Source: Candidatus Woesearchaeota archaeon
GTDB lineage: Archaea; Nanobdellota; Nanobdellia; Woesearchaeales; GW2011-AR9
Direction of reading: 5' to 3'
DNA: 45,374 bases
Assembly: GCA_945861715.1 (NCBI GenBank)
Contig: CAMAVK010000001.1
Span: forward strand, 522,908-568,281
Part shown: positions 1 through 45,374 of the stretch, piece after piece
Layout of the letters: each line of letters opens with the position of its first letter
Numbering within the stretch: position 1 is the stretch's first letter
Translations under genes and position numbers: made by a program
The notes under the pieces: model-generated
What the model was told of the DNA's origin: nothing
Seen by the model: only the letters and a program-made list of their open reading frames with translations
Database searches by the model: none

Positions 1-1
1 A

Positions 2-991
2 ATTCCTTCCGCAATCACCGGACCCTATATTATGGAATATGATCTAGGTGCCATCACTGCAGCATACTTTGGTGGTGCAGAGAATAACATCCGAAGGAGT
101 GAAAGTTCAAATCCTGCCTGTAGCAGCAACCTCAATAGGCCAGGAGAAGTACCAACCGACGTACATCCTGGTCAATATGTTTTCAATTACGAGAAAGGCC
201 CAGATGGAAATATAGTGGTCTCAAGACAAGGAACACTCATAACCGTTCCAGTAGGTTACGATTTTGACAATGCTGGGCATCTCATCAAAGGAACACAAAA
301 CACTTGGACCAAAGATGAACTCAATAGAATAGAGTTTACCGTTGACGGATTCAAAGTAAGCAACATCTTTGGTGACATAAGCGTTGACCCTGCTTCAACT
401 GGGTCAAAACAATGTGTCTTGCAAGTGACAAGTGGCGCAGCTGCAATTCAAGAATCCGGACAAAAGAATATTGGCGTCAGATTCGATCTATTGAATGCTG
501 ACGATCAAGGAAGTTGTACGTATGCAAAAGACCCTGTGAAAACCGGCGGCGTAGGAAAACAATCAGTACAAACCAATATCTTAATCCAAAAGGAACGCTC
601 CATCACAAGCAGTTTGCATCAAAATTTCATGAGTGGCAACTTCAATGAACTTCGTAGCGCCGCAACCACCATCATCACGCAAGAAAAAGGAGACAGCCAA
701 AACGCACAAGCGATCTATTACTACATCGGTTCATTAGTCATGGAACGCGGACCAGGAACAGAAGAGAGCACGCACAATCGAGCAATACAAAATCTCTTAG
801 CCCAATTTTTCGACCGAAAATTCCAAGGCAGAACAATTACACCCTACGACCCATCAACGGTTGCAAGCGATGACTTCCAACATATCGCCGCATACCTATG
901 TCAAATAGATAAAAGCCTAAATGGCCCGTACACCAAAGTCACCCCCGATAAACCCATGCATGAATATTGTGTCGGAAAACTACTTCCATAA
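2..991 (+). CDS. Secreted or surface protein, 5' truncated by window edge
   Basis: The frame is open from the first bases of the window to a TAA at 991, so the true start lies outside; an internal ATG at 32 is not a convincing start. The visible 329 residues are polar, with no membrane segment. Scattered cysteines fit an extracytoplasmic, disulfide-bearing protein. The middle (about residues 100-190) reads as alternating beta strands; the last third is more helical and Gln/Asn-rich. I do not recognise a family. It is the first visible gene of a plus-strand block encoding a membrane-anchored protein and two secreted enzyme fusions, 48 nt upstream of the next gene, so a role at the cell surface is inferred from context only. 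Confidence 0.6.
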   Translation: MPSAITGPYIMEYDLGAITAAYFGGAENNIRRSESSNPACSSNLNRPGEVPTDVHPGQYVFNYEKGPDGNIVVSRQGTLITVPVGYDFDNAGHLIKGTQNTWTKDELNRIEFTVDGFKVSNIFGDISVDPASTGSKQCVLQVTSGAAAIQESGQKNIGVRFDLLNADDQGSCTYAKDPVKTGGVGKQSVQTNILIQKERSITSSLHQNFMSGNFNELRSAATTIITQEKGDSQNAQAIYYYIGSLVMERGPGTEESTHNRAIQNLLAQFFDRKFQGRTITPYDPSTVASDDFQHIAAYLCQIDKSLNGPYTKVTPDKPMHEYCVGKLLP

Positions 992-1039
992 TACCGTTAA
1001 TACCCAAATCCAAATCAACAAATAAAAAGCAAACCAAAA

Positions 1040-1591
1040 ATGGCAGACAACAACGCAATAACTGAAATCCTTGTATTCATCACCTTAGCAGTACTAAGCA
1101 GTGCAGGAGTATTAGCTTTACTGCACTACGACATAGTTCAAGTACGTCCTCCAAGTCCAAACGATCAACCAATACTTAATGCCGAATTCATTCCATTTGA
1201 ACGAGATGGCAATTTAGTAGTACAAAAATTTGAATTCTGCGAATCAGTTACGAACTCATATGAGTGTATCAATCCAAAGAACAGCTTCCAAAAAGGCAAG
1301 CCTACCAGTTTCAAAATCACTATGCAATCCGACACAATTGATCGTCAAGTTAAACTAGAAGAAAACTATCGCATCCTCGGACCACAGGGTCAAGTATTTC
1401 TTGAAGTAGGAGATCGAGAAAGTTTCCATTACGAAAAAACAAGTAGCAAAACAACGGAAATAGTTGCCCTTGCCGATTCCTTCACCGTCTCAACTGATCT
1501 ACCAAGCGGAACATACACCTTAGAAGTCTTCGTAACCAATCCTTTAATCAACAAAAAAACATCCTTAACAAGAACCTTCGAGATGGAGTAA
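1040..1591 (+). CDS. Membrane-anchored beta-rich protein
   Basis: The 183-aa product has one hydrophobic segment near the N-terminus (about residues 8-28, ITEILVFITLAVLSSAGVLA) followed by an extracytoplasmic part rich in beta strands. It ends with a pattern (PSGTYTLEVFVTNPL) typical of Ig-like or CARDB-like folds that build adhesins and surface scaffolds. Two cysteines (in FEFCES and YECINP) may form a disulfide. The stop codon is 2 nt before the next start (1594), so it is almost certainly co-transcribed with the M23-like/hydrolase gene. I infer a surface anchor or accessory subunit; no specific family is recognised. Confidence 0.65.
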   Translation: MADNNAITEILVFITLAVLSSAGVLALLHYDIVQVRPPSPNDQPILNAEFIPFERDGNLVVQKFEFCESVTNSYECINPKNSFQKGKPTSFKITMQSDTIDRQVKLEENYRILGPQGQVFLEVGDRESFHYEKTSSKTTEIVALADSFTVSTDLPSGTYTLEVFVTNPLINKKTSLTRTFEME

Positions 1592-1593
1592 AT

Positions 1594-3753
1594 ATGAAGC
1601 AAAAAAGGGGATTTTTTAAAATTATTTTTTTCTTCCTCTTATCGCTATCATTCGTTTCATCATTCGTTTTTGCAATCGGTATAATTGAAGCTAATCCCGC
1701 AAGAGCTGCTATAATTCAAAAGTGTGGTGCGGGTCTTGAAGGTGATGGAACTCCAGAGTTACCCTGCCATTTTCCCGGATCTACTGTGGGGATGGATTCG
1801 AGTTGTACACCCTATACCTACGTAATAAGCGCTTGGATTGAAGATCAAGACTCGAACGGAGTGACACTTGAAAATCCAGATGATCCTTCTCAAAGAATGA
1901 TTTGCGATGGTACTACCGTTCAGATTCAAGATGATCATTCTTCACCGTCTGTACCCCCACCCGACGCTGAGACCTCAGATAGTTCAGATTTAGATCAAAC
2001 TGCTATCACTCCACACAGTTCATCCATGCAATCAGCTTCCAATACCAACTCTAACCCTCAAACAACACCCTCCCATTCTAATTTAATTGATGAAGCGTGG
2101 CTGAAATTTGCACATCTCACAAATCCTGCACTCGTAAACAAAGTGTGGACTTCAAACGGTTGGCAACAATACGTTCCTCCACAATCATCATCGTCATCAT
2201 CATCCTATATCGGTTCTTCTTCTACTGGAACATGTTTCCCACTTGCCCAAAATAGTCTAAGGCGTATCAGCTACAATTGGGGTAACGCACGTGATAGCGG
2301 TGCAAGATGTCATGCCGGCGTTGATATCATTACCCAGGGTGATGGAACTGTAGTAGCTATCGATGATGGTATCGTAACTCAAGTAATAAGATCATTCTAC
2401 ACCTGCAGTGGAGGACCAAGTGGTGCTATTATGATATACCATCCCTCACTTGGAAAAACAGCAAATTATGGAGAAATAAATTCAGGAGATATCAGGGTGA
2501 ACATTGGAGACCGTATTAACAAAGGTCAAATATTGGGTCATGCAACCGCGTGCGGGATGTTACATTTTGAACTCTATGACGGTCAAATATCAACCAATCA
2601 ACGTTGGAAACCAACTGCAGGGTCAACAGTACAACAAACCCAACATTACTGCGTAGATAACTTTCAGGCGACAAAACCATCATCCTTGGCAAACCCCGAG
2701 ATTCTCATTCGCAGTTTGGAAGGCAGATATTGCGGTGCAGCAAGTCAATCCAATGCACAAAACCCCCAATTAACCACCCCTATAACTCCGGGCTCACTTC
2801 AAGGAACACCTAATATCATCAGCTCCTCTCAAGATCCATCCACAATCACTGCTAAGAATAAATGGCAACAAGCCTTAACAACAACCAACATCGCAGGCAA
2901 AACCTGGATTGTAAAACTCCCAGCAAATGGAGCAAATGATAATTATCACCGAGAAGACACCGGAAGAAATACAATTATATTTCAACCTAATCCCCAAGCT
3001 ACAGGCACCGTTGATTTAATATACTTCTTTCATGGTATTTACGGTTTTAATAGCGATATGGCCGAACGGGTCATCCCGCAAGCAAAAGAAATAGCCGAGC
3101 GGGGTGGCAATGTTATTATCGCATTCCCAGAGTTGCCTTGGTCAGCTGGAGAAAATGAAGTTCTTCGATCAACAAATCGCCAACGCATGGCGTGGAATGG
3201 AGTAGATTCTGATTTTTCGGACTTCCATTCTCAGGTCATCTCAACCATTCGATCTCAAGTTGGTGTAAATCAAATAAATCGTGTCTTTATCGTTGGTCAT
3301 AGCGCGGGAGGAGCAGGTCTAAAATTCACTGCTGTAAATGTTGATGGTACTCCTAAAGACGATTTAGATCAAGTTCATCCAACAGTTATCACCTGTTCTG
3401 ATTGTGATTATGCATGGGGCAGTCCATCCGTGGTAAGAACAGTATATGAGCAATATATCCAAACAACTCCAAACACCAGAATGTACATGATGGTACAAGA
3501 ACCATCTCGTCCAAGTGCGCATGAACCAACTTTATATTCTATTGCACTCTCTCAAAGAATTGGAGGAACAGCAACTCAAAGTTGGAGCTATCAACAAAGT
3601 CCTCGTGTATATAATACTCCAGGCGCAACACCAAATAATATATTTGATGTAATCCCAAATGTTCATTACGTGCCTTTAGCAAAATCCCATGCGCAGATAG
3701 GAGCAAAATCTATTGTATATTCCTATTACCCAGAGTTAATTGGAACATCGTAA
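1594..3753 (+). CDS. Secreted fusion: M23-like (LytM) domain + alpha/beta hydrolase
   Basis: This 719-aa protein begins with a strong signal sequence (basic residues 2-5, hydrophobic 8-30). A Ser/Pro linker (about 110-165) leads to a short motif IDEAWLKFAHLTNPAL (165-180), which recurs in the next protein. Residues about 215-335 form an M23 peptidase-like domain: H240 and D244 (CHAGVD) and H324 (MLHFEL) match the metal ligands. However, the usual catalytic His of YAHL is Glu294 (YGEI) and the first His of HLH is Met322. Residues about 430-719 are an alpha/beta hydrolase or esterase with nucleophile S570 in GHSAGG and an oxyanion-type FFHG at 478-481. Known M23 enzymes cut murein peptides; here the domain may only bind. 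It lies in an operon-like block with another secreted wall-enzyme fusion. Confidence 0.85.
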   Translation: MKQKRGFFKIIFFFLLSLSFVSSFVFAIGIIEANPARAAIIQKCGAGLEGDGTPELPCHFPGSTVGMDSSCTPYTYVISAWIEDQDSNGVTLENPDDPSQRMICDGTTVQIQDDHSSPSVPPPDAETSDSSDLDQTAITPHSSSMQSASNTNSNPQTTPSHSNLIDEAWLKFAHLTNPALVNKVWTSNGWQQYVPPQSSSSSSSYIGSSSTGTCFPLAQNSLRRISYNWGNARDSGARCHAGVDIITQGDGTVVAIDDGIVTQVIRSFYTCSGGPSGAIMIYHPSLGKTANYGEINSGDIRVNIGDRINKGQILGHATACGMLHFELYDGQISTNQRWKPTAGSTVQQTQHYCVDNFQATKPSSLANPEILIRSLEGRYCGAASQSNAQNPQLTTPITPGSLQGTPNIISSSQDPSTITAKNKWQQALTTTNIAGKTWIVKLPANGANDNYHREDTGRNTIIFQPNPQATGTVDLIYFFHGIYGFNSDMAERVIPQAKEIAERGGNVIIAFPELPWSAGENEVLRSTNRQRMAWNGVDSDFSDFHSQVISTIRSQVGVNQINRVFIVGHSAGGAGLKFTAVNVDGTPKDDLDQVHPTVITCSDCDYAWGSPSVVRTVYEQYIQTTPNTRMYMMVQEPSRPSAHEPTLYSIALSQRIGGTATQSWSYQQSPRVYNTPGATPNNIFDVIPNVHYVPLAKSHAQIGAKSIVYSYYPELIGTS

Positions 3754-3799
3754 CCGCATTAATCACCAAATAAAAATAACATTAGCCAACCATTAAACC

Positions 3800-5431
3800 A
3801 TGAAATCATCTTCGAAATTAGTATCCACCAATGTACGAAATTTTCCATTCTCACACATATTCTTACATAGGATATTGTTGCTTTTAATCATCGCCTCATC
3901 AACATCTGCTGCAGGTATCCAACCGGGCCTTACAGGTGTAGGTGTGTGTGCGGACGCAACGATTGCATGTTACGAAGGAACAGCAACTATAATTCATATC
4001 GGTGACTCTCATGTTGCAGGAAGTTATGGACAAAATCTTCATGCAATATTATCCACTCAGGGTTATTCTGTTACATCTTATGGCTGTGTCGGTGCCGATG
4101 CCCAAGATTATGATGAAGGGACAAATTGCAATCCGCGTTTGGGTTCTATACGAATGAGCAATCAAAATTTAAAACAATCTCTTACACTAGTTTCTAAACA
4201 AATTATATCAAACAATCCCTCAAAAATAGTAATTATATCTTTAGGAACAAATTTCTTAAACAATGAGGCAGTAGTAAATCAAGCTGAGAATATTAATCAT
4301 CTTCTTGACGAGTTACCTGCTGATTCCACATGCTATTGGGTAGGTGCTCCGGCATCAACTGCTACTAATGTAAACCCCACTCTCATTAACCAAGAGTTAT
4401 TACCTCTGGTATCCTCACGATGCACATTCATTGATCCAACAACCATGACCAGCTCAACTAATTTGGCAGGTGATCATATCCATTACAATCTTGAGGGTGG
4501 ACAAAAATGGGCAGATGAAGTTGCCAAAATAATCGATCCAAGTGTGCAACTTTCCATCCTTAGTCCTGCTCTTATTAATGATGAATCCGATAATGTACTT
4601 AATGATCAGTCAATGAGTCTCTCTTCTCAAGAAGAAAATCAACCTACATCCCCAACGCCAACCATCTCATCACAAACAAAAAACATCGATGACGCATGGC
4701 TTAAATTTGCCAACCTCATAAATCCGCAACTCGCAAACAAAGTATTCCTCCCTAGCAGAGGTTGGACGGACTACCCAATTGCCTACCCCGCCCCTGTTAC
4801 ACCATCATCACCCACCTCATCACCCACCTCATCACCTGGAACATCTACTCCCTACAACCTTAATCTCAAAGTCCTCCCTGAAGAGCAAAAAGCTTTAGTC
4901 AAATTAGCTGTCCAAGCCGAAGGCATCCCTGAGCACGAATCTTTAGCTCTAAAGTTGGTCGCAGCCGAATCCAGTGGCAATCCAAACGCCATCTCATCAA
5001 CTGGCTGCGCAGGGTTAATGCAAATATGCTCTATTAGTCCAGTTAAAGACATCATAGCTCATCATTGTAAACAAACAAAATTTCTAGGACCACAAATGTG
5101 CGGAACGCTTCAAGATGATCGATTTATTCCAGAGAAAAATATCAGAGCCGGTGTTCGTATTCTCAAACTTAATTTGAAATCCACACAAAACGCGTGCACT
5201 AATGCCAACATCCAATGCGGTGTAGCAGGATATAACATTGGCGCAGCCGTGGTAAAAGACGCCGCCTCTCGTGCAGGAGCAGGTGCTTCATGGGATCAAA
5301 TCTATACTCTAATTACACCAGATGTAATGCGTGCTCACGGCTATACCAGCTCCTACTGGACTCAAGATCGACTGCAACAAAAAATTAACAACCTTGGTCC
5401 ATACATCGCAAAGATTACCTCAAACCAATAA
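3800..5431 (+). CDS. Secreted fusion: SGNH hydrolase + SLT lytic transglycosylase
   Basis: The 543-aa product has a signal segment (about residues 18-38). An SGNH/GDSL esterase-like domain (about 62-246) shows block I GDSH (68-71), block III GTN (149-151) and block V DHIH (225-228), giving S70, D225 and H228 as the likely triad. A linker repeats the motif NIDDAWLKFANLINPQL (295-311) seen in the preceding protein, then runs through Pro/Ser/Thr repeats. Residues about 360-543 form an SLT (soluble lytic transglycosylase, Slt70-like) domain with E390 in AESSGNPNA, GLMQI (405-409) and AGYNIG (476-481). Families with these domains de-acetylate and cleave peptidoglycan glycan strands. Finding both in one archaeal secreted protein suggests action on bacterial walls, which is inference. 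Confidence 0.87.
   Translation: MKSSSKLVSTNVRNFPFSHIFLHRILLLLIIASSTSAAGIQPGLTGVGVCADATIACYEGTATIIHIGDSHVAGSYGQNLHAILSTQGYSVTSYGCVGADAQDYDEGTNCNPRLGSIRMSNQNLKQSLTLVSKQIISNNPSKIVIISLGTNFLNNEAVVNQAENINHLLDELPADSTCYWVGAPASTATNVNPTLINQELLPLVSSRCTFIDPTTMTSSTNLAGDHIHYNLEGGQKWADEVAKIIDPSVQLSILSPALINDESDNVLNDQSMSLSSQEENQPTSPTPTISSQTKNIDDAWLKFANLINPQLANKVFLPSRGWTDYPIAYPAPVTPSSPTSSPTSSPGTSTPYNLNLKVLPEEQKALVKLAVQAEGIPEHESLALKLVAAESSGNPNAISSTGCAGLMQICSISPVKDIIAHHCKQTKFLGPQMCGTLQDDRFIPEKNIRAGVRILKLNLKSTQNACTNANIQCGVAGYNIGAAVVKDAASRAGAGASWDQIYTLITPDVMRAHGYTSSYWTQDRLQQKINNLGPYIAKITSNQ
4801..4860 (+). repeat. Short tandem repeat in the SGNH-SLT linker
   Basis: A 12-nt unit (cacctcatcacc-like) repeats within the coding sequence and encodes PTSSPTSSP-type residues between the linker motif and the transglycosylase domain. 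It is a flexible spacer, and a likely site of length variation. The preceding gene has a comparable run of Ser codons near 2185-2215. Confidence 0.6.
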
Positions 5432-5566
5432 GAATTAAACGATTACCAATTAGAATGAGACCTATTAAAATATAACCAATTAAGATAAAACAAGAAAATG
5501 GGGAAATAAATAAACATCCACCATAATAGTTCGTATCCATTCAGACTTAGGGTTTATAGCGTTAAA

Positions 5567-5574
5567 TTTATATC
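5567..5574 (+). promoter_or_regulatory. TATA box for the ACT-domain gene
   Basis: TTTATATC lies centred about 26 bp before the ATG at 5597, the same spacing seen at many genes here. This supports the ATG over the upstream TTG at 5585. Confidence 0.6.
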
Positions 5575-5596
5575 TTAAAGTATCTTGAAGCATAAT

Positions 5597-5983
5597 ATGA
5601 ACCCAGAAGATTACTTCAGAAATGGCAAAGTAAATGTATGGAAAGAAGATTTTGCCGTGGTAAAATCAAAGAGATCTTATCCTGATGCTTTTGCGAATAT
5701 CATTGATAAAAATGAAACGACTGTAATCATTGACCAATCCAAATTTAACAATAAAGATGCAATTGAAATTGAAAAAGATTGGAAAATATTAACCTTTGAT
5801 ATGATTCTTCCATTTGGATTAATCGGGTTTATGGCAAAAGTTTCTCAAGTTCTTGCAGATGAAAAAATTTCTATCTTCGCCATTTCAGCTTATTCAACGG
5901 ACCATATTCTTGTAAAAGAGAAAGATTTGTCTAAAGCAATAAAGAAACTTGAAAGTCTTGGTTGTATTATTGAAAAGAAATAA
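5597..5983 (+). CDS. ACT-domain protein
   Basis: A 128-aa soluble protein. The C-terminal half (about residues 60-128) matches the ACT_7/CASTOR-like type: FDMILPFGLIGFMAKVSQ, then ISIFAISAYSTDHILV and a final amphipathic helix. ACT domains bind small ligands, usually amino acids, and regulate enzymes or sense metabolites. There is no attached catalytic domain, so it is probably a stand-alone sensor; the ligand cannot be read from sequence. The ATG at 5597 is preferred over TTG at 5585 because a TATA box sits 26 bp upstream, implying a leaderless mRNA. It is a single-gene unit converging on the PH-domain gene. Confidence 0.75.
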   Translation: MNPEDYFRNGKVNVWKEDFAVVKSKRSYPDAFANIIDKNETTVIIDQSKFNNKDAIEIEKDWKILTFDMILPFGLIGFMAKVSQVLADEKISIFAISAYSTDHILVKEKDLSKAIKKLESLGCIIEKK

Positions 5984-6064
5984 AGCCTGAGTTTTCATCT
6001 CAATATTTTTGTCTTCATCATCGTTGCACTCAAATCTCATCATCGTTAAATTCTATTTTCTTGC

Positions 6065-6559
6065 CTACCTCTTGACTCCTCCTCCATCGCTCCGGGTCTC
6101 ATCAATTAATCGTTCAATATCTTTCATAACCTCGTGAGGGCTATCTATATCCTTAATCTCAAATGCACTCTCAGCCGAGCCTCGAACTGAGATAGTACCA
6201 AAATTAAAAACACGCTGAATCATATTTTGTTCAACATTAATATCTGGAACGAATGCTAACGGATGATAATACACACTTTTTCTGTGTTGTCGCAGTATAC
6301 CAGTAATAATAATAATTTTCTTATTTGTGAATTTATATCGGATATAAATACGAGATAACTCAGCATAAAAAATAATCACTAAACCCATTACAAATATAAC
6401 TTTGCGAAGATTCATAGAAAGTTGCACTGATACAAAATGGGAATATACTGCAATAAGAATTAAAAGAATAGCACAGACATATTCAATAAAAAACCCTTTA
6501 CGAGTTTTTGCTACTTTATACAGAACTCGTTCACCCGCAGCTAATTCTGTTCCACCCAT
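6065..6559 (-). CDS. PH-domain (bPH2/YdbT-like) membrane protein
   Basis: About 164 aa from the ATG at 6559. A short N-terminal segment (GERVLYKVAKTRK) is followed by two membrane helices (FIEYVCAILLILIAVYSHFV and VIFVMGLVIIFYAELSRIYI). A bacterial-type PH domain comes next: YKFTNKKIIIITGIL, then the NVEQNMIQRVFNFGTISVRG signature of the DUF304/bPH2 family. Members are small integral membrane proteins of uncertain role, probably in envelope or lipid-associated processes. A TTG five codons upstream is possible, but the ATG lies 26 bp from a TATA box shared with the divergent fpg gene. Confidence 0.8.
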   Translation of the reverse strand: MGGTELAAGERVLYKVAKTRKGFFIEYVCAILLILIAVYSHFVSVQLSMNLRKVIFVMGLVIIFYAELSRIYIRYKFTNKKIIIITGILRQHRKSVYYHPLAFVPDINVEQNMIQRVFNFGTISVRGSAESAFEIKDIDSPHEVMKDIERLIDETRSDGGGVKR

Positions 6560-6581
6560 GAACGTGAGGAGCAAAGGTACG

Positions 6582-6589
6582 TTTATATA
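6582..6589. promoter_or_regulatory. Symmetric TATA element between divergent genes
   Basis: TTTATATA (extended GTTTATATAC) reads as a TATA box on both strands. Its centre is 26 bp from the ATG of the PH-domain gene (6559) and 26 bp from the ATG of fpg (6611), so one element could serve both leaderless transcripts. Confidence 0.6.
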
Positions 6590-6610
6590 CTTTATGTCCC
6601 TAAAACCATT

Positions 6611-7408
6611 ATGCCAGAATTACCTGAAGTTGAAACAATTGTACGCGGCCTAAAAGACAGAATAGTAAGCAAAAAAGTAATAAAAATAGAGATAAAAGAC
6701 AAAAAAGTCGTCTCAACAAAAATAAAAGACCTCCTTCCATTTACCATAACTAATGTAACCAGAAGAGCAAAATATCTACTCTTTCACACCAACACCTCAA
6801 CAACTCTCCTCTGCCATCTAAGAATGACGGGGCACTTTCATTATCCCCAAAACAAAGAGGAAGTTCAATCATCCAAAAAATACCTCGCAGCAACATTCAC
6901 ATTCCACGATAATTCAACTCTCACCCACAATTCAATTCGAAGATTAGGATTTCTCAAACCATGCACTCCCAATGAACTTCATACGCTACTACAAAATCTT
7001 GGCCCAGAACCTCTCATTATCAGTAAAGAAGAGTTCTACCATCGCATAGCAAAATATCAAACCGGAAAAATAAAAGAAAAGTTAATGGATCAAAATGTAA
7101 TAGTGGGTGTGGGTAATATATATGCGCAAGAAGCTCTGTATCAATCCAAAATTCATCCAGCAAAACGCATTGACACCATAACGAAAACTCAATTCAACCT
7201 GCTTCATAAACACATCCAACAAATACTAACACACTCCATACAATTGCAGGGCACAAGCGTAAAAAATTATAGCCACCTCGCGGGCAAGGGTGGTTACCAA
7301 AATCATCTTCAAATTTATCAAAAAGAACAATGCCCAAAGGGTCACGCAACCAATACTCTCACTATTGCCGGTCGTGGAACCTACTATTGTCCAACCTGCC
7401 AGAAATAA
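6611..7408 (+). CDS. mutM: Formamidopyrimidine-DNA glycosylase (Fpg/MutM)
   Basis: This 265-aa base-excision repair enzyme removes oxidised purines such as 8-oxoguanine and nicks the abasic site. The N-terminus MPELPEVETI provides the catalytic Pro2 and Glu3; K54 in RRAKYLLF matches the catalytic beta-hairpin lysine. The H2TH region carries VGVGNIYAQEALYQ. The C-terminal zinc finger is altered: instead of C-x2-C the first knuckle reads CPKGH, so His may replace the second Cys ligand; the second knuckle CPTC is normal. Fpg is mainly bacterial, so past transfer is likely. Transcription probably starts at the ATG from the shared TATA at 6582-6589. Confidence 0.9.
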   Translation: MPELPEVETIVRGLKDRIVSKKVIKIEIKDKKVVSTKIKDLLPFTITNVTRRAKYLLFHTNTSTTLLCHLRMTGHFHYPQNKEEVQSSKKYLAATFTFHDNSTLTHNSIRRLGFLKPCTPNELHTLLQNLGPEPLIISKEEFYHRIAKYQTGKIKEKLMDQNVIVGVGNIYAQEALYQSKIHPAKRIDTITKTQFNLLHKHIQQILTHSIQLQGTSVKNYSHLAGKGGYQNHLQIYQKEQCPKGHATNTLTIAGRGTYYCPTCQK

Positions 7409-7457
7409 GCTTAACTCAGATTCTAACCCTGCCTCTTCAACCTCCATTTTCCAAAAA

Positions 7458-7464
7458 CTATAAG
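7458..7464 (+). promoter_or_regulatory. TATA box for the small basic protein gene
   Basis: CTATAAG lies about 28 bp before the ATG at 7489, supporting that start over longer versions that overlap fpg. Confidence 0.45.
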
Positions 7465-7488
7465 AACCCTACGTTCTCCCTCAGTCGA

Positions 7489-7743
7489 ATGGTATTCGAA
7501 AAACTCGTACAAAAAATCAAAGATTTCACATTCAAAGAGAAGTTTCCAAATCGTTTCTTAAAGTTCTATCATCTAAACAAGGATCGACTACTAAAAGAAC
7601 GCAAGAAATCATATCATGGTAAAAAGAAAAGTGGAAACTGCGTACGCTGTTCAAAACCACACCTTCCAGAAATCGTGTTTTGCAAGTACCACAAACAAAA
7701 ACATAAAGGGTACAATAAAAAAGCAAGAGCAAAAAAAGAATAA
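7489..7743 (+). CDS. Small basic protein with a putative zinc site
   Basis: An 84-aa, strongly Lys/Arg-rich protein. Cysteines and histidines are arranged as CVRC followed by FCKYH, which could make a small zinc finger (C-x2-C and C-x2-H). The basic N-terminal half and Lys-rich tail suggest nucleic-acid or ribosome binding. A longer frame begins inside fpg at 7330, but the ATG at 7489 is favoured by the TATA box upstream and by the change to a plausible composition there. I do not recognise a family. It lies just downstream of fpg. Confidence 0.55.
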   Translation: MVFEKLVQKIKDFTFKEKFPNRFLKFYHLNKDRLLKERKKSYHGKKKSGNCVRCSKPHLPEIVFCKYHKQKHKGYNKKARAKKE

Positions 7744-7816
7744 ATAAGAACCAAAATACAAGATCAGCAAAATATATCTTTTGGAAGAACTATAATTCCT
7801 CATCTTGTTGCCTTTT

Positions 7817-8758
7817 CTATTCCTTCCTGTCGTTCTCCTTAGAAATCATAACACTGGGCATTGGTCCCGTACTTGTTGGGGCAGATCGTTCATGCAACCG
7901 AGCATACTTCATATTTTCTGGCATCGTATATCCTCTTTGTGTGAGAAAACTAACAACCTTACGAGGCGGAGCACATGACCAAGGATCATAAATATCCGCT
8001 TCAAATGGCACATCGCATTTTTTACATCGAGCTCCCATCAGACCGCTTCCACAATGAATACAACTAGAAAACATGTATCGAAATCGATCACCACGTAACT
8101 CCTTTACCATACCACTATCTGCAAAAAATGGCTCTCCCAAAATTGCTTCATCAATTGCTTCAGAAAGTAAGTCTTTTTTGGTGCCAGTAATAATTGCCGC
8201 AAGTGGTTTATTGGTTAAAAAATAAGCGACTGGTTGTCTTCGCTCAACTTCGTTTTCCGCTCTAACAGGAGACGATTTAAACTGGATGCCTACTACATCC
8301 GACCAAGTATCTTTACGTAGAGCAAGTATCTCCCCAACATTTTCTTGTTGTAGAAACCGTCTCAAATCTTGTTGGAGCCATGCTTTCTTACTTCGATCTA
8401 CTTCAAATTGATCTAGCCTAGCCCCGCCAAAAGTACAATCAATATCCGCACCATAGAATCTTCCACCACCATGGACATATTCAGCCAAGACTTTATCTCC
8501 TTCTTCAGACAAATGTACATTAACATATCGAAATGCCTCTTGAACATGTTGAGGTGGAATCGCAAAGTCACGTGATCCAAAACGCTTTACATTCGCAAGT
8601 GATAGTGAGCTTTCAAGCATCATAAAGAATTGATCTGGCAAATAGAAAAATAAATCTCCAAACTCAGAATCAGCAAGAGTTGGATTATCGATATAAAACG
8701 ATTTAGACACAAGTTTTTGATATCTCTCCAACTTACCTTCAAGTGTAGTCTCTAACAT
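7817..8758 (-). CDS. Unknown protein with zinc ribbon
   Basis: A 313-aa soluble protein with no membrane segment. One clear motif is a zinc ribbon at residues 233-248 (C233-x2-C236 and C245-x2-C248). The preceding 230 residues are mixed alpha/beta, with aromatic stretches (FGDLFFYLPDQFFMMLE) and a short Gly-rich turn (VHGGGRFYGADIDCTFGG). I do not recognise the family. A TATA-like element (GTTTTATAAA on the minus strand, around 8779-8790) lies about 26 bp before the ATG, supporting a single-gene leaderless transcript. Confidence 0.6.
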   Translation of the reverse strand: MLETTLEGKLERYQKLVSKSFYIDNPTLADSEFGDLFFYLPDQFFMMLESSLSLANVKRFGSRDFAIPPQHVQEAFRYVNVHLSEEGDKVLAEYVHGGGRFYGADIDCTFGGARLDQFEVDRSKKAWLQQDLRRFLQQENVGEILALRKDTWSDVVGIQFKSSPVRAENEVERRQPVAYFLTNKPLAAIITGTKKDLLSEAIDEAILGEPFFADSGMVKELRGDRFRYMFSSCIHCGSGLMGARCKKCDVPFEADIYDPWSCAPPRKVVSFLTQRGYTMPENMKYARLHERSAPTSTGPMPSVMISKENDRKE

Positions 8759-8928
8759 AGAGAATAAAAATAAGGGGAACTTTATAAAACTAATACAAAA
8801 AGAGTACTTAAAGATAGTAACAATACTCCCTCTCTCACTTATCGAAACAAAAAATATTTTTGAGCAAGAACCATTAAAAATAGCCCGCCATAATCATATC
8901 ATATTCAACAAATATCAAATAATAAACC

Positions 8929-9963
8929 ATGTCACCTTCCTCCATTGAATTAATAACTGCTTGCCGCCACATCATTGATGACAACATAAAATTTAACCCC
9001 GCAAATAAACTTGTCATCGTATACGATGAGGATTGCAATCTTGCCAAAAGCATAACCCAAGGATTCATTGAAGCATCGCATGACCTTCCCAATAAAGAAA
9101 CTGTTCTCTTCACCCCAGAATCCGCACCAACACTCAAACAAACGCTCACTAAACTCAATAAACAAGACGCAGTAATTCTTATCCAAACCACAAATTTCAG
9201 AATATCAGAATATCGAATCCGCCTAGAGTGTAATAACAATGGGGTCTACGTCCTTGAATTCTCTCATCTCTACAACGTCCAACCGCACCAAGAGCAAACC
9301 TATCTTAACGCGCTTACCTACGACCAACCACGCTATCAACAAATAATCAACAGAGCAAAACCTATCCTCGAAAGTGCCACCAAAATACAAATCATCTCAA
9401 AACATGGCTCCATCGCAACCTACGACAGCCCATGTGACAAAGTATACTCTAACATTGGAGAAATTCAGGAGACAATGGGCAGTTTCTATCCCATAGGGGA
9501 GTTCTTCACCGAGGCACTCGACATAACAAAAGTAAATGGAACATTTGAAATCTATGCCTTTCCCTCACTTGAACACAAAACGACCATACCAACAGATTCA
9601 TTTCAAGTACACATAAATGACGGTTGCATCACCTCTCACAACGGCCCCAAAGAATTCGAAGAGATAATGACACTTCTAAAGACTGAAAACGACAACCAAC
9701 AAGTTCCTATACGCGAAATGGGCTTTGGCCTCAACAAATTCATAAGCAAATCTCATCCCTTAGGCTACGTAGGTTCTCATGAGCGGCAAAACGGGTATCA
9801 CGTATCCCTCGGATTAAAACACGGCGTCTTCCGAAAAAAAGTACCAAAAACCATCAACCAACGATTCCATATTGACATGTTTATAGATGTAGAAAAAATA
9901 ATCGCGTTCACCCCAGATGGTGAGAAAATCATATTCGAATACGGCGAATATAAAACAGAATAA
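8929..9963 (+). CDS. M29-like (aminopeptidase T-like) metallopeptidase, divergent
   Basis: The 344-aa protein resembles family M29 aminopeptidases in its second half: YPIGEFFTEA (E191), REMGFGLN (E263), GYHVSLGL (H291) and FHIDMFI (H314, D316) fall in the order of the di-metal ligands of AmpS/aminopeptidase T. The N-terminal half has the expected Rossmann-like strands (KLVIVYDED, DAVILIQTT). Known members cleave N-terminal residues from peptides. It is somewhat shorter than the usual 370-410 aa and sequence identity is clearly low, so substrate is unknown. It converges on the RBBP9-type gene with only a 23-bp gap. Confidence 0.65.
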   Translation: MSPSSIELITACRHIIDDNIKFNPANKLVIVYDEDCNLAKSITQGFIEASHDLPNKETVLFTPESAPTLKQTLTKLNKQDAVILIQTTNFRISEYRIRLECNNNGVYVLEFSHLYNVQPHQEQTYLNALTYDQPRYQQIINRAKPILESATKIQIISKHGSIATYDSPCDKVYSNIGEIQETMGSFYPIGEFFTEALDITKVNGTFEIYAFPSLEHKTTIPTDSFQVHINDGCITSHNGPKEFEEIMTLLKTENDNQQVPIREMGFGLNKFISKSHPLGYVGSHERQNGYHVSLGLKHGVFRKKVPKTINQRFHIDMFIDVEKIIAFTPDGEKIIFEYGEYKTE

Positions 9964-9986
9964 AGATGGTAAATTTCCATTTTTGA

Positions 9987-10547
9987 TTAATCAAACTCAC
10001 GCAACACTTCGGGCATCTCCACAACCCTGTCTTCTTCTGTAAAGTGTCCCTTATCTTTCTCAATAACGACCATGGCCCCTAATTCTTTTTGATACACATC
10101 AGAATTATACTGTACAAATCCATATGGTTCATTATTTGATAAAAATACCGTAAGCGAATTCAATCTCCTCCGAACCAATGAAAAATCAATAGGCGTATTC
10201 ATCCAAGGTTTAGCAATAGCCACTACCTCTTCACCTTCCAAATTATCAAGTTTGAACCATCCCGCAACAAATACAACGTTCCCAACCTTTCCAGAATACT
10301 TCTCACCTTCCAAAAATCGAAGTACACTCTGACATCCAATACTATGAGCAACAAAACACGTTTCAGCGTCAAGCTGTCCAACAACCCTTTTCAAATGTGC
10401 AACCCATTCTTCAATCATAGGTTCATCCGTATTAGGCATCTCAGGAACAAACACGGAATGCCCCTTTTTCTCAAGCTCTCGCTTTAGCCAAGAATACCAG
10501 TCTGACTGAGGATTAGCTCCCCATCGATGAATAATAATAATGCGCAT
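9987..10547 (-). CDS. RBBP9/YdeN-type serine hydrolase
   Basis: A 186-aa alpha/beta hydrolase of the small RBBP9/YdeN family. It opens with MRIIIIHRWGANPQSDWYSWL, typical of the family. The nucleophile S69 sits in FVAHSIGC. The acid residue position (FLSNNEPYGFV) carries E140 where most relatives have Asp. H168 in KGHF completes the triad. Natural substrates of the family are poorly known; esterase or peptidase-like activity is likely. A TATA box (TTTATAAT on the minus strand near 10574) is 27 bp upstream of the ATG. Confidence 0.85.
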   Translation of the reverse strand: MRIIIIHRWGANPQSDWYSWLKRELEKKGHSVFVPEMPNTDEPMIEEWVAHLKRVVGQLDAETCFVAHSIGCQSVLRFLEGEKYSGKVGNVVFVAGWFKLDNLEGEEVVAIAKPWMNTPIDFSLVRRRLNSLTVFLSNNEPYGFVQYNSDVYQKELGAMVVIEKDKGHFTEEDRVVEMPEVLREFD

Positions 10548-10639
10548 AACACTATAGGCACATTTCTAATTATAAACTTTTAGCTTGATAAGATTATCAG
10601 AAAAATAATTCAAAAAAGAAAAACCTATCCACCCTCACA

Positions 10640-11062
10640 CTACCGTTTATTATACACCGGATTATGTGTTGCAATAGTCAGCTGCTCAACTGCTTCTGCG
10701 TCAGGTCGAGATTCACACATCTTTACACGATACTTACAATCTCGCATCAAAAAATTGGTTGCCGACCTAAAACTACCTAAATCTTGTACCAATTTATTAT
10801 AGAGCAAGAACGTCGTCTTAGGCATCATCATATTTGAAAAACGTGCCGCCAAATGATTAGACGAACCAGCATAAATTACCTTGTCACCTTGCAATACCAC
10901 ATACGCAGCATATCCCGGTCCAATCGATTTTAACTTATCAAAGTCGATAGTTTGTCCGTGAGAAAGAGCATTTACAACAGTATTAACCTTCAAATCTTTC
11001 GCAGAAGTCGTACTCACTGGCGCTCGCAAGCCAGGACCAATAATATTATTTACACCCATCAT
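10640..11062 (-). CDS. GIY-YIG-like domain protein
   Basis: About 141 aa. The central part reads GPGYAAYVVLQGDKVIYAGSS followed by NHLAARFS, which fits the GIY...YIG core and the Arg-bearing helix of GIY-YIG nucleases. A late Glu (AEAVEQLTIATHNPVYNKR) matches the metal-binding Glu and the P-x-YN end of that fold. The two signature motifs are degenerate (AAY and YAG), so catalytic activity is uncertain. Start chosen at the ATG at 11062 or 11059: an AAGGTGA Shine-Dalgarno sits immediately upstream, whereas the longer frame to 11110 would place this site inside the gene. Confidence 0.65.
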   Translation of the reverse strand: MMGVNNIIGPGLRAPVSTTSAKDLKVNTVVNALSHGQTIDFDKLKSIGPGYAAYVVLQGDKVIYAGSSNHLAARFSNMMMPKTTFLLYNKLVQDLGSFRSATNFLMRDCKYRVKMCESRPDAEAVEQLTIATHNPVYNKR

Positions 11063-11233
11063 TTCACCTTTTTTTAATTCTAGTATAACTTCGAAACAAC
11101 AATCTAACATGAACCTAGGTACTCATCAAATATAAACAAATCAAACGTAAAAATGAGCCCAACCATATAAATTTAATGCAGATGAGAGCCAATTCACGCT
11201 AAACTCACTGATTAAAAATAGATGTTCTAACAG

Positions 11234-12811
11234 CTACTTCCCCTTCAATCCATACAACTCTCCAAATTTCCCATTCAAATACCCAAGATATGGCGCAGTA
11301 TCTAACTCTTTTCCACACACAGAAGATACGATGTCTTTAGCCAGTAATGTAGATCCATGTTTATGCACATGTTCCCCAAGCCACAACCGTACCCGACCAA
11401 ACTCTCCTCGAGCTATATCCTTCTCAATGCCAACAACTTCCTTACTCATCGCTTCAAATATCATTGCGCTATACACATTCCCAAGCGTGTACGTAGGAAA
11501 ATATCCAAATGACCCATCCGTCCAGTGTACATCCTGTAATATCCCATCGGTATCGTGAGAAGCACTAACGCCCAAATACTGTTTATACAGCGAGTTCCAT
11601 CGTGCAGCAGCATCCGCAACCTCAAGTGTTCCCTCCATGAGCGCCCGTTCAATTTCATAGCGAATAATAATATGCATTGAGTAGGTCACTTCATCAGATT
11701 CAATCCGAATCAAACTCGGCTTCACGCAATTAATTTGCAAATAAAATTCATCAAACGAGACCTTTTTTAAATCACCAAATGATTTCTGAAACCGCGGGAA
11801 ATATGTTGTCCAAAACGGTTTAGACATACAAATTTGATTTTCCCAAAATCTGGACTGGGATTCATGTAACCCCATCGACGCACCCGTACACAAAACGGAG
11901 TGTCTAAGCGATGAATCGATTTGTAATTCGTACAAACTATGTCCACACTCATGCGCAACCGATCCAAATGAAAACAGAGGATCATGAGCCCGAACCGCTG
12001 TCGTTAAACGGATATCATCAAATGATAACCGAGTCATAAACGGATGAATAGATTCTCCGATATGCACACGATCTTCGCCACTCTTTCCAAAAATAGATCG
12101 TGCCAAATCAGCAGATAGTTTCGTTTGTTCACTCGCAGAAAACGTCATACCCTTAAATAAGTCTTTTTTAGTTTTATACCTTGCAGAAGATGTAATCGAA
12201 GAAATCAATGGTGACAATCCTTTCTTAATCTCAGAAAACATGCTCTCAACCGTCTTCAACTCCAGTCCTTCTTCATAATGGTCCAGTAGAACTTCATAAG
12301 GATTTCGAGAAGCATCAATATACGCTGCCTCCCGACGCTTCAACGCAACAAGTTTCTCAAGGTGGGGAGCGAACAAAGCAAATGACTTTTTCTCACGCGC
12401 TAGGGTCCATGCCTCAAATGCATCCGTGGACACACGTGCCATTTCCTCAATATGTGACGATGGAATTTTTCGTGCGATATCAACATCACGATACAACTTA
12501 GCCACACGTGCTGTTGTTATTTCATCCAATCCTTTTGTTGATTTCAACTTAATAAGTAACTCATAAAGCTCATCTGAACACAACTTTGAATGCTCAAGAG
12601 TAGAAATATAAGCAAGGTGTTCACCTCTATCTTGATGGGCTTTTTTGGGAAGTATAGTCTGTTGATCCCAACCAAGAAGAGCAGAAATACCTGCTACTGT
12701 ACATATCTCGTGATCTAATTCAATAAGCCGTTCAATCATAATAGCAACCTTACTATCCATCTTTTTTGTTCCAATAATTCGTTGCACAAATTTCTTCTGA
12801 ATCATAGCCAT
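11234..12811 (-). CDS. Carboxypeptidase Taq-type metallopeptidase (M32)
   Basis: A 525-aa zinc carboxypeptidase that removes C-terminal residues from peptides in the cytoplasm. The M32 signature is intact: HECGH at about residues 287-291 (SVAHECGHSLYELQ), with the third ligand Glu about 26 residues later in GLHESQSRFWEN. Length matches the usual 490-530 aa. The start at 12811 is preferred because AGGTGG lies 6 nt upstream; the TTG ten codons earlier would include that site. Downstream neighbours are unrelated. Confidence 0.92.
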   Translation of the reverse strand: MAMIQKKFVQRIIGTKKMDSKVAIMIERLIELDHEICTVAGISALLGWDQQTILPKKAHQDRGEHLAYISTLEHSKLCSDELYELLIKLKSTKGLDEITTARVAKLYRDVDIARKIPSSHIEEMARVSTDAFEAWTLAREKKSFALFAPHLEKLVALKRREAAYIDASRNPYEVLLDHYEEGLELKTVESMFSEIKKGLSPLISSITSSARYKTKKDLFKGMTFSASEQTKLSADLARSIFGKSGEDRVHIGESIHPFMTRLSFDDIRLTTAVRAHDPLFSFGSVAHECGHSLYELQIDSSLRHSVLCTGASMGLHESQSRFWENQICMSKPFWTTYFPRFQKSFGDLKKVSFDEFYLQINCVKPSLIRIESDEVTYSMHIIIRYEIERALMEGTLEVADAAARWNSLYKQYLGVSASHDTDGILQDVHWTDGSFGYFPTYTLGNVYSAMIFEAMSKEVVGIEKDIARGEFGRVRLWLGEHVHKHGSTLLAKDIVSSVCGKELDTAPYLGYLNGKFGELYGLKGK

Positions 12812-12906
12812 ACATATCCACCTATGGACAATTAAAAGCAATGGGTGTTTATATTAGTTTTGAATCGGTTTAATGCTCAGTAAAACATCTATTATGCATT
12901 TCAATT

Positions 12907-13218
12907 TTATCTCTTCATATACTCCACACAAACGTTCTTTGAGCCGTTACCAAAATAAACTAAACTACGAAAATTGGCTTCCACCACTTCCATTTCTCTT
13001 GTTCCTGGATCACTGCGAATCGATGCAATCACTTGTGCCAATAAATTCATGAACAACGGTGTTTGATATTCCTTCGCAGCAATAGTATCAATATCAAAAA
13101 ATACATGCGGGGAATAAATACGATATTCAATTCCAGAATCAAATAGCAGTGAGACACTAACATTTGACATCTCCCCTATTGATGACAAATCCCCTTCTTC
13201 TGCGTTGAGTACCACCAT
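12907..13218 (-). CDS. Unknown small protein, distal gene of the dus operon
   Basis: A 103-aa soluble protein starting 3 nt after the stop of dus, so surely translated from the same mRNA. It has alternating strands (MSNVSVSLLFDSGIEYRIYS, FRSLVYFGNG) and one central helix (TPLFMNLLAQVIASIRSD). No cysteine pairs or membrane segment. No family is recognised; tight coupling to dus hints at tRNA-related work, which is inference only. Confidence 0.55.
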   Translation of the reverse strand: MVVLNAEEGDLSSIGEMSNVSVSLLFDSGIEYRIYSPHVFFDIDTIAAKEYQTPLFMNLLAQVIASIRSDPGTREMEVVEANFRSLVYFGNGSKNVCVEYMKR

Positions 13219-13221
13219 TAT

Positions 13222-14220
13222 CTAATTTCTCTCACCATAGTTGTTCTTAGCATCATATGCTTCTTCAAGCAATAATCGTAACTCTTCCACATTATGAACA
13301 AATATCAACTTCTCACGAACACGAGCTCCACCAACCGACCCTTTTGTAAAATTCATGGCTTGCATTTTAATATTCGCAAAGTTGATACTATAGTTCGAAG
13401 AATAATCTAAATAGACAAAAAAATGACGTAGTCTCTCCTGAAAAGTAATCGCTGCATATCTACCTGTGCGAATATATTCATTAGCCTGCGAGAAAAAAAA
13501 CGGGTTATTACATGCCGCCCGTCCAACCATCACATAATCACATCCCGTTTCATTCATCATCTTAATCACATCCTCAGGACTACACACATCTCCATTTCCA
13601 CACACTGGAATCGACACACTCTCCTTCAACATTTTAATGAGTGACCAATCCGCCTTTCCAGAATACCCTTGATCAACAGTGCGAGGATGAAGGGTGATCA
13701 TAGAAATTCCTTCATCGCAAGCAATCTTTGCAATATCTAAAAACAACAGTCGGTTCGACTCCTTAACACCACATCGCATCTTAAGAGTCACCGGTTTAGA
13801 CACCGCTCCAACAAGGGCGCGAAAAATCGTACGAGTTAGCTCCGGCTTCTGAAGCAACGCAGCCCCCGCCATCTGACATGTGATGTGCGGCGCAGGACAA
13901 CCCATATTATAATCGATAATATCAAAGTAAGGTTCAACGATTTTAGCAGCCTTAACCAGAACATCAATATCAGACCCAAATAATTGTACTGCAACCGGTC
14001 TTTCCTTTTCAGAAAATTGCACAAACTCATGAATACCTCTACCTTGCAACCCTAATTCCTTCTCCTTAGCAACAATCGCATGAATCGAGGTCAATTCCGT
14101 AAATACCAACCCCGCACCATTTTCACAACACAGCAATCGAAGCGCAGGATCTGATACCCCTGCCATCGGAGCAAAAAATACCTTCGAAGAAAATACCGGA
14201 AGAGGTCGCGTAGTTACCAT
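13222..14220 (-). CDS. dus: tRNA-dihydrouridine synthase
   Basis: FMN- and NADPH-dependent enzyme that reduces uridines in the tRNA D-loop. The TIM-barrel signature is clear: FFAPMAGVSDPALR near the N-terminus, YNMGCPAPHI with the catalytic Cys, TLKMRCG, the ITLHPRT strand, IPVCGNGDV and VMVGRAACNNPFFF for phosphate and flavin binding. About 332 aa from the ATG at 14220. Two in-frame ATGs 20 codons upstream would overlap the preceding gene and add residues not expected in the family. It is the middle gene of a three-gene minus-strand unit. Confidence 0.92.
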   Translation of the reverse strand: MVTTRPLPVFSSKVFFAPMAGVSDPALRLLCCENGAGLVFTELTSIHAIVAKEKELGLQGRGIHEFVQFSEKERPVAVQLFGSDIDVLVKAAKIVEPYFDIIDYNMGCPAPHITCQMAGAALLQKPELTRTIFRALVGAVSKPVTLKMRCGVKESNRLLFLDIAKIACDEGISMITLHPRTVDQGYSGKADWSLIKMLKESVSIPVCGNGDVCSPEDVIKMMNETGCDYVMVGRAACNNPFFFSQANEYIRTGRYAAITFQERLRHFFVYLDYSSNYSINFANIKMQAMNFTKGSVGGARVREKLIFVHNVEELRLLLEEAYDAKNNYGERN

Positions 14221-14242
14221 ATTAGTCACAAACGAACGATTA

Positions 14243-14839
14243 TCATTTAACTTTACCGGGTTTGCGGATAATACCATCAACCCGAAGCAATTGACAAAAC
14301 GGTCTTCGAATCATATGCTCAGCCGTAGATTCAAGAAATTGACGTTCAACTTGAGAATAATAACGTGTAACTTGGAATCCTGGTTGCACCCGATATGTGC
14401 CAACAGTATCCTGTATCCCATTTGTGACTACTGCATCAGTAAACGAATCATCTACTTCAAAATAAAGACAATTTCTCATATTGCTATAAAATCGTCCCCA
14501 CGCAGCAATTATGGGCACAGGGTTTTCATATAGTATCTCCACTGTACTGTCATTATCCGTATTCATGTATCCACATTTATCCCGTAGAAAATGGACCCCA
14601 CCACCGTAATAATCTCGATGCGATTTAATTCGTCCATCAAGTCCAGGTTTTCCCGCAGCAGATGCCATCTGCATTGCACGTACTCTATCCCAACCCGCAA
14701 TAAATCGTTGCTCTAAAGAAAAATTCTGAGAACGCCAATCCCCCCCTTGAGATAATTGTGTATAAAGTCCAATATTAACGCGATCAATGAGAGGAAAAGA
14801 AATAGCAGGTGCAGGAGGTATGTTTTGTGAACTAGCCAT
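14243..14839 (-). CDS. Unknown protein, first gene of the dus operon
   Basis: A 198-aa soluble protein with many aromatic and Arg residues (for example RDYYGGGVHFLRDKCGYM and NMRNCLYFEV). I see no recognisable domain. Start at 14839 is chosen because a TATA box (ATTTTATAAA on the minus strand, 14860-14870) is centred about 26 bp upstream, the spacing of leaderless genes here; the ATG at 14851 is only 14 bp away. The stop lies 22 bp before the preferred dus start, so the two are co-transcribed. Confidence 0.55.
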   Translation of the reverse strand: MASSQNIPPAPAISFPLIDRVNIGLYTQLSQGGDWRSQNFSLEQRFIAGWDRVRAMQMASAAGKPGLDGRIKSHRDYYGGGVHFLRDKCGYMNTDNDSTVEILYENPVPIIAAWGRFYSNMRNCLYFEVDDSFTDAVVTNGIQDTVGTYRVQPGFQVTRYYSQVERQFLESTAEHMIRRPFCQLLRVDGIIRKPGKVK

Positions 14840-14958
14840 AATAGTAGCCATTTCAGCCCATTTATAAAATTACTCCTTAAAAGTACTAATATCCATTATT
14901 CCCAGAAAACTTCGTTCTAAACAACTCAAAACATCAAAATCACTCCCTCCCCCATAAA

Positions 14959-14968
14959 CTATATAAAT
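14959..14968 (+). promoter_or_regulatory. TATA box of the uL11 gene
   Basis: CTATATAAAT about 105 bp before the ATG at 15073. Transcription from here would give a leader of roughly 80 nt ending in an AGGTGA ribosome-binding site, longer than leaders of most genes here. Confidence 0.55.
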
Positions 14969-15072
14969 AAACCTCAAATCTACATCCTGTTACGCACGAT
15001 TTTAAATGTAGTGATGCAAACATACACATAAAATCAAAAAAATAATCCAAAAAACATTAGGTGACAATCAAC

Positions 15073-15834
15073 ATGGCAAAACTCGTAGTAGAAAGTCTTA
15101 TCGAAGCAGGTAAAGCAACCGCAGCACCACCTCTAGGCCCAGCTCTTGGTCCAACAGGTGTAAACATTGCGCTTGTCGTAGCTGAAATCAACAAAAAAAC
15201 TGCAGATCTAAAAGGGATGCAGGTACCCGTTAAAGTTATCATTGATACCACAAGTAAAACATTTACAATTGAAGTAGGAACTCCACCCTCTGCTGCTCTC
15301 ATCAAAAAAGAAGCAGGAATTGAACATGGTGCAGGAAACCCTAAAACTGATAAAGTTGCCGACTTAGCTATCGAGCAAATCATTAAAGTAGCCAAAACAA
15401 AGTCCGACTCACTTCTCGGAAAAGATCTCACCATGAAAGTTCGAGAAATAATTGGAACCTGTCAATCGATGGGAATTCTAATCGAAGGAATGGACGCACA
15501 AGCAGCTCTAAAAGCAGTCGCTGCCGGTCAATTTGACGCTAAAATTAAGTCTGGAAAAACAGAGATTACGCAAGAAGAAAGAGCAAAACTCGAGGAAGAA
15601 AAACATCGCCTCGAAGAAGACTTCAAGAAGAGACGCTCAGAATACGAGACCAAAGCAAAGCAAATCCTCAAAGAACAAGATGGAAAAGATTCCAAAAAAA
15701 TCAGACAATCAATGTTGGAAGCTGGAATCCCAATCAAAATTGTCGACGAGCTTGCTCCTGCTGAAAAGAAGGACGCATCAGGCGGTAAGGGCGGAGCAAA
15801 AGGCGCACCTGCAGCTAAGGGCGGTAAGAAGTAA
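15073..15834 (+). CDS. rpl11: Large-subunit ribosomal protein uL11 with long C-terminal extension
   Basis: Residues 1-160 are a normal archaeal uL11, which binds 23S rRNA at the GTPase-associated centre: KATAAPPLGPALGPTGVN with the Pro-rich stretch, then KTDKVADLAIEQI and REIIGTCQSMGI. The protein is 253 aa, whereas archaeal uL11 usually ends near 160. The extra 90 residues are a highly charged helix (about 165-205, likely coiled coil), a short segment (IRQSMLEAGIPIKIVDELAP) and a Gly/Ala/Lys tail. The ATG at 15073 is preferred to GTG at 15061 because AGGTGA (15059-15064) is placed as a ribosome-binding site. The usual partners L1, L10 and L12 are not adjacent. Confidence 0.93.
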   Translation: MAKLVVESLIEAGKATAAPPLGPALGPTGVNIALVVAEINKKTADLKGMQVPVKVIIDTTSKTFTIEVGTPPSAALIKKEAGIEHGAGNPKTDKVADLAIEQIIKVAKTKSDSLLGKDLTMKVREIIGTCQSMGILIEGMDAQAALKAVAAGQFDAKIKSGKTEITQEERAKLEEEKHRLEEDFKKRRSEYETKAKQILKEQDGKDSKKIRQSMLEAGIPIKIVDELAPAEKKDASGGKGGAKGAPAAKGGKK

Positions 15835-15845
15835 ATCTTCTAACC

Positions 15846-15881
15846 CCCTCTTTTCTTTTTTTTTCTTCATTTCTTTTTTTC
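15846..15881 (+). terminator. Poly-T terminator after uL11
   Basis: Several T runs interrupted by C and A occur just after the uL11 stop, in the convergent gap with leuS. Archaeal RNA polymerase terminates at such tracts. Confidence 0.55.
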
Positions 15882-16018
15882 AAATTCAATTTCTCAACAA
15901 AAGTAAATAGACCTAGCTATCTGGTAAAAAGAGCTGAAATATTAGACGACAACATAATCCAAGATTAAAACGCATAAAAAAAGAAAAGAAATATGAGGGA
16001 ACTTTGTAAACAACCAAG

Positions 16019-18853
16019 CTACTCAACAACTATTCCTGGTTTACCCGGCATTGCTGATTTTGCTTTTGCGTGTTCAGACGAATCACCAAGCACCACTGAC
16101 ACTGTACACCCAAACTCCTTGGACAAAAATCCCGACGCATCAAAAAGAACGGCAAACTCTTCGGCTGATCCTATGAGCATCGATGGCATCTTCGATGGAT
16201 CTTTTAATAGTGACAAAACAGTCTTCGCGCAATCTTTTCCCTTCAATTTCTCTTGTTCCATAACCACACGCATAATTTCTCCAACATTACGTGTTTTTGC
16301 AAGCTCTCGTTTTACAACTGCAAACAAATCCGCGAGCCAATCTTGCGCAACATATAGTTGGACGGCGGACAAAGAATCAATTTTAGCCAATTTTTGAACG
16401 GTTCGAATATTATCCACCACTTGTAAAATCATATCTTCTCCAGATTCTACAGCATGAGATATCAACGCACCATCACACTCCGGCCAAGCAGAACTAGAGC
16501 AAAGTCCTTCTCCACGCACAGCAAATAATTCTTCTGCAATATGTGGTGTAAGCGGACACATCAAACGAGCCCAAATACCAATAGCATCCGAAATAGTTTC
16601 CGCATGACATCCACCTCGACGTAAATACCACCGCATATCATCGTACATCATAAAATAGACACGACTCGCAAGCTCTCGTAAATTATATTCGCGCATCGAC
16701 TCAGTTGCCAACCGAACATGTTCATGAACACGTGACATCAACCAAGTGTCAATTCGTCCTCGAGCTCCTTTCTTCACGCGCAATTCATCACATACCGAGT
16801 TAATCCTCTCCAGCGCCGACTTATAATTAAACACGACTCCCTCATCCCATACGACATCAACGTGGGGAGAACCGATGTGTCCATAGTACAATCGCATTGA
16901 ATCAACACCGTATTTAGAAATAGCGTCAGGAATTGGTTCTGCACCACCCTTACTCTTGGAAATCTTCGATCCCTTTCCCGTGACCCACCAATTGACCATA
17001 ATCCCTCGTGGCCATTTATGTTCCGGTAAAATCGCCACGTGATTCATAATAAAAACGGGAAAATGCACTGTCTGATGTTCTTTACCTCCTAAATTAAAAT
17101 CAAGTGGGTAGAAATAATCAAATTCCTCTTGTATGGGTTTCCACAAAGCCTTCCCTTTTCCCTTTCCCAAAAAGACGTAATCAAAAAATTCTTCACTCAA
17201 ATCTGCCACACTAAGAGTTCCGTTTTTAACCCACTTTGAAACAATATAATATATTGGATAAAGAGTTGAATCGGATATCGGCTCAATAATCCACTTCGAA
17301 TCAAACGGCATCTTTGATCCAATCCACGATCCTAACCGTGAACATGCCCTATCCGAGAACCAATCAAGAACTGACGGCAAATTATCAAAATATTCTTTTG
17401 GAAATATTTTCATCTCTCTTGCTTGCTCTTTAGATCTCTCCGTTAGTTCCGCGTCCGAATACTTAATGAACCATTGATCATCAATCCGTTTAATAACAAC
17501 TTGACCACCACATCGACAGATAACTTCTTCAGATAAATCATAAAATACATCAGCTCGTCCGCGTGCAAGTAAATCTGCCTTTACCAACTCTTTAGCTTCC
17601 TCCACTCGCTTACCAACCATCAAATCACAATTTGCTTTCATAATCCCAGTATGAAATTCTGTTTTGTAAATTTCTTTTTTCGCTTCTTCTAATTTTTCAG
17701 CATCATGTTGCGATTCAATTTCGAGCTTTGCAACAAGTTCCCCTGCAGGATGATCTCCATATCCAGGAACAGTAATAATAGAAATGGGGTGAATATCCCA
17801 CACATCTCGAACATCAATACCAAATGTATCGCAAGTCTTCTTATCATTTTTCAAATCTTGAAGTGCAATCCAATCCATTGGCGCATGACTTGGAACCGAT
17901 GTCACAATACCTGTGCCAATAGAAGGATCACAAAATAATGCCGGAAGCACAGATACTTCGCGTTCAACCATCGGAGCAATTACCTTACACCCAATAACCG
18001 AAGCAGCCTTTACATCAGCGCCCACCGCAATTCCATCCTTTTGAAAACTAAACTTGGTAGCAAATTGAGCACTCGCAATCCATTTCTCAGCGCCAAACGA
18101 TATCTCAACGTAAGGTGCCTCAGGATTCATCCAAACATTGGTTTGTCCAAAAACTGTCTCAGGTCGAAGTGTCGCTGCAACCAACATCTTTCCAGCATGC
18201 TCCCCAGTCACAATTGCAAATTTCAAAATAGTATATTCTGTTTTCTCAGCGGTACCACCTTTAGAAATATCAGTCTCAGAAGGATCAACTGCAACTGGAC
18301 CACAATTCACACAAGCCGTTGCAAAATATGGCTTCTGAACAAGTAAATCTTTTTTTTGCAATTTCAAAAATTGCCATTGAATAAATTTTTCATAGTCAGG
18401 TCGCGCAGTCGAAGTAAATCGATCCCAATCACACAAAAACCCAAATTTTTTCCAATAATCCTCAACATACACTTTATTAAAATAAGCAATAACCTCTTCG
18501 GGAGTTACCATCTTCGCTATCTGCTCAGTACTACACCCATTCGCCTGAAGATACGTTAGCCACATCTCATCCTTCTTCTTAACCTTATTAGCAAACGCAA
18601 TCGTCAAGTTACCTGACGCATGTGTACCAACTGGGAATAATACTTCTTTTCCAAGCATACGTTCATAGCGGCAAATGGTATCAGTATACGTAAATCCCCT
18701 CATATGCCCAACATGAAGATAGCCAGAAATACCAGGATACGCAAAAATCATCATGAATTTCTCTTTATTTTTCGTAACGCGAGCAACACCGAGCTCCGCT
18801 TCAGCCCATTTTTGTTGCCACTTCGTCTCAAGAGATTGAAAATCAATTGCCAT
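16019..18853 (-). CDS. leuS: Leucyl-tRNA synthetase
   Basis: Charges tRNA-Leu with leucine. The 944-aa class I enzyme has the HIGH-type motif HVGH (SGYLHVGHMRGFT, about residues 40-53), an editing domain with TLRPETVFGQTNVW, a zinc knuckle (CRCGG) and the KMSKS-type motif KISKS (GSKISKSKGG). Length and order match the archaeal/eukaryotic type. The start is firm: a GGGTGG site lies 7 nt upstream and a TATA box (TTTATAAAA on the plus strand reading) about 25 bp further. It is a single-gene unit converging on uL11. Confidence 0.95.
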   Translation of the reverse strand: MAIDFQSLETKWQQKWAEAELGVARVTKNKEKFMMIFAYPGISGYLHVGHMRGFTYTDTICRYERMLGKEVLFPVGTHASGNLTIAFANKVKKKDEMWLTYLQANGCSTEQIAKMVTPEEVIAYFNKVYVEDYWKKFGFLCDWDRFTSTARPDYEKFIQWQFLKLQKKDLLVQKPYFATACVNCGPVAVDPSETDISKGGTAEKTEYTILKFAIVTGEHAGKMLVAATLRPETVFGQTNVWMNPEAPYVEISFGAEKWIASAQFATKFSFQKDGIAVGADVKAASVIGCKVIAPMVEREVSVLPALFCDPSIGTGIVTSVPSHAPMDWIALQDLKNDKKTCDTFGIDVRDVWDIHPISIITVPGYGDHPAGELVAKLEIESQHDAEKLEEAKKEIYKTEFHTGIMKANCDLMVGKRVEEAKELVKADLLARGRADVFYDLSEEVICRCGGQVVIKRIDDQWFIKYSDAELTERSKEQAREMKIFPKEYFDNLPSVLDWFSDRACSRLGSWIGSKMPFDSKWIIEPISDSTLYPIYYIVSKWVKNGTLSVADLSEEFFDYVFLGKGKGKALWKPIQEEFDYFYPLDFNLGGKEHQTVHFPVFIMNHVAILPEHKWPRGIMVNWWVTGKGSKISKSKGGAEPIPDAISKYGVDSMRLYYGHIGSPHVDVVWDEGVVFNYKSALERINSVCDELRVKKGARGRIDTWLMSRVHEHVRLATESMREYNLRELASRVYFMMYDDMRWYLRRGGCHAETISDAIGIWARLMCPLTPHIAEELFAVRGEGLCSSSAWPECDGALISHAVESGEDMILQVVDNIRTVQKLAKIDSLSAVQLYVAQDWLADLFAVVKRELAKTRNVGEIMRVVMEQEKLKGKDCAKTVLSLLKDPSKMPSMLIGSAEEFAVLFDASGFLSKEFGCTVSVVLGDSSEHAKAKSAMPGKPGIVVE

Positions 18854-18860
18854 AGACGTA

Positions 18861-18885
18861 CCACCCTAGTTTGTTTTATAAAATT
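18861..18885 (-). promoter_or_regulatory. leuS promoter and ribosome-binding site
   Basis: On the minus strand an A/T-rich TATA region at 18874-18885 (ATAATTTTATAAA) is followed by AGGGTGG at 18861-18867, 7 nt before the ATG. This fixes the leuS start. Confidence 0.55.
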
Positions 18886-18998
18886 ATAGGCTAAAAAACA
18901 CCCTTACTTAGAAAATAGAACGATCACTCTGCCAATGCCTATAACTCCAGAGAAGTTAAACCCAAAAAATAATGTAATACCTATTCCTTTCTCGGGTC

Positions 18999-19109
18999 TT
19001 ACAAACTAATTTTATGTTGACAATACGGACAAAACACACCTTTTACTGGAGCGAATTTATAGAACACAAAACTCTTCCCACATCCTTTACACGTTGAATT
19101 CTCTCGCAT
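18999..19109 (-). CDS. 36-aa zinc-ribbon miniprotein
   Basis: A short ORF encodes MRENSTCKGCGKSFVFY and ends VFCPYCQHKISL. Two CxxC knuckles (C7/C10 and C27/C30), spaced 16 residues apart, are the layout of a treble-clef or zinc-ribbon finger, here making up the whole protein. Translation is supported by AGGTGA (19115-19120 on the plus coordinates) 5 nt before the ATG, and a TATA-like element (AGCTATTTAAGG, near 19165-19175). An ATG at 19115 overlaps the ribosome-binding site and is less likely. Zinc ribbons of this size are common archaeal adaptors of transcription or translation; no specific role can be named. Confidence 0.65.
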   Translation of the reverse strand: MRENSTCKGCGKSFVFYKFAPVKGVFCPYCQHKISL

Positions 19110-19223
19110 ACTCATCACCTTCTACTTTTTTCATCACAAACAAGAAAAAAACAACAATCAAGTGCCTTAAATAGCTTTCGCTCCCCCACAATTAAGAAAT
19201 ATTCATCTCCGCACTACCTTATA

Positions 19224-20084
19224 CTATCCCAAATAATGTGTCAACGCATCTCGTACTTCAGAACCAGCCACAATTTCAACAGCACTCAAATAGGAACCAA
19301 CAACAGTTCTGTTTTGAGTTTGTCCCGCTCCCATAGACACATCAACAAGTGGTTTTTCCAAATGTCGTATTTGAAAAATAAATTTCCCATCTACATGACG
19401 CCCAGTAGGCAGGATTCGTGGATCAATATTAATCATGCCTATTCTTTGACAATTTCCTCGTTGAAGTTCACCCTCTGCCATACTCACCAACCGTTCTGTT
19501 GTAAAATTCCCTCCTAATGCAAGAACAATATCTGGCATACCATCATCCTCGAACCGAGACTTTATCAGTTCTCCACGAGAAGTTGGAATTAAATTTTGTC
19601 TTAATGACATTGTTCCATTAAACGCTCCACGTTCCAAATCATATAACTTTGGAACAAATAATATGGAGTCCTCATCCACCACCCGTTCGTAATGTCGCAC
19701 AACAACAAGTTCCTTTCCTTTATTTTCTTGAAGATATTGAACGACCCCTTTCGTTGAAGCAAGAATATTGTCAAATTTAGGATGCAATCCATACAACCCT
19801 ACTGCCATATCCTCTGTAATATCGCCTGTTGATTCACCTTGTAAAATGCGGTCACGACATTCATTCAATTCCTTCTCAAGAAGTGAGTACACTTCTGGCG
19901 CCCTCCGACCAGCCGTTGCATCAAGAACTTTTAGTTTATCAACAACTAATTTTTGCTCGTTTGTATCCCGAGTAAATCCAAGCGGTTGTATCGTGAGTTC
20001 AGTTAGTTTCTTTGCTTCAAAGACCCTAAGACCTTCATACTGTTGCTTGAGCTCATAAAAGCGTGTAAAAGAGAGTTCTGTCAT
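19224..20084 (-). CDS. Unknown soluble protein
   Basis: A 286-aa protein without membrane segments or cysteine clusters. The N-terminal 100 residues are helical and charged; the rest is alternating strands and helices, with ELVVVRHYERVV, MPDIVLALGGNFTTERLVS and QRIGMINIDPRILPTGRHV. A glycine turn after a hydrophobic strand (VLALGGN) hints at a nucleotide-binding fold, but I cannot assign it. A TATA element (GTTTTAAAC, centred near 20111) lies 27 bp before the ATG, indicating a leaderless monocistronic gene. Confidence 0.6.
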   Translation of the reverse strand: MTELSFTRFYELKQQYEGLRVFEAKKLTELTIQPLGFTRDTNEQKLVVDKLKVLDATAGRRAPEVYSLLEKELNECRDRILQGESTGDITEDMAVGLYGLHPKFDNILASTKGVVQYLQENKGKELVVVRHYERVVDEDSILFVPKLYDLERGAFNGTMSLRQNLIPTSRGELIKSRFEDDGMPDIVLALGGNFTTERLVSMAEGELQRGNCQRIGMINIDPRILPTGRHVDGKFIFQIRHLEKPLVDVSMGAGQTQNRTVVGSYLSAVEIVAGSEVRDALTHYLG

Positions 20085-20236
20085 ATTTGATTATTTTTCC
20101 ACCACTGTTTAAAACACTATTGTGTCCAAAATTCAAACTTGAGAAATAAACCCCACAGAAAATTAACCTAAAGAAAAACAACCCAAAAAACATTGAAAAA
20201 GAAAATCAAAAAAGAAGAAAAGAAATCAAAAACGAT

Positions 20237-20629
20237 TTACTCACGAGCAAGTTTCCAAATAGTCTTCATACCAAGAAGAATAGCTCCAGGTACAACAAAC
20301 ACCACAATATTACTCAAAATCGAGCGTAAATATGGACCAACCCCTGGAATTAAACCAAGATTAACGATACCTGCTAACATAAGAGCAATCGAGGCAATCA
20401 AAAATGGTTGTGTTTCCTTAGCTGTTAAATTAAACAGTCCTACTATAAATCCTAACAACACCAGCGTTGTTACTAATACTTCTGGTGCAAAGAGATTACG
20501 GAAAAATCCAGCAACAACTGCAACAAGAAGACCTGCAAAAAAAGTATAGTGTGCAATACGATGCATCTCCATTTTTTCTTTTGAAATTACTGACGATACG
20601 GAAGAGTTAGTGCTTTTCTTTTTAGCCAT
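20237..20629 (-). CDS. Small multi-spanning membrane protein
   Basis: A 130-aa protein with a basic, Ser-rich N-terminus (residues 1-22). Four hydrophobic segments follow (about 27-45, 50-67, 75-95 and 105-122), ending with a Lys/Arg tail. No enzymatic motif. The start is strong: GGGGTGATATC precedes the ATG and a TATA box (GATTTATATA, 20670-20680) lies upstream. Function unknown. Confidence 0.7.
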   Translation of the reverse strand: MAKKKSTNSSVSSVISKEKMEMHRIAHYTFFAGLLVAVVAGFFRNLFAPEVLVTTLVLLGFIVGLFNLTAKETQPFLIASIALMLAGIVNLGLIPGVGPYLRSILSNIVVFVVPGAILLGMKTIWKLARE

Positions 20630-20747
20630 GATATCACCCCAAAGGTTACGTTCTAAAGAACAAATTAGGGTATATAAATCATTCGGTGTCAGTTAAGCTC
20701 AAATAGACCAAGAAATCGAGAAAAAAGAACTATTTTCAAGTAAAAAA

Positions 20748-21281
20748 CTATAGCGTTTCTTCTAATCCCAGCATCGGCAACGCCTCAATAAGTGATAATT
20801 CTCTTTTCTGTAATCGCGTTTCTACAGCATCACAAGATAATTTCAACCTATCTCCATAATAAGGTAATTTTGGATCGCCAAAAACTGCGACAGCCAAATA
20901 ATCTGCAATTGCTTCGCTCCAATCTGAACTTGTACTTATTCGGGTTTCAATTGTTACACGAGAATAATATCCTATATGACCCAGTTCATGTGCTACAATT
21001 AGCCGTACATATTCATCTGGTCGTCGGTTGAGAACTCGGCATGGGTTATACTTTATGACGTATCTGCCAGTCCTGTCATCATTCTCATTACCTGCTGAAG
21101 CATAAATATTATTGTCCACTGAATCTGACATCATTATTCGCGCTCTCAAATTGTGAAACCAATTATCCTTTAGAAAATCAAGGGGACGCACAATAATCTC
21201 TCCAAACTGAGCACCAACTAGTTCTTCCATCATGGGTTGATATTCCCGTACAGTTTCTTTAAACACGCTTGCAAATGTCAT
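20748..21281 (-). CDS. Predicted zinc metalloprotease (HExxH)
   Basis: A 177-aa soluble protein with a canonical zincin core: VAHELGHIGYY (H98, E99, H102) and a downstream Glu in SEAIADYLAV (E123) as third ligand, the arrangement of gluzincins. The pattern EAIADYLAV also occurs in proteins that sense or process a partner peptide. No signal peptide or membrane helix, so probably cytoplasmic. Start at ATG 21281 rather than the TTG nine codons upstream. The protein is shorter than most housekeeping metallopeptidases; substrate unknown. Confidence 0.7.
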   Translation of the reverse strand: MTFASVFKETVREYQPMMEELVGAQFGEIIVRPLDFLKDNWFHNLRARIMMSDSVDNNIYASAGNENDDRTGRYVIKYNPCRVLNRRPDEYVRLIVAHELGHIGYYSRVTIETRISTSSDWSEAIADYLAVAVFGDPKLPYYGDRLKLSCDAVETRLQKRELSLIEALPMLGLEETL

Positions 21282-21402
21282 ATAATCAATATTCCTCAAT
21301 AAACACACAATTCACAATGAACAAACTCTCAGAAAACCACTTCTTCACAAACTCAAAACAAATACAATAAACCAAACAACAAATAAAAAAGAGATTAAAA
21401 AA

Positions 21403-21777
21403 TTATAACAATTTTCCAGACAAAGATGCTGCTTGACCAGGTCTACTTGTTACACGTGCTCGACCAGCTTTTGTTTCAACAACACAGCCTTTAGTAATAA
21501 TATTTCGTCGAACTAGGTTAGAGTTAGCTGGATTTTCAATTACATTCACAATTTGTGTCTTAATTGATTTACCTTTCTTATCAGTAACACTAATTTCATT
21601 GCCTTGAAGAAGAACGTTTTTAACATTACCACCAAGCATACGCTTAGTTTGTGTCTTTCGCTCTCCGAGTTTAGTCATAGCAGGAAAGCCTGCAAGCTCG
21701 GTGCTCTTTTTGGTCCGAAACGGATGATATCGTCCGCCAGTAACTTTTCGTGCCGATCTAAATTGTGAACGTGCCAT
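21403..21777 (-). CDS. rps8e: Ribosomal protein eS8
   Basis: Archaeal/eukaryotic small-subunit protein. The 124-aa product begins MARSQFRSARKVTGGRYH and continues GERKTQTKRMLGGNVKN and NLVRRNIITKGCVVET, all characteristic of eS8. The longer frame to 21840 adds an unrelated N-terminus. The ATG at 21777 lies about 26 bp from a TATA-like element (CTTTAAAAAC on the minus strand near 21803), so the mRNA is probably leaderless. It gives firm support for an archaeal source. Confidence 0.95.
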   Translation of the reverse strand: MARSQFRSARKVTGGRYHPFRTKKSTELAGFPAMTKLGERKTQTKRMLGGNVKNVLLQGNEISVTDKKGKSIKTQIVNVIENPANSNLVRRNIITKGCVVETKAGRARVTSRPGQAASLSGKLL

Positions 21778-22087
21778 AGAAGGTAAAATCAAGGGGTGGT
21801 TTTTAAAGGTTTCTGAAATTCTAGAAATTGGAACCAACAAACAAGCGGAATTCCCTCACTCAATCATTAATTTCATAAACTTTCATTCTTTCAGCCAAAC
21901 ATACGATTCCATTGTAAGATGTGCCTTAAACCACGCTAGTAAATTTGATCATATCTCAAACCAGAGAGCGAGACTTCGATTTAGCCTCATCCGTTGCATA
22001 GTGTTTAGTTGACATGTATTCACTAAAAAAGGACAAATATTTAAAAAAGATACCCTGAAAATCTGTAATAACAAAAAAGGACAAACC

Positions 22088-22345
22088 ATGACCGACATAA
22101 TCACTTATTCCCACAGTTTGCAGACATACATCTCAGATCTAGATCAGCAGTGGGATTCACTTCTCAGAGCAACGCAAGAGCGATTACATCGAGAAAAAAG
22201 CATTCTCGAGCTTCAGCAAAAATTCACCAGTCTTGAATTAGCACTTCGCACAAGAGATTATCATCAACTAGAACAAACACTCACAGACCTATTTGACATC
22301 AAAGAGAAATACATCGTGAAGGGCGGAGAGTTTTATTTGCAATGA
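22088..22345 (+). CDS. Small helical (coiled-coil) protein heading the YunG-like operon
   Basis: An 85-aa, almost entirely helical protein with heptad-like hydrophobic spacing (LHREKSILELQQKFTSLELAL). No enzymatic motif. Its stop overlaps the next start (ATGA at 22342), so translation is coupled to the two downstream paralogues. A TATA-like AAATATTTAAAAA near 22036-22047 suits a start here; the 13-nt string AAAAAAGGACAAA occurs both before that box and just before the ATG. It may be a binding partner or inhibitor of the downstream proteins; this is inference. Confidence 0.6.
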   Translation: MTDIITYSHSLQTYISDLDQQWDSLLRATQERLHREKSILELQQKFTSLELALRTRDYHQLEQTLTDLFDIKEKYIVKGGEFYLQ

Positions 22346-22752
22346 ATAAAGATACCTTTCTTCAACCATCGCATGTGTATGGAGAAAATCTAAGTGTTCT
22401 TCTGCTCACAATACGCCAAGAACTACAATCCCTCCCCCATTTCCCCTCTGATTATTGCGATGTTGCAAGCGAAGTGGTACATCATTTTACTGGTTTCGAA
22501 ATGATGGGCGGATATTATCTTCAATGCTATCATCATTACTGGAACTATGATCCAAGAAAGGGACTTTACCTTGATTTTACACGAGATCAATTTGAAGACG
22601 ATGCACCACCAATCTCAATATTTTCTTCAAGAACCAAATTATATACTCAAAATGATTTTATGACCCAAGAAATCCGAGCGGCTCAAAAATCTTCTATTGT
22701 TGAGACGGTACTCCCCACCCTCAAAGAAACGCTCCATCGTGTTATACCATGA
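22342..22752 (+). CDS. YunG-like predicted papain-fold protein, copy 1
   Basis: A 136-aa soluble protein. Conserved positions shared with the next gene are C39 in CDVASEVVHHFTG, H65 in HYWN and D78 in GLYLDFTRDQF. This Cys, His-x-W-N, Asp-x-T-x-x-Q-F order resembles the YunG-like family and suggests a papain-like catalytic triad. The family has no established function that I know. It overlaps its neighbours at both ends by ATGA, so three proteins are made together. Confidence 0.6.
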   Translation: MNKDTFLQPSHVYGENLSVLLLTIRQELQSLPHFPSDYCDVASEVVHHFTGFEMMGGYYLQCYHHYWNYDPRKGLYLDFTRDQFEDDAPPISIFSSRTKLYTQNDFMTQEIRAAQKSSIVETVLPTLKETLHRVIP

Positions 22753-23219
22753 CAACAACACCTACCTCTATCACTCCAACACTTGAACAACTCGCCTATG
22801 CCCCTCAACTTATACTCATTCGCACTCTCCTCGAAAAACACATCCCCTTATTCCCCCATGGCAAATGTGACATCGCATCTCATGTTGTTCACGCGATCAC
22901 CGGTTTAAAAGTAGAATGTGGGTTTCACATTCAAAAAAGAACACCTGATGATCCTGACCCCTCATACCGATATCATCATTGGAATCACGATGAAAAAGCA
23001 GGCTTGTACATAGATCTCACTCGTGACCAATTTGATTGTCATCCGTGGTATTATCATACAATAAATATTCTTCCCTCTGAAACCAACCTATATTTGCCCT
23101 TTCCAATAGCAACAACCGGCATCATAACAATACATCCCCTTATCTCATCCGATACCCAAAGAATAATTGACTTATATAATCAAGAATCACAAAAAAGAAA
23201 AAACAAAGCCAGAAAATAA
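22749..23219 (+). CDS. YunG-like predicted papain-fold protein, copy 2
   Basis: A 156-aa paralogue of the preceding gene. Conserved elements are C40 in CDIASHVVHAITG, H76 in HHWN and D89 in GLYIDLTRDQF. It has a longer loop before the histidine and a longer C-terminus ending in a basic stretch. The two copies are alike only around the putative active site, so this is an old duplication with likely divergence in partner or substrate. It ends 20 bp before the convergent lonB stop. Confidence 0.6.
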   Translation: MTTTPTSITPTLEQLAYAPQLILIRTLLEKHIPLFPHGKCDIASHVVHAITGLKVECGFHIQKRTPDDPDPSYRYHHWNHDEKAGLYIDLTRDQFDCHPWYYHTINILPSETNLYLPFPIATTGIITIHPLISSDTQRIIDLYNQESQKRKNKARK

Positions 23220-23239
23220 TAAACAAAAAAACAAAATCC

Positions 23240-25120
23240 CTACTTCTTTCTCTTCAAAATCTTATCCTTAAGTTCCTTCTTCCCAGTCCAATCCAAAGCG
23301 ACTTCCAAAACTTCTTCAATCGTCTCAACCGGAACAATGGTAACGCCTTTCAATGTTGCTTCATCAAGCACAATATCTTGCATGTTTGATTTTGGTACAA
23401 TGATTATTTTAATCCCCGTTGCAATTGCTGCTTCAACTTTAGATGACACCCCACCAACAGGCAATACTTCACCACGTACAGATAATGATCCTGTCATCGC
23501 AACTTCTTGTTTGACCGGGATATCCTTTAGTGCAGAAATAATAGCCGTAGCAACTGCTGCTGACGCACTGTCCCCCTCAACACCTTCATACGTTTGCAAG
23601 AACTGTACGAAAATATCATGCGTTTCTTTGATATCCTCTCCAAAGTATTTCATGATAATTGCCGATACGTTTTTCACTGCTTCCTTTGCAATCTCACCAA
23701 GTTTACCCGTTGCAATGATTTCCTGTTTCTTTCCACCAGGAACAACTTCAGCTTCAATTGGAAGTAAAATACCGGACTGTGCAGAACCACCACCGATAAC
23801 CGCAAGACCATTGACCCGACCAACCTTCTTACCTGAAGTCATAATCACTTCATACTCTTTCTTTCGTTCGATGTAACGATCTGCCATTTGCTGCTCAAGA
23901 GGTCGAGCCAGTTGCTTAGCAAGTCGTACGTGTTCAGCTGTTGCCAACTCCGCACCAGTTTCCTTTGCTAAATCGCCTGCCGCTCGAACAAGCCCACCAA
24001 GACCACGTAAATGTAACGTCAAATGTCCCTTATGATTCGCTCGACGCCGCGCTTCAATAACCATCGCATTAATTCCAGACTCATCAAAGTGTGGTATCTT
24101 CCCATTCTCTTTTTTCACTTCCTGTGCAACAAATCGAGCAATAGCTTCTTGATTCTCTGGCGTATCAGGCATTGTTTCATTCATATAGATTTCATATCCA
24201 TAGCCTCGAATACGACTTCGAAGTGCCGGATGCATATCTTTAACGGTTTCAACGTTACCCGCTGCAACCAACACAAAATCACACGGAACTGGCTCAGTTC
24301 GAACCATCGCACCAGCTGACCGTTCAGATTGACCTGTAATAGGAAATTTTTTCTCCTGCAGAGCACTAAGCAATTCCTGTTGCGTACGAGGTTCAAGCGT
24401 TGCAATCTCATCTATAAAAACAACTCCTAAATGTGCCTTGTGAATCATACCAGCAACAACTCGCGCATTCGCCGGAGTTCCAAGACCACCGCTTTGGAAC
24501 GGATCGTGAAGCACGTCCCCAAGAAGCGCGCCAGCATGACCACCCGTCGCATCAAAAAATGGCGCTTGCTTTCGACCAACATTTTCAACAATAACTTTCG
24601 GCGGAAACGAAACGGAACCTGATTTAAACATTCGCTGACCCATACCAAGCATCATGGAAAATGCCGCAAGGAACACCATACCCCCTAAAAAGAATGCGGC
24701 AAACATAATGTCTGACTTGTAATGGTAGCGGACCCACCACGGTGCAATTAATGTCAAAATCGCCACAATAAACATAAGGATATTGTTACTCTTGAGCACC
24801 TCCTTCGAGTCCATCATATATTTCTTAACTTCTTCTCTGCCAGTACCCGCAGGAAGATCTTTAATAATAGGATTATTCTCATCACTTGGATTAGCGTACG
24901 ATAGAATATCCCTCAAATCGCTATTTGGAAGCAATTCCGCAAGAGCGAGACCAAGCATAGATTTACCTGTACCGGGTTCACCAATAAGTAAAACGTGCCT
25001 GCGTTGTTGCGCAGCCTTCTTAATAATATTCACTGCATGTTCTTGACCGATAACCTGATCAATGATTTTTGCAGGGATCTTTACATTTTTAGTAGATTTT
25101 ATTGTAGCCATAGTATTCAT
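23240..25120 (-). CDS. lonB: Archaeal membrane-anchored Lon protease (LonB)
   Basis: ATP-dependent protease that degrades damaged and regulatory proteins at the cytoplasmic face of the membrane. The 626-aa protein has Walker A GEPGTGKS (47-54), two membrane helices inserted in the AAA+ domain (about 112-130 and 138-160), Walker B VVFIDE (233-238), and a Lon-type protease domain with S518 in EGDSAS and K561 in SSKVEAA as the Ser-Lys dyad. This is the usual archaeal layout. The ATG at 25120 or a second at 25111 could be used; AGGT lies just upstream. The 304-bp upstream gap holds two palindromes. Confidence 0.95.
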
Positions 25121-25203
25121 ACCTAAAAATAATGAGTGTTAGCGTTAAAAATAATATTACACCTACTCATAAGCATATACCCTCATTTAAAAACCTTATG
25201 GAT

Positions 25204-25251
25204 ATACAAACCCTTTCCATATACACCAAACAAAATGGAAAGAGTTTGTAT
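25204..25251. repeat. Inverted repeat 1 upstream of lonB
   Basis: Arms 25204-25220 (ATACAAACCCTTTCCAT) and 25235-25251 (ATGGAAAGAGTTTGTAT) pair over 17 positions with one mismatch; the loop is 14 nt. In minus-strand RNA the mismatch becomes a G-U pair. It lies upstream of the likely lonB TATA box, so it is more probably an operator than a leader. Confidence 0.75.
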
Positions 25252-25252
25252 T

Positions 25253-25289
25253 TGAAATTCCCAATATAATATCTATCTTGGGAATTTCA
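25253..25289. repeat. Inverted repeat 2 upstream of lonB
   Basis: Perfect 12-bp arms (TGAAATTCCCAA and TTGGGAATTTCA) separated by 13 nt, starting only 2 bp after the first repeat. The layout resembles CIRCE-type operators of bacterial heat-shock genes in style, though not in sequence. Confidence 0.75.
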
Positions 25290-25394
25290 TTATACAGTCC
25301 TTCTATGATAGATAAATTCTGTTCTTAGTTCGTTTTCTGCCTTATCCAAATATCTCACTCCTCACCTACCTCCCCCGCCCCAAGCAGCATAACC

Positions 25395-25404
25395 CTTTTA
25401 TATC
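25395..25404 (+). promoter_or_regulatory. TATA box of the cyclophilin gene
   Basis: CTTTTATATC is centred about 26 bp before the ATG at 25425. Confidence 0.6.
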
Positions 25405-25424
25405 TCCCGAAAATACCACTCAAA

Positions 25425-25934
25425 ATGACACAAAATCAACTTGCAATACTAGAAACCACCAAAGGCCAAATCACCATCGAACTCGCAACCGAGAAAATGC
25501 CTATCACCACAAAAAATTTTATCAAGCTAGCACAAGAAAAATTCTACGATGGCACACGGTTTCATCGCGTAATCGGTCCTGCAAAAGCTCCACCCCACGG
25601 ATTTATGATTCAAGGAGGAGATCCATGGAGTAAAGATCTATCCAAACAACATCGATGGGGAACGGGCGGACCAGGATACAACATTAAAGACGAGTTTCAT
25701 AAAGATCTAAAAAACATACCTGGAACCATTGCCATGGCAAATTCCGGACCAAATACAGGCGGATCACAATTTTTCATCAACATCGCAAACAACAGTTTCC
25801 TCGACTCAAAGCATCCTGTCTTTGGAAAAGTAATCGCCGGAATTGATGTAGTAAATCAAATCGCAAAAGTTAAAACCGACCGCGATGACAAACCTGTAGA
25901 AGATATGGTTATACTCTCAGTAAAAATAGAATAA
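25425..25934 (+). CDS. Cyclophilin-type peptidyl-prolyl isomerase
   Basis: A 169-aa cytoplasmic protein-folding enzyme. Signature motifs are FHRVIG with the catalytic Arg, GFMIQGGDPW, TIAMANSGPNTGGSQFFI and HPVFGKVIAGID. There is no signal peptide. Length is typical for single-domain cyclophilins. It is divergent from lonB across the palindrome-bearing gap and may share stress control with it, which is inference. Confidence 0.94.
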   Translation: MTQNQLAILETTKGQITIELATEKMPITTKNFIKLAQEKFYDGTRFHRVIGPAKAPPHGFMIQGGDPWSKDLSKQHRWGTGGPGYNIKDEFHKDLKNIPGTIAMANSGPNTGGSQFFINIANNSFLDSKHPVFGKVIAGIDVVNQIAKVKTDRDDKPVEDMVILSVKIE

Positions 25935-25972
25935 ATAAACAATAACTAAGATGTCTGTTTTACCCACTTCTA

Positions 25973-26716
25973 CTATTCAACACTTTCTTCTTTTTTCTTT
26001 CCCTTGAGCAACGTCACAAAAATTTCATCAAATGATTTCGCTTGTTCCATCTCAACCTTATGATGATTCTCCAAATGAAGAAGGGGAACAAAGGTAAACA
26101 CCTTTTCAAGACGACTAGCCCTTGGTGGAACTAAACGATTAAACGAGATTTTCGAACCCTCTTCTTTTTCGGAGTAGTATTCCAACTTGTGAAATACATC
26201 GCGAATCACTTCCATAATATCGACTTTTCGAGATGGCATTGCAAATTTAACTGGCCGCATCTTCGCCAAAATTTTCTTCTTGGTCTCGAGCGCATGTTGA
26301 AGAGCTTTAACTAAGTCATGAATTGAAACCTTTCGGTTTCTCTCCTGAGGGTTTCGTGGAATCAACGGAAATTTATCTTTTTTCTTCGCTTCCTCACCCA
26401 TTCCTTGTTCAATCATCTCTTCAACTTCATAGAGTGATTCCTCATTCTTAAAAAATCGATCTAACTTCACAATATCCTTGTCCACCAACTGTGTTGTCTT
26501 AATTTTCAATAAAATTGCTGCTGCAAGAATCATCTTCCCCGAAATCTTCAAGTCATGCTCTTTCATCTCTTTAATGACTTGAATATACTTTTGTGTGAGA
26601 AGAGTAATATTAATATCCCATGGATCCATCTGCTCGGACTCAACTAAATCAAAAAGAATCGTCTTCCAACCCATCTCCTCTTCTTTGAGAAGCATCTCAA
26701 AAATCTCATCCTGCAT
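25973..26716 (-). CDS. scpA: Segregation and condensation protein A (kleisin)
   Basis: The 247-aa protein matches ScpA: an N-terminal helical region with LLKEEEMGWKTILFDLVES and DPWDINITLLTQKYIQVI, a charged centre, and a C-terminal winged-helix-like end. ScpA bridges SMC heads and supports chromosome folding. SMC and ScpB are not in the window. ATG at 26716 is preferred over GTG at 26722: a TATA box (ATTTATATATC, near 26738-26748) lies 26 bp from it, indicating a leaderless mRNA. Confidence 0.85.
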   Translation of the reverse strand: MQDEIFEMLLKEEEMGWKTILFDLVESEQMDPWDINITLLTQKYIQVIKEMKEHDLKISGKMILAAAILLKIKTTQLVDKDIVKLDRFFKNEESLYEVEEMIEQGMGEEAKKKDKFPLIPRNPQERNRKVSIHDLVKALQHALETKKKILAKMRPVKFAMPSRKVDIMEVIRDVFHKLEYYSEKEEGSKISFNRLVPPRASRLEKVFTFVPLLHLENHHKVEMEQAKSFDEIFVTLLKGKKKEESVE

Positions 26717-26737
26717 ACCCACTAATCATCCACAGAG

Positions 26738-26747
26738 ATATATAAAT
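26738..26747 (-). promoter_or_regulatory. TATA box of scpA
   Basis: ATTTATATATC on the minus strand, centred about 26 bp upstream of the ATG at 26716; this spacing helps choose that start over GTG at 26722. Confidence 0.6.
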
Positions 26748-26824
26748 TTGTCTCTAATAGACCTCTTCTAAGAAACTGAACAAAACCTTTCCGAAAATAA
26801 TATCATCAAAATGAGAAAAATGAA

Positions 26825-26915
26825 TGGGCCAGGCAGGATTCGAACCTGCGACTAACGCCTGACTTATCCTTACAAGACTGTAAGGGCGCTGTCATAACCG
26901 CTAGACCACTAGCCC
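26825..26915 (-). tRNA. tRNA-Val(UAC) with 18-nt intron
   Basis: Minus-strand cloverleaf: acceptor GGGCTAG pairs with CTGGCCC and discriminator A; D arm GGTCTAGCGGTTATGAC; anticodon stem GCGCC/GGCGT; T arm GCAGG-TTCGAAT-CCTGC. The anticodon loop is 25 nt. Removing 26861-26878 (GTCTTGTAAGGATAAGTC, read on the minus strand) leaves the loop CTTACAA with anticodon UAC (26882-26880). The intron falls between positions 37 and 38. TTAC of the loop can pair with GTAA in the intron, giving the central helix of a bulge-helix-bulge site for the archaeal splicing endonuclease. Mature length 73 nt; CCA is not encoded. Confidence 0.92.
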
Positions 26916-27020
26916 ACTAATCTACCAAGATTACTATTTGTTTAAAAATGTTTTGGACTTTGAGCCTAAAAATGATAATTCAACTTCTCACACACAAATA
27001 TTACTCTTGTACCATAACCT

Positions 27021-27030
27021 TTTTATATAC
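27021..27030 (+). promoter_or_regulatory. TATA box supporting the GTG start at 27053
   Basis: TTTTATATAC is centred 27 bp before GTG 27053, so a leaderless GTG-initiated mRNA fits. Confidence 0.55.
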
Positions 27031-27052
27031 TCCTCGCTGGAAGTAACATATA

Positions 27053-27817
27053 GTGGAACCTGACCCCTCACAATATCAAATTCCTTTTTATTGTCCACCA
27101 ATGGACATTGGGATTGCTCCCTCAAACCTCAACCATAATTCTCTGCCCGCCGCATCAATCCATTCGCAAACATCTCCATCACAATCAACCCAAAATACTG
27201 GGTTACCTGTTTCACCGCTTCCCCTATTGTATCAACATTCCTATCTTTTTCATCAAGATCTCATCACTTGGAATATCAGTTTAGCTCAAATGCAACAATA
27301 TGTGCAATCCAAAATCATCATAGCTGCACCATGGCCAAACGCAGAGTTTCCAAAAACCGTTTTATACTGGTCACCAAACAATCAATATGGATGCCGCGAG
27401 TTACAATATAATGCTACTCTCATCCTTCAAGCATTAAAAAATTTGAAACCAACGGGTCAACATTTTATCAATTATACTTCTATTGTGAATGTTCTACAGC
27501 AACAAATATGTGAGCAAATCCCCCCTCATGCCATTCAGGATTATCGAGAACCCGCACCAAAACCAAATCGAGATATTGTAACAAGCCTACTCTCTGGATT
27601 AATCTATGCACGAACACAACGATCTCTGGAAGAAGTAACAAGCATCGGCTTTGAACTTGTTCGACCACCCTTATATTTTGATCCAACCGATGAACAAGCT
27701 ATAGAATTAATTCGAAAAAGTTCCACTATGCATGAAAAAAGAAACGAAGAACAGCGAAGAAAAAATATTGAAGAAGAGAGTTTCAAAGCAGGTCATTCAA
27801 AAACAGGAACAGGATAA
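27053..27817 (+). CDS. Unknown soluble protein
   Basis: A 254-aa protein beginning with GTG. The first 60 residues are Pro/Ser/Gln-rich and probably disordered; a folded middle part follows (LITWNISLAQMQQYV, ELQYNATLILQALKNL) and a highly charged, Lys/Glu-rich C-terminal helix. No known motif, signal peptide or membrane segment. The tail ends just before the convergent dUTPase stop. Function unknown. Confidence 0.55.
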   Translation: MEPDPSQYQIPFYCPPMDIGIAPSNLNHNSLPAASIHSQTSPSQSTQNTGLPVSPLPLLYQHSYLFHQDLITWNISLAQMQQYVQSKIIIAAPWPNAEFPKTVLYWSPNNQYGCRELQYNATLILQALKNLKPTGQHFINYTSIVNVLQQQICEQIPPHAIQDYREPAPKPNRDIVTSLLSGLIYARTQRSLEEVTSIGFELVRPPLYFDPTDEQAIELIRKSSTMHEKRNEEQRRKNIEEESFKAGHSKTGTG

Positions 27818-27823
27818 ATCATT

Positions 27824-28270
27824 CTATTTCCCGGAACTTCCAAATCCATCAACCCCTCGAACAGTATTTGTGTCAAGTGAAGAAACTTCAACCGTCTCCA
27901 TCTGCTCTACTCGTTGAATCACCATTTGTGCCACTCGCGTTCCAACCTCAATTTCAAAAGGCACATCTGCATGATTATGCATAATAACCTTAATCTCCCC
28001 TCGATAATTAGAATCAATAACGCCACCCATCGTCTTCACAATATTCTTCGCAGCAATTCCAGATCTATCCCAAATCAACCCAACAAAACCATGCGGAATC
28101 GCCATCGCAATTCCTGTGGGAACAAGTGTATGTCCCCCAGCAGCAATTGTCAACTTCTCACACGCATACAAATCAAGGGCCGCATCTCCCTGTCGAATAT
28201 AACGCGGAATCGTCGCAGCGGGATGAAGTTTTTGTATGTGTAATTGTATTAGTGGCGTAGGTGGATCCAT
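27824..28270 (-). CDS. dut: dUTP diphosphatase
   Basis: Hydrolyses dUTP to dUMP and keeps uracil out of DNA. The 148-aa trimeric-type enzyme shows motif 1 (GDAALDLYA), motif 2 (WDRSGIAAKN), motif 3 with the catalytic Asp (GGVIDSNYRGEI), motif 4 (GTRVAQMVIQ) and motif 5 (RGVDGFGSSG). All five are intact, so it should be active. It is divergent from the AMP phosphorylase gene. Confidence 0.94.
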   Translation of the reverse strand: MDPPTPLIQLHIQKLHPAATIPRYIRQGDAALDLYACEKLTIAAGGHTLVPTGIAMAIPHGFVGLIWDRSGIAAKNIVKTMGGVIDSNYRGEIKVIMHNHADVPFEIEVGTRVAQMVIQRVEQMETVEVSSLDTNTVRGVDGFGSSGK

Positions 28271-28339
28271 ATCATTCTATAATTCTCTGTCTATTTAGAA
28301 TTTACGTCACCCCTGACCAGAAATTTCAAAAACCGCAAC

Positions 28340-28376
28340 CTATAAAAATGCTCAATCCCACCCAAAACTAAGGTGA
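28340..28376 (+). promoter_or_regulatory. Promoter and ribosome-binding site of AMP phosphorylase
   Basis: CTATAAAAA (28340-28348) is a TATA box and AAGGTGA (28370-28376) is a Shine-Dalgarno site 4 nt before the GTG at 28381. Together they support the GTG start. Confidence 0.6.
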
Positions 28377-28380
28377 TAAG

Positions 28381-29853
28381 GTGAAATTTACAGTTCGTGA
28401 CATGGATATTGCAACCGGCGGAATACATATTGCCATTTTAAACGAACACGACGCCAAACTTCTTGACCTCCATATGGGAGACAGAATCATCATAAAAGGT
28501 CACCCTAGAGAACTCACCTGTATCCTTGATGTCGCAAAGAGCCATAAAGCCATGCCCTGTGGTGAAATCGGTCTATTTGAAGAAGCCCTCGCCGCGCTCA
28601 AACTAAAACAAGGCGACGCAGTAACAATCAGATTCACTGGCAAACCAGCATCCGTCGAATTCATTCGCGAAAAGCTACTTGGAACTCCTCTTCCCTATAG
28701 GAAATTCTTCGAAATCATCAACGACATAACCCACGATCGATTAACTGATATAGAAAAAACATATTTTGTAGCGGCATGTTACACGCATGGTCTCTCAAAT
28801 AAAGAGATTATTGACCTCACAAAGGCAATGGTAAACACCGGGGACAAACTCAACTTCGGCAAAATGGTGTTAGATAAACATTGTATTGGTGGCGTTGCCG
28901 GCAACAGAACAACCATGTTAGTCATTCCAATAATCGCATCCTTAGGGTTCACCATCCCAAAAACTTCGTCACGAGCAATAACAAGTCCAGCAGGAACCGC
29001 AGACACCATGGAGTGTCTTGCCAACGTCGAGTTAAACGAGAAGCAAATCAAAGCTGTTGTTAAAAAAACAGGTGCCTGCATGGTTCATGGTGGTGCCATG
29101 AGTTTAGCCCCAGCCGACGACAAAATAATTGACGTTGAGCATCCGCTCTCAATTGACGCTGAAGGACAACTTCTTGCATCTGTGATGGCAAAGAAATACT
29201 CTGTGGGTTCCACCCACGTTTTAATTGATATTCCTATGGGCAAGAGCACCAAAGCCAAAACTCCAAAAGAAGCCGCTCACTTAAAAGAAATGTTTGAAAT
29301 GCTAGGAAAACATTTGGGCATGAAAGTCAAAGTCATCGCTTCTGATGGTTCGCACCCAATCGGGTATGGAATTGGACCACTTCTTGAAGCGCTGGATGTC
29401 ATGGCTGTCCTTGAAAATAAACTAGACGCTCCCCAAGAACTTAAAGAAAAAGCAATTGAGATGGCTGGCACATTACTCGAACTAACTGGCAAAGTAAAAA
29501 ATCCAATGCAAGTAGCAAGGCATTCACTTGAATCAGGTCAAGCTCTCAAAAAAATGAATGAAATCATCGACGCACAAGGCCGACAAAAACCAATGCAAAA
29601 AGCAAAGTTCCACTACCAAGTATTCGCTCCAAAATCCGGAAAAATAATCGAAGTAGATAACGAGACCATTGCCAAAATTGCACGTGTCGCAGGATGTCCA
29701 ACAGATAAAGCAGCTGGGTTGTATCTCCACAAAAACGTGGGATCCAAAGTCACAAAAGGAGAACCACTCTATACTGTGTACTCGCAAAATAAACTCAAGC
29801 TGGATCTCACAAAAGTAGTCACAAAGGAGACGAACGCTTATACGATAAAGTAA
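28381..29853 (+). CDS. deoA: AMP phosphorylase (archaeal DeoA family)
   Basis: The 490-aa protein belongs to the archaeal branch of the thymidine/pyrimidine phosphorylase family. Known members convert AMP and phosphate to adenine and ribose 1,5-bisphosphate. Motifs include the family-specific N-terminal domain (DMDIATGG, HDAKLLDLHMGDRI), DKHCIGGVAGNRTT (usually KHSIGG, so Ser is Cys here), KTSSRAITSPAGTAD and the Lys/His-rich phosphate-binding region. In archaea it feeds R15P isomerase and form III Rubisco for nucleotide salvage; neither is in this window. Confidence 0.88.
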   Translation: MKFTVRDMDIATGGIHIAILNEHDAKLLDLHMGDRIIIKGHPRELTCILDVAKSHKAMPCGEIGLFEEALAALKLKQGDAVTIRFTGKPASVEFIREKLLGTPLPYRKFFEIINDITHDRLTDIEKTYFVAACYTHGLSNKEIIDLTKAMVNTGDKLNFGKMVLDKHCIGGVAGNRTTMLVIPIIASLGFTIPKTSSRAITSPAGTADTMECLANVELNEKQIKAVVKKTGACMVHGGAMSLAPADDKIIDVEHPLSIDAEGQLLASVMAKKYSVGSTHVLIDIPMGKSTKAKTPKEAAHLKEMFEMLGKHLGMKVKVIASDGSHPIGYGIGPLLEALDVMAVLENKLDAPQELKEKAIEMAGTLLELTGKVKNPMQVARHSLESGQALKKMNEIIDAQGRQKPMQKAKFHYQVFAPKSGKIIEVDNETIAKIARVAGCPTDKAAGLYLHKNVGSKVTKGEPLYTVYSQNKLKLDLTKVVTKETNAYTIK

Positions 29854-29892
29854 ATTATAACGCAAATCACATAAATCTAAGTTATCCAACAC

Positions 29893-30372
29893 ATGGCACC
29901 AAAACAATCTCGCAAAAAAATCTTTGACGACTCACTCAACATACTTGAGGTCTTTGATATCGAAATAAAAAAAGTAGAACAAACTCTAGCTCAAATTGAA
30001 AAAATATACAAATCAAAACTTGGCCGACTCGATAAACTCTCGGACAAAATTGCAGAAGTAGGTGGGAGTTGGTCATTTATTACTGGTTTTTTCGTAGTAT
30101 TAATTGCCTGGATAATTCTAAACGCAGTGCTGCTCACAACCGCCATAGATCCATTTCCATTTATCCTGCTAAACCTTGGCCTATCCATGTTAGCAGCCAT
30201 CCAGGCCCCCATCATTTTAATGAGTCAAAACAGAGCATCAAAACGTGACCAAGCAAGAGCCGAGCTCGACTTAGAAAAAGATTTGAGAGATCTACAAATC
30301 GATCAAAAACAATTAGAAATACTTATCGAGCTTCGAAGAGAAATAAAAGAATTAAAGAAACAGAAAAAATAA
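29893..30372 (+). CDS. DUF1003-type membrane protein
   Basis: A 159-aa protein with an N-terminal charged helix. Two close membrane helices follow (about residues 57-77 and 88-110), containing WSFITGFFVVLIAWIILN and PFILLNLGLSMLAAIQAPII, ending in MSQNR. The C-terminal helix is long and charged (DQARAELDLEKDLRDLQID). This is the DUF1003 pattern, common in bacteria and archaea; function unknown. It follows AMP phosphorylase by 39 bp and may share its transcript. Confidence 0.8.
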   Translation: MAPKQSRKKIFDDSLNILEVFDIEIKKVEQTLAQIEKIYKSKLGRLDKLSDKIAEVGGSWSFITGFFVVLIAWIILNAVLLTTAIDPFPFILLNLGLSMLAAIQAPIILMSQNRASKRDQARAELDLEKDLRDLQIDQKQLEILIELRREIKELKKQKK

Positions 30373-30415
30373 TGTAATCATCACTTTATCATCATAATCT
30401 AATAATCCACTTTTC

Positions 30416-31114
30416 CTAAATTCCCAAATTTTTCATACCTAACACCCGCAATTCTTTGTTCTCCACAATTCGCGCAAGTGATATGACAGGTGAATCCTCT
30501 TTTAATAATCGAATCATCGCTACTGCAAGATCCGTTGATTTAATAACTTTATTTGGAAAAACCCATTCCAATGCAGGAAAAAATGGACTCATTAATTTAT
30601 TCATCAACGCAGTATTCGGATTTCGAATTACAGGTCGAATAGCCGCAGGTCGAACAATAATCAAACTATGCAAACCCAACTCTGCTAACTTTTTCTCAGT
30701 CCTTCCTTTAATGCGAGCAAACGGCAATTTACTTTTTTCCTCTTGATCCGCACCACTACCACTTACGAAAAGAAATGTCATCATCGGATTCACCTTCTTC
30801 ATCGTAGTAGCACAAGCAATCGCATAATCATATGTTATCCGAATATATTCCTCCTTTGAAACTTGTGAGGTGGAAACACCAAGACACCACACTACTGCAT
30901 CACATTCCAAAAATATATCCATCACTGCTTCATAATGCTCATAATCAGAATGAATCACACTAACTATTTTAGGATGTGAAAAAGCGAGCGGCCTACGTGT
31001 AAGTACAGTTATTTTAGAAATAGCAGGATCCAATATTGCTTCCTGAACAAGAGCTGCTCCAACAAGACCAGTAGCACCAGTTACAATAATAGAAATACCC
31101 TTATCAGCGGTCAT
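30416..31114 (-). CDS. NAD(P)-binding Rossmann-fold protein (atypical SDR)
   Basis: A 232-aa protein beginning with the nucleotide-binding motif ISIIVTGATGLVGAALVQEA. It continues with the VLTRRP and CDAVVWCLGVSTSQ segments of NAD(P)-binding atypical SDRs, then FLFVSGSGAD and IIVRPAAIRPV. The lineage resembles HTATIP2/YbjT-type proteins. Substrate unknown. Start ATG 31114 is chosen over 31135 because it overlaps the upstream gene less (11 bp), giving tight translational coupling. Confidence 0.78.
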   Translation of the reverse strand: MTADKGISIIVTGATGLVGAALVQEAILDPAISKITVLTRRPLAFSHPKIVSVIHSDYEHYEAVMDIFLECDAVVWCLGVSTSQVSKEEYIRITYDYAIACATTMKKVNPMMTFLFVSGSGADQEEKSKLPFARIKGRTEKKLAELGLHSLIIVRPAAIRPVIRNPNTALMNKLMSPFFPALEWVFPNKVIKSTDLAVAMIRLLKEDSPVISLARIVENKELRVLGMKNLGI

Positions 31115-31361
31115 CGTGTTCAACCCGCTTCTCAAGTGAATCTCTTTTTAATTCACGCTCCTCAACTATTTCAACACGAACGGTGCGACCAAAATATGCA
31201 ATCCCAAACCCGCCAATAGCTCCACCAATACCTAATGCGATACTCTCCGGATTGCGATGTGTAAGCCCATATACTACTCCTCCAACACCTGCAAGTGCAC
31301 AACCAAGTCCAAGTTTACTCACACCATATGATTCTTTTAATTGTGTAGTGTAACTTTTCAT
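31104..31361 (-). CDS. Small two-helix membrane protein
   Basis: An 85-aa protein with two hydrophobic, Gly-rich segments (LGLGCALAGVGGVVYGL and IALGIGGAIGGFGIAYFG). A Glu/Arg-rich C-terminus follows. The Gly zipper pattern suggests close helix packing. Start ATG 31361 has GGAGAG just upstream; the earlier TTG would include that site. It overlaps the following Rossmann gene. Confidence 0.6.
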   Translation of the reverse strand: MKSYTTQLKESYGVSKLGLGCALAGVGGVVYGLTHRNPESIALGIGGAIGGFGIAYFGRTVRVEIVEERELKRDSLEKRVEHDDR

Positions 31362-31398
31362 ATTTCTCTCCAAACATCCCCCACCAAGTAGGTTCGAC

Positions 31399-32121
31399 TT
31401 ACCACTTCCTGCAAAATATCAAAAATCCTGTATGACCTAACATATCAAATTCGGGACGCAAAATTCGCTCTTCAATTTTCCATTTACGCTCAATTAACTC
31501 AAGCATATCAATAAAAGCAATTTTAGATCCTTTCAAATTCGCCATAAACTCCTGAGCTTGCGTCAGATTTGGAACATACACAACCAAATGTCCTCCCTCA
31601 CGTAGCGCCTTCGCTGCATGCGCAAGTGCTCGATGTGGCTCCGGCAAATCAAAGGTAATCAAATCCAATCCCACTTCATCAATACCCTTGTACACATCCG
31701 CATGCTTCAAAGTAATATTCGTAACCCCAAGTGCCTTCACATTCTTCGCAATAACATCATAATGCTCTGCATTAATTTCATACACAAATGCTTCACCTAC
31801 CACATTAGCAAGAGCCAAACATAATGCACCCGATCCTCCGCCCGCATCAAGCACACGAGATGTATGATTTACTGCTGTACGAGCTAATATCAATCCCGCA
31901 TCCTTATGATTCACAATTTGTGGCCCACGCGCCATAAGTTCATAATAATCCGCAAGCGTCACTTCAGTTATAAAAAACGTTGAACCCTTATTACTCTTCA
32001 CTCGCCCATTCTTAACAAGATCAGCAGCCGCAATACTACCTGAGACGGTATGAAAATCAAGAGTCGTATTCTTAACAAGATACTTTTTCCCCGTACTTAA
32101 ATCAATTGCAACCTTCGCCAT
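31399..32121 (-). CDS. trmI: tRNA (adenine-N1)-methyltransferase TrmI, archaeal type
   Basis: Methylates A58 (and in some archaea A57) in the tRNA T-loop using S-adenosylmethionine. The 240-aa protein has the SAM motif VLDAGGGSGALCLALA (about residues 90-105), RGPQIVNHKDAGLI before it, FDLPEPHRAL, and the closing signature ERILRPEFDMLGHTGFLIF. These match archaeal TrmI well. A TATA box (TATATAAAT on the minus strand, near 32171-32183) lies upstream. Confidence 0.92.
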   Translation of the reverse strand: MAKVAIDLSTGKKYLVKNTTLDFHTVSGSIAAADLVKNGRVKSNKGSTFFITEVTLADYYELMARGPQIVNHKDAGLILARTAVNHTSRVLDAGGGSGALCLALANVVGEAFVYEINAEHYDVIAKNVKALGVTNITLKHADVYKGIDEVGLDLITFDLPEPHRALAHAAKALREGGHLVVYVPNLTQAQEFMANLKGSKIAFIDMLELIERKWKIEERILRPEFDMLGHTGFLIFCRKW

Positions 32122-32191
32122 AATGTTTGTATCCTTTTATTGTTATGTTCCTAATTGTTATATCCTTTTCCTATTTATATACCTAATCCTA

Positions 32192-33697
32192 TCAAGACAT
32201 ACTTAACGTAAGCTTGTTCAAAAATTTGTCAGGAAGAATAATAGTCATATTGGAGTATAAATGCTTATCCTCAGGAATTAAATTTTGAGCATCTTCTGGG
32301 GTAACTTGACGTTGTTGTCGACTAAGTTCTCCTGGAAATCTCCCCTGCCAATAATCCCATAACCTACCATGCATCACAACTTGTTTAATCTCTGGAACTT
32401 TAAGAACACCCCGGGCAAACATTTCTCCATCATTATACATCAACATCCTCGCGTCTTCTTGCGTAGTACATCGCGTATTTATGACATACTCATCTTGCCC
32501 AACTCGTTGATAAAAATCAAGAGCAAACATCAATTTAGATTTTTCACTTTGACCAAAAGTTCGACCATAGTAATTTCGCACATCCTTAAGAAAGAAAACA
32601 GTTTCCCCCGAAGTCTTAAATTGAGCGCGCCAGCACTCCCTCATTTTCACATATTTTGTTGAGTCATTCAATCTATGTATTTCCACAATTCTAGAATCAT
32701 TTTTTCCTAGATCCAACAGCGAATCAAACCGAGTTCCCGATGCGTAATGGGCATAATCCTGCCTGCATCTTCCGTTAGGAATTCTTTCCGGAGCAAACAT
32801 CCCATCAACAAATCGCCGAGCAACACCTTGGATGCGTGTAACTAAGTCTTCGTTTTCTTGTCGTAATAGTTGTTCCTCCTTCGTTTCCCCAACCAAAGTA
32901 AGTTCCTTTGAAACAACTTCACCACCAGTGACTCTCTCTCCCCTCGCAACAATTGCGCGCGTCATCGGTTCAGAATCAACTGCAAGTGGTAGTGGAACAC
33001 TCACTCCACCCTTTCGTGCATTGGATAGTGCATCATATACACTGGATGGAATATTCGGGAAAAATTCAGCGAGATCCGACTCTGTTAATGTGGCAACACG
33101 AATGCCTTTCGGTGTAGTTGCATTCTGATACAATATTCCATTAAACACAAAATACGCAACCGAGGGGACGATTGAAAATGTATCTTTTATTGATCTATCA
33201 CGCCATAACACCTTCGAATCATCATGTTTGGCTATGAAATCCTTAATGTCCTTCCTAGAGCTAACGACATTAATTAAATATTCAACCCTATGCCCCAGGA
33301 CATTAGTTGGTGGAAGCACACGTTCATACGCAGTCGCAAGAAGCAAACTCTCTAAATGTTTTCCTTCTGCAGGAACTTTCTTGAGTCTAGCCCACATCCC
33401 ACGAAGATCACGCTGCACATGTAACCATGCAATATTACTTCCGTCAATTATATCATCCCTAACATCTGCTCTCACATCCCAACCAAGTGTTCCCATCAAA
33501 AAACCATTAATTAAAGAAACCTCAACATCAGCAAAATCCCCAGGCACCAAATTATGAATTTGCACTTGATTGTCTCTGCGAGGAAATAATGCGTCCGCAT
33601 ACATCTTTAGGACTACTTTACCTCGTTCAACCGATAACGAATGTGGCAATCCTATTTGCTCAAGTTCAGCTAGACTCAGAAGTTCAACTGGAACCAT
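32192..33697 (-). CDS. Partner of the kinase: two copies of an unnamed domain
   Basis: A 501-aa soluble protein starting 6 nt after the kinase stop, with a run of G (GGGGGG) as ribosome-binding site. Residues about 20-235 resemble the C-terminal part of the kinase: GKVVLKMYADALFPRRD versus TKMVLEAYCDVLFPQKD, WDVRADVRDD versus WRLRADIKAD, and EYLINVV versus DYLIDIW. A Glu/Arg helix (265-292) separates it from a second, weaker copy (about 285-440: WRAQFK, FLKDVRNYYGRTF, DEYVINTRC, MFARGVLKVPEI). No known family is recognised. Coupling suggests a substrate or co-factor of the kinase. Confidence 0.65.
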   Translation of the reverse strand: MVPVELLSLAELEQIGLPHSLSVERGKVVLKMYADALFPRRDNQVQIHNLVPGDFADVEVSLINGFLMGTLGWDVRADVRDDIIDGSNIAWLHVQRDLRGMWARLKKVPAEGKHLESLLLATAYERVLPPTNVLGHRVEYLINVVSSRKDIKDFIAKHDDSKVLWRDRSIKDTFSIVPSVAYFVFNGILYQNATTPKGIRVATLTESDLAEFFPNIPSSVYDALSNARKGGVSVPLPLAVDSEPMTRAIVARGERVTGGEVVSKELTLVGETKEEQLLRQENEDLVTRIQGVARRFVDGMFAPERIPNGRCRQDYAHYASGTRFDSLLDLGKNDSRIVEIHRLNDSTKYVKMRECWRAQFKTSGETVFFLKDVRNYYGRTFGQSEKSKLMFALDFYQRVGQDEYVINTRCTTQEDARMLMYNDGEMFARGVLKVPEIKQVVMHGRLWDYWQGRFPGELSRQQRQVTPEDAQNLIPEDKHLYSNMTIILPDKFLNKLTLSMS

Positions 33698-33703
33698 CCC
33701 CCC

Positions 33704-35650
33704 TCAAACCGTTGAACTATCTCCACCTGTAATCCGACTTTCAAGAGGAGCATTCGTTGGTACCATCTCAGTTGGAGCAGCAGCGCTCGAAACTACATTT
33801 GGCACTGTAGTTTGCCTCTCTAATTGTTCAGTAATCGTCCTTGGTAGTTGAGGATAAAAACCATTTAAGTCACGAGGATCCAATCCATTTTTTTCAGCAG
33901 TCTCCTTCAATCCAAGATTTTTGTACAACTTACTATCATGAAAAATAAATCGAAGCGCATTTGGAGCCAGAGAATGATTATCCGCTAACCCCCTCTCAAG
34001 TTGGTTCAAAGAAAGGATTCGAGCAGTATCCACTATTTTTTTGTAAACTCTTCTCCCCTCTTTATAGTTATCAGATCCCCTATTCACGCAAAAAGACAAA
34101 TCGCCTCCATCCTGTTGCCAAATATCAATAAGATAATCAAATACTCCCCTCCCCTGAATATTTTGCCATCGCTCATACACACGAACAGTCATAATATTGA
34201 TTGTATCCGGATCATATGACCCTAATCGCTGTACACCACGCCTAATCAAACCACGATTATCTCGTACAATCTCCATATAAGATTGTTCACGTCCAATAAA
34301 ATTGTCTGCTTTAATATCCGCCCGAAGTCTCCAGGTTTCAACTTTATTCTCATTCCTAAAAACTGGTTTATAATCATGGTTAAGTGTTTTTATTACAGTC
34401 GGCATTTTAACCTCAATTGGAACAAAATCACCATTTCTAAGGTTGTAAATAGGCGTATCCTTCTGAGGAAACAACACATCACAATACGCCTCAAGTACCA
34501 TCTTAGTTCGCAAAAACACACCTTCTAACTCTGATGGTAGAGGATAACGATAAACCGGTTTCGATAACTTAACAACTCCTTCCAATCCATCCTCCACCGC
34601 AACAATTTCAATAGGTGCGGTATCTCCTTTGCGTGTAATAATTGAACCTGAAAAATCAGAATTAAATACTGGTATGATGTTTCGAATCCCACCATGTATC
34701 TCTAAATCCATGGATGCTGGTATCGGTGCAGCAAGCTGTCTTCGCGATCCTGAATCCTGCGCAAGTTCAGCCCGTATATGTGCTCCCGTGTCATTTCCTG
34801 AAGTGCCCCTGCGAGCAACAAGTTCAGAAGAATCATCAACCAACTCCCCCACAATTACTTCCCTGCGAGAAAAGAAATCCTTAACTTCACCAAGCGTTGC
34901 ACGTGCAAGATAATCCTTTGCCATCATACGTTCTAGAATTGGCTCAAATACAGCTGGAACATTTCCTTTAATTTTAGGAGTATAATTAAGGCGATCCATC
35001 ATTTTCATAATATCTTTTCCACCAGAAAGTACATGCATCAATGTCGCTCCTAGTGCATAGATATCCGATTCGGGATATGCATCTCCTCCACAAAGTGACT
35101 CAAATGCTGAATACCCAAACGTTCCTGCCGTAGTAAAATTAATCGATTTAGCAATCGCAGCGTTAACTGATCCAAAATCAATCAAATGTGCCAACCCATC
35201 GGGAGAAATAATAATATTTTCCGGTTTGACATCACGATGAATAATGGGTTGAGGAAATGAATGGATATGTTCCAATACCGAGGCCAAATTCAGAGCAGCC
35301 CGTGTAACCTCTTCAAGTGATAATTGTTTATTCCTAACCGTAGTTGCAAGAGTTTCTCCCGGAACAAAATCACTCACGAAAAAGAATTTATGATTTGATG
35401 TCGTTTTATCAATATGGGATTCAACAAATCGAGGAACCAGTGGATGAGTTATAGATCGAAGCGCACGACATTCGCGTTCAAACATCTCAACTCCCTGTTT
35501 ATAACTATCATACCCTTGCTTAAACCCTAAACGGAGCTCCTTAAGTGTAAAATCTATCCCCTCGCGAGAAACTCGATAGGTATACCCATTACCTCCTTCA
35601 CCTAGCTGCGCCTCAACAGTATATCCAAGGAAAGTATCGCCAACGTTCAT
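33704..35650 (-). CDS. Hanks-type Ser/Thr protein kinase with unnamed C-terminal domain
   Basis: A 648-aa soluble protein. Residues about 8-265 are a complete kinase: Gly loop GEGGNG, K37 in TLKEL, HRDVKPENI (H138, D140, N145), DFG at 158-160, and an APE-like SAFESL. It resembles bacterial PknB-type kinases more than the RIO or Bud32 kinases common in archaea. No membrane segment. A polar linker (266-310) leads to a C-terminal region (about 315-610) homologous to the repeats of the next gene. A TATA box (TTTTAAAAATA, 35671-35681) is about 26 bp upstream of the ATG. Confidence 0.88.
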   Translation of the reverse strand: MNVGDTFLGYTVEAQLGEGGNGYTYRVSREGIDFTLKELRLGFKQGYDSYKQGVEMFERECRALRSITHPLVPRFVESHIDKTTSNHKFFFVSDFVPGETLATTVRNKQLSLEEVTRAALNLASVLEHIHSFPQPIIHRDVKPENIIISPDGLAHLIDFGSVNAAIAKSINFTTAGTFGYSAFESLCGGDAYPESDIYALGATLMHVLSGGKDIMKMMDRLNYTPKIKGNVPAVFEPILERMMAKDYLARATLGEVKDFFSRREVIVGELVDDSSELVARRGTSGNDTGAHIRAELAQDSGSRRQLAAPIPASMDLEIHGGIRNIIPVFNSDFSGSIITRKGDTAPIEIVAVEDGLEGVVKLSKPVYRYPLPSELEGVFLRTKMVLEAYCDVLFPQKDTPIYNLRNGDFVPIEVKMPTVIKTLNHDYKPVFRNENKVETWRLRADIKADNFIGREQSYMEIVRDNRGLIRRGVQRLGSYDPDTINIMTVRVYERWQNIQGRGVFDYLIDIWQQDGGDLSFCVNRGSDNYKEGRRVYKKIVDTARILSLNQLERGLADNHSLAPNALRFIFHDSKLYKNLGLKETAEKNGLDPRDLNGFYPQLPRTITEQLERQTTVPNVVSSAAAPTEMVPTNAPLESRITGGDSSTV

Positions 35651-35715
35651 ACGAGATAGAAAACAAGCCTTATTTTTAAAACTTAGTGAGATTTACGAGT
35701 TAATAGTAGTTACAC

Positions 35716-37647
35716 CTAGCCAACTAAATATATCCCTTCAAGTGACCGTTCAATAATGCCTCGAGTATTCTTCATCTTATTGATCAATGTATAATCATGC
35801 GATGCCTTTCGAATTTGACCGACTCTATCCAATATTTGAGTCATAATCCGTATCAAATCACCTTCCAGTAAATTAGTGTTTTTCAAGATTTCAAAGAACG
35901 TCTTCCCTTCACACAGTGGTTGTATAATGGAATCCATCATCTCCATATTCATGAACTTCTTCTCATGACTAAGATACTCATGATGCAACAAAGATTTCTT
36001 TAAATCACCAAATTCCTTATTATGCCGAACTTTCTCAAATTTATTACTCTCTCGATATTCATACGCAAGCGTAGCAAGTAAGATCAACACTTGATATTCA
36101 TTCAAATCGTTGCAAAATGGCGTTGCAAACAATTCTCCCATTGCCATCTCATCCGAAAATATCTGCGATGCAAATACTCCTTTCTCTGTCAACTTTCCCT
36201 TCGAAACATAATCATACTTTGTTAACTGTCGCACTATACTATTATACCGAGCGAGCAACACCGTAGTCGGAACAGAGTCATACTTTTCTCCAAACTTTTG
36301 ATACGAAAAGAAACTCAGTCGCAAAATATGCTCTATCTCCTCAGGTGTATGCATATGAATTAAATTCAGCGCTGTATTAACACAAAGTCTGAATTGTGAT
36401 TTAATCGGTTCAATGTCCTTTGTTGTTATTGCCTTAACCTCATCAATATTAAACGTCGGGCGATAAATCATACTTACAACATATCCCTTCGTATCAATAC
36501 CTCTACGACCTGCGCGACCTGCAATCTGGAAATATTCTTTGGTATTCAATCCACGAAAATTAATCCCATCAAACTTTCGCAAGCTATCAAAACAGACCGT
36601 CTTGGCAGGCATATTAATTCCAACTGCAAACGTTTCAGTCGCATACAATACTTTAATCAAACCTTGACAAAACAAATCCTCCACTGCCTCCTTCATAATC
36701 GGAAGAAGACCTGCGTGATGAAATGCAATCCCTTGCGGCAACACCTGTTTTAATAATTGGGTCGATTTCAACTTATTAATATCAGCAGGTGCATCCTTGA
36801 GTTTCATATTGAACATTGACAAAATCTTGGCATCCTTTTCAAACATCCCGCTTCGACCAAGTTCATCTGCTTTGACTTGACAATCCTTACGAGAAAATGA
36901 AAAGAAAATACATGGCAATTTTTCAGGTCCTAAATCCTTAATCAACTCAATATGATTTGGTTCTGGCACTTTATCCCGTTGACCACCTTTTTTAGATCGC
37001 ACAATATTATGGTAGCGAGGTACTTCCTTTACTTCCTTAATCTTCTCAAGAGTTGTAATACCAAGTTCATAATCAAAAAAGGCATGTTCGAGTGGAACAT
37101 TTCGAAACGTAGACACAACGGTTCGCACAGTATGCTTCTTAATAGCGCTAATCCAGTTCGAAAATTCCTTCGCATTTGGAATCGTAGCAGATAAACACAG
37201 AAATCGAACAAACGAGGCGCTATAAATAATCGATTCTTCCCAGACATACCCACGCTCAATATCATTAATATAATGAATCTCATCAAAAATAACATACGCC
37301 ACATTTGACAAATCTGTATCTTGACTCACCGCCATATTGCGATAAATCTCAGTAGTCATAACGATAATTTTCGCACCCGGATTAATAACCAAATCTCCAG
37401 TCATCAGTCCAACATTATCCGCACCATACTCACGACAGAAATCCTTATACTTCTGATTCGAGAGTGCCTTAATAGGAGCAGTATACATAATCCGCTTCCC
37501 ATCATTTCGATGCTTCTCAATAATATAATCCGCAATCAAAGTCTTACCTGATCCAGTTGGGGCAGATACAACTACAGAACAATTCTCCTCAATAGCATTA
37601 ATTGCATCCTCTTGAAATTGATCTAGTGTAAATTGTTTAAATTGCAT
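35716..37647 (-). CDS. Ski2/Mtr4-like RNA helicase
   Basis: The 643-aa superfamily 2 helicase has motif I SAPTGSGKT (28-36), motif II DEIH (122-125), motif III LSATIPNA, motif IV-V FHHAGLLP and TETFAVGINMPAK, and motif VI QIAGRAGRRGID. The spacing GRAGRRG-x-D-x-x-G and the TIPNAKEFSNWI block are typical of Ski2/Dob10 (COG4581) rather than Hel308. Such helicases feed RNA to the exosome. It is shorter than eukaryotic Mtr4 and lacks the arch insert. A GGTGG site and TATA box (37712-37722) lie upstream. Confidence 0.88.
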   Translation of the reverse strand: MQFKQFTLDQFQEDAINAIEENCSVVVSAPTGSGKTLIADYIIEKHRNDGKRIMYTAPIKALSNQKYKDFCREYGADNVGLMTGDLVINPGAKIIVMTTEIYRNMAVSQDTDLSNVAYVIFDEIHYINDIERGYVWEESIIYSASFVRFLCLSATIPNAKEFSNWISAIKKHTVRTVVSTFRNVPLEHAFFDYELGITTLEKIKEVKEVPRYHNIVRSKKGGQRDKVPEPNHIELIKDLGPEKLPCIFFSFSRKDCQVKADELGRSGMFEKDAKILSMFNMKLKDAPADINKLKSTQLLKQVLPQGIAFHHAGLLPIMKEAVEDLFCQGLIKVLYATETFAVGINMPAKTVCFDSLRKFDGINFRGLNTKEYFQIAGRAGRRGIDTKGYVVSMIYRPTFNIDEVKAITTKDIEPIKSQFRLCVNTALNLIHMHTPEEIEHILRLSFFSYQKFGEKYDSVPTTVLLARYNSIVRQLTKYDYVSKGKLTEKGVFASQIFSDEMAMGELFATPFCNDLNEYQVLILLATLAYEYRESNKFEKVRHNKEFGDLKKSLLHHEYLSHEKKFMNMEMMDSIIQPLCEGKTFFEILKNTNLLEGDLIRIMTQILDRVGQIRKASHDYTLINKMKNTRGIIERSLEGIYLVG

Positions 37648-37711
37648 ATGATAACCACCACGTAATTATGGACAAACCAGTTCACGAAGTTATCAAAAGA
37701 AAATGAATACA

Positions 37712-37722
37712 AGTATATAAAA
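37712..37722 (-). promoter_or_regulatory. TATA box of the Ski2-like helicase
   Basis: On the minus strand TTTTATATACT lies in the gap with adk, about 65 bp before the ATG, so a short leader with GGTGG is expected. Confidence 0.5.
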
Positions 37723-37727
37723 CACGC

Positions 37728-38411
37728 CTATTTTTTAATCCCCTTCGCAGCCAACCCAGAACAAACCCGAGCATACACATCATCAATTTCTCCCGTTATA
37801 GCATCAACAGAAATCACTTTACCTAATTTTGCATAATGTGCAATCACCGGAATTGTCTCCTTTCTATACACTTCAAACCGTTTGCGAATCACGGCAGGCT
37901 TATCATCTTCTCGACACACAAGAGGAGTTCCATCCACATCACACACACCTGCTTTCTTGGGAGGCAAATTCTTCAAATGATACCCATGAATCCCTTTCGA
38001 ACACACTCGCCTATCTCGAAGACGCGCAACAATTGCATCCTCACTAGCGTCAAGTAGAATGACGAAATCAACTCCAAAATCATGGATCAGCTTCGCTTGT
38101 TCCACACTGCGAGGAAAGCCATCCAGTAAATATTTTTTCTCAGACCCTAACACCAACTTAACCATCTCAACAACGAGCTCAGCTGGTACCAGTTTACCTG
38201 ATTGAACCATCCCTTTAATGCGACTGCCAAGTACCGTATTCTTCATCACTTCATCTCGAAGAATTTCACCAGGACTTAAATGAAAAAGTGAAAAGTCAGA
38301 GCACAACTTCTCAGCCATGGTACCTTTACCACTACCAGGCGGCCCAAGAATAATTAATTTCAGTGACAACGACGACCCCCGTTTTTGTTTGTTCGGAGTC
38401 GTACCTACCAT
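37728..38411 (-). CDS. adk: Adenylate kinase
   Basis: Interconverts ATP, ADP and AMP. From the ATG at 38411 the protein is 227 aa, with P-loop LGPPGSGKGT (about 22-31), LSPGEILRDEV, the AMP-binding LDGFPRSVEQA and RRVCSKG at the start of the LID. The bacterial-like long LID has C-x2-G and C-x2-D (CSKG, CDVD) in place of the zinc tetrad, so zinc binding is doubtful unless the nearby His contributes. A GTG four codons upstream is possible. Unlike archaeal AdkA, this is the bacterial/eukaryotic type. Confidence 0.93.
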   Translation of the reverse strand: MVGTTPNKQKRGSSLSLKLIILGPPGSGKGTMAEKLCSDFSLFHLSPGEILRDEVMKNTVLGSRIKGMVQSGKLVPAELVVEMVKLVLGSEKKYLLDGFPRSVEQAKLIHDFGVDFVILLDASEDAIVARLRDRRVCSKGIHGYHLKNLPPKKAGVCDVDGTPLVCREDDKPAVIRKRFEVYRKETIPVIAHYAKLGKVISVDAITGEIDDVYARVCSGLAAKGIKK

Positions 38412-38511
38412 CTTACATATCACTTAATACATCAAAATGCATCGGAGTTAATAAACCTGCCTCTTAATAGAAAAAGCAACCTTCTAAACCCAACCCCTTT
38501 AGTCCTAGAAC

Positions 38512-40446
38512 TTACTTATTCTTCGCGACATACACACCCATCCAATCCGCTGGAGGATGCACAAGATATTCCTCGCATCTCACCATCATCAACTTCGAAG
38601 CTTTATCATGTTTCATCGCATAACTTTCAGTAAACTTGGCTTTTGCATCCGCAAATTCACCCTGACGATACAACGTGAGCCCCCGAGAATAAATTGAAAT
38701 AAACTCTGTGGTATCATATTCCACATCTTCGAGCATCCCCACCACTTCAAAGAGTGCAACCGGTTCCGTTTTTCCTTTCACAGCAACCAAATCTAATTCT
38801 CGACAAACAAATGAATTATCCAAATGTCGTTTTGTGTGGGCTGTAATAAGTAACAACACACCATATTCTTTGGTTAACCCTTCTACTCGTGACGCAAGGT
38901 TCACCGCATCTCCAATAACCGTATAATCAAATCGACTATGCGACCCAATGTTTCCAACGATCACTTGTCCTGTATTAATGCCCATTCCAATATCAATATC
39001 AATACCCCTAACAGCAAAGCGAGCTTTAATTTTCTTCATTTCTTTCTTCATAGCAAGAGCACTCAGAACCGCATCGCGCGCATGTTTCTCATTAACATTG
39101 GGCGCGCCCCAAAATGCCATGATTGCGTCCCCAATATACTTATCCACAATTCCGTTGTGCGTAATGACAATAGTGGACATCGCATCAAAATACTCATTGA
39201 GTGTTGCAACCAGCTCAGACGGAGACAATTTTTCAGATAATGTCGTAAATCCACGAATATCCGAAAAGAATATCGTCAACTCTTTTTCAACCCCACCCAA
39301 CTCAACTGACTCCTTATTTTTCAATAAATGAGATACCACAACTGGCGACAAATATTTACCAAATGCACTCTCTACTTTTTTACGTTCTCGAGTCTCAATC
39401 GCGTACGACCCAGCATAAAACAACGGATATGCCAACATGATTGCAAGTGGAGGATACACTAAATTCAAAATGATATTCTGATCAAAAAAGAAAATTGCAC
39501 AAAACTCGTACAATACAATTACACCAGTTAAAATTCCAAATGTCCAAACTGGTCGTAAAAAGAATACACAAACACCAGCCCCAACAACAAAAAGGAACAG
39601 CAAGATAAAGAGTGATGCATCGCTTTGGTGATGAAGGTGATTAGAATTCAAAAGTGTTTGAATAATTGCAGCATGTACTTCTACTCCTGGCATTGCCACT
39701 CCCGATGAGGTCGGAACAAAATAATGATCTTTGAGTGATTGACTTGTTGCCCCAACAAGGACAATTTTATTTTTAAAGACAGAAGAATCAACCTTTCCTG
39801 CTACAACATCTGCTATACTTACCATCTGATACATATATGGAACCGACGGGAAATTGATATAGAGCATTGCCTCTTTTTCTCGGCGTATTCCTAAGGCTGA
39901 TTCAAGTATAGTATATGCAAAGTGATCATATTGTGTTGATACCGTCAAATCAGCTGTTCGTGTCACTCCATCTGGATGCGTCAAAATATTTACGTATCCT
40001 GTACGAGCACCCGCATCCAAAAATTCTGTTTTAGGTAATAAGTAAGAGTCCGCTTTCCCATCTGCGTCAAACCCATTAACTTGAGACGCAAGAACTACTT
40101 TATTCCCCGCAAGCGAAGAAGTAAATGCCGCATCGCCAGTCGCATTTTCATAAAATCCAATATCATACCCAATTGTAAGTGATCCCTGTAACTTAGAATT
40201 TAAGGATGCAAACACGCTCCTATCCCACGGCCACCGGCCGATTTTGTCAATACTCTTATCATCAATTGCAACAATCACAATAGAGTTGATTGGGGTCTTT
40301 CCTCCATACAACGAATCACTCATTAAGAAATTGAGGTTCTGCATAAACCCCAGGGAGTAAAGAATAATCAAAAGAAAAAATGCACCAATCCCAATACCAA
40401 TAAACAATGGTATCTTAGATGGTGCTTTGGGTTTAAGATGCATCAT
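38512..40446 (-). CDS. CHASE2-domain class III adenylate cyclase
   Basis: A 644-aa membrane receptor that should make cyclic AMP. One N-terminal helix (13-33) precedes an external CHASE2 sensor domain (about 40-270; VAIDDKSIDKIGRWPWDR, KIVLVGATSQSLKDHYFVP). Three membrane helices follow (about 278-350), then the cyclase (about 385-570). Metal ligands D396 (FSDIRGF) and D440 (GDAIMAFWG), the ATP-selecting K436 and the transition-state pair N516/R520 (AVNLASR) are all present, so it is predicted active on ATP. The architecture is common in bacteria, unusual in archaea. It is 32 bp downstream of a FecR-domain gene. Confidence 0.92.
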   Translation of the reverse strand: MMHLKPKAPSKIPLFIGIGIGAFFLLIILYSLGFMQNLNFLMSDSLYGGKTPINSIVIVAIDDKSIDKIGRWPWDRSVFASLNSKLQGSLTIGYDIGFYENATGDAAFTSSLAGNKVVLASQVNGFDADGKADSYLLPKTEFLDAGARTGYVNILTHPDGVTRTADLTVSTQYDHFAYTILESALGIRREKEAMLYINFPSVPYMYQMVSIADVVAGKVDSSVFKNKIVLVGATSQSLKDHYFVPTSSGVAMPGVEVHAAIIQTLLNSNHLHHQSDASLFILLFLFVVGAGVCVFFLRPVWTFGILTGVIVLYEFCAIFFFDQNIILNLVYPPLAIMLAYPLFYAGSYAIETRERKKVESAFGKYLSPVVVSHLLKNKESVELGGVEKELTIFFSDIRGFTTLSEKLSPSELVATLNEYFDAMSTIVITHNGIVDKYIGDAIMAFWGAPNVNEKHARDAVLSALAMKKEMKKIKARFAVRGIDIDIGMGINTGQVIVGNIGSHSRFDYTVIGDAVNLASRVEGLTKEYGVLLLITAHTKRHLDNSFVCRELDLVAVKGKTEPVALFEVVGMLEDVEYDTTEFISIYSRGLTLYRQGEFADAKAKFTESYAMKHDKASKLMMVRCEEYLVHPPADWMGVYVAKNK

Positions 40447-40478
40447 ATCCTCACATTCTCCCTATCCTAGTTAAAAAA

Positions 40479-41342
40479 CTAGTATTGAGCTTTCAAACGT
40501 GCGATATGACTTTTTTGCTCTTGGATTTTAAGGGTTAACTCAAACGCATTATCCATCCATTCAGTCCGAGCGGGAATACTCGATTTCACTTGTTCTAAAT
40601 CAACCAAATTATCATCAGCAGCGCTTAATAGCTCATCCATAGTATACTCTTGTCCCTGGGCTTTTTGTCCAAGAAGTAGTTTATCTACCACTAATTTATG
40701 ATCTGCAAGTATTTTTGCACGCATTCGCTTAAGTTGAATCATCTGAATTTCAAGGCGGCTAATCATATACTCTCGATCGTTTTTATTCATGCTATTTTTC
40801 GTTGCACCACGTGCAGTAATATCCGCCTTTTCATCCCCATGCACCGACAATTTTTGTCCCGCTGCATCCAGTTCAACTGTACCTTCAGCTACAATAATAC
40901 GTGAGTCAGATATTCCAAATTCAGTACCTCGAACGGCAGCCACACTTGTAGGAGTACTGATTGTATATCCAGTAACCCCATTAAGTTTTGTAAACTTATT
41001 CCAAGTCGATCCTTGCTGTTGACTAATTTGAATATTTTCCTTTGTTAGATCGCCAACAGATACCTGCGTATTTGGCTCGAGGGTAATAAATAAACTTTCA
41101 TACAAAATTAAAGATGCACTACCATCAGCACCTGTTCGAATAACATCCTTCTCCCCTACTGTTGTCTGAGCTGTCACTGCAACAAATCCAGACCCGGAGT
41201 TCACTTCCACACTTCCACCCTGGGGAAGTAGAACTGCTTGTGCCGTATTTGTGATGAATACTAAACTATAAATTGCAACACCTGCAATAATAAGAACTGC
41301 AAGAAGTGCAAGTCCGATATAAAGTGCCTTTCGTTTTGCCAT
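40479..41342 (-). CDS. Membrane-anchored FecR-domain protein
   Basis: A 287-aa protein with an N-terminal membrane anchor (about 5-27, YIGLALLAVLIIAGVAIYSLV). An external FecR domain comes next (about 40-160; QGGSVEVNSGSGFVAVT, VGEKDVIRTGADGSASLIL, TPTSVAAVRGTEFGI) and then a helical, Lys/Leu-rich C-terminal part (about 175-285). Stand-alone FecR proteins often sit beside CHASE2 adenylate cyclases in bacteria, and this pair is preserved here, 32 bp apart. The start at 41342 has GAGGTT upstream; the earlier ATG at 41354 is possible. Confidence 0.85.
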   Translation of the reverse strand: MAKRKALYIGLALLAVLIIAGVAIYSLVFITNTAQAVLLPQGGSVEVNSGSGFVAVTAQTTVGEKDVIRTGADGSASLILYESLFITLEPNTQVSVGDLTKENIQISQQQGSTWNKFTKLNGVTGYTISTPTSVAAVRGTEFGISDSRIIVAEGTVELDAAGQKLSVHGDEKADITARGATKNSMNKNDREYMISRLEIQMIQLKRMRAKILADHKLVVDKLLLGQKAQGQEYTMDELLSAADDNLVDLEQVKSSIPARTEWMDNAFELTLKIQEQKSHIARLKAQY

Positions 41343-41500
41343 AATGAACCTCAAACTTCATCCATAATTCTCTCTAATCAAGAGACACCATAATATAGAT
41401 GAAGAATACTTTAATAGATAACATAGTATATAAACATTACGAGCAAGAAGACAGAATAACCAGCTTAGGGCATGCCTACTCTTTTCAGACAAATCGGTAT

Positions 41501-42433
41501 CTACTTCCCTCGATAGCTCTTACTTACATCCTCACCCCAAAACGTTGGAAGTTGATTAGATGCAAATCCCTTATAACAATCTGCATAAACATACACCAAT
41601 CCCTCCTCCCGGACGGCCAATTCTTTGAACTCAGTATCAACCTTATCATACATCTCACGAATCCTACCACGCTCAAAATCCTTTTGTAGTAGACTAGGTT
41701 TCTTAAGAAGCAAAAAATCAAGCTGTCGAATTGCATTAATCTCCAGTGTACTCGAATTCTGCGTGATAAACAAAATCGTCATATCTTTATGCCGTGCAAT
41801 AAACAATAATTGAGATAGTAACTTATTCGAGTCAGACTGCGAATTCCGAGATGAAAATTCAATCCCGCCCTCATCGATTAACACAAACGAGTTATTGGGA
41901 ATATCATCGAGATGTGTTACCGTAGTTATCCAATCCGGAAGTGCCTCTGCTTTAAACCCAACCGCATAAATCGGCCGTGACGTCTGAGCCTTCGCACTCT
42001 CTAAAATTGACATCCCCAGTGCACTTTTCCCAGATCCACGAGCTCCTAAAATCAAACCGATACTACTTTTTGAACCAATAATTTTCCCCTCAAATTCACC
42101 GAGTTTACCCTCATGAGATCGTACTTCTCGAAACCCCGCATGGCGGGGTTCATGCCTCTTAACCCCACGTCGCACAATTCGTGGCTTCTCATCATCATTA
42201 GTTCCATTTATTTTCTTAGACGTAGATTTTCCACTCGCAGCAGAATGTGTAGATTCTTCCACTCGACCTTCCTTTCCTGCACGTCGCTTCGAAACTAAGT
42301 CTGAAATAACTAAATATATCTGTTTCAACAAAAACCACAGCGCCTTAAATGGATAGATAAAGATACATTTCAAAATAAATCTAACAACAACCCCGAGATA
42401 GTGCAGAATTTTATTGCGAGTTCTAACTTTCAT
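41501..42433 (-). CDS. Membrane-anchored P-loop ATPase (Zot/HerA-like)
   Basis: A 311-aa protein. The N-terminus has a long hydrophobic/amphipathic stretch (about residues 10-45, GVVVRFILKCIFIYPFKALW), then a charged disordered linker (48-115). An ATPase core follows: Walker A GARGSGKS (130-137), Walker B FVLIDE (183-188) and ILFITQNSS (220-228) with the sensor polar residue. The order resembles Zot- and HerA/A32-type DNA-packaging or secretion ATPases. No other mobile-element genes are in view, so its role is open. Start at ATG 42433 is preferred over 42487 because the upstream stretch lacks a ribosome-binding site. Confidence 0.7.
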   Translation of the reverse strand: MKVRTRNKILHYLGVVVRFILKCIFIYPFKALWFLLKQIYLVISDLVSKRRAGKEGRVEESTHSAASGKSTSKKINGTNDDEKPRIVRRGVKRHEPRHAGFREVRSHEGKLGEFEGKIIGSKSSIGLILGARGSGKSALGMSILESAKAQTSRPIYAVGFKAEALPDWITTVTHLDDIPNNSFVLIDEGGIEFSSRNSQSDSNKLLSQLLFIARHKDMTILFITQNSSTLEINAIRQLDFLLLKKPSLLQKDFERGRIREMYDKVDTEFKELAVREEGLVYVYADCYKGFASNQLPTFWGEDVSKSYRGK

Positions 42434-42584
42434 ACCTTGTAAAAAGACTCTCAACATTAAAAAGGTAAGGTCACATTTTGTGAACAAATTCCATTAAGAG
42501 CAAATAAATCTGAACCCCAAGCTACCAAAATCAAAGAGTAAAAAACACAAAATAAAAGAAAATAGTTATACATAAAGAAAATAA

Positions 42585-44039
42585 TTACAAATTCTTTGCA
42601 TGCGCAATTGCTGCTTCTCTCATATCTTTGGCCTGATAAATTCCTCGACCAACAATTCCATGAAATCTATCTCCCGCAACTTTGGCAGCAGCATCTATTT
42701 TCCCACCCTGCGCAACAAACCCAGGAGAATAAAAGATAGGAGATACCCCCTCATTTACAACAAGTTCTCGTATTTGCGAAATGACTGCAGGTTTGTTCCC
42801 AGGTACCACAAAATGATGAACTCCTGATGCCGCAGCAATTCTGTACATTTCAAGAGCACCATCATCTGTGATAAATCCACCTTCACTCACCGCGTAAGCT
42901 GGGTGTGTCATTCTCCCTCCTACAATCACATTCAATCCATGATCAAACGCTTGATAAATCCATGCTCGTTCAGTTTCAGGACCAGCTTGAGGAAATAAAA
43001 TAACCGTATCGATGCCTGCTTGTTTCATGACTCGGGCAAAATTCCTTCCCGTATCTGGAATATCCGTTCCCGCTTTTTGATGATCATAAATCAATGGTTT
43101 ATCGGTATGTTTTCGAGCAACTGAAACCACCGCCGGTAATCCATATGCAAGACCTAATTCAAATCCAATCTTATATCCGCCCACTCCTGGAACATCTGCA
43201 GTCTGTCGAACTAGTTCTTCAAATTGTGAGAGTGTTTCAACATCACAAGCAGGAATAATACTGCGATCCGTTGAGATAATTCGTTGTTCATCTCGTTGTC
43301 CAAGAGCCTGGTGCGCATCCCGAGTACCATATACTCTAATATAATTTTCTAATCTCTCCAATGCTCGGGATGAAACTTCCCCTCTAGCTCGTAGTGAGAC
43401 AAGGCTCTTATCTTTGAAATAGGATAAAACATCCGTGGCATTTACAATCGAAACCACATGCGTTCGTGTTGTTTCTTGATAATCCGTAATCGCTTCCTTA
43501 CCATCTGTAGCTACCTCTTGGCGATCAATTGCAATTGCCAGCAGAGGTAGGTTTTCTCTACCAAGCCCACGCAGATACGCGCGTGCTTCGTATTTAGCGT
43601 CCCCCGCAGTAAACACATCATCAAGCTGTACAATAGCGTCAGACGTTGCAGGAATTCTTCCAACCATCAGCGCTTTTATTCTATCTTCAGCACCAAGATG
43701 AGATGCCTCACCATGTTTCTTTTCATCCTTTCGAGAAAAACACCATCCTACATTATGGCCTTTAGAAGCCATAGCCATCGCAACGGGTGCTGCAAGTCCA
43801 ACTGCTTTCTCTGGGATTCCATACAAAACATCTGCTTTTACTCCTGAACTAATAATTGCATCCGCATAAAAACCTGCAAGCGCATTGCTGGACTCACCAT
43901 CATTAAAGTCACCAATATTCACAAACCACGGAGAAATTCTTTTACTTTTCAAAATTCTATCCTCAGCAGGATCTTCAAACACTTTAAGCGCTCCTGTTCG
44001 AAGTAAAAATTCAATAAATTCAGATTTATGTTCATCCAT
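42585..44039 (-). CDS. pyrEF: Bifunctional orotate phosphoribosyltransferase-OMP decarboxylase
   Basis: The 484-aa protein performs the last two steps of UMP synthesis. Residues 1-215 are OPRT: PWFVNIGDF, VLYGIPEKAVGLA, FSRKDEKKHGEA with the catalytic Lys/His loop, and PRPP loop QLDDVFTAGDA (138-148). Residues about 245-484 are OMPDC: IIPACDVETL, GGYKIGFELGL, DHQKAGTDIPDTG (319-331) and VGRGIYQAKD for phosphate binding. The usual D-x-K-x-x-D is D-x2-K-x3-D here. PyrE-PyrF fusion in this order is like eukaryotic UMPS. A GAGGT site precedes the ATG. Confidence 0.92.
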   Translation of the reverse strand: MDEHKSEFIEFLLRTGALKVFEDPAEDRILKSKRISPWFVNIGDFNDGESSNALAGFYADAIISSGVKADVLYGIPEKAVGLAAPVAMAMASKGHNVGWCFSRKDEKKHGEASHLGAEDRIKALMVGRIPATSDAIVQLDDVFTAGDAKYEARAYLRGLGRENLPLLAIAIDRQEVATDGKEAITDYQETTRTHVVSIVNATDVLSYFKDKSLVSLRARGEVSSRALERLENYIRVYGTRDAHQALGQRDEQRIISTDRSIIPACDVETLSQFEELVRQTADVPGVGGYKIGFELGLAYGLPAVVSVARKHTDKPLIYDHQKAGTDIPDTGRNFARVMKQAGIDTVILFPQAGPETERAWIYQAFDHGLNVIVGGRMTHPAYAVSEGGFITDDGALEMYRIAAASGVHHFVVPGNKPAVISQIRELVVNEGVSPIFYSPGFVAQGGKIDAAAKVAGDRFHGIVGRGIYQAKDMREAAIAHAKNL

Positions 44040-44109
44040 GGTTTAACCTCATGCGTAATAGCAAAAACAAGAATCATGTAATCTATAAAAATAAAGTGCA
44101 ACATCAAAT

Positions 44110-45360
44110 CTATATACTGCCATCATCATATTCATCTCGATGCTTGTATCGATATCCCACATATCCACCAATTCCAACAACCATCACCCCCAGTATAATC
44201 CACCATCCACTCAACCCTGAAGAACTCCTTGCTTTATCATCAATCAAAGTATTAGTAGCAACTACCGACCCAGTAGCTCCATTTCCTACATCCGCCCCAG
44301 CATCCAGCATTTCAACCTTAAACGTCTGTTCTTTTTGTGCATACGTATTCCAATAATTAACCTTAACATTAAACACGTACGAGCCAGCATCTTTATTTCG
44401 CGCATCATAATATTCCTTTATTTTCTGCCGCATGAGTGCAGGTAAATCAAACGACTTCGTACGAAATGAGTCCACTTGTTTATCATCCTTTAATACCACG
44501 ATCTCAACAAACACATTTTCAATTAATGTGTTCCAGTGATTAAGTAACTCAAGTGACATTTCATTAATAGCGTGGGCCTTCAAATATTGTTCAAAATACG
44601 TCACTTCAATTTCAGGCTCTCCCAAAATCAACTTCTTCTGCACTTCTACTTTTGAATCTCCAAATGTCGTGACTGCTGATACTTCATACTCACCCCTCTT
44701 CAGAGCATCCTTAGCAAGGTGCGCAACAAGAACTTTATCTTCTCCTGTCTTAAGTGAAGTAGTTTCGGTAGAAAGCGTTTGTGGTGTTTTCTCATCATTA
44801 ACATAAAACGTCGTCATAACTCCGCTCACATCTTTAGAACCCTTATTCTGAACTTCAGAAACAAAGCGGATTGAATTAGCATCCTCATGGAAATTTATCT
44901 GTGGCACCACATACTCTTCGGGGTATGATCCTTGCAACATGAGTTTGTGTTTAACAATAATCTTAGATTCAACAAACGACCCACCCGCACCAGCAAGCTT
45001 CTGTTCAACAATTATCGTCGCCGTAGATAGTCCTGGGGGTGGACTTGCAATTCTATCCACCGTAAATCGTACTGCTTTTGCATCATCATCCGATCTAAAT
45101 CGAAACGCGGTTTCATCCAAATGAACAAACGAAGAAAGTTCTCCCTCAACTGAAACCGTAACCTCAATATCTTCATTGTTATTATTCACAACCCAAAATT
45201 CACCCGCAAATACAGAATCATCTCCAAACACTAAATCCGTTTTAGCCGGACGAATACCTAAAGAAAGAACCGACGAACTAAGAAGTAAAATAAACAGTAC
45301 TGTAACAACCAAAGGTACTGCACGTTGTCCAGTTGCTCTCTTGAAGGTAGGAATATTCAT
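44110..45360 (-). CDS. Surface protein with CARDB-like repeats and C-terminal membrane anchor
   Basis: A 416-aa exported protein: N-terminal signal (about residues 14-35, AVPLVVTVLFILLLSSSVLS), beta-rich external repeats, a Ser/Gly spacer, and one C-terminal membrane helix (about 382-402, WWIILGVMVVGIGGYVGYRY) followed by a charged cytoplasmic tail. The external part (about 40-350) reads as three or more strands-only domains of the CARDB/NEW3 type (DIEVTVSVEGELSSF, GVMTTFYVNDEKTPQ, YVFNVKVNYWNTYAQ), typical of archaeal surface scaffolds. It ends close to the window edge but its ATG is inside. Function beyond a surface role is not readable. Confidence 0.72.
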   Translation of the reverse strand: MNIPTFKRATGQRAVPLVVTVLFILLLSSSVLSLGIRPAKTDLVFGDDSVFAGEFWVVNNNNEDIEVTVSVEGELSSFVHLDETAFRFRSDDDAKAVRFTVDRIASPPPGLSTATIIVEQKLAGAGGSFVESKIIVKHKLMLQGSYPEEYVVPQINFHEDANSIRFVSEVQNKGSKDVSGVMTTFYVNDEKTPQTLSTETTSLKTGEDKVLVAHLAKDALKRGEYEVSAVTTFGDSKVEVQKKLILGEPEIEVTYFEQYLKAHAINEMSLELLNHWNTLIENVFVEIVVLKDDKQVDSFRTKSFDLPALMRQKIKEYYDARNKDAGSYVFNVKVNYWNTYAQKEQTFKVEMLDAGADVGNGATGSVVATNTLIDDKARSSSGLSGWWIILGVMVVGIGGYVGYRYKHRDEYDDGSI

Positions 45361-45374
45361 ATTTTTTATTTTAT

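Follow-up and report, generated by a model that had tools for sequence, protein, structure and literature searches.

The window, that is, the whole stretch of DNA analyzed here (45,374 nt), covers positions 522908–568281 of contig C1 in the genome of a woesearchaeal (DPANN) archaeon, which we refer to as G000 (1.30 Mb in eight contigs, 98% complete). It opens with four consecutive ORFs on the plus strand (2–991, open at the window edge; 1040–1591; 1594–3753; and 3800–5431), and the gaps between them are 48, 2, and 46 nt, as given in an earlier note made from the sequence of the window. To obtain the whole operon, we read the upstream 20 kb. The block proved longer than the note had it: the operon starts with a pilin-like gene, A, and the first ORF, listed in the note as a gene of its own, is instead the last 329 aa of an exported protein, B, whose gene starts 4.6 kb before the window. 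The full operon order is A (678 aa), B (1,865 aa), C (183 aa), D (719 aa), and E (543 aa), with an A-to-E intergenic spacing of 38, 48, 2, and 46 nt. The note had proposed a look for secretion or adhesion machinery before position 1, and the pilin-like A and the adhesin-like B are what is encoded there; no secretion ATPase, platform gene, or channel turned up at the locus. D and E occupy the position after C that we call the slot, and both contain a ~35-aa element, the tag, that the earlier note had missed. The features of the window, in window positions, are as follows:

1–991, plus strand: C-terminal 329 aa of B (full gene 1,865 aa, C1:518301–523898)
1040–1591, plus strand: protein C, 183 aa, with an N-terminal helix (aa 4–29) and an Ig-like beta-sandwich (aa 58–183)
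1594–3753, plus strand: slot enzyme D, 719 aa, with signal peptide, tag, M23 domain, and putative alpha/beta hydrolase domain (GHSAGG)
2074–2184, plus strand: tag copy 1, in D (aa ~164–193), LIDEAWLKFAHLTNPALVNKVWTSNGWQQY; leave-one-out E 8e-7, genome-wide E 1.3e-12
2308–2586, plus strand: M23 domain of D, by Pfam and motifs
2848–3720, plus strand: putative alpha/beta hydrolase domain of D, of a type that several further slots in the family also contain
3800–5431, plus strand: slot enzyme E, 543 aa, with signal peptide, SGNH hydrolase domain, tag, and SLT lytic transglycosylase domain
3980–4543, plus strand: SGNH domain of E, by its GDSH, GTN, and DxxH blocks and its fold
4664–4786, plus strand: tag copy 2, in E (aa ~292–325), NIDDAWLKFANLINPQLANKVFLPSRGWTDY; leave-one-out E 2e-9, genome-wide E 3.6e-14
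4877–5419, plus strand: SLT (GH23-type) domain of E, with the predicted catalytic Glu390 in ESSGNPNAIS...GLMQ
6611–7408, plus strand: Fpg/MutM-like gene (MPELPEVE), outside the system, but conserved on the right-hand side of the slot in many relatives

The earlier note had treated a bacterial origin of the contig as fatal to its reading. We find the contig to be archaeal: archaeal-type ribosomal L1-P0-aL12 genes lie ~18–20 kb upstream on the same contig, and the named close relatives of B all come from MAGs designated "Candidatus Woesearchaeota," "Nanoarchaeota," or "archaeon." Together with the family-wide conservation described below, this rules out bacterial contamination. No Mur ligase was detected in the 98%-complete genome, and no relative has more than one or two Mur-ligase-type matches, which we take for putative FolC-like enzymes. 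Own murein synthesis is, therefore, ruled out for G000, and the slot enzymes are unlikely to serve murein of the archaeon itself. A phage or provirus module was also considered and rejected, as neither A nor C matches a PHROG, the one PHROG match of B is weak and has no function attached to it, and B has no relative on a viral contig. The matches of D and E to phage lysins fall on their enzyme domains.

The N-terminus of A is KGQITIYIILGIIILLA, in which a candidate pilin-type processing site, KKGQVTIFIILG, is conserved and a class III signal-like stretch (KKGQVT-FIILG) can be recognized. In size A greatly exceeds a pilin, and searches of Pfam, NCBIfam, and the PDB gave no significant match for it. 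In C, the motif [KR][GA]-xxxx-E/Q (KKG-xxxx-E/Q) lies ahead of the helix in most of 34 homologs, placing E or Q at +5 in the pilin-like manner; in G000 the motif is degenerate. The model of C has a pLDDT of mostly 95–98 in the sandwich, and its fold matches in Foldseek are to generic Ig-like proteins and not to pilins specifically. A prepilin peptidase is encoded elsewhere in G000 (PF01478 over the cut-off, C3:120366–120698). Going by their sequences, the N-termini of A and C fit pilin-like processing, and both look like type IV pilin-like membrane-inserted proteins. B has a signal peptide and FN3/Ig-like N-terminal repeats, with weak Pfam matches to Pur_ac_phosph_N, fn3, and Big_6, a PDB match to a biofilm-associated surface protein (E 2e-6), and many invariant cysteines in an alignment of 19 homologs; it looks like a giant disulfide-rich exported adhesin-like protein.

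The two enzymes of the window

Signal peptides are present in both D and E, judged by eye, in agreement with the earlier note, and two of the domains that the note had assigned to these proteins, M23 and SLT, are borne out by Pfam. The M23 domain of D matches PF01551 above the curated cut-off (31.0 bits vs. 28.7, E 3e-7) and keeps the zinc ligands, HxxxD and the final His (CHAGVDI and LHFE). Both catalytic histidines, that of YxH and the first of HxH, are replaced (YGEI and MLH), and the M23 domains in the slots of the relatives G043 and G049 have likewise kept the zinc ligands and replaced both catalytic histidines (MLH-type). We, therefore, do not count the M23 domain of D as an active endopeptidase; to judge from these residues, it may be catalytically dead and only bind. 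The alpha/beta hydrolase that the note saw in D remains below the Pfam cut-off (E 0.021), but the GHSAGG motif, its conservation across slots, and a weak match to PHA depolymerases speak for it.

The SLT domain of E exceeds the curated cut-off of PF01464 by a wide margin (57.7 bits vs. 21.3, E 1e-15), and Glu390 is invariant in the aligned set. The SGNH domain does not reach the Pfam cut-off in E itself (15.8 bits vs. 23.6, E 0.016), but it does so in several slot homologs of E, and we assigned it by motif blocks and fold, not by Pfam score: the blocks GDSH (68), GTN (149), and DHIH (225) are in place, and G68, S70, N151, and H228 are invariant in the aligned set. An AlphaFold model of E places the SGNH domain at residues 61–248, the ordered tag at 291–328 between disordered linkers, and the SLT domain at 360–540. 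In Foldseek searches, the peptidoglycan O-acetyltransferase PatB accounted for the top three matches of the SGNH part, with OatA at rank 12, and the SLT part matched MltE, MltF, and MltC. Because the mean pLDDT of the model is only 68, it supports the fold and not the detail. By Pfam, motif, and modeled fold, the SLT domain of E is a lytic transglycosylase domain, and cleavage of murein is its predicted activity.

Conservation of the operon and variability of the slot

A short-pattern search of the genome contigs returned no relatives of E, and relatives of the locus were reached through the alignment of B instead. Across 193 sampled genomes of the phylum, A was found in 166 (distant matches included) and B in 107 (some matches covering the FN3-like part only), and most of the regions inspected have the two side by side. 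By comparison, C and the enzyme slot were seen only in the GTDB family to which G000 belongs, which comprises 49 species/genomes. In 43 of these 49 genomes A has a match of orthologue strength (E < 1e-30), and in the family the genes run A-B-C-slot; what comes next is usually an enolase or Fpg-like gene. The recurrence of the same layout across the family shows that the block is more than chance.

The slot after C contains one to three exported ORFs and could be read in 36 genomes, including four contig fragments in which a tagged ORF stands at the contig end or before enolase. A wall-lytic domain exceeds the Pfam cut-off in 26 of the 36 slots (in one of them, putatively, by DUF2272 alone), and eight more have sub-threshold wall-lytic domains only (SleB-type Hydrolase_2, VanY, M74, glucosaminidase, SLT, and RPF-like). 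In the remaining two, those of G168 and G217, Pfam detects no wall-lytic domain; the slot of G168 contains Exo_endo_phos and two SGNH domains. At least six unrelated murein-lytic families thus occur over the cut-off at one position, namely SLT, M15_4, Amidase_2, M23, M74, and Phage_lysozyme2, and the companion domains include SGNH, alpha/beta hydrolase, NodB deacetylase, FGE-sulfatase, metallophosphoesterase, and DUF218. The order of domains is shuffled as well: SGNH-tag-SLT in G000, tag-SLT-SGNH in G061, hydrolase-tag-M23-M15_4 in G049, tag-Amidase_2 in G091, and, fused in a single protein of 1,065 aa, SGNH-tag-SLT-M23-hydrolase in G043.

M15_4 peptidases (PF13539) are largely confined to this position: of the 14 places at which they occur in the 49 genomes, 11 fall within the slot or within tagged ORFs of slot type. 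SLT is less exclusive to the slot, with a second, stand-alone SLT elsewhere in many genomes, and other woesearchaeal families have similar enzymes that are neither tagged nor near A-B-C.

Close relatives can differ in their slots. B is 81% identical between G091 and G216, whose slot proteins are an Amidase_2 protein and an M74-like plus hydrolase protein, respectively, and resemble each other only over 75 aa at the tag-bearing N-terminus. Between G168 and G183, with B 77% identical, the likeness of the slot proteins is restricted to a tag region of 67 aa. The catalytic parts, therefore, change around a tag that is kept.

A tag shared by the slot proteins

The consensus of the tag is RCkEIDEVW..I......VWDp...W..Y, and in E it is modeled as a helix followed by a beta-hairpin between disordered linkers. 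Profile searches run in iterations detected it in the majority of slot proteins. Because such iteration can be self-reinforcing, we tested each protein against a profile trained without its homologs; at E < 5e-5 this recovered 30 of the 38 slot proteins, and there was no match in either the 1,701 other ORFs of the same loci or the reversed sequences. Chance similarity is ruled out by this leave-one-out test and the control ORFs. A six-frame search of the 49 genomes yielded 37 strong matches (E < 1e-4), two of them in G000 (D and E), and all 37 are located in slot ORFs or in slot-like tagged ORFs at contig breaks. Outside the family, no strong match was found in 279 genomes of the phylum (best E 3e-4), and as a known domain the tag was rejected too, with no PDB sequence match below E 0.019. 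By slot, the tag is present in 32 of 36; it is marginal in G062 and was not found in G104, G138, and G196. Depending on the protein, it lies anywhere between residue 39 and residue 1520. Five tagged ORFs that were reached solely through the tag and were not part of the training (in G053, G193, G199, G209, and G218) all encode wall-type enzymes; the one in G209 has SGNH and a sub-threshold SLT only.

Since the shared tag is restricted to the slot, recruitment of the slot proteins to a common partner is likely, and A-B-C is the obvious candidate. Tag distance tracks C distance when B is allowed for (partial Mantel r 0.40, p 0.0005), and it also tracks B distance when C is allowed for (r 0.30, p 0.001). 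The correlation of tag and C could reflect linkage, with neighboring genes travelling together.

Proposed function of the locus and comparison with known systems

Bacterial peptidoglycan is the likely substrate, since unrelated murein enzymes converge on a single operon position in cells for which no murein synthesis was detected. Of the roles that the earlier note had suggested, attack on or remodeling of the wall of a bacterial partner is the best reading of the recurring murein hydrolases and the missing Mur ligase, and we found no specific support for the other, a part in DNA or protein transfer. We consider it probable that the slot encodes tagged, swappable murein hydrolases that a pilin-like surface apparatus displays or delivers against bacterial walls. 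The sequence of steps we infer is as follows. A, B, and C together would form a cell-surface apparatus, and the slot would form the cargo end of A-B-C-cargo, a conserved woesearchaeal operon for surface proteins. The helix-plus-hairpin tag would dock the cargo to the apparatus, most likely to C, its neighbor in the operon. The cargo itself, comprising lytic transglycosylases, stem-peptide peptidases, amidases, and probable acetyl-esterases, would cut or unmask bacterial peptidoglycan; in G000 its active members would be the SLT and SGNH domains of E and the alpha/beta hydrolase of D, whereas the M23 domain may only bind. By presenting or releasing cargo onto a bacterial partner or prey, the cell would open the wall for attachment, feeding, or killing. 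The stronger version, a new archaeal cargo-delivery system in which A-B-C recognizes the tag of 35 residues and directs exchangeable effectors that degrade peptidoglycan onto living bacteria for predation or parasitism, is one that we advance tentatively and hold to be somewhat less than an even chance.

Several findings count against the reading of displayed or delivered hydrolases: the slots whose lytic domains are sub-threshold or missing, the slots without the tag, the altered M23 domain of D, the generic fold match of C, the linkage that could lie behind the correlation of tag and C, and the similar untagged enzymes that other woesearchaeal families have away from A-B-C. Enzymes of the D and E type also have ordinary N-terminal signal sequences and may be simply secreted, with no delivery machine needed. 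They could then be plain scavengers that obtain amino acids and sugars by digesting the murein of dead bacteria; the tag would be a surface-retention module, and live cells would not be attacked. The small genome would be in keeping with such a life, debris processing would be a fitting task for the SGNH, phosphoesterase, DUF218, and hydrolase companions, and peptidoglycan of dead bacteria has been proposed as a resource for related DPANN (PMC11537232). We nevertheless regard scavenging as unlikely: the fast swapping of unrelated lytic families beside conserved pilin- and adhesin-like genes resembles an interaction arms race more, and feeding on debris alone leaves the conservation of A-B-C and the slot unexplained.

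Still less probable, in our estimation, is that the enzymes are assembly tools that open the wall of a bacterial host locally and let the A-B structure reach the host membrane, a role that can be likened to that of the specialized transglycosylases of secretion systems and conjugation. Their operon coupling with pilin-like A, C, and the giant B would agree with it, and A-B is widespread in the class without enzymes, so that these look like an add-on for walled hosts; however, a single space-maker would not need several lytic activities in each protein or so rapid a turnover of them, and neither the secretion ATPase nor the channel of such a system was found at the locus. That the enzymes, with only a formal likeness to murein hydrolases, remodel the surface glycan or S-layer of the archaeon itself is hardly credible, for although all are exported and adjoin genes for surface proteins, convergence on the murein-specific M15_4, M74, Amidase_2, and SLT domains and a PatB-like SGNH domain would be without reason in a cell lacking murein, and G000 has no Mur ligase.

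On the reading that we prefer, display or delivery of tagged hydrolases against bacterial walls, the locus is a concrete molecular link of woesearchaeal DPANN to those walls and comes with a family-wide set of natural swaps, and the tag can serve as a search key for further, uncharacterized cargo and as a starting point for binding experiments. Should the tag prove to be a recruitment signal, archaea would have a tag-guided arrangement of swappable effectors analogous to those of bacterial secretion systems; if the cargo-delivery version is true, woesearchaeal DPANN would have a dedicated means to prey on or parasitize bacteria. In MIX-type effectors, toxic domains of many unrelated kinds are joined to one short conserved tag, and the slot shows the same trait, a single tag being common to unrelated catalytic domains. 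The tag principle thus resembles that of these effectors of bacterial type VI secretion (PMC4549250), with no evidence of relation: the slot tag is different, the slot enzymes have N-terminal signal peptides in place of machine-dependent export, and no contractile-tail genes of type VI systems were seen among A–C. Immunity genes were not seen either, the 2–46 nt gaps between C, D, and E containing no small companion gene, and an archaeon without murein would need none. With archaeal type IV pili that have large adhesin-like proteins and minor pilins (PMC4858521), the locus shares the putative class III signal-like N-termini of A and C and a large exported partner, and its genome the prepilin peptidase; it differs in the oversized A and in having no ATPase or platform gene.

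The general idea that murein transglycosylases of Woesearchaeota act on bacteria has already been published (PMC8204110, PMC9723730), and bacterial hosts or prey for this group are a published idea (PMC8204110, PMC9723730, PMC10936187). By contrast, the operon, the slot, and the tag appear to be undescribed before; preprints and subscription journals aside, we found no literature that treats Woesearchaeota, pilins, peptidoglycan, and symbiosis together. All cultivated DPANN are reported to depend on archaeal hosts (PMC11291902). A published family of exported archaeal murein transglycosylases from the same broad group has likewise been suggested to act on bacterial walls; its proteins reach 3,000 aa, and the accessible part of that description contains no operon, swapping, tag, or pilin-like linkage. 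For the "vampiristic" Woesearchaeota of Lake A, predation on bacteria has been proposed from a GH23 transglycosylase as well, in a case that, in the available sections, is built on CAZy genes and a TlyC-like gene without locus anatomy (PMC9723730). Archaeal peptidoglycan hydrolases reported to kill bacteria (PMC12352652) are similar in coming from murein-less archaea and in export, patchy distribution, and domain shuffling, and Nanoarchaeota are prominent in that survey. Its in-depth cases are haloarchaeal M23 proteins with PG-binding domains, searched for as enzyme and binding domain together, and its accessible part contains no shared tag or A-B-C apparatus.

The A-B pair and related enzymes elsewhere in the order

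Pairs of the pilin-like protein A and the exported giant B that lack both C (the small Ig-like protein) and the enzymes (L092-L099) are common across the order and the class, and A-B is therefore an old, so far uncharacterised, DPANN surface module.

Multi-domain enzymes similar to those of the slot were also identified in other families of the order, namely one with SGNH, Amidase_2 and M15_4 domains in G191 (L057:9691-12657) and one with M23 and SLT domains in G088 (L048:10097-11881), in which the M23 score is stronger. Neither is accompanied by C or by the ~35-aa tag of the slot proteins, so the enzyme repertoire extends beyond the A-B-C-slot system.

Variation at the slot after C

The conserved M23 subtype found in the window (2308-2586) and in the slots of G043 and G049 retains the zinc ligands and has lost both catalytic histidines; it is possibly a binding module. 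No enzyme domain was recognised in the tagged 1,731-aa slot protein of G217 (L116:10562-15754), which is a candidate for a wall-active fold of unrecognised type. The tagged slot protein of G168 (L041:9590-12667) contains Exo_endo_phos and two SGNH domains and no wall-lytic domain, a domain composition hinting at cargo aimed at another target, e.g., phosphodiesters.

In three genomes, ORFs starting with MNKQELAFILQEGEGLKLEFKES or similar lie in the slot or ahead of it, directly after B or C (G211, L125; G212, L133; G210, L150). Judged by eye, they appear to resemble AlbA_2/Schlafen-type regulators.

Stand-alone SLT proteins

A further SLT protein encoded in the window's genome stands alone (229 aa; C3:175492-176178, equivalent to L186:3493-4179); it is untagged, unlinked to the operon and has a Tat-like N-terminus (MEITRRNFLQIS...). 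Comparable stand-alone SLT proteins are encoded in G054 and G062, both with an RR motif in the N-terminus, and in G013.

Follow-up and report, generated by a model that had tools for sequence, protein, structure and literature searches.

A Hanks-type Ser/Thr kinase gene, K (33704-35650, reverse strand, 648 aa), and the gene of its partner protein, P (32192-33697, reverse strand, 501 aa), lie 6 bases apart, with P downstream, in the 45,374-nucleotide stretch of woesearchaeotal DNA analyzed here (the window), and the two proteins share a module outside the kinase domain. The adjacency of the genes, the paralogy of the module and the intactness of both reading frames are direct observations. Our preferred reading, held tentatively and at somewhat less than even confidence, is that K and P form a lineage-private kinase-companion pair with a duplicated module, through which the two proteins meet. 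A kinase with an encoded companion is a known kind of arrangement, and the new part would be the module itself, which by its sequence appears to be unnamed and lineage-private, the latter term applying only within the set of sequences searched.

The shared stretch comprises ~240 to 280 residues at 25 to 30% identity. By blastp, residues ~345 to 624 of K (copy 1; 33779..34618, reverse strand) align with residues ~1 to 232 of P (copy 2; 33002..33697, reverse strand) at an E value of 9e-15 and 25% identity over 273 columns, ~60 columns of the module alignment being identical. The similarity was also found with phmmer (E value of ~2e-11 in a set of 396 open reading frames) and recovered by whole-genome searches (E values of 6e-8 to 2e-7), and local alignments with three matrices gave z scores of 17.7, 14.5 and 12.7, with none of 1,000 shuffles scoring as high. 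The first-pass annotation had proposed that the C-terminal region of the kinase recurs clearly once in a partner without a kinase, and these values, together with the lack of any kinase match for P in Pfam, NCBIfam and PADLOC, bear this out; the motifs it quoted (K-x-V-L-x-x-Y-x-D-x-L-F-P-x-x-D, W-x-x-R-A-D, Y-E-R and Y-L-I) all fall in invariant columns. As far as sequence and gene order go, the unit of a kinase and a companion with a shared domain is real. The onset of the module is aligned in the two proteins (MVPVELLSLAE in P, APIEIVAVED in K), and since the similarity begins at the first residues of P, a complete module opens this protein, as would be expected for a copy of the module made without the kinase.

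Three copies had originally been counted, of which two are certain and the third, in the strongly diverged residues 265 to 501 of P (32195..32905, reverse strand), is only suggestive. Standard alignments and profiles gave nothing for this candidate: with BLOSUM62 local alignment, 428 of 1,000 shuffles did as well against K and 178 of 1,000 against the N-terminal half of P, a two-sequence HMM scored it at -1.0 bits (249 shuffles were equally good), hhalign gave a probability of 0.3%, and at the standard gap cost of 11/1 there was no signal, 644 of 1,000 shuffles being as good. Profile alignment at low gap cost yielded z scores of ~3.6 to 4.5 in four of five gap settings, with 0 to 5 of 1,000 shuffles and 0 to 3 of 231 real-protein segments as good; as several settings were tried, the best of these values overstates the significance. 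The alignment is colinear and runs through F-V-D-G-M-F, W-x-x-R-A or similar, K-D-x-R, Y-Q-R-V and E-Y-V-I-N. Because the low-gap-cost scores beat nearly all controls and the order of the motifs is kept, we call the third copy suggestive, and on this alignment we lean toward its being real.

The kinase domain of K (residues 8 to 262; 34865..35629, reverse strand) matches PF00069 with an E value of 1.2e-27 and 97.4 bits, compared to a curated cutoff of 31.7. It has the G-loop GEGGNGYTY (residues 17 to 25), K37 within DFTLKE and the alphaC Glu in MFERECRAL (56 to 64), followed by HRDVKPEN (138 to 145), a DFG in residues 156 to 162 with D158 as its Asp, SDIYALG (195 to 201) and an Arg in MAKDYLARAT (243 to 252). 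The catalytic set (G-loop, VAIK Lys, alphaC Glu, HRD Asp and DFG Asp) is complete and in the expected order, in agreement with an earlier statement that no active-site residue is missing; the APE motif has degenerated to SAFES, in which the Glu is kept. Judging from these motifs, K looks like an active kinase. A Ser/Thr- and charge-rich linker of low similarity (residues 263 to 344; 34619..34864, reverse strand), which matches no Pfam family and nothing in P, separates the domain from the module. An apparent similarity of this linker to the module was traced to 10 residues contained in both of the segments compared. PADLOC models PD-T4-6 and Mad6 match the kinase domain of K (E values of 1e-35 and 8e-35), but only as a general kinase domain, while the tail of K and the whole of P match nothing in that collection. 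A role as an anti-phage defense kinase (MADS MAD6, PD-T4-6) found no support, as the NCBIfam MAD6 model scores 105 bits against a cutoff of 460 and the neighbors of the pair are a helicase, an adenylate kinase and a tRNA methyltransferase.

The order to which this archaeon belongs consists of very many families of small genomes (0.6 to 2.1 Mb), and at the threshold used, kinase matches were found in 108 of 115 genomes, a count that may include atypical kinases of the RIO and Bud32 types. These kinases have variable non-kinase tails, some with membrane segments. The closest kinase that we saw, of ~600 aa (genome G002, locus L035), has a domain 40% identical to that of K over 206 residues and the same HRDxKPxN and DFGSV motifs, but its tail is apparently membrane spanning and unrelated to the module. 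Since the kinases of relatives combine a similar domain with unrelated tails, K can be described as an ordinary kinase domain of the group joined to a private tail. No neighbor with a clear shared non-kinase domain was found at the kinase loci of the order that were inspected; at six other kinase loci, kinase and neighbor shared only pieces of the kinase lobes, apart from one pair unrelated to kinases. Apparent shared domains at loci L043 and L060 are, as we read them, pieces of neighboring kinase domains. Clusters of two or three adjoining Hanks-type kinase genes do occur in relatives, at L060 (G034:C41:1-14000), L057 (G051:C41) and L061 (G027:C117).

The stop codon of K and the start codon of P are separated by GGGGGG (TGA-GGGGGG-ATG; 33698..33703, reverse strand), possibly a coupling or ribosome-binding stretch, and this purine run, which lies unusually near the ATG for a ribosome-binding site, may serve reinitiation at P. 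A TATA-like box, TTTTAAAAATA (35671..35681, reverse strand), found 31 to 21 bases 5' of the K ATG, would fit a leaderless K-P transcript. Another, TATATAAATA (32172..32181, reverse strand), lies between P and the gene of the tRNA methyltransferase and points to a separate promoter for this downstream gene. Both boxes were identified from sequence only, and together they suggest that K and P are a two-gene operon. Elsewhere in the window are genes for an AMP phosphorylase-like protein, a GCD14-type tRNA methyltransferase and a Hel308/Ski2-like helicase. We take the archaeon for a DPANN member, probably of the Woesearchaeales. A short open reading frame of ~85 aa with hydrophobic stretches (31104-31361, reverse strand; MKSYTTQLKESYGVSKLGLGC...) overlaps the assumed start of the gene at 30416-31135, the true start of which may sit further inside (MTADKGISIIVTG).

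Relatives of the module outside its own genome were absent from all sets searched with single sequences and two-sequence profiles, namely 60, 145, 371 (phylum), 352 (order) and 378 (class) genomes, the contigs of 84,980 species, and viral contigs (IMG/VR), phages and plasmids, so that in the searched set its only carriers are the K and P genes; the pattern-based scans among these searches have little sensitivity for distant relatives, and a second genome of the same genus did not surface. Weak matches at L007, L009, L012, L013 and L011 were discarded as chance after the sequences were read, the proteins resembling an IleRS, an ATP synthase A subunit, a Hel308-like helicase, a short fragment and a TnpB-like protein. 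That no relative was found in these sets speaks against the kinase-companion reading, since functional pairs are normally recognized by conserved co-occurrence. The helicase and tRNA methyltransferase genes that flank K-P are far apart or on separate contigs in relatives, which left no empty site to define there, and as these flanks are not neighbors in relatives, gene order offers no functional hint.

The shared ancestry of two neighbors alone does not imply that they bind each other, and a tandem duplication gives the same picture. P might be a by-product that has nothing special to do with the kinase, or the module might be a diverged member of a known family beyond the reach of sequence profiles. 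The lack of conservation in any relative searched fits such an origin, and orphan genes are common in genomes of this kind. Yet both frames are intact, at 648 and 501 codons, and have host-like codon usage at only 25 to 30% identity between the copies, which is hard to square with neutrality, and we consider this explanation quite improbable. The codon usage and GC content of K and P resemble those of the other window genes, indicating resident genes rather than a very recent insertion, and composition shows no sign of a horizontal origin.

The module has no family above the cutoff in Pfam, NCBIfam, PHROGs or PADLOC, so its description as an unnamed domain stands, and no relative was found among PDB sequences (the best hits, with E values of 0.19, 0.85 and 1.1, are all unrelated). 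P as a whole likewise drew no match in the four family collections, and it has no obvious membrane segment. DUF3601 and Imm53 fell far below their cutoffs and were set aside. AlphaFold predictions from two-row alignments gave pLDDT values of 29.7 for P and 30.8 for the tail of K, with pTM values of 0.18 and 0.24, too low for the models to be used for any statement on the fold or for their secondary structure to be relied on. It is conceivable, if unlikely, that the module is a new fold or interaction domain from one archaeal lineage that would join the kinase and the kinase-less duplicate of its tail into a self-built signaling complex.

The module could also be an input or target-binding domain for a small molecule, a nucleic acid or a protein, which K and P would bind independently; P would then be a kinase-free receptor or decoy making no direct contact with K. 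The variable tails that the kinases of the order each carry, membrane segments included, would agree with such a function, and K contains an L-x-x-G-D-F/V-x-x-x-V stretch with a weak match to Rho_RNA_bind that is compatible with a beta-barrel binding element. This match was rejected as an assignment, since it is not significant (E values of 0.02 to 0.14; 14.9 bits against a cutoff of 27), covers just 40 residues and is absent from P. Independent binding of the same ligand is a possibility to which we give some weight, while judging it rather less than probable.

Downstream of the module, both proteins have the motif R-(I/V)-T-G-G-(D/E). In K it is RITGGD (residues 639 to 644), within a C-terminal tail (residues 625 to 648; 33707..33778, reverse strand) that ends in RITGGDSSTV, and in P it is RVTGGE (residues 255 to 260), within the linker between copy 2 and the candidate third copy (residues 233 to 264; 32906..33001, reverse strand). 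The motif, whose Thr is T641 in K and T257 in P, is a candidate phosphorylation or docking site, and the only specific one. P might be essentially a dedicated substrate of K, with the module as docking platform and residues of the RVTGGE linker as phosphoacceptors; the two genes adjoin, and the motif is kept in both proteins although the linker around it has diverged. This comparison involves only two sequences, though, and so short a match may be inherited without a function, so that we regard a dedicated substrate as unlikely.

Three matches to FHA and a weak one to PP2C in the same genome point to a background of phospho-signaling. A second Hanks-type kinase of 386 aa is encoded ~9 to 11 kb before the window (L050 6748-7908, reverse strand), near the gene of an FHA-domain protein (L050 8638-9039, forward strand). 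A few kilobases from K, the window contains a CHASE2-adenylate/guanylate cyclase (38512-40446, reverse strand; PF05226, E value of 2e-44, and PF00211, E value of 1e-28) followed by a FecR-domain protein (40479-41354, reverse strand), which is second-messenger signaling of a bacterial kind in an archaeal genome.

Returning to the kinase-companion reading, we infer that the C-terminal module of K was duplicated to give the kinase-less P, perhaps with a further duplication of the module within P, and that the two proteins are probably co-translated from their adjoining genes. Most likely they would meet via the module, either by pairing with each other or through a common ligand or target, and P would serve K as an adaptor, as a regulator or as its first substrate. 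The first-pass annotation had suggested a phospho-signaling unit in which the domain would mediate pairing or substrate presentation, an interpretation that is partly supported, by the shared unnamed domain and the active-site residues. A known parallel is PknG and its OdhI-type FHA substrate (PMC8546545), in which the tail of a kinase is used to recruit a substrate. The tail of PknG consists of a TPR scaffold and its substrate has an FHA domain, whereas K and P carry one and the same unnamed module. Eukaryotic-like kinases of Sulfolobus islandicus (PMC5682000) are described as acting on each other by cross-phosphorylation, from which the present pair differs in that P has no kinase domain.

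Essentially no literature on kinase signaling in this archaeal order was found in our search. If the preferred reading is wrong, K-P would be an orphan locus with a tandem duplication. If it is right, the module would be a new domain family, the pair would offer an entry into the kinase signaling of an archaeal order in which kinases are widespread, and a signaling kinase could make its own partner by copying its tail.
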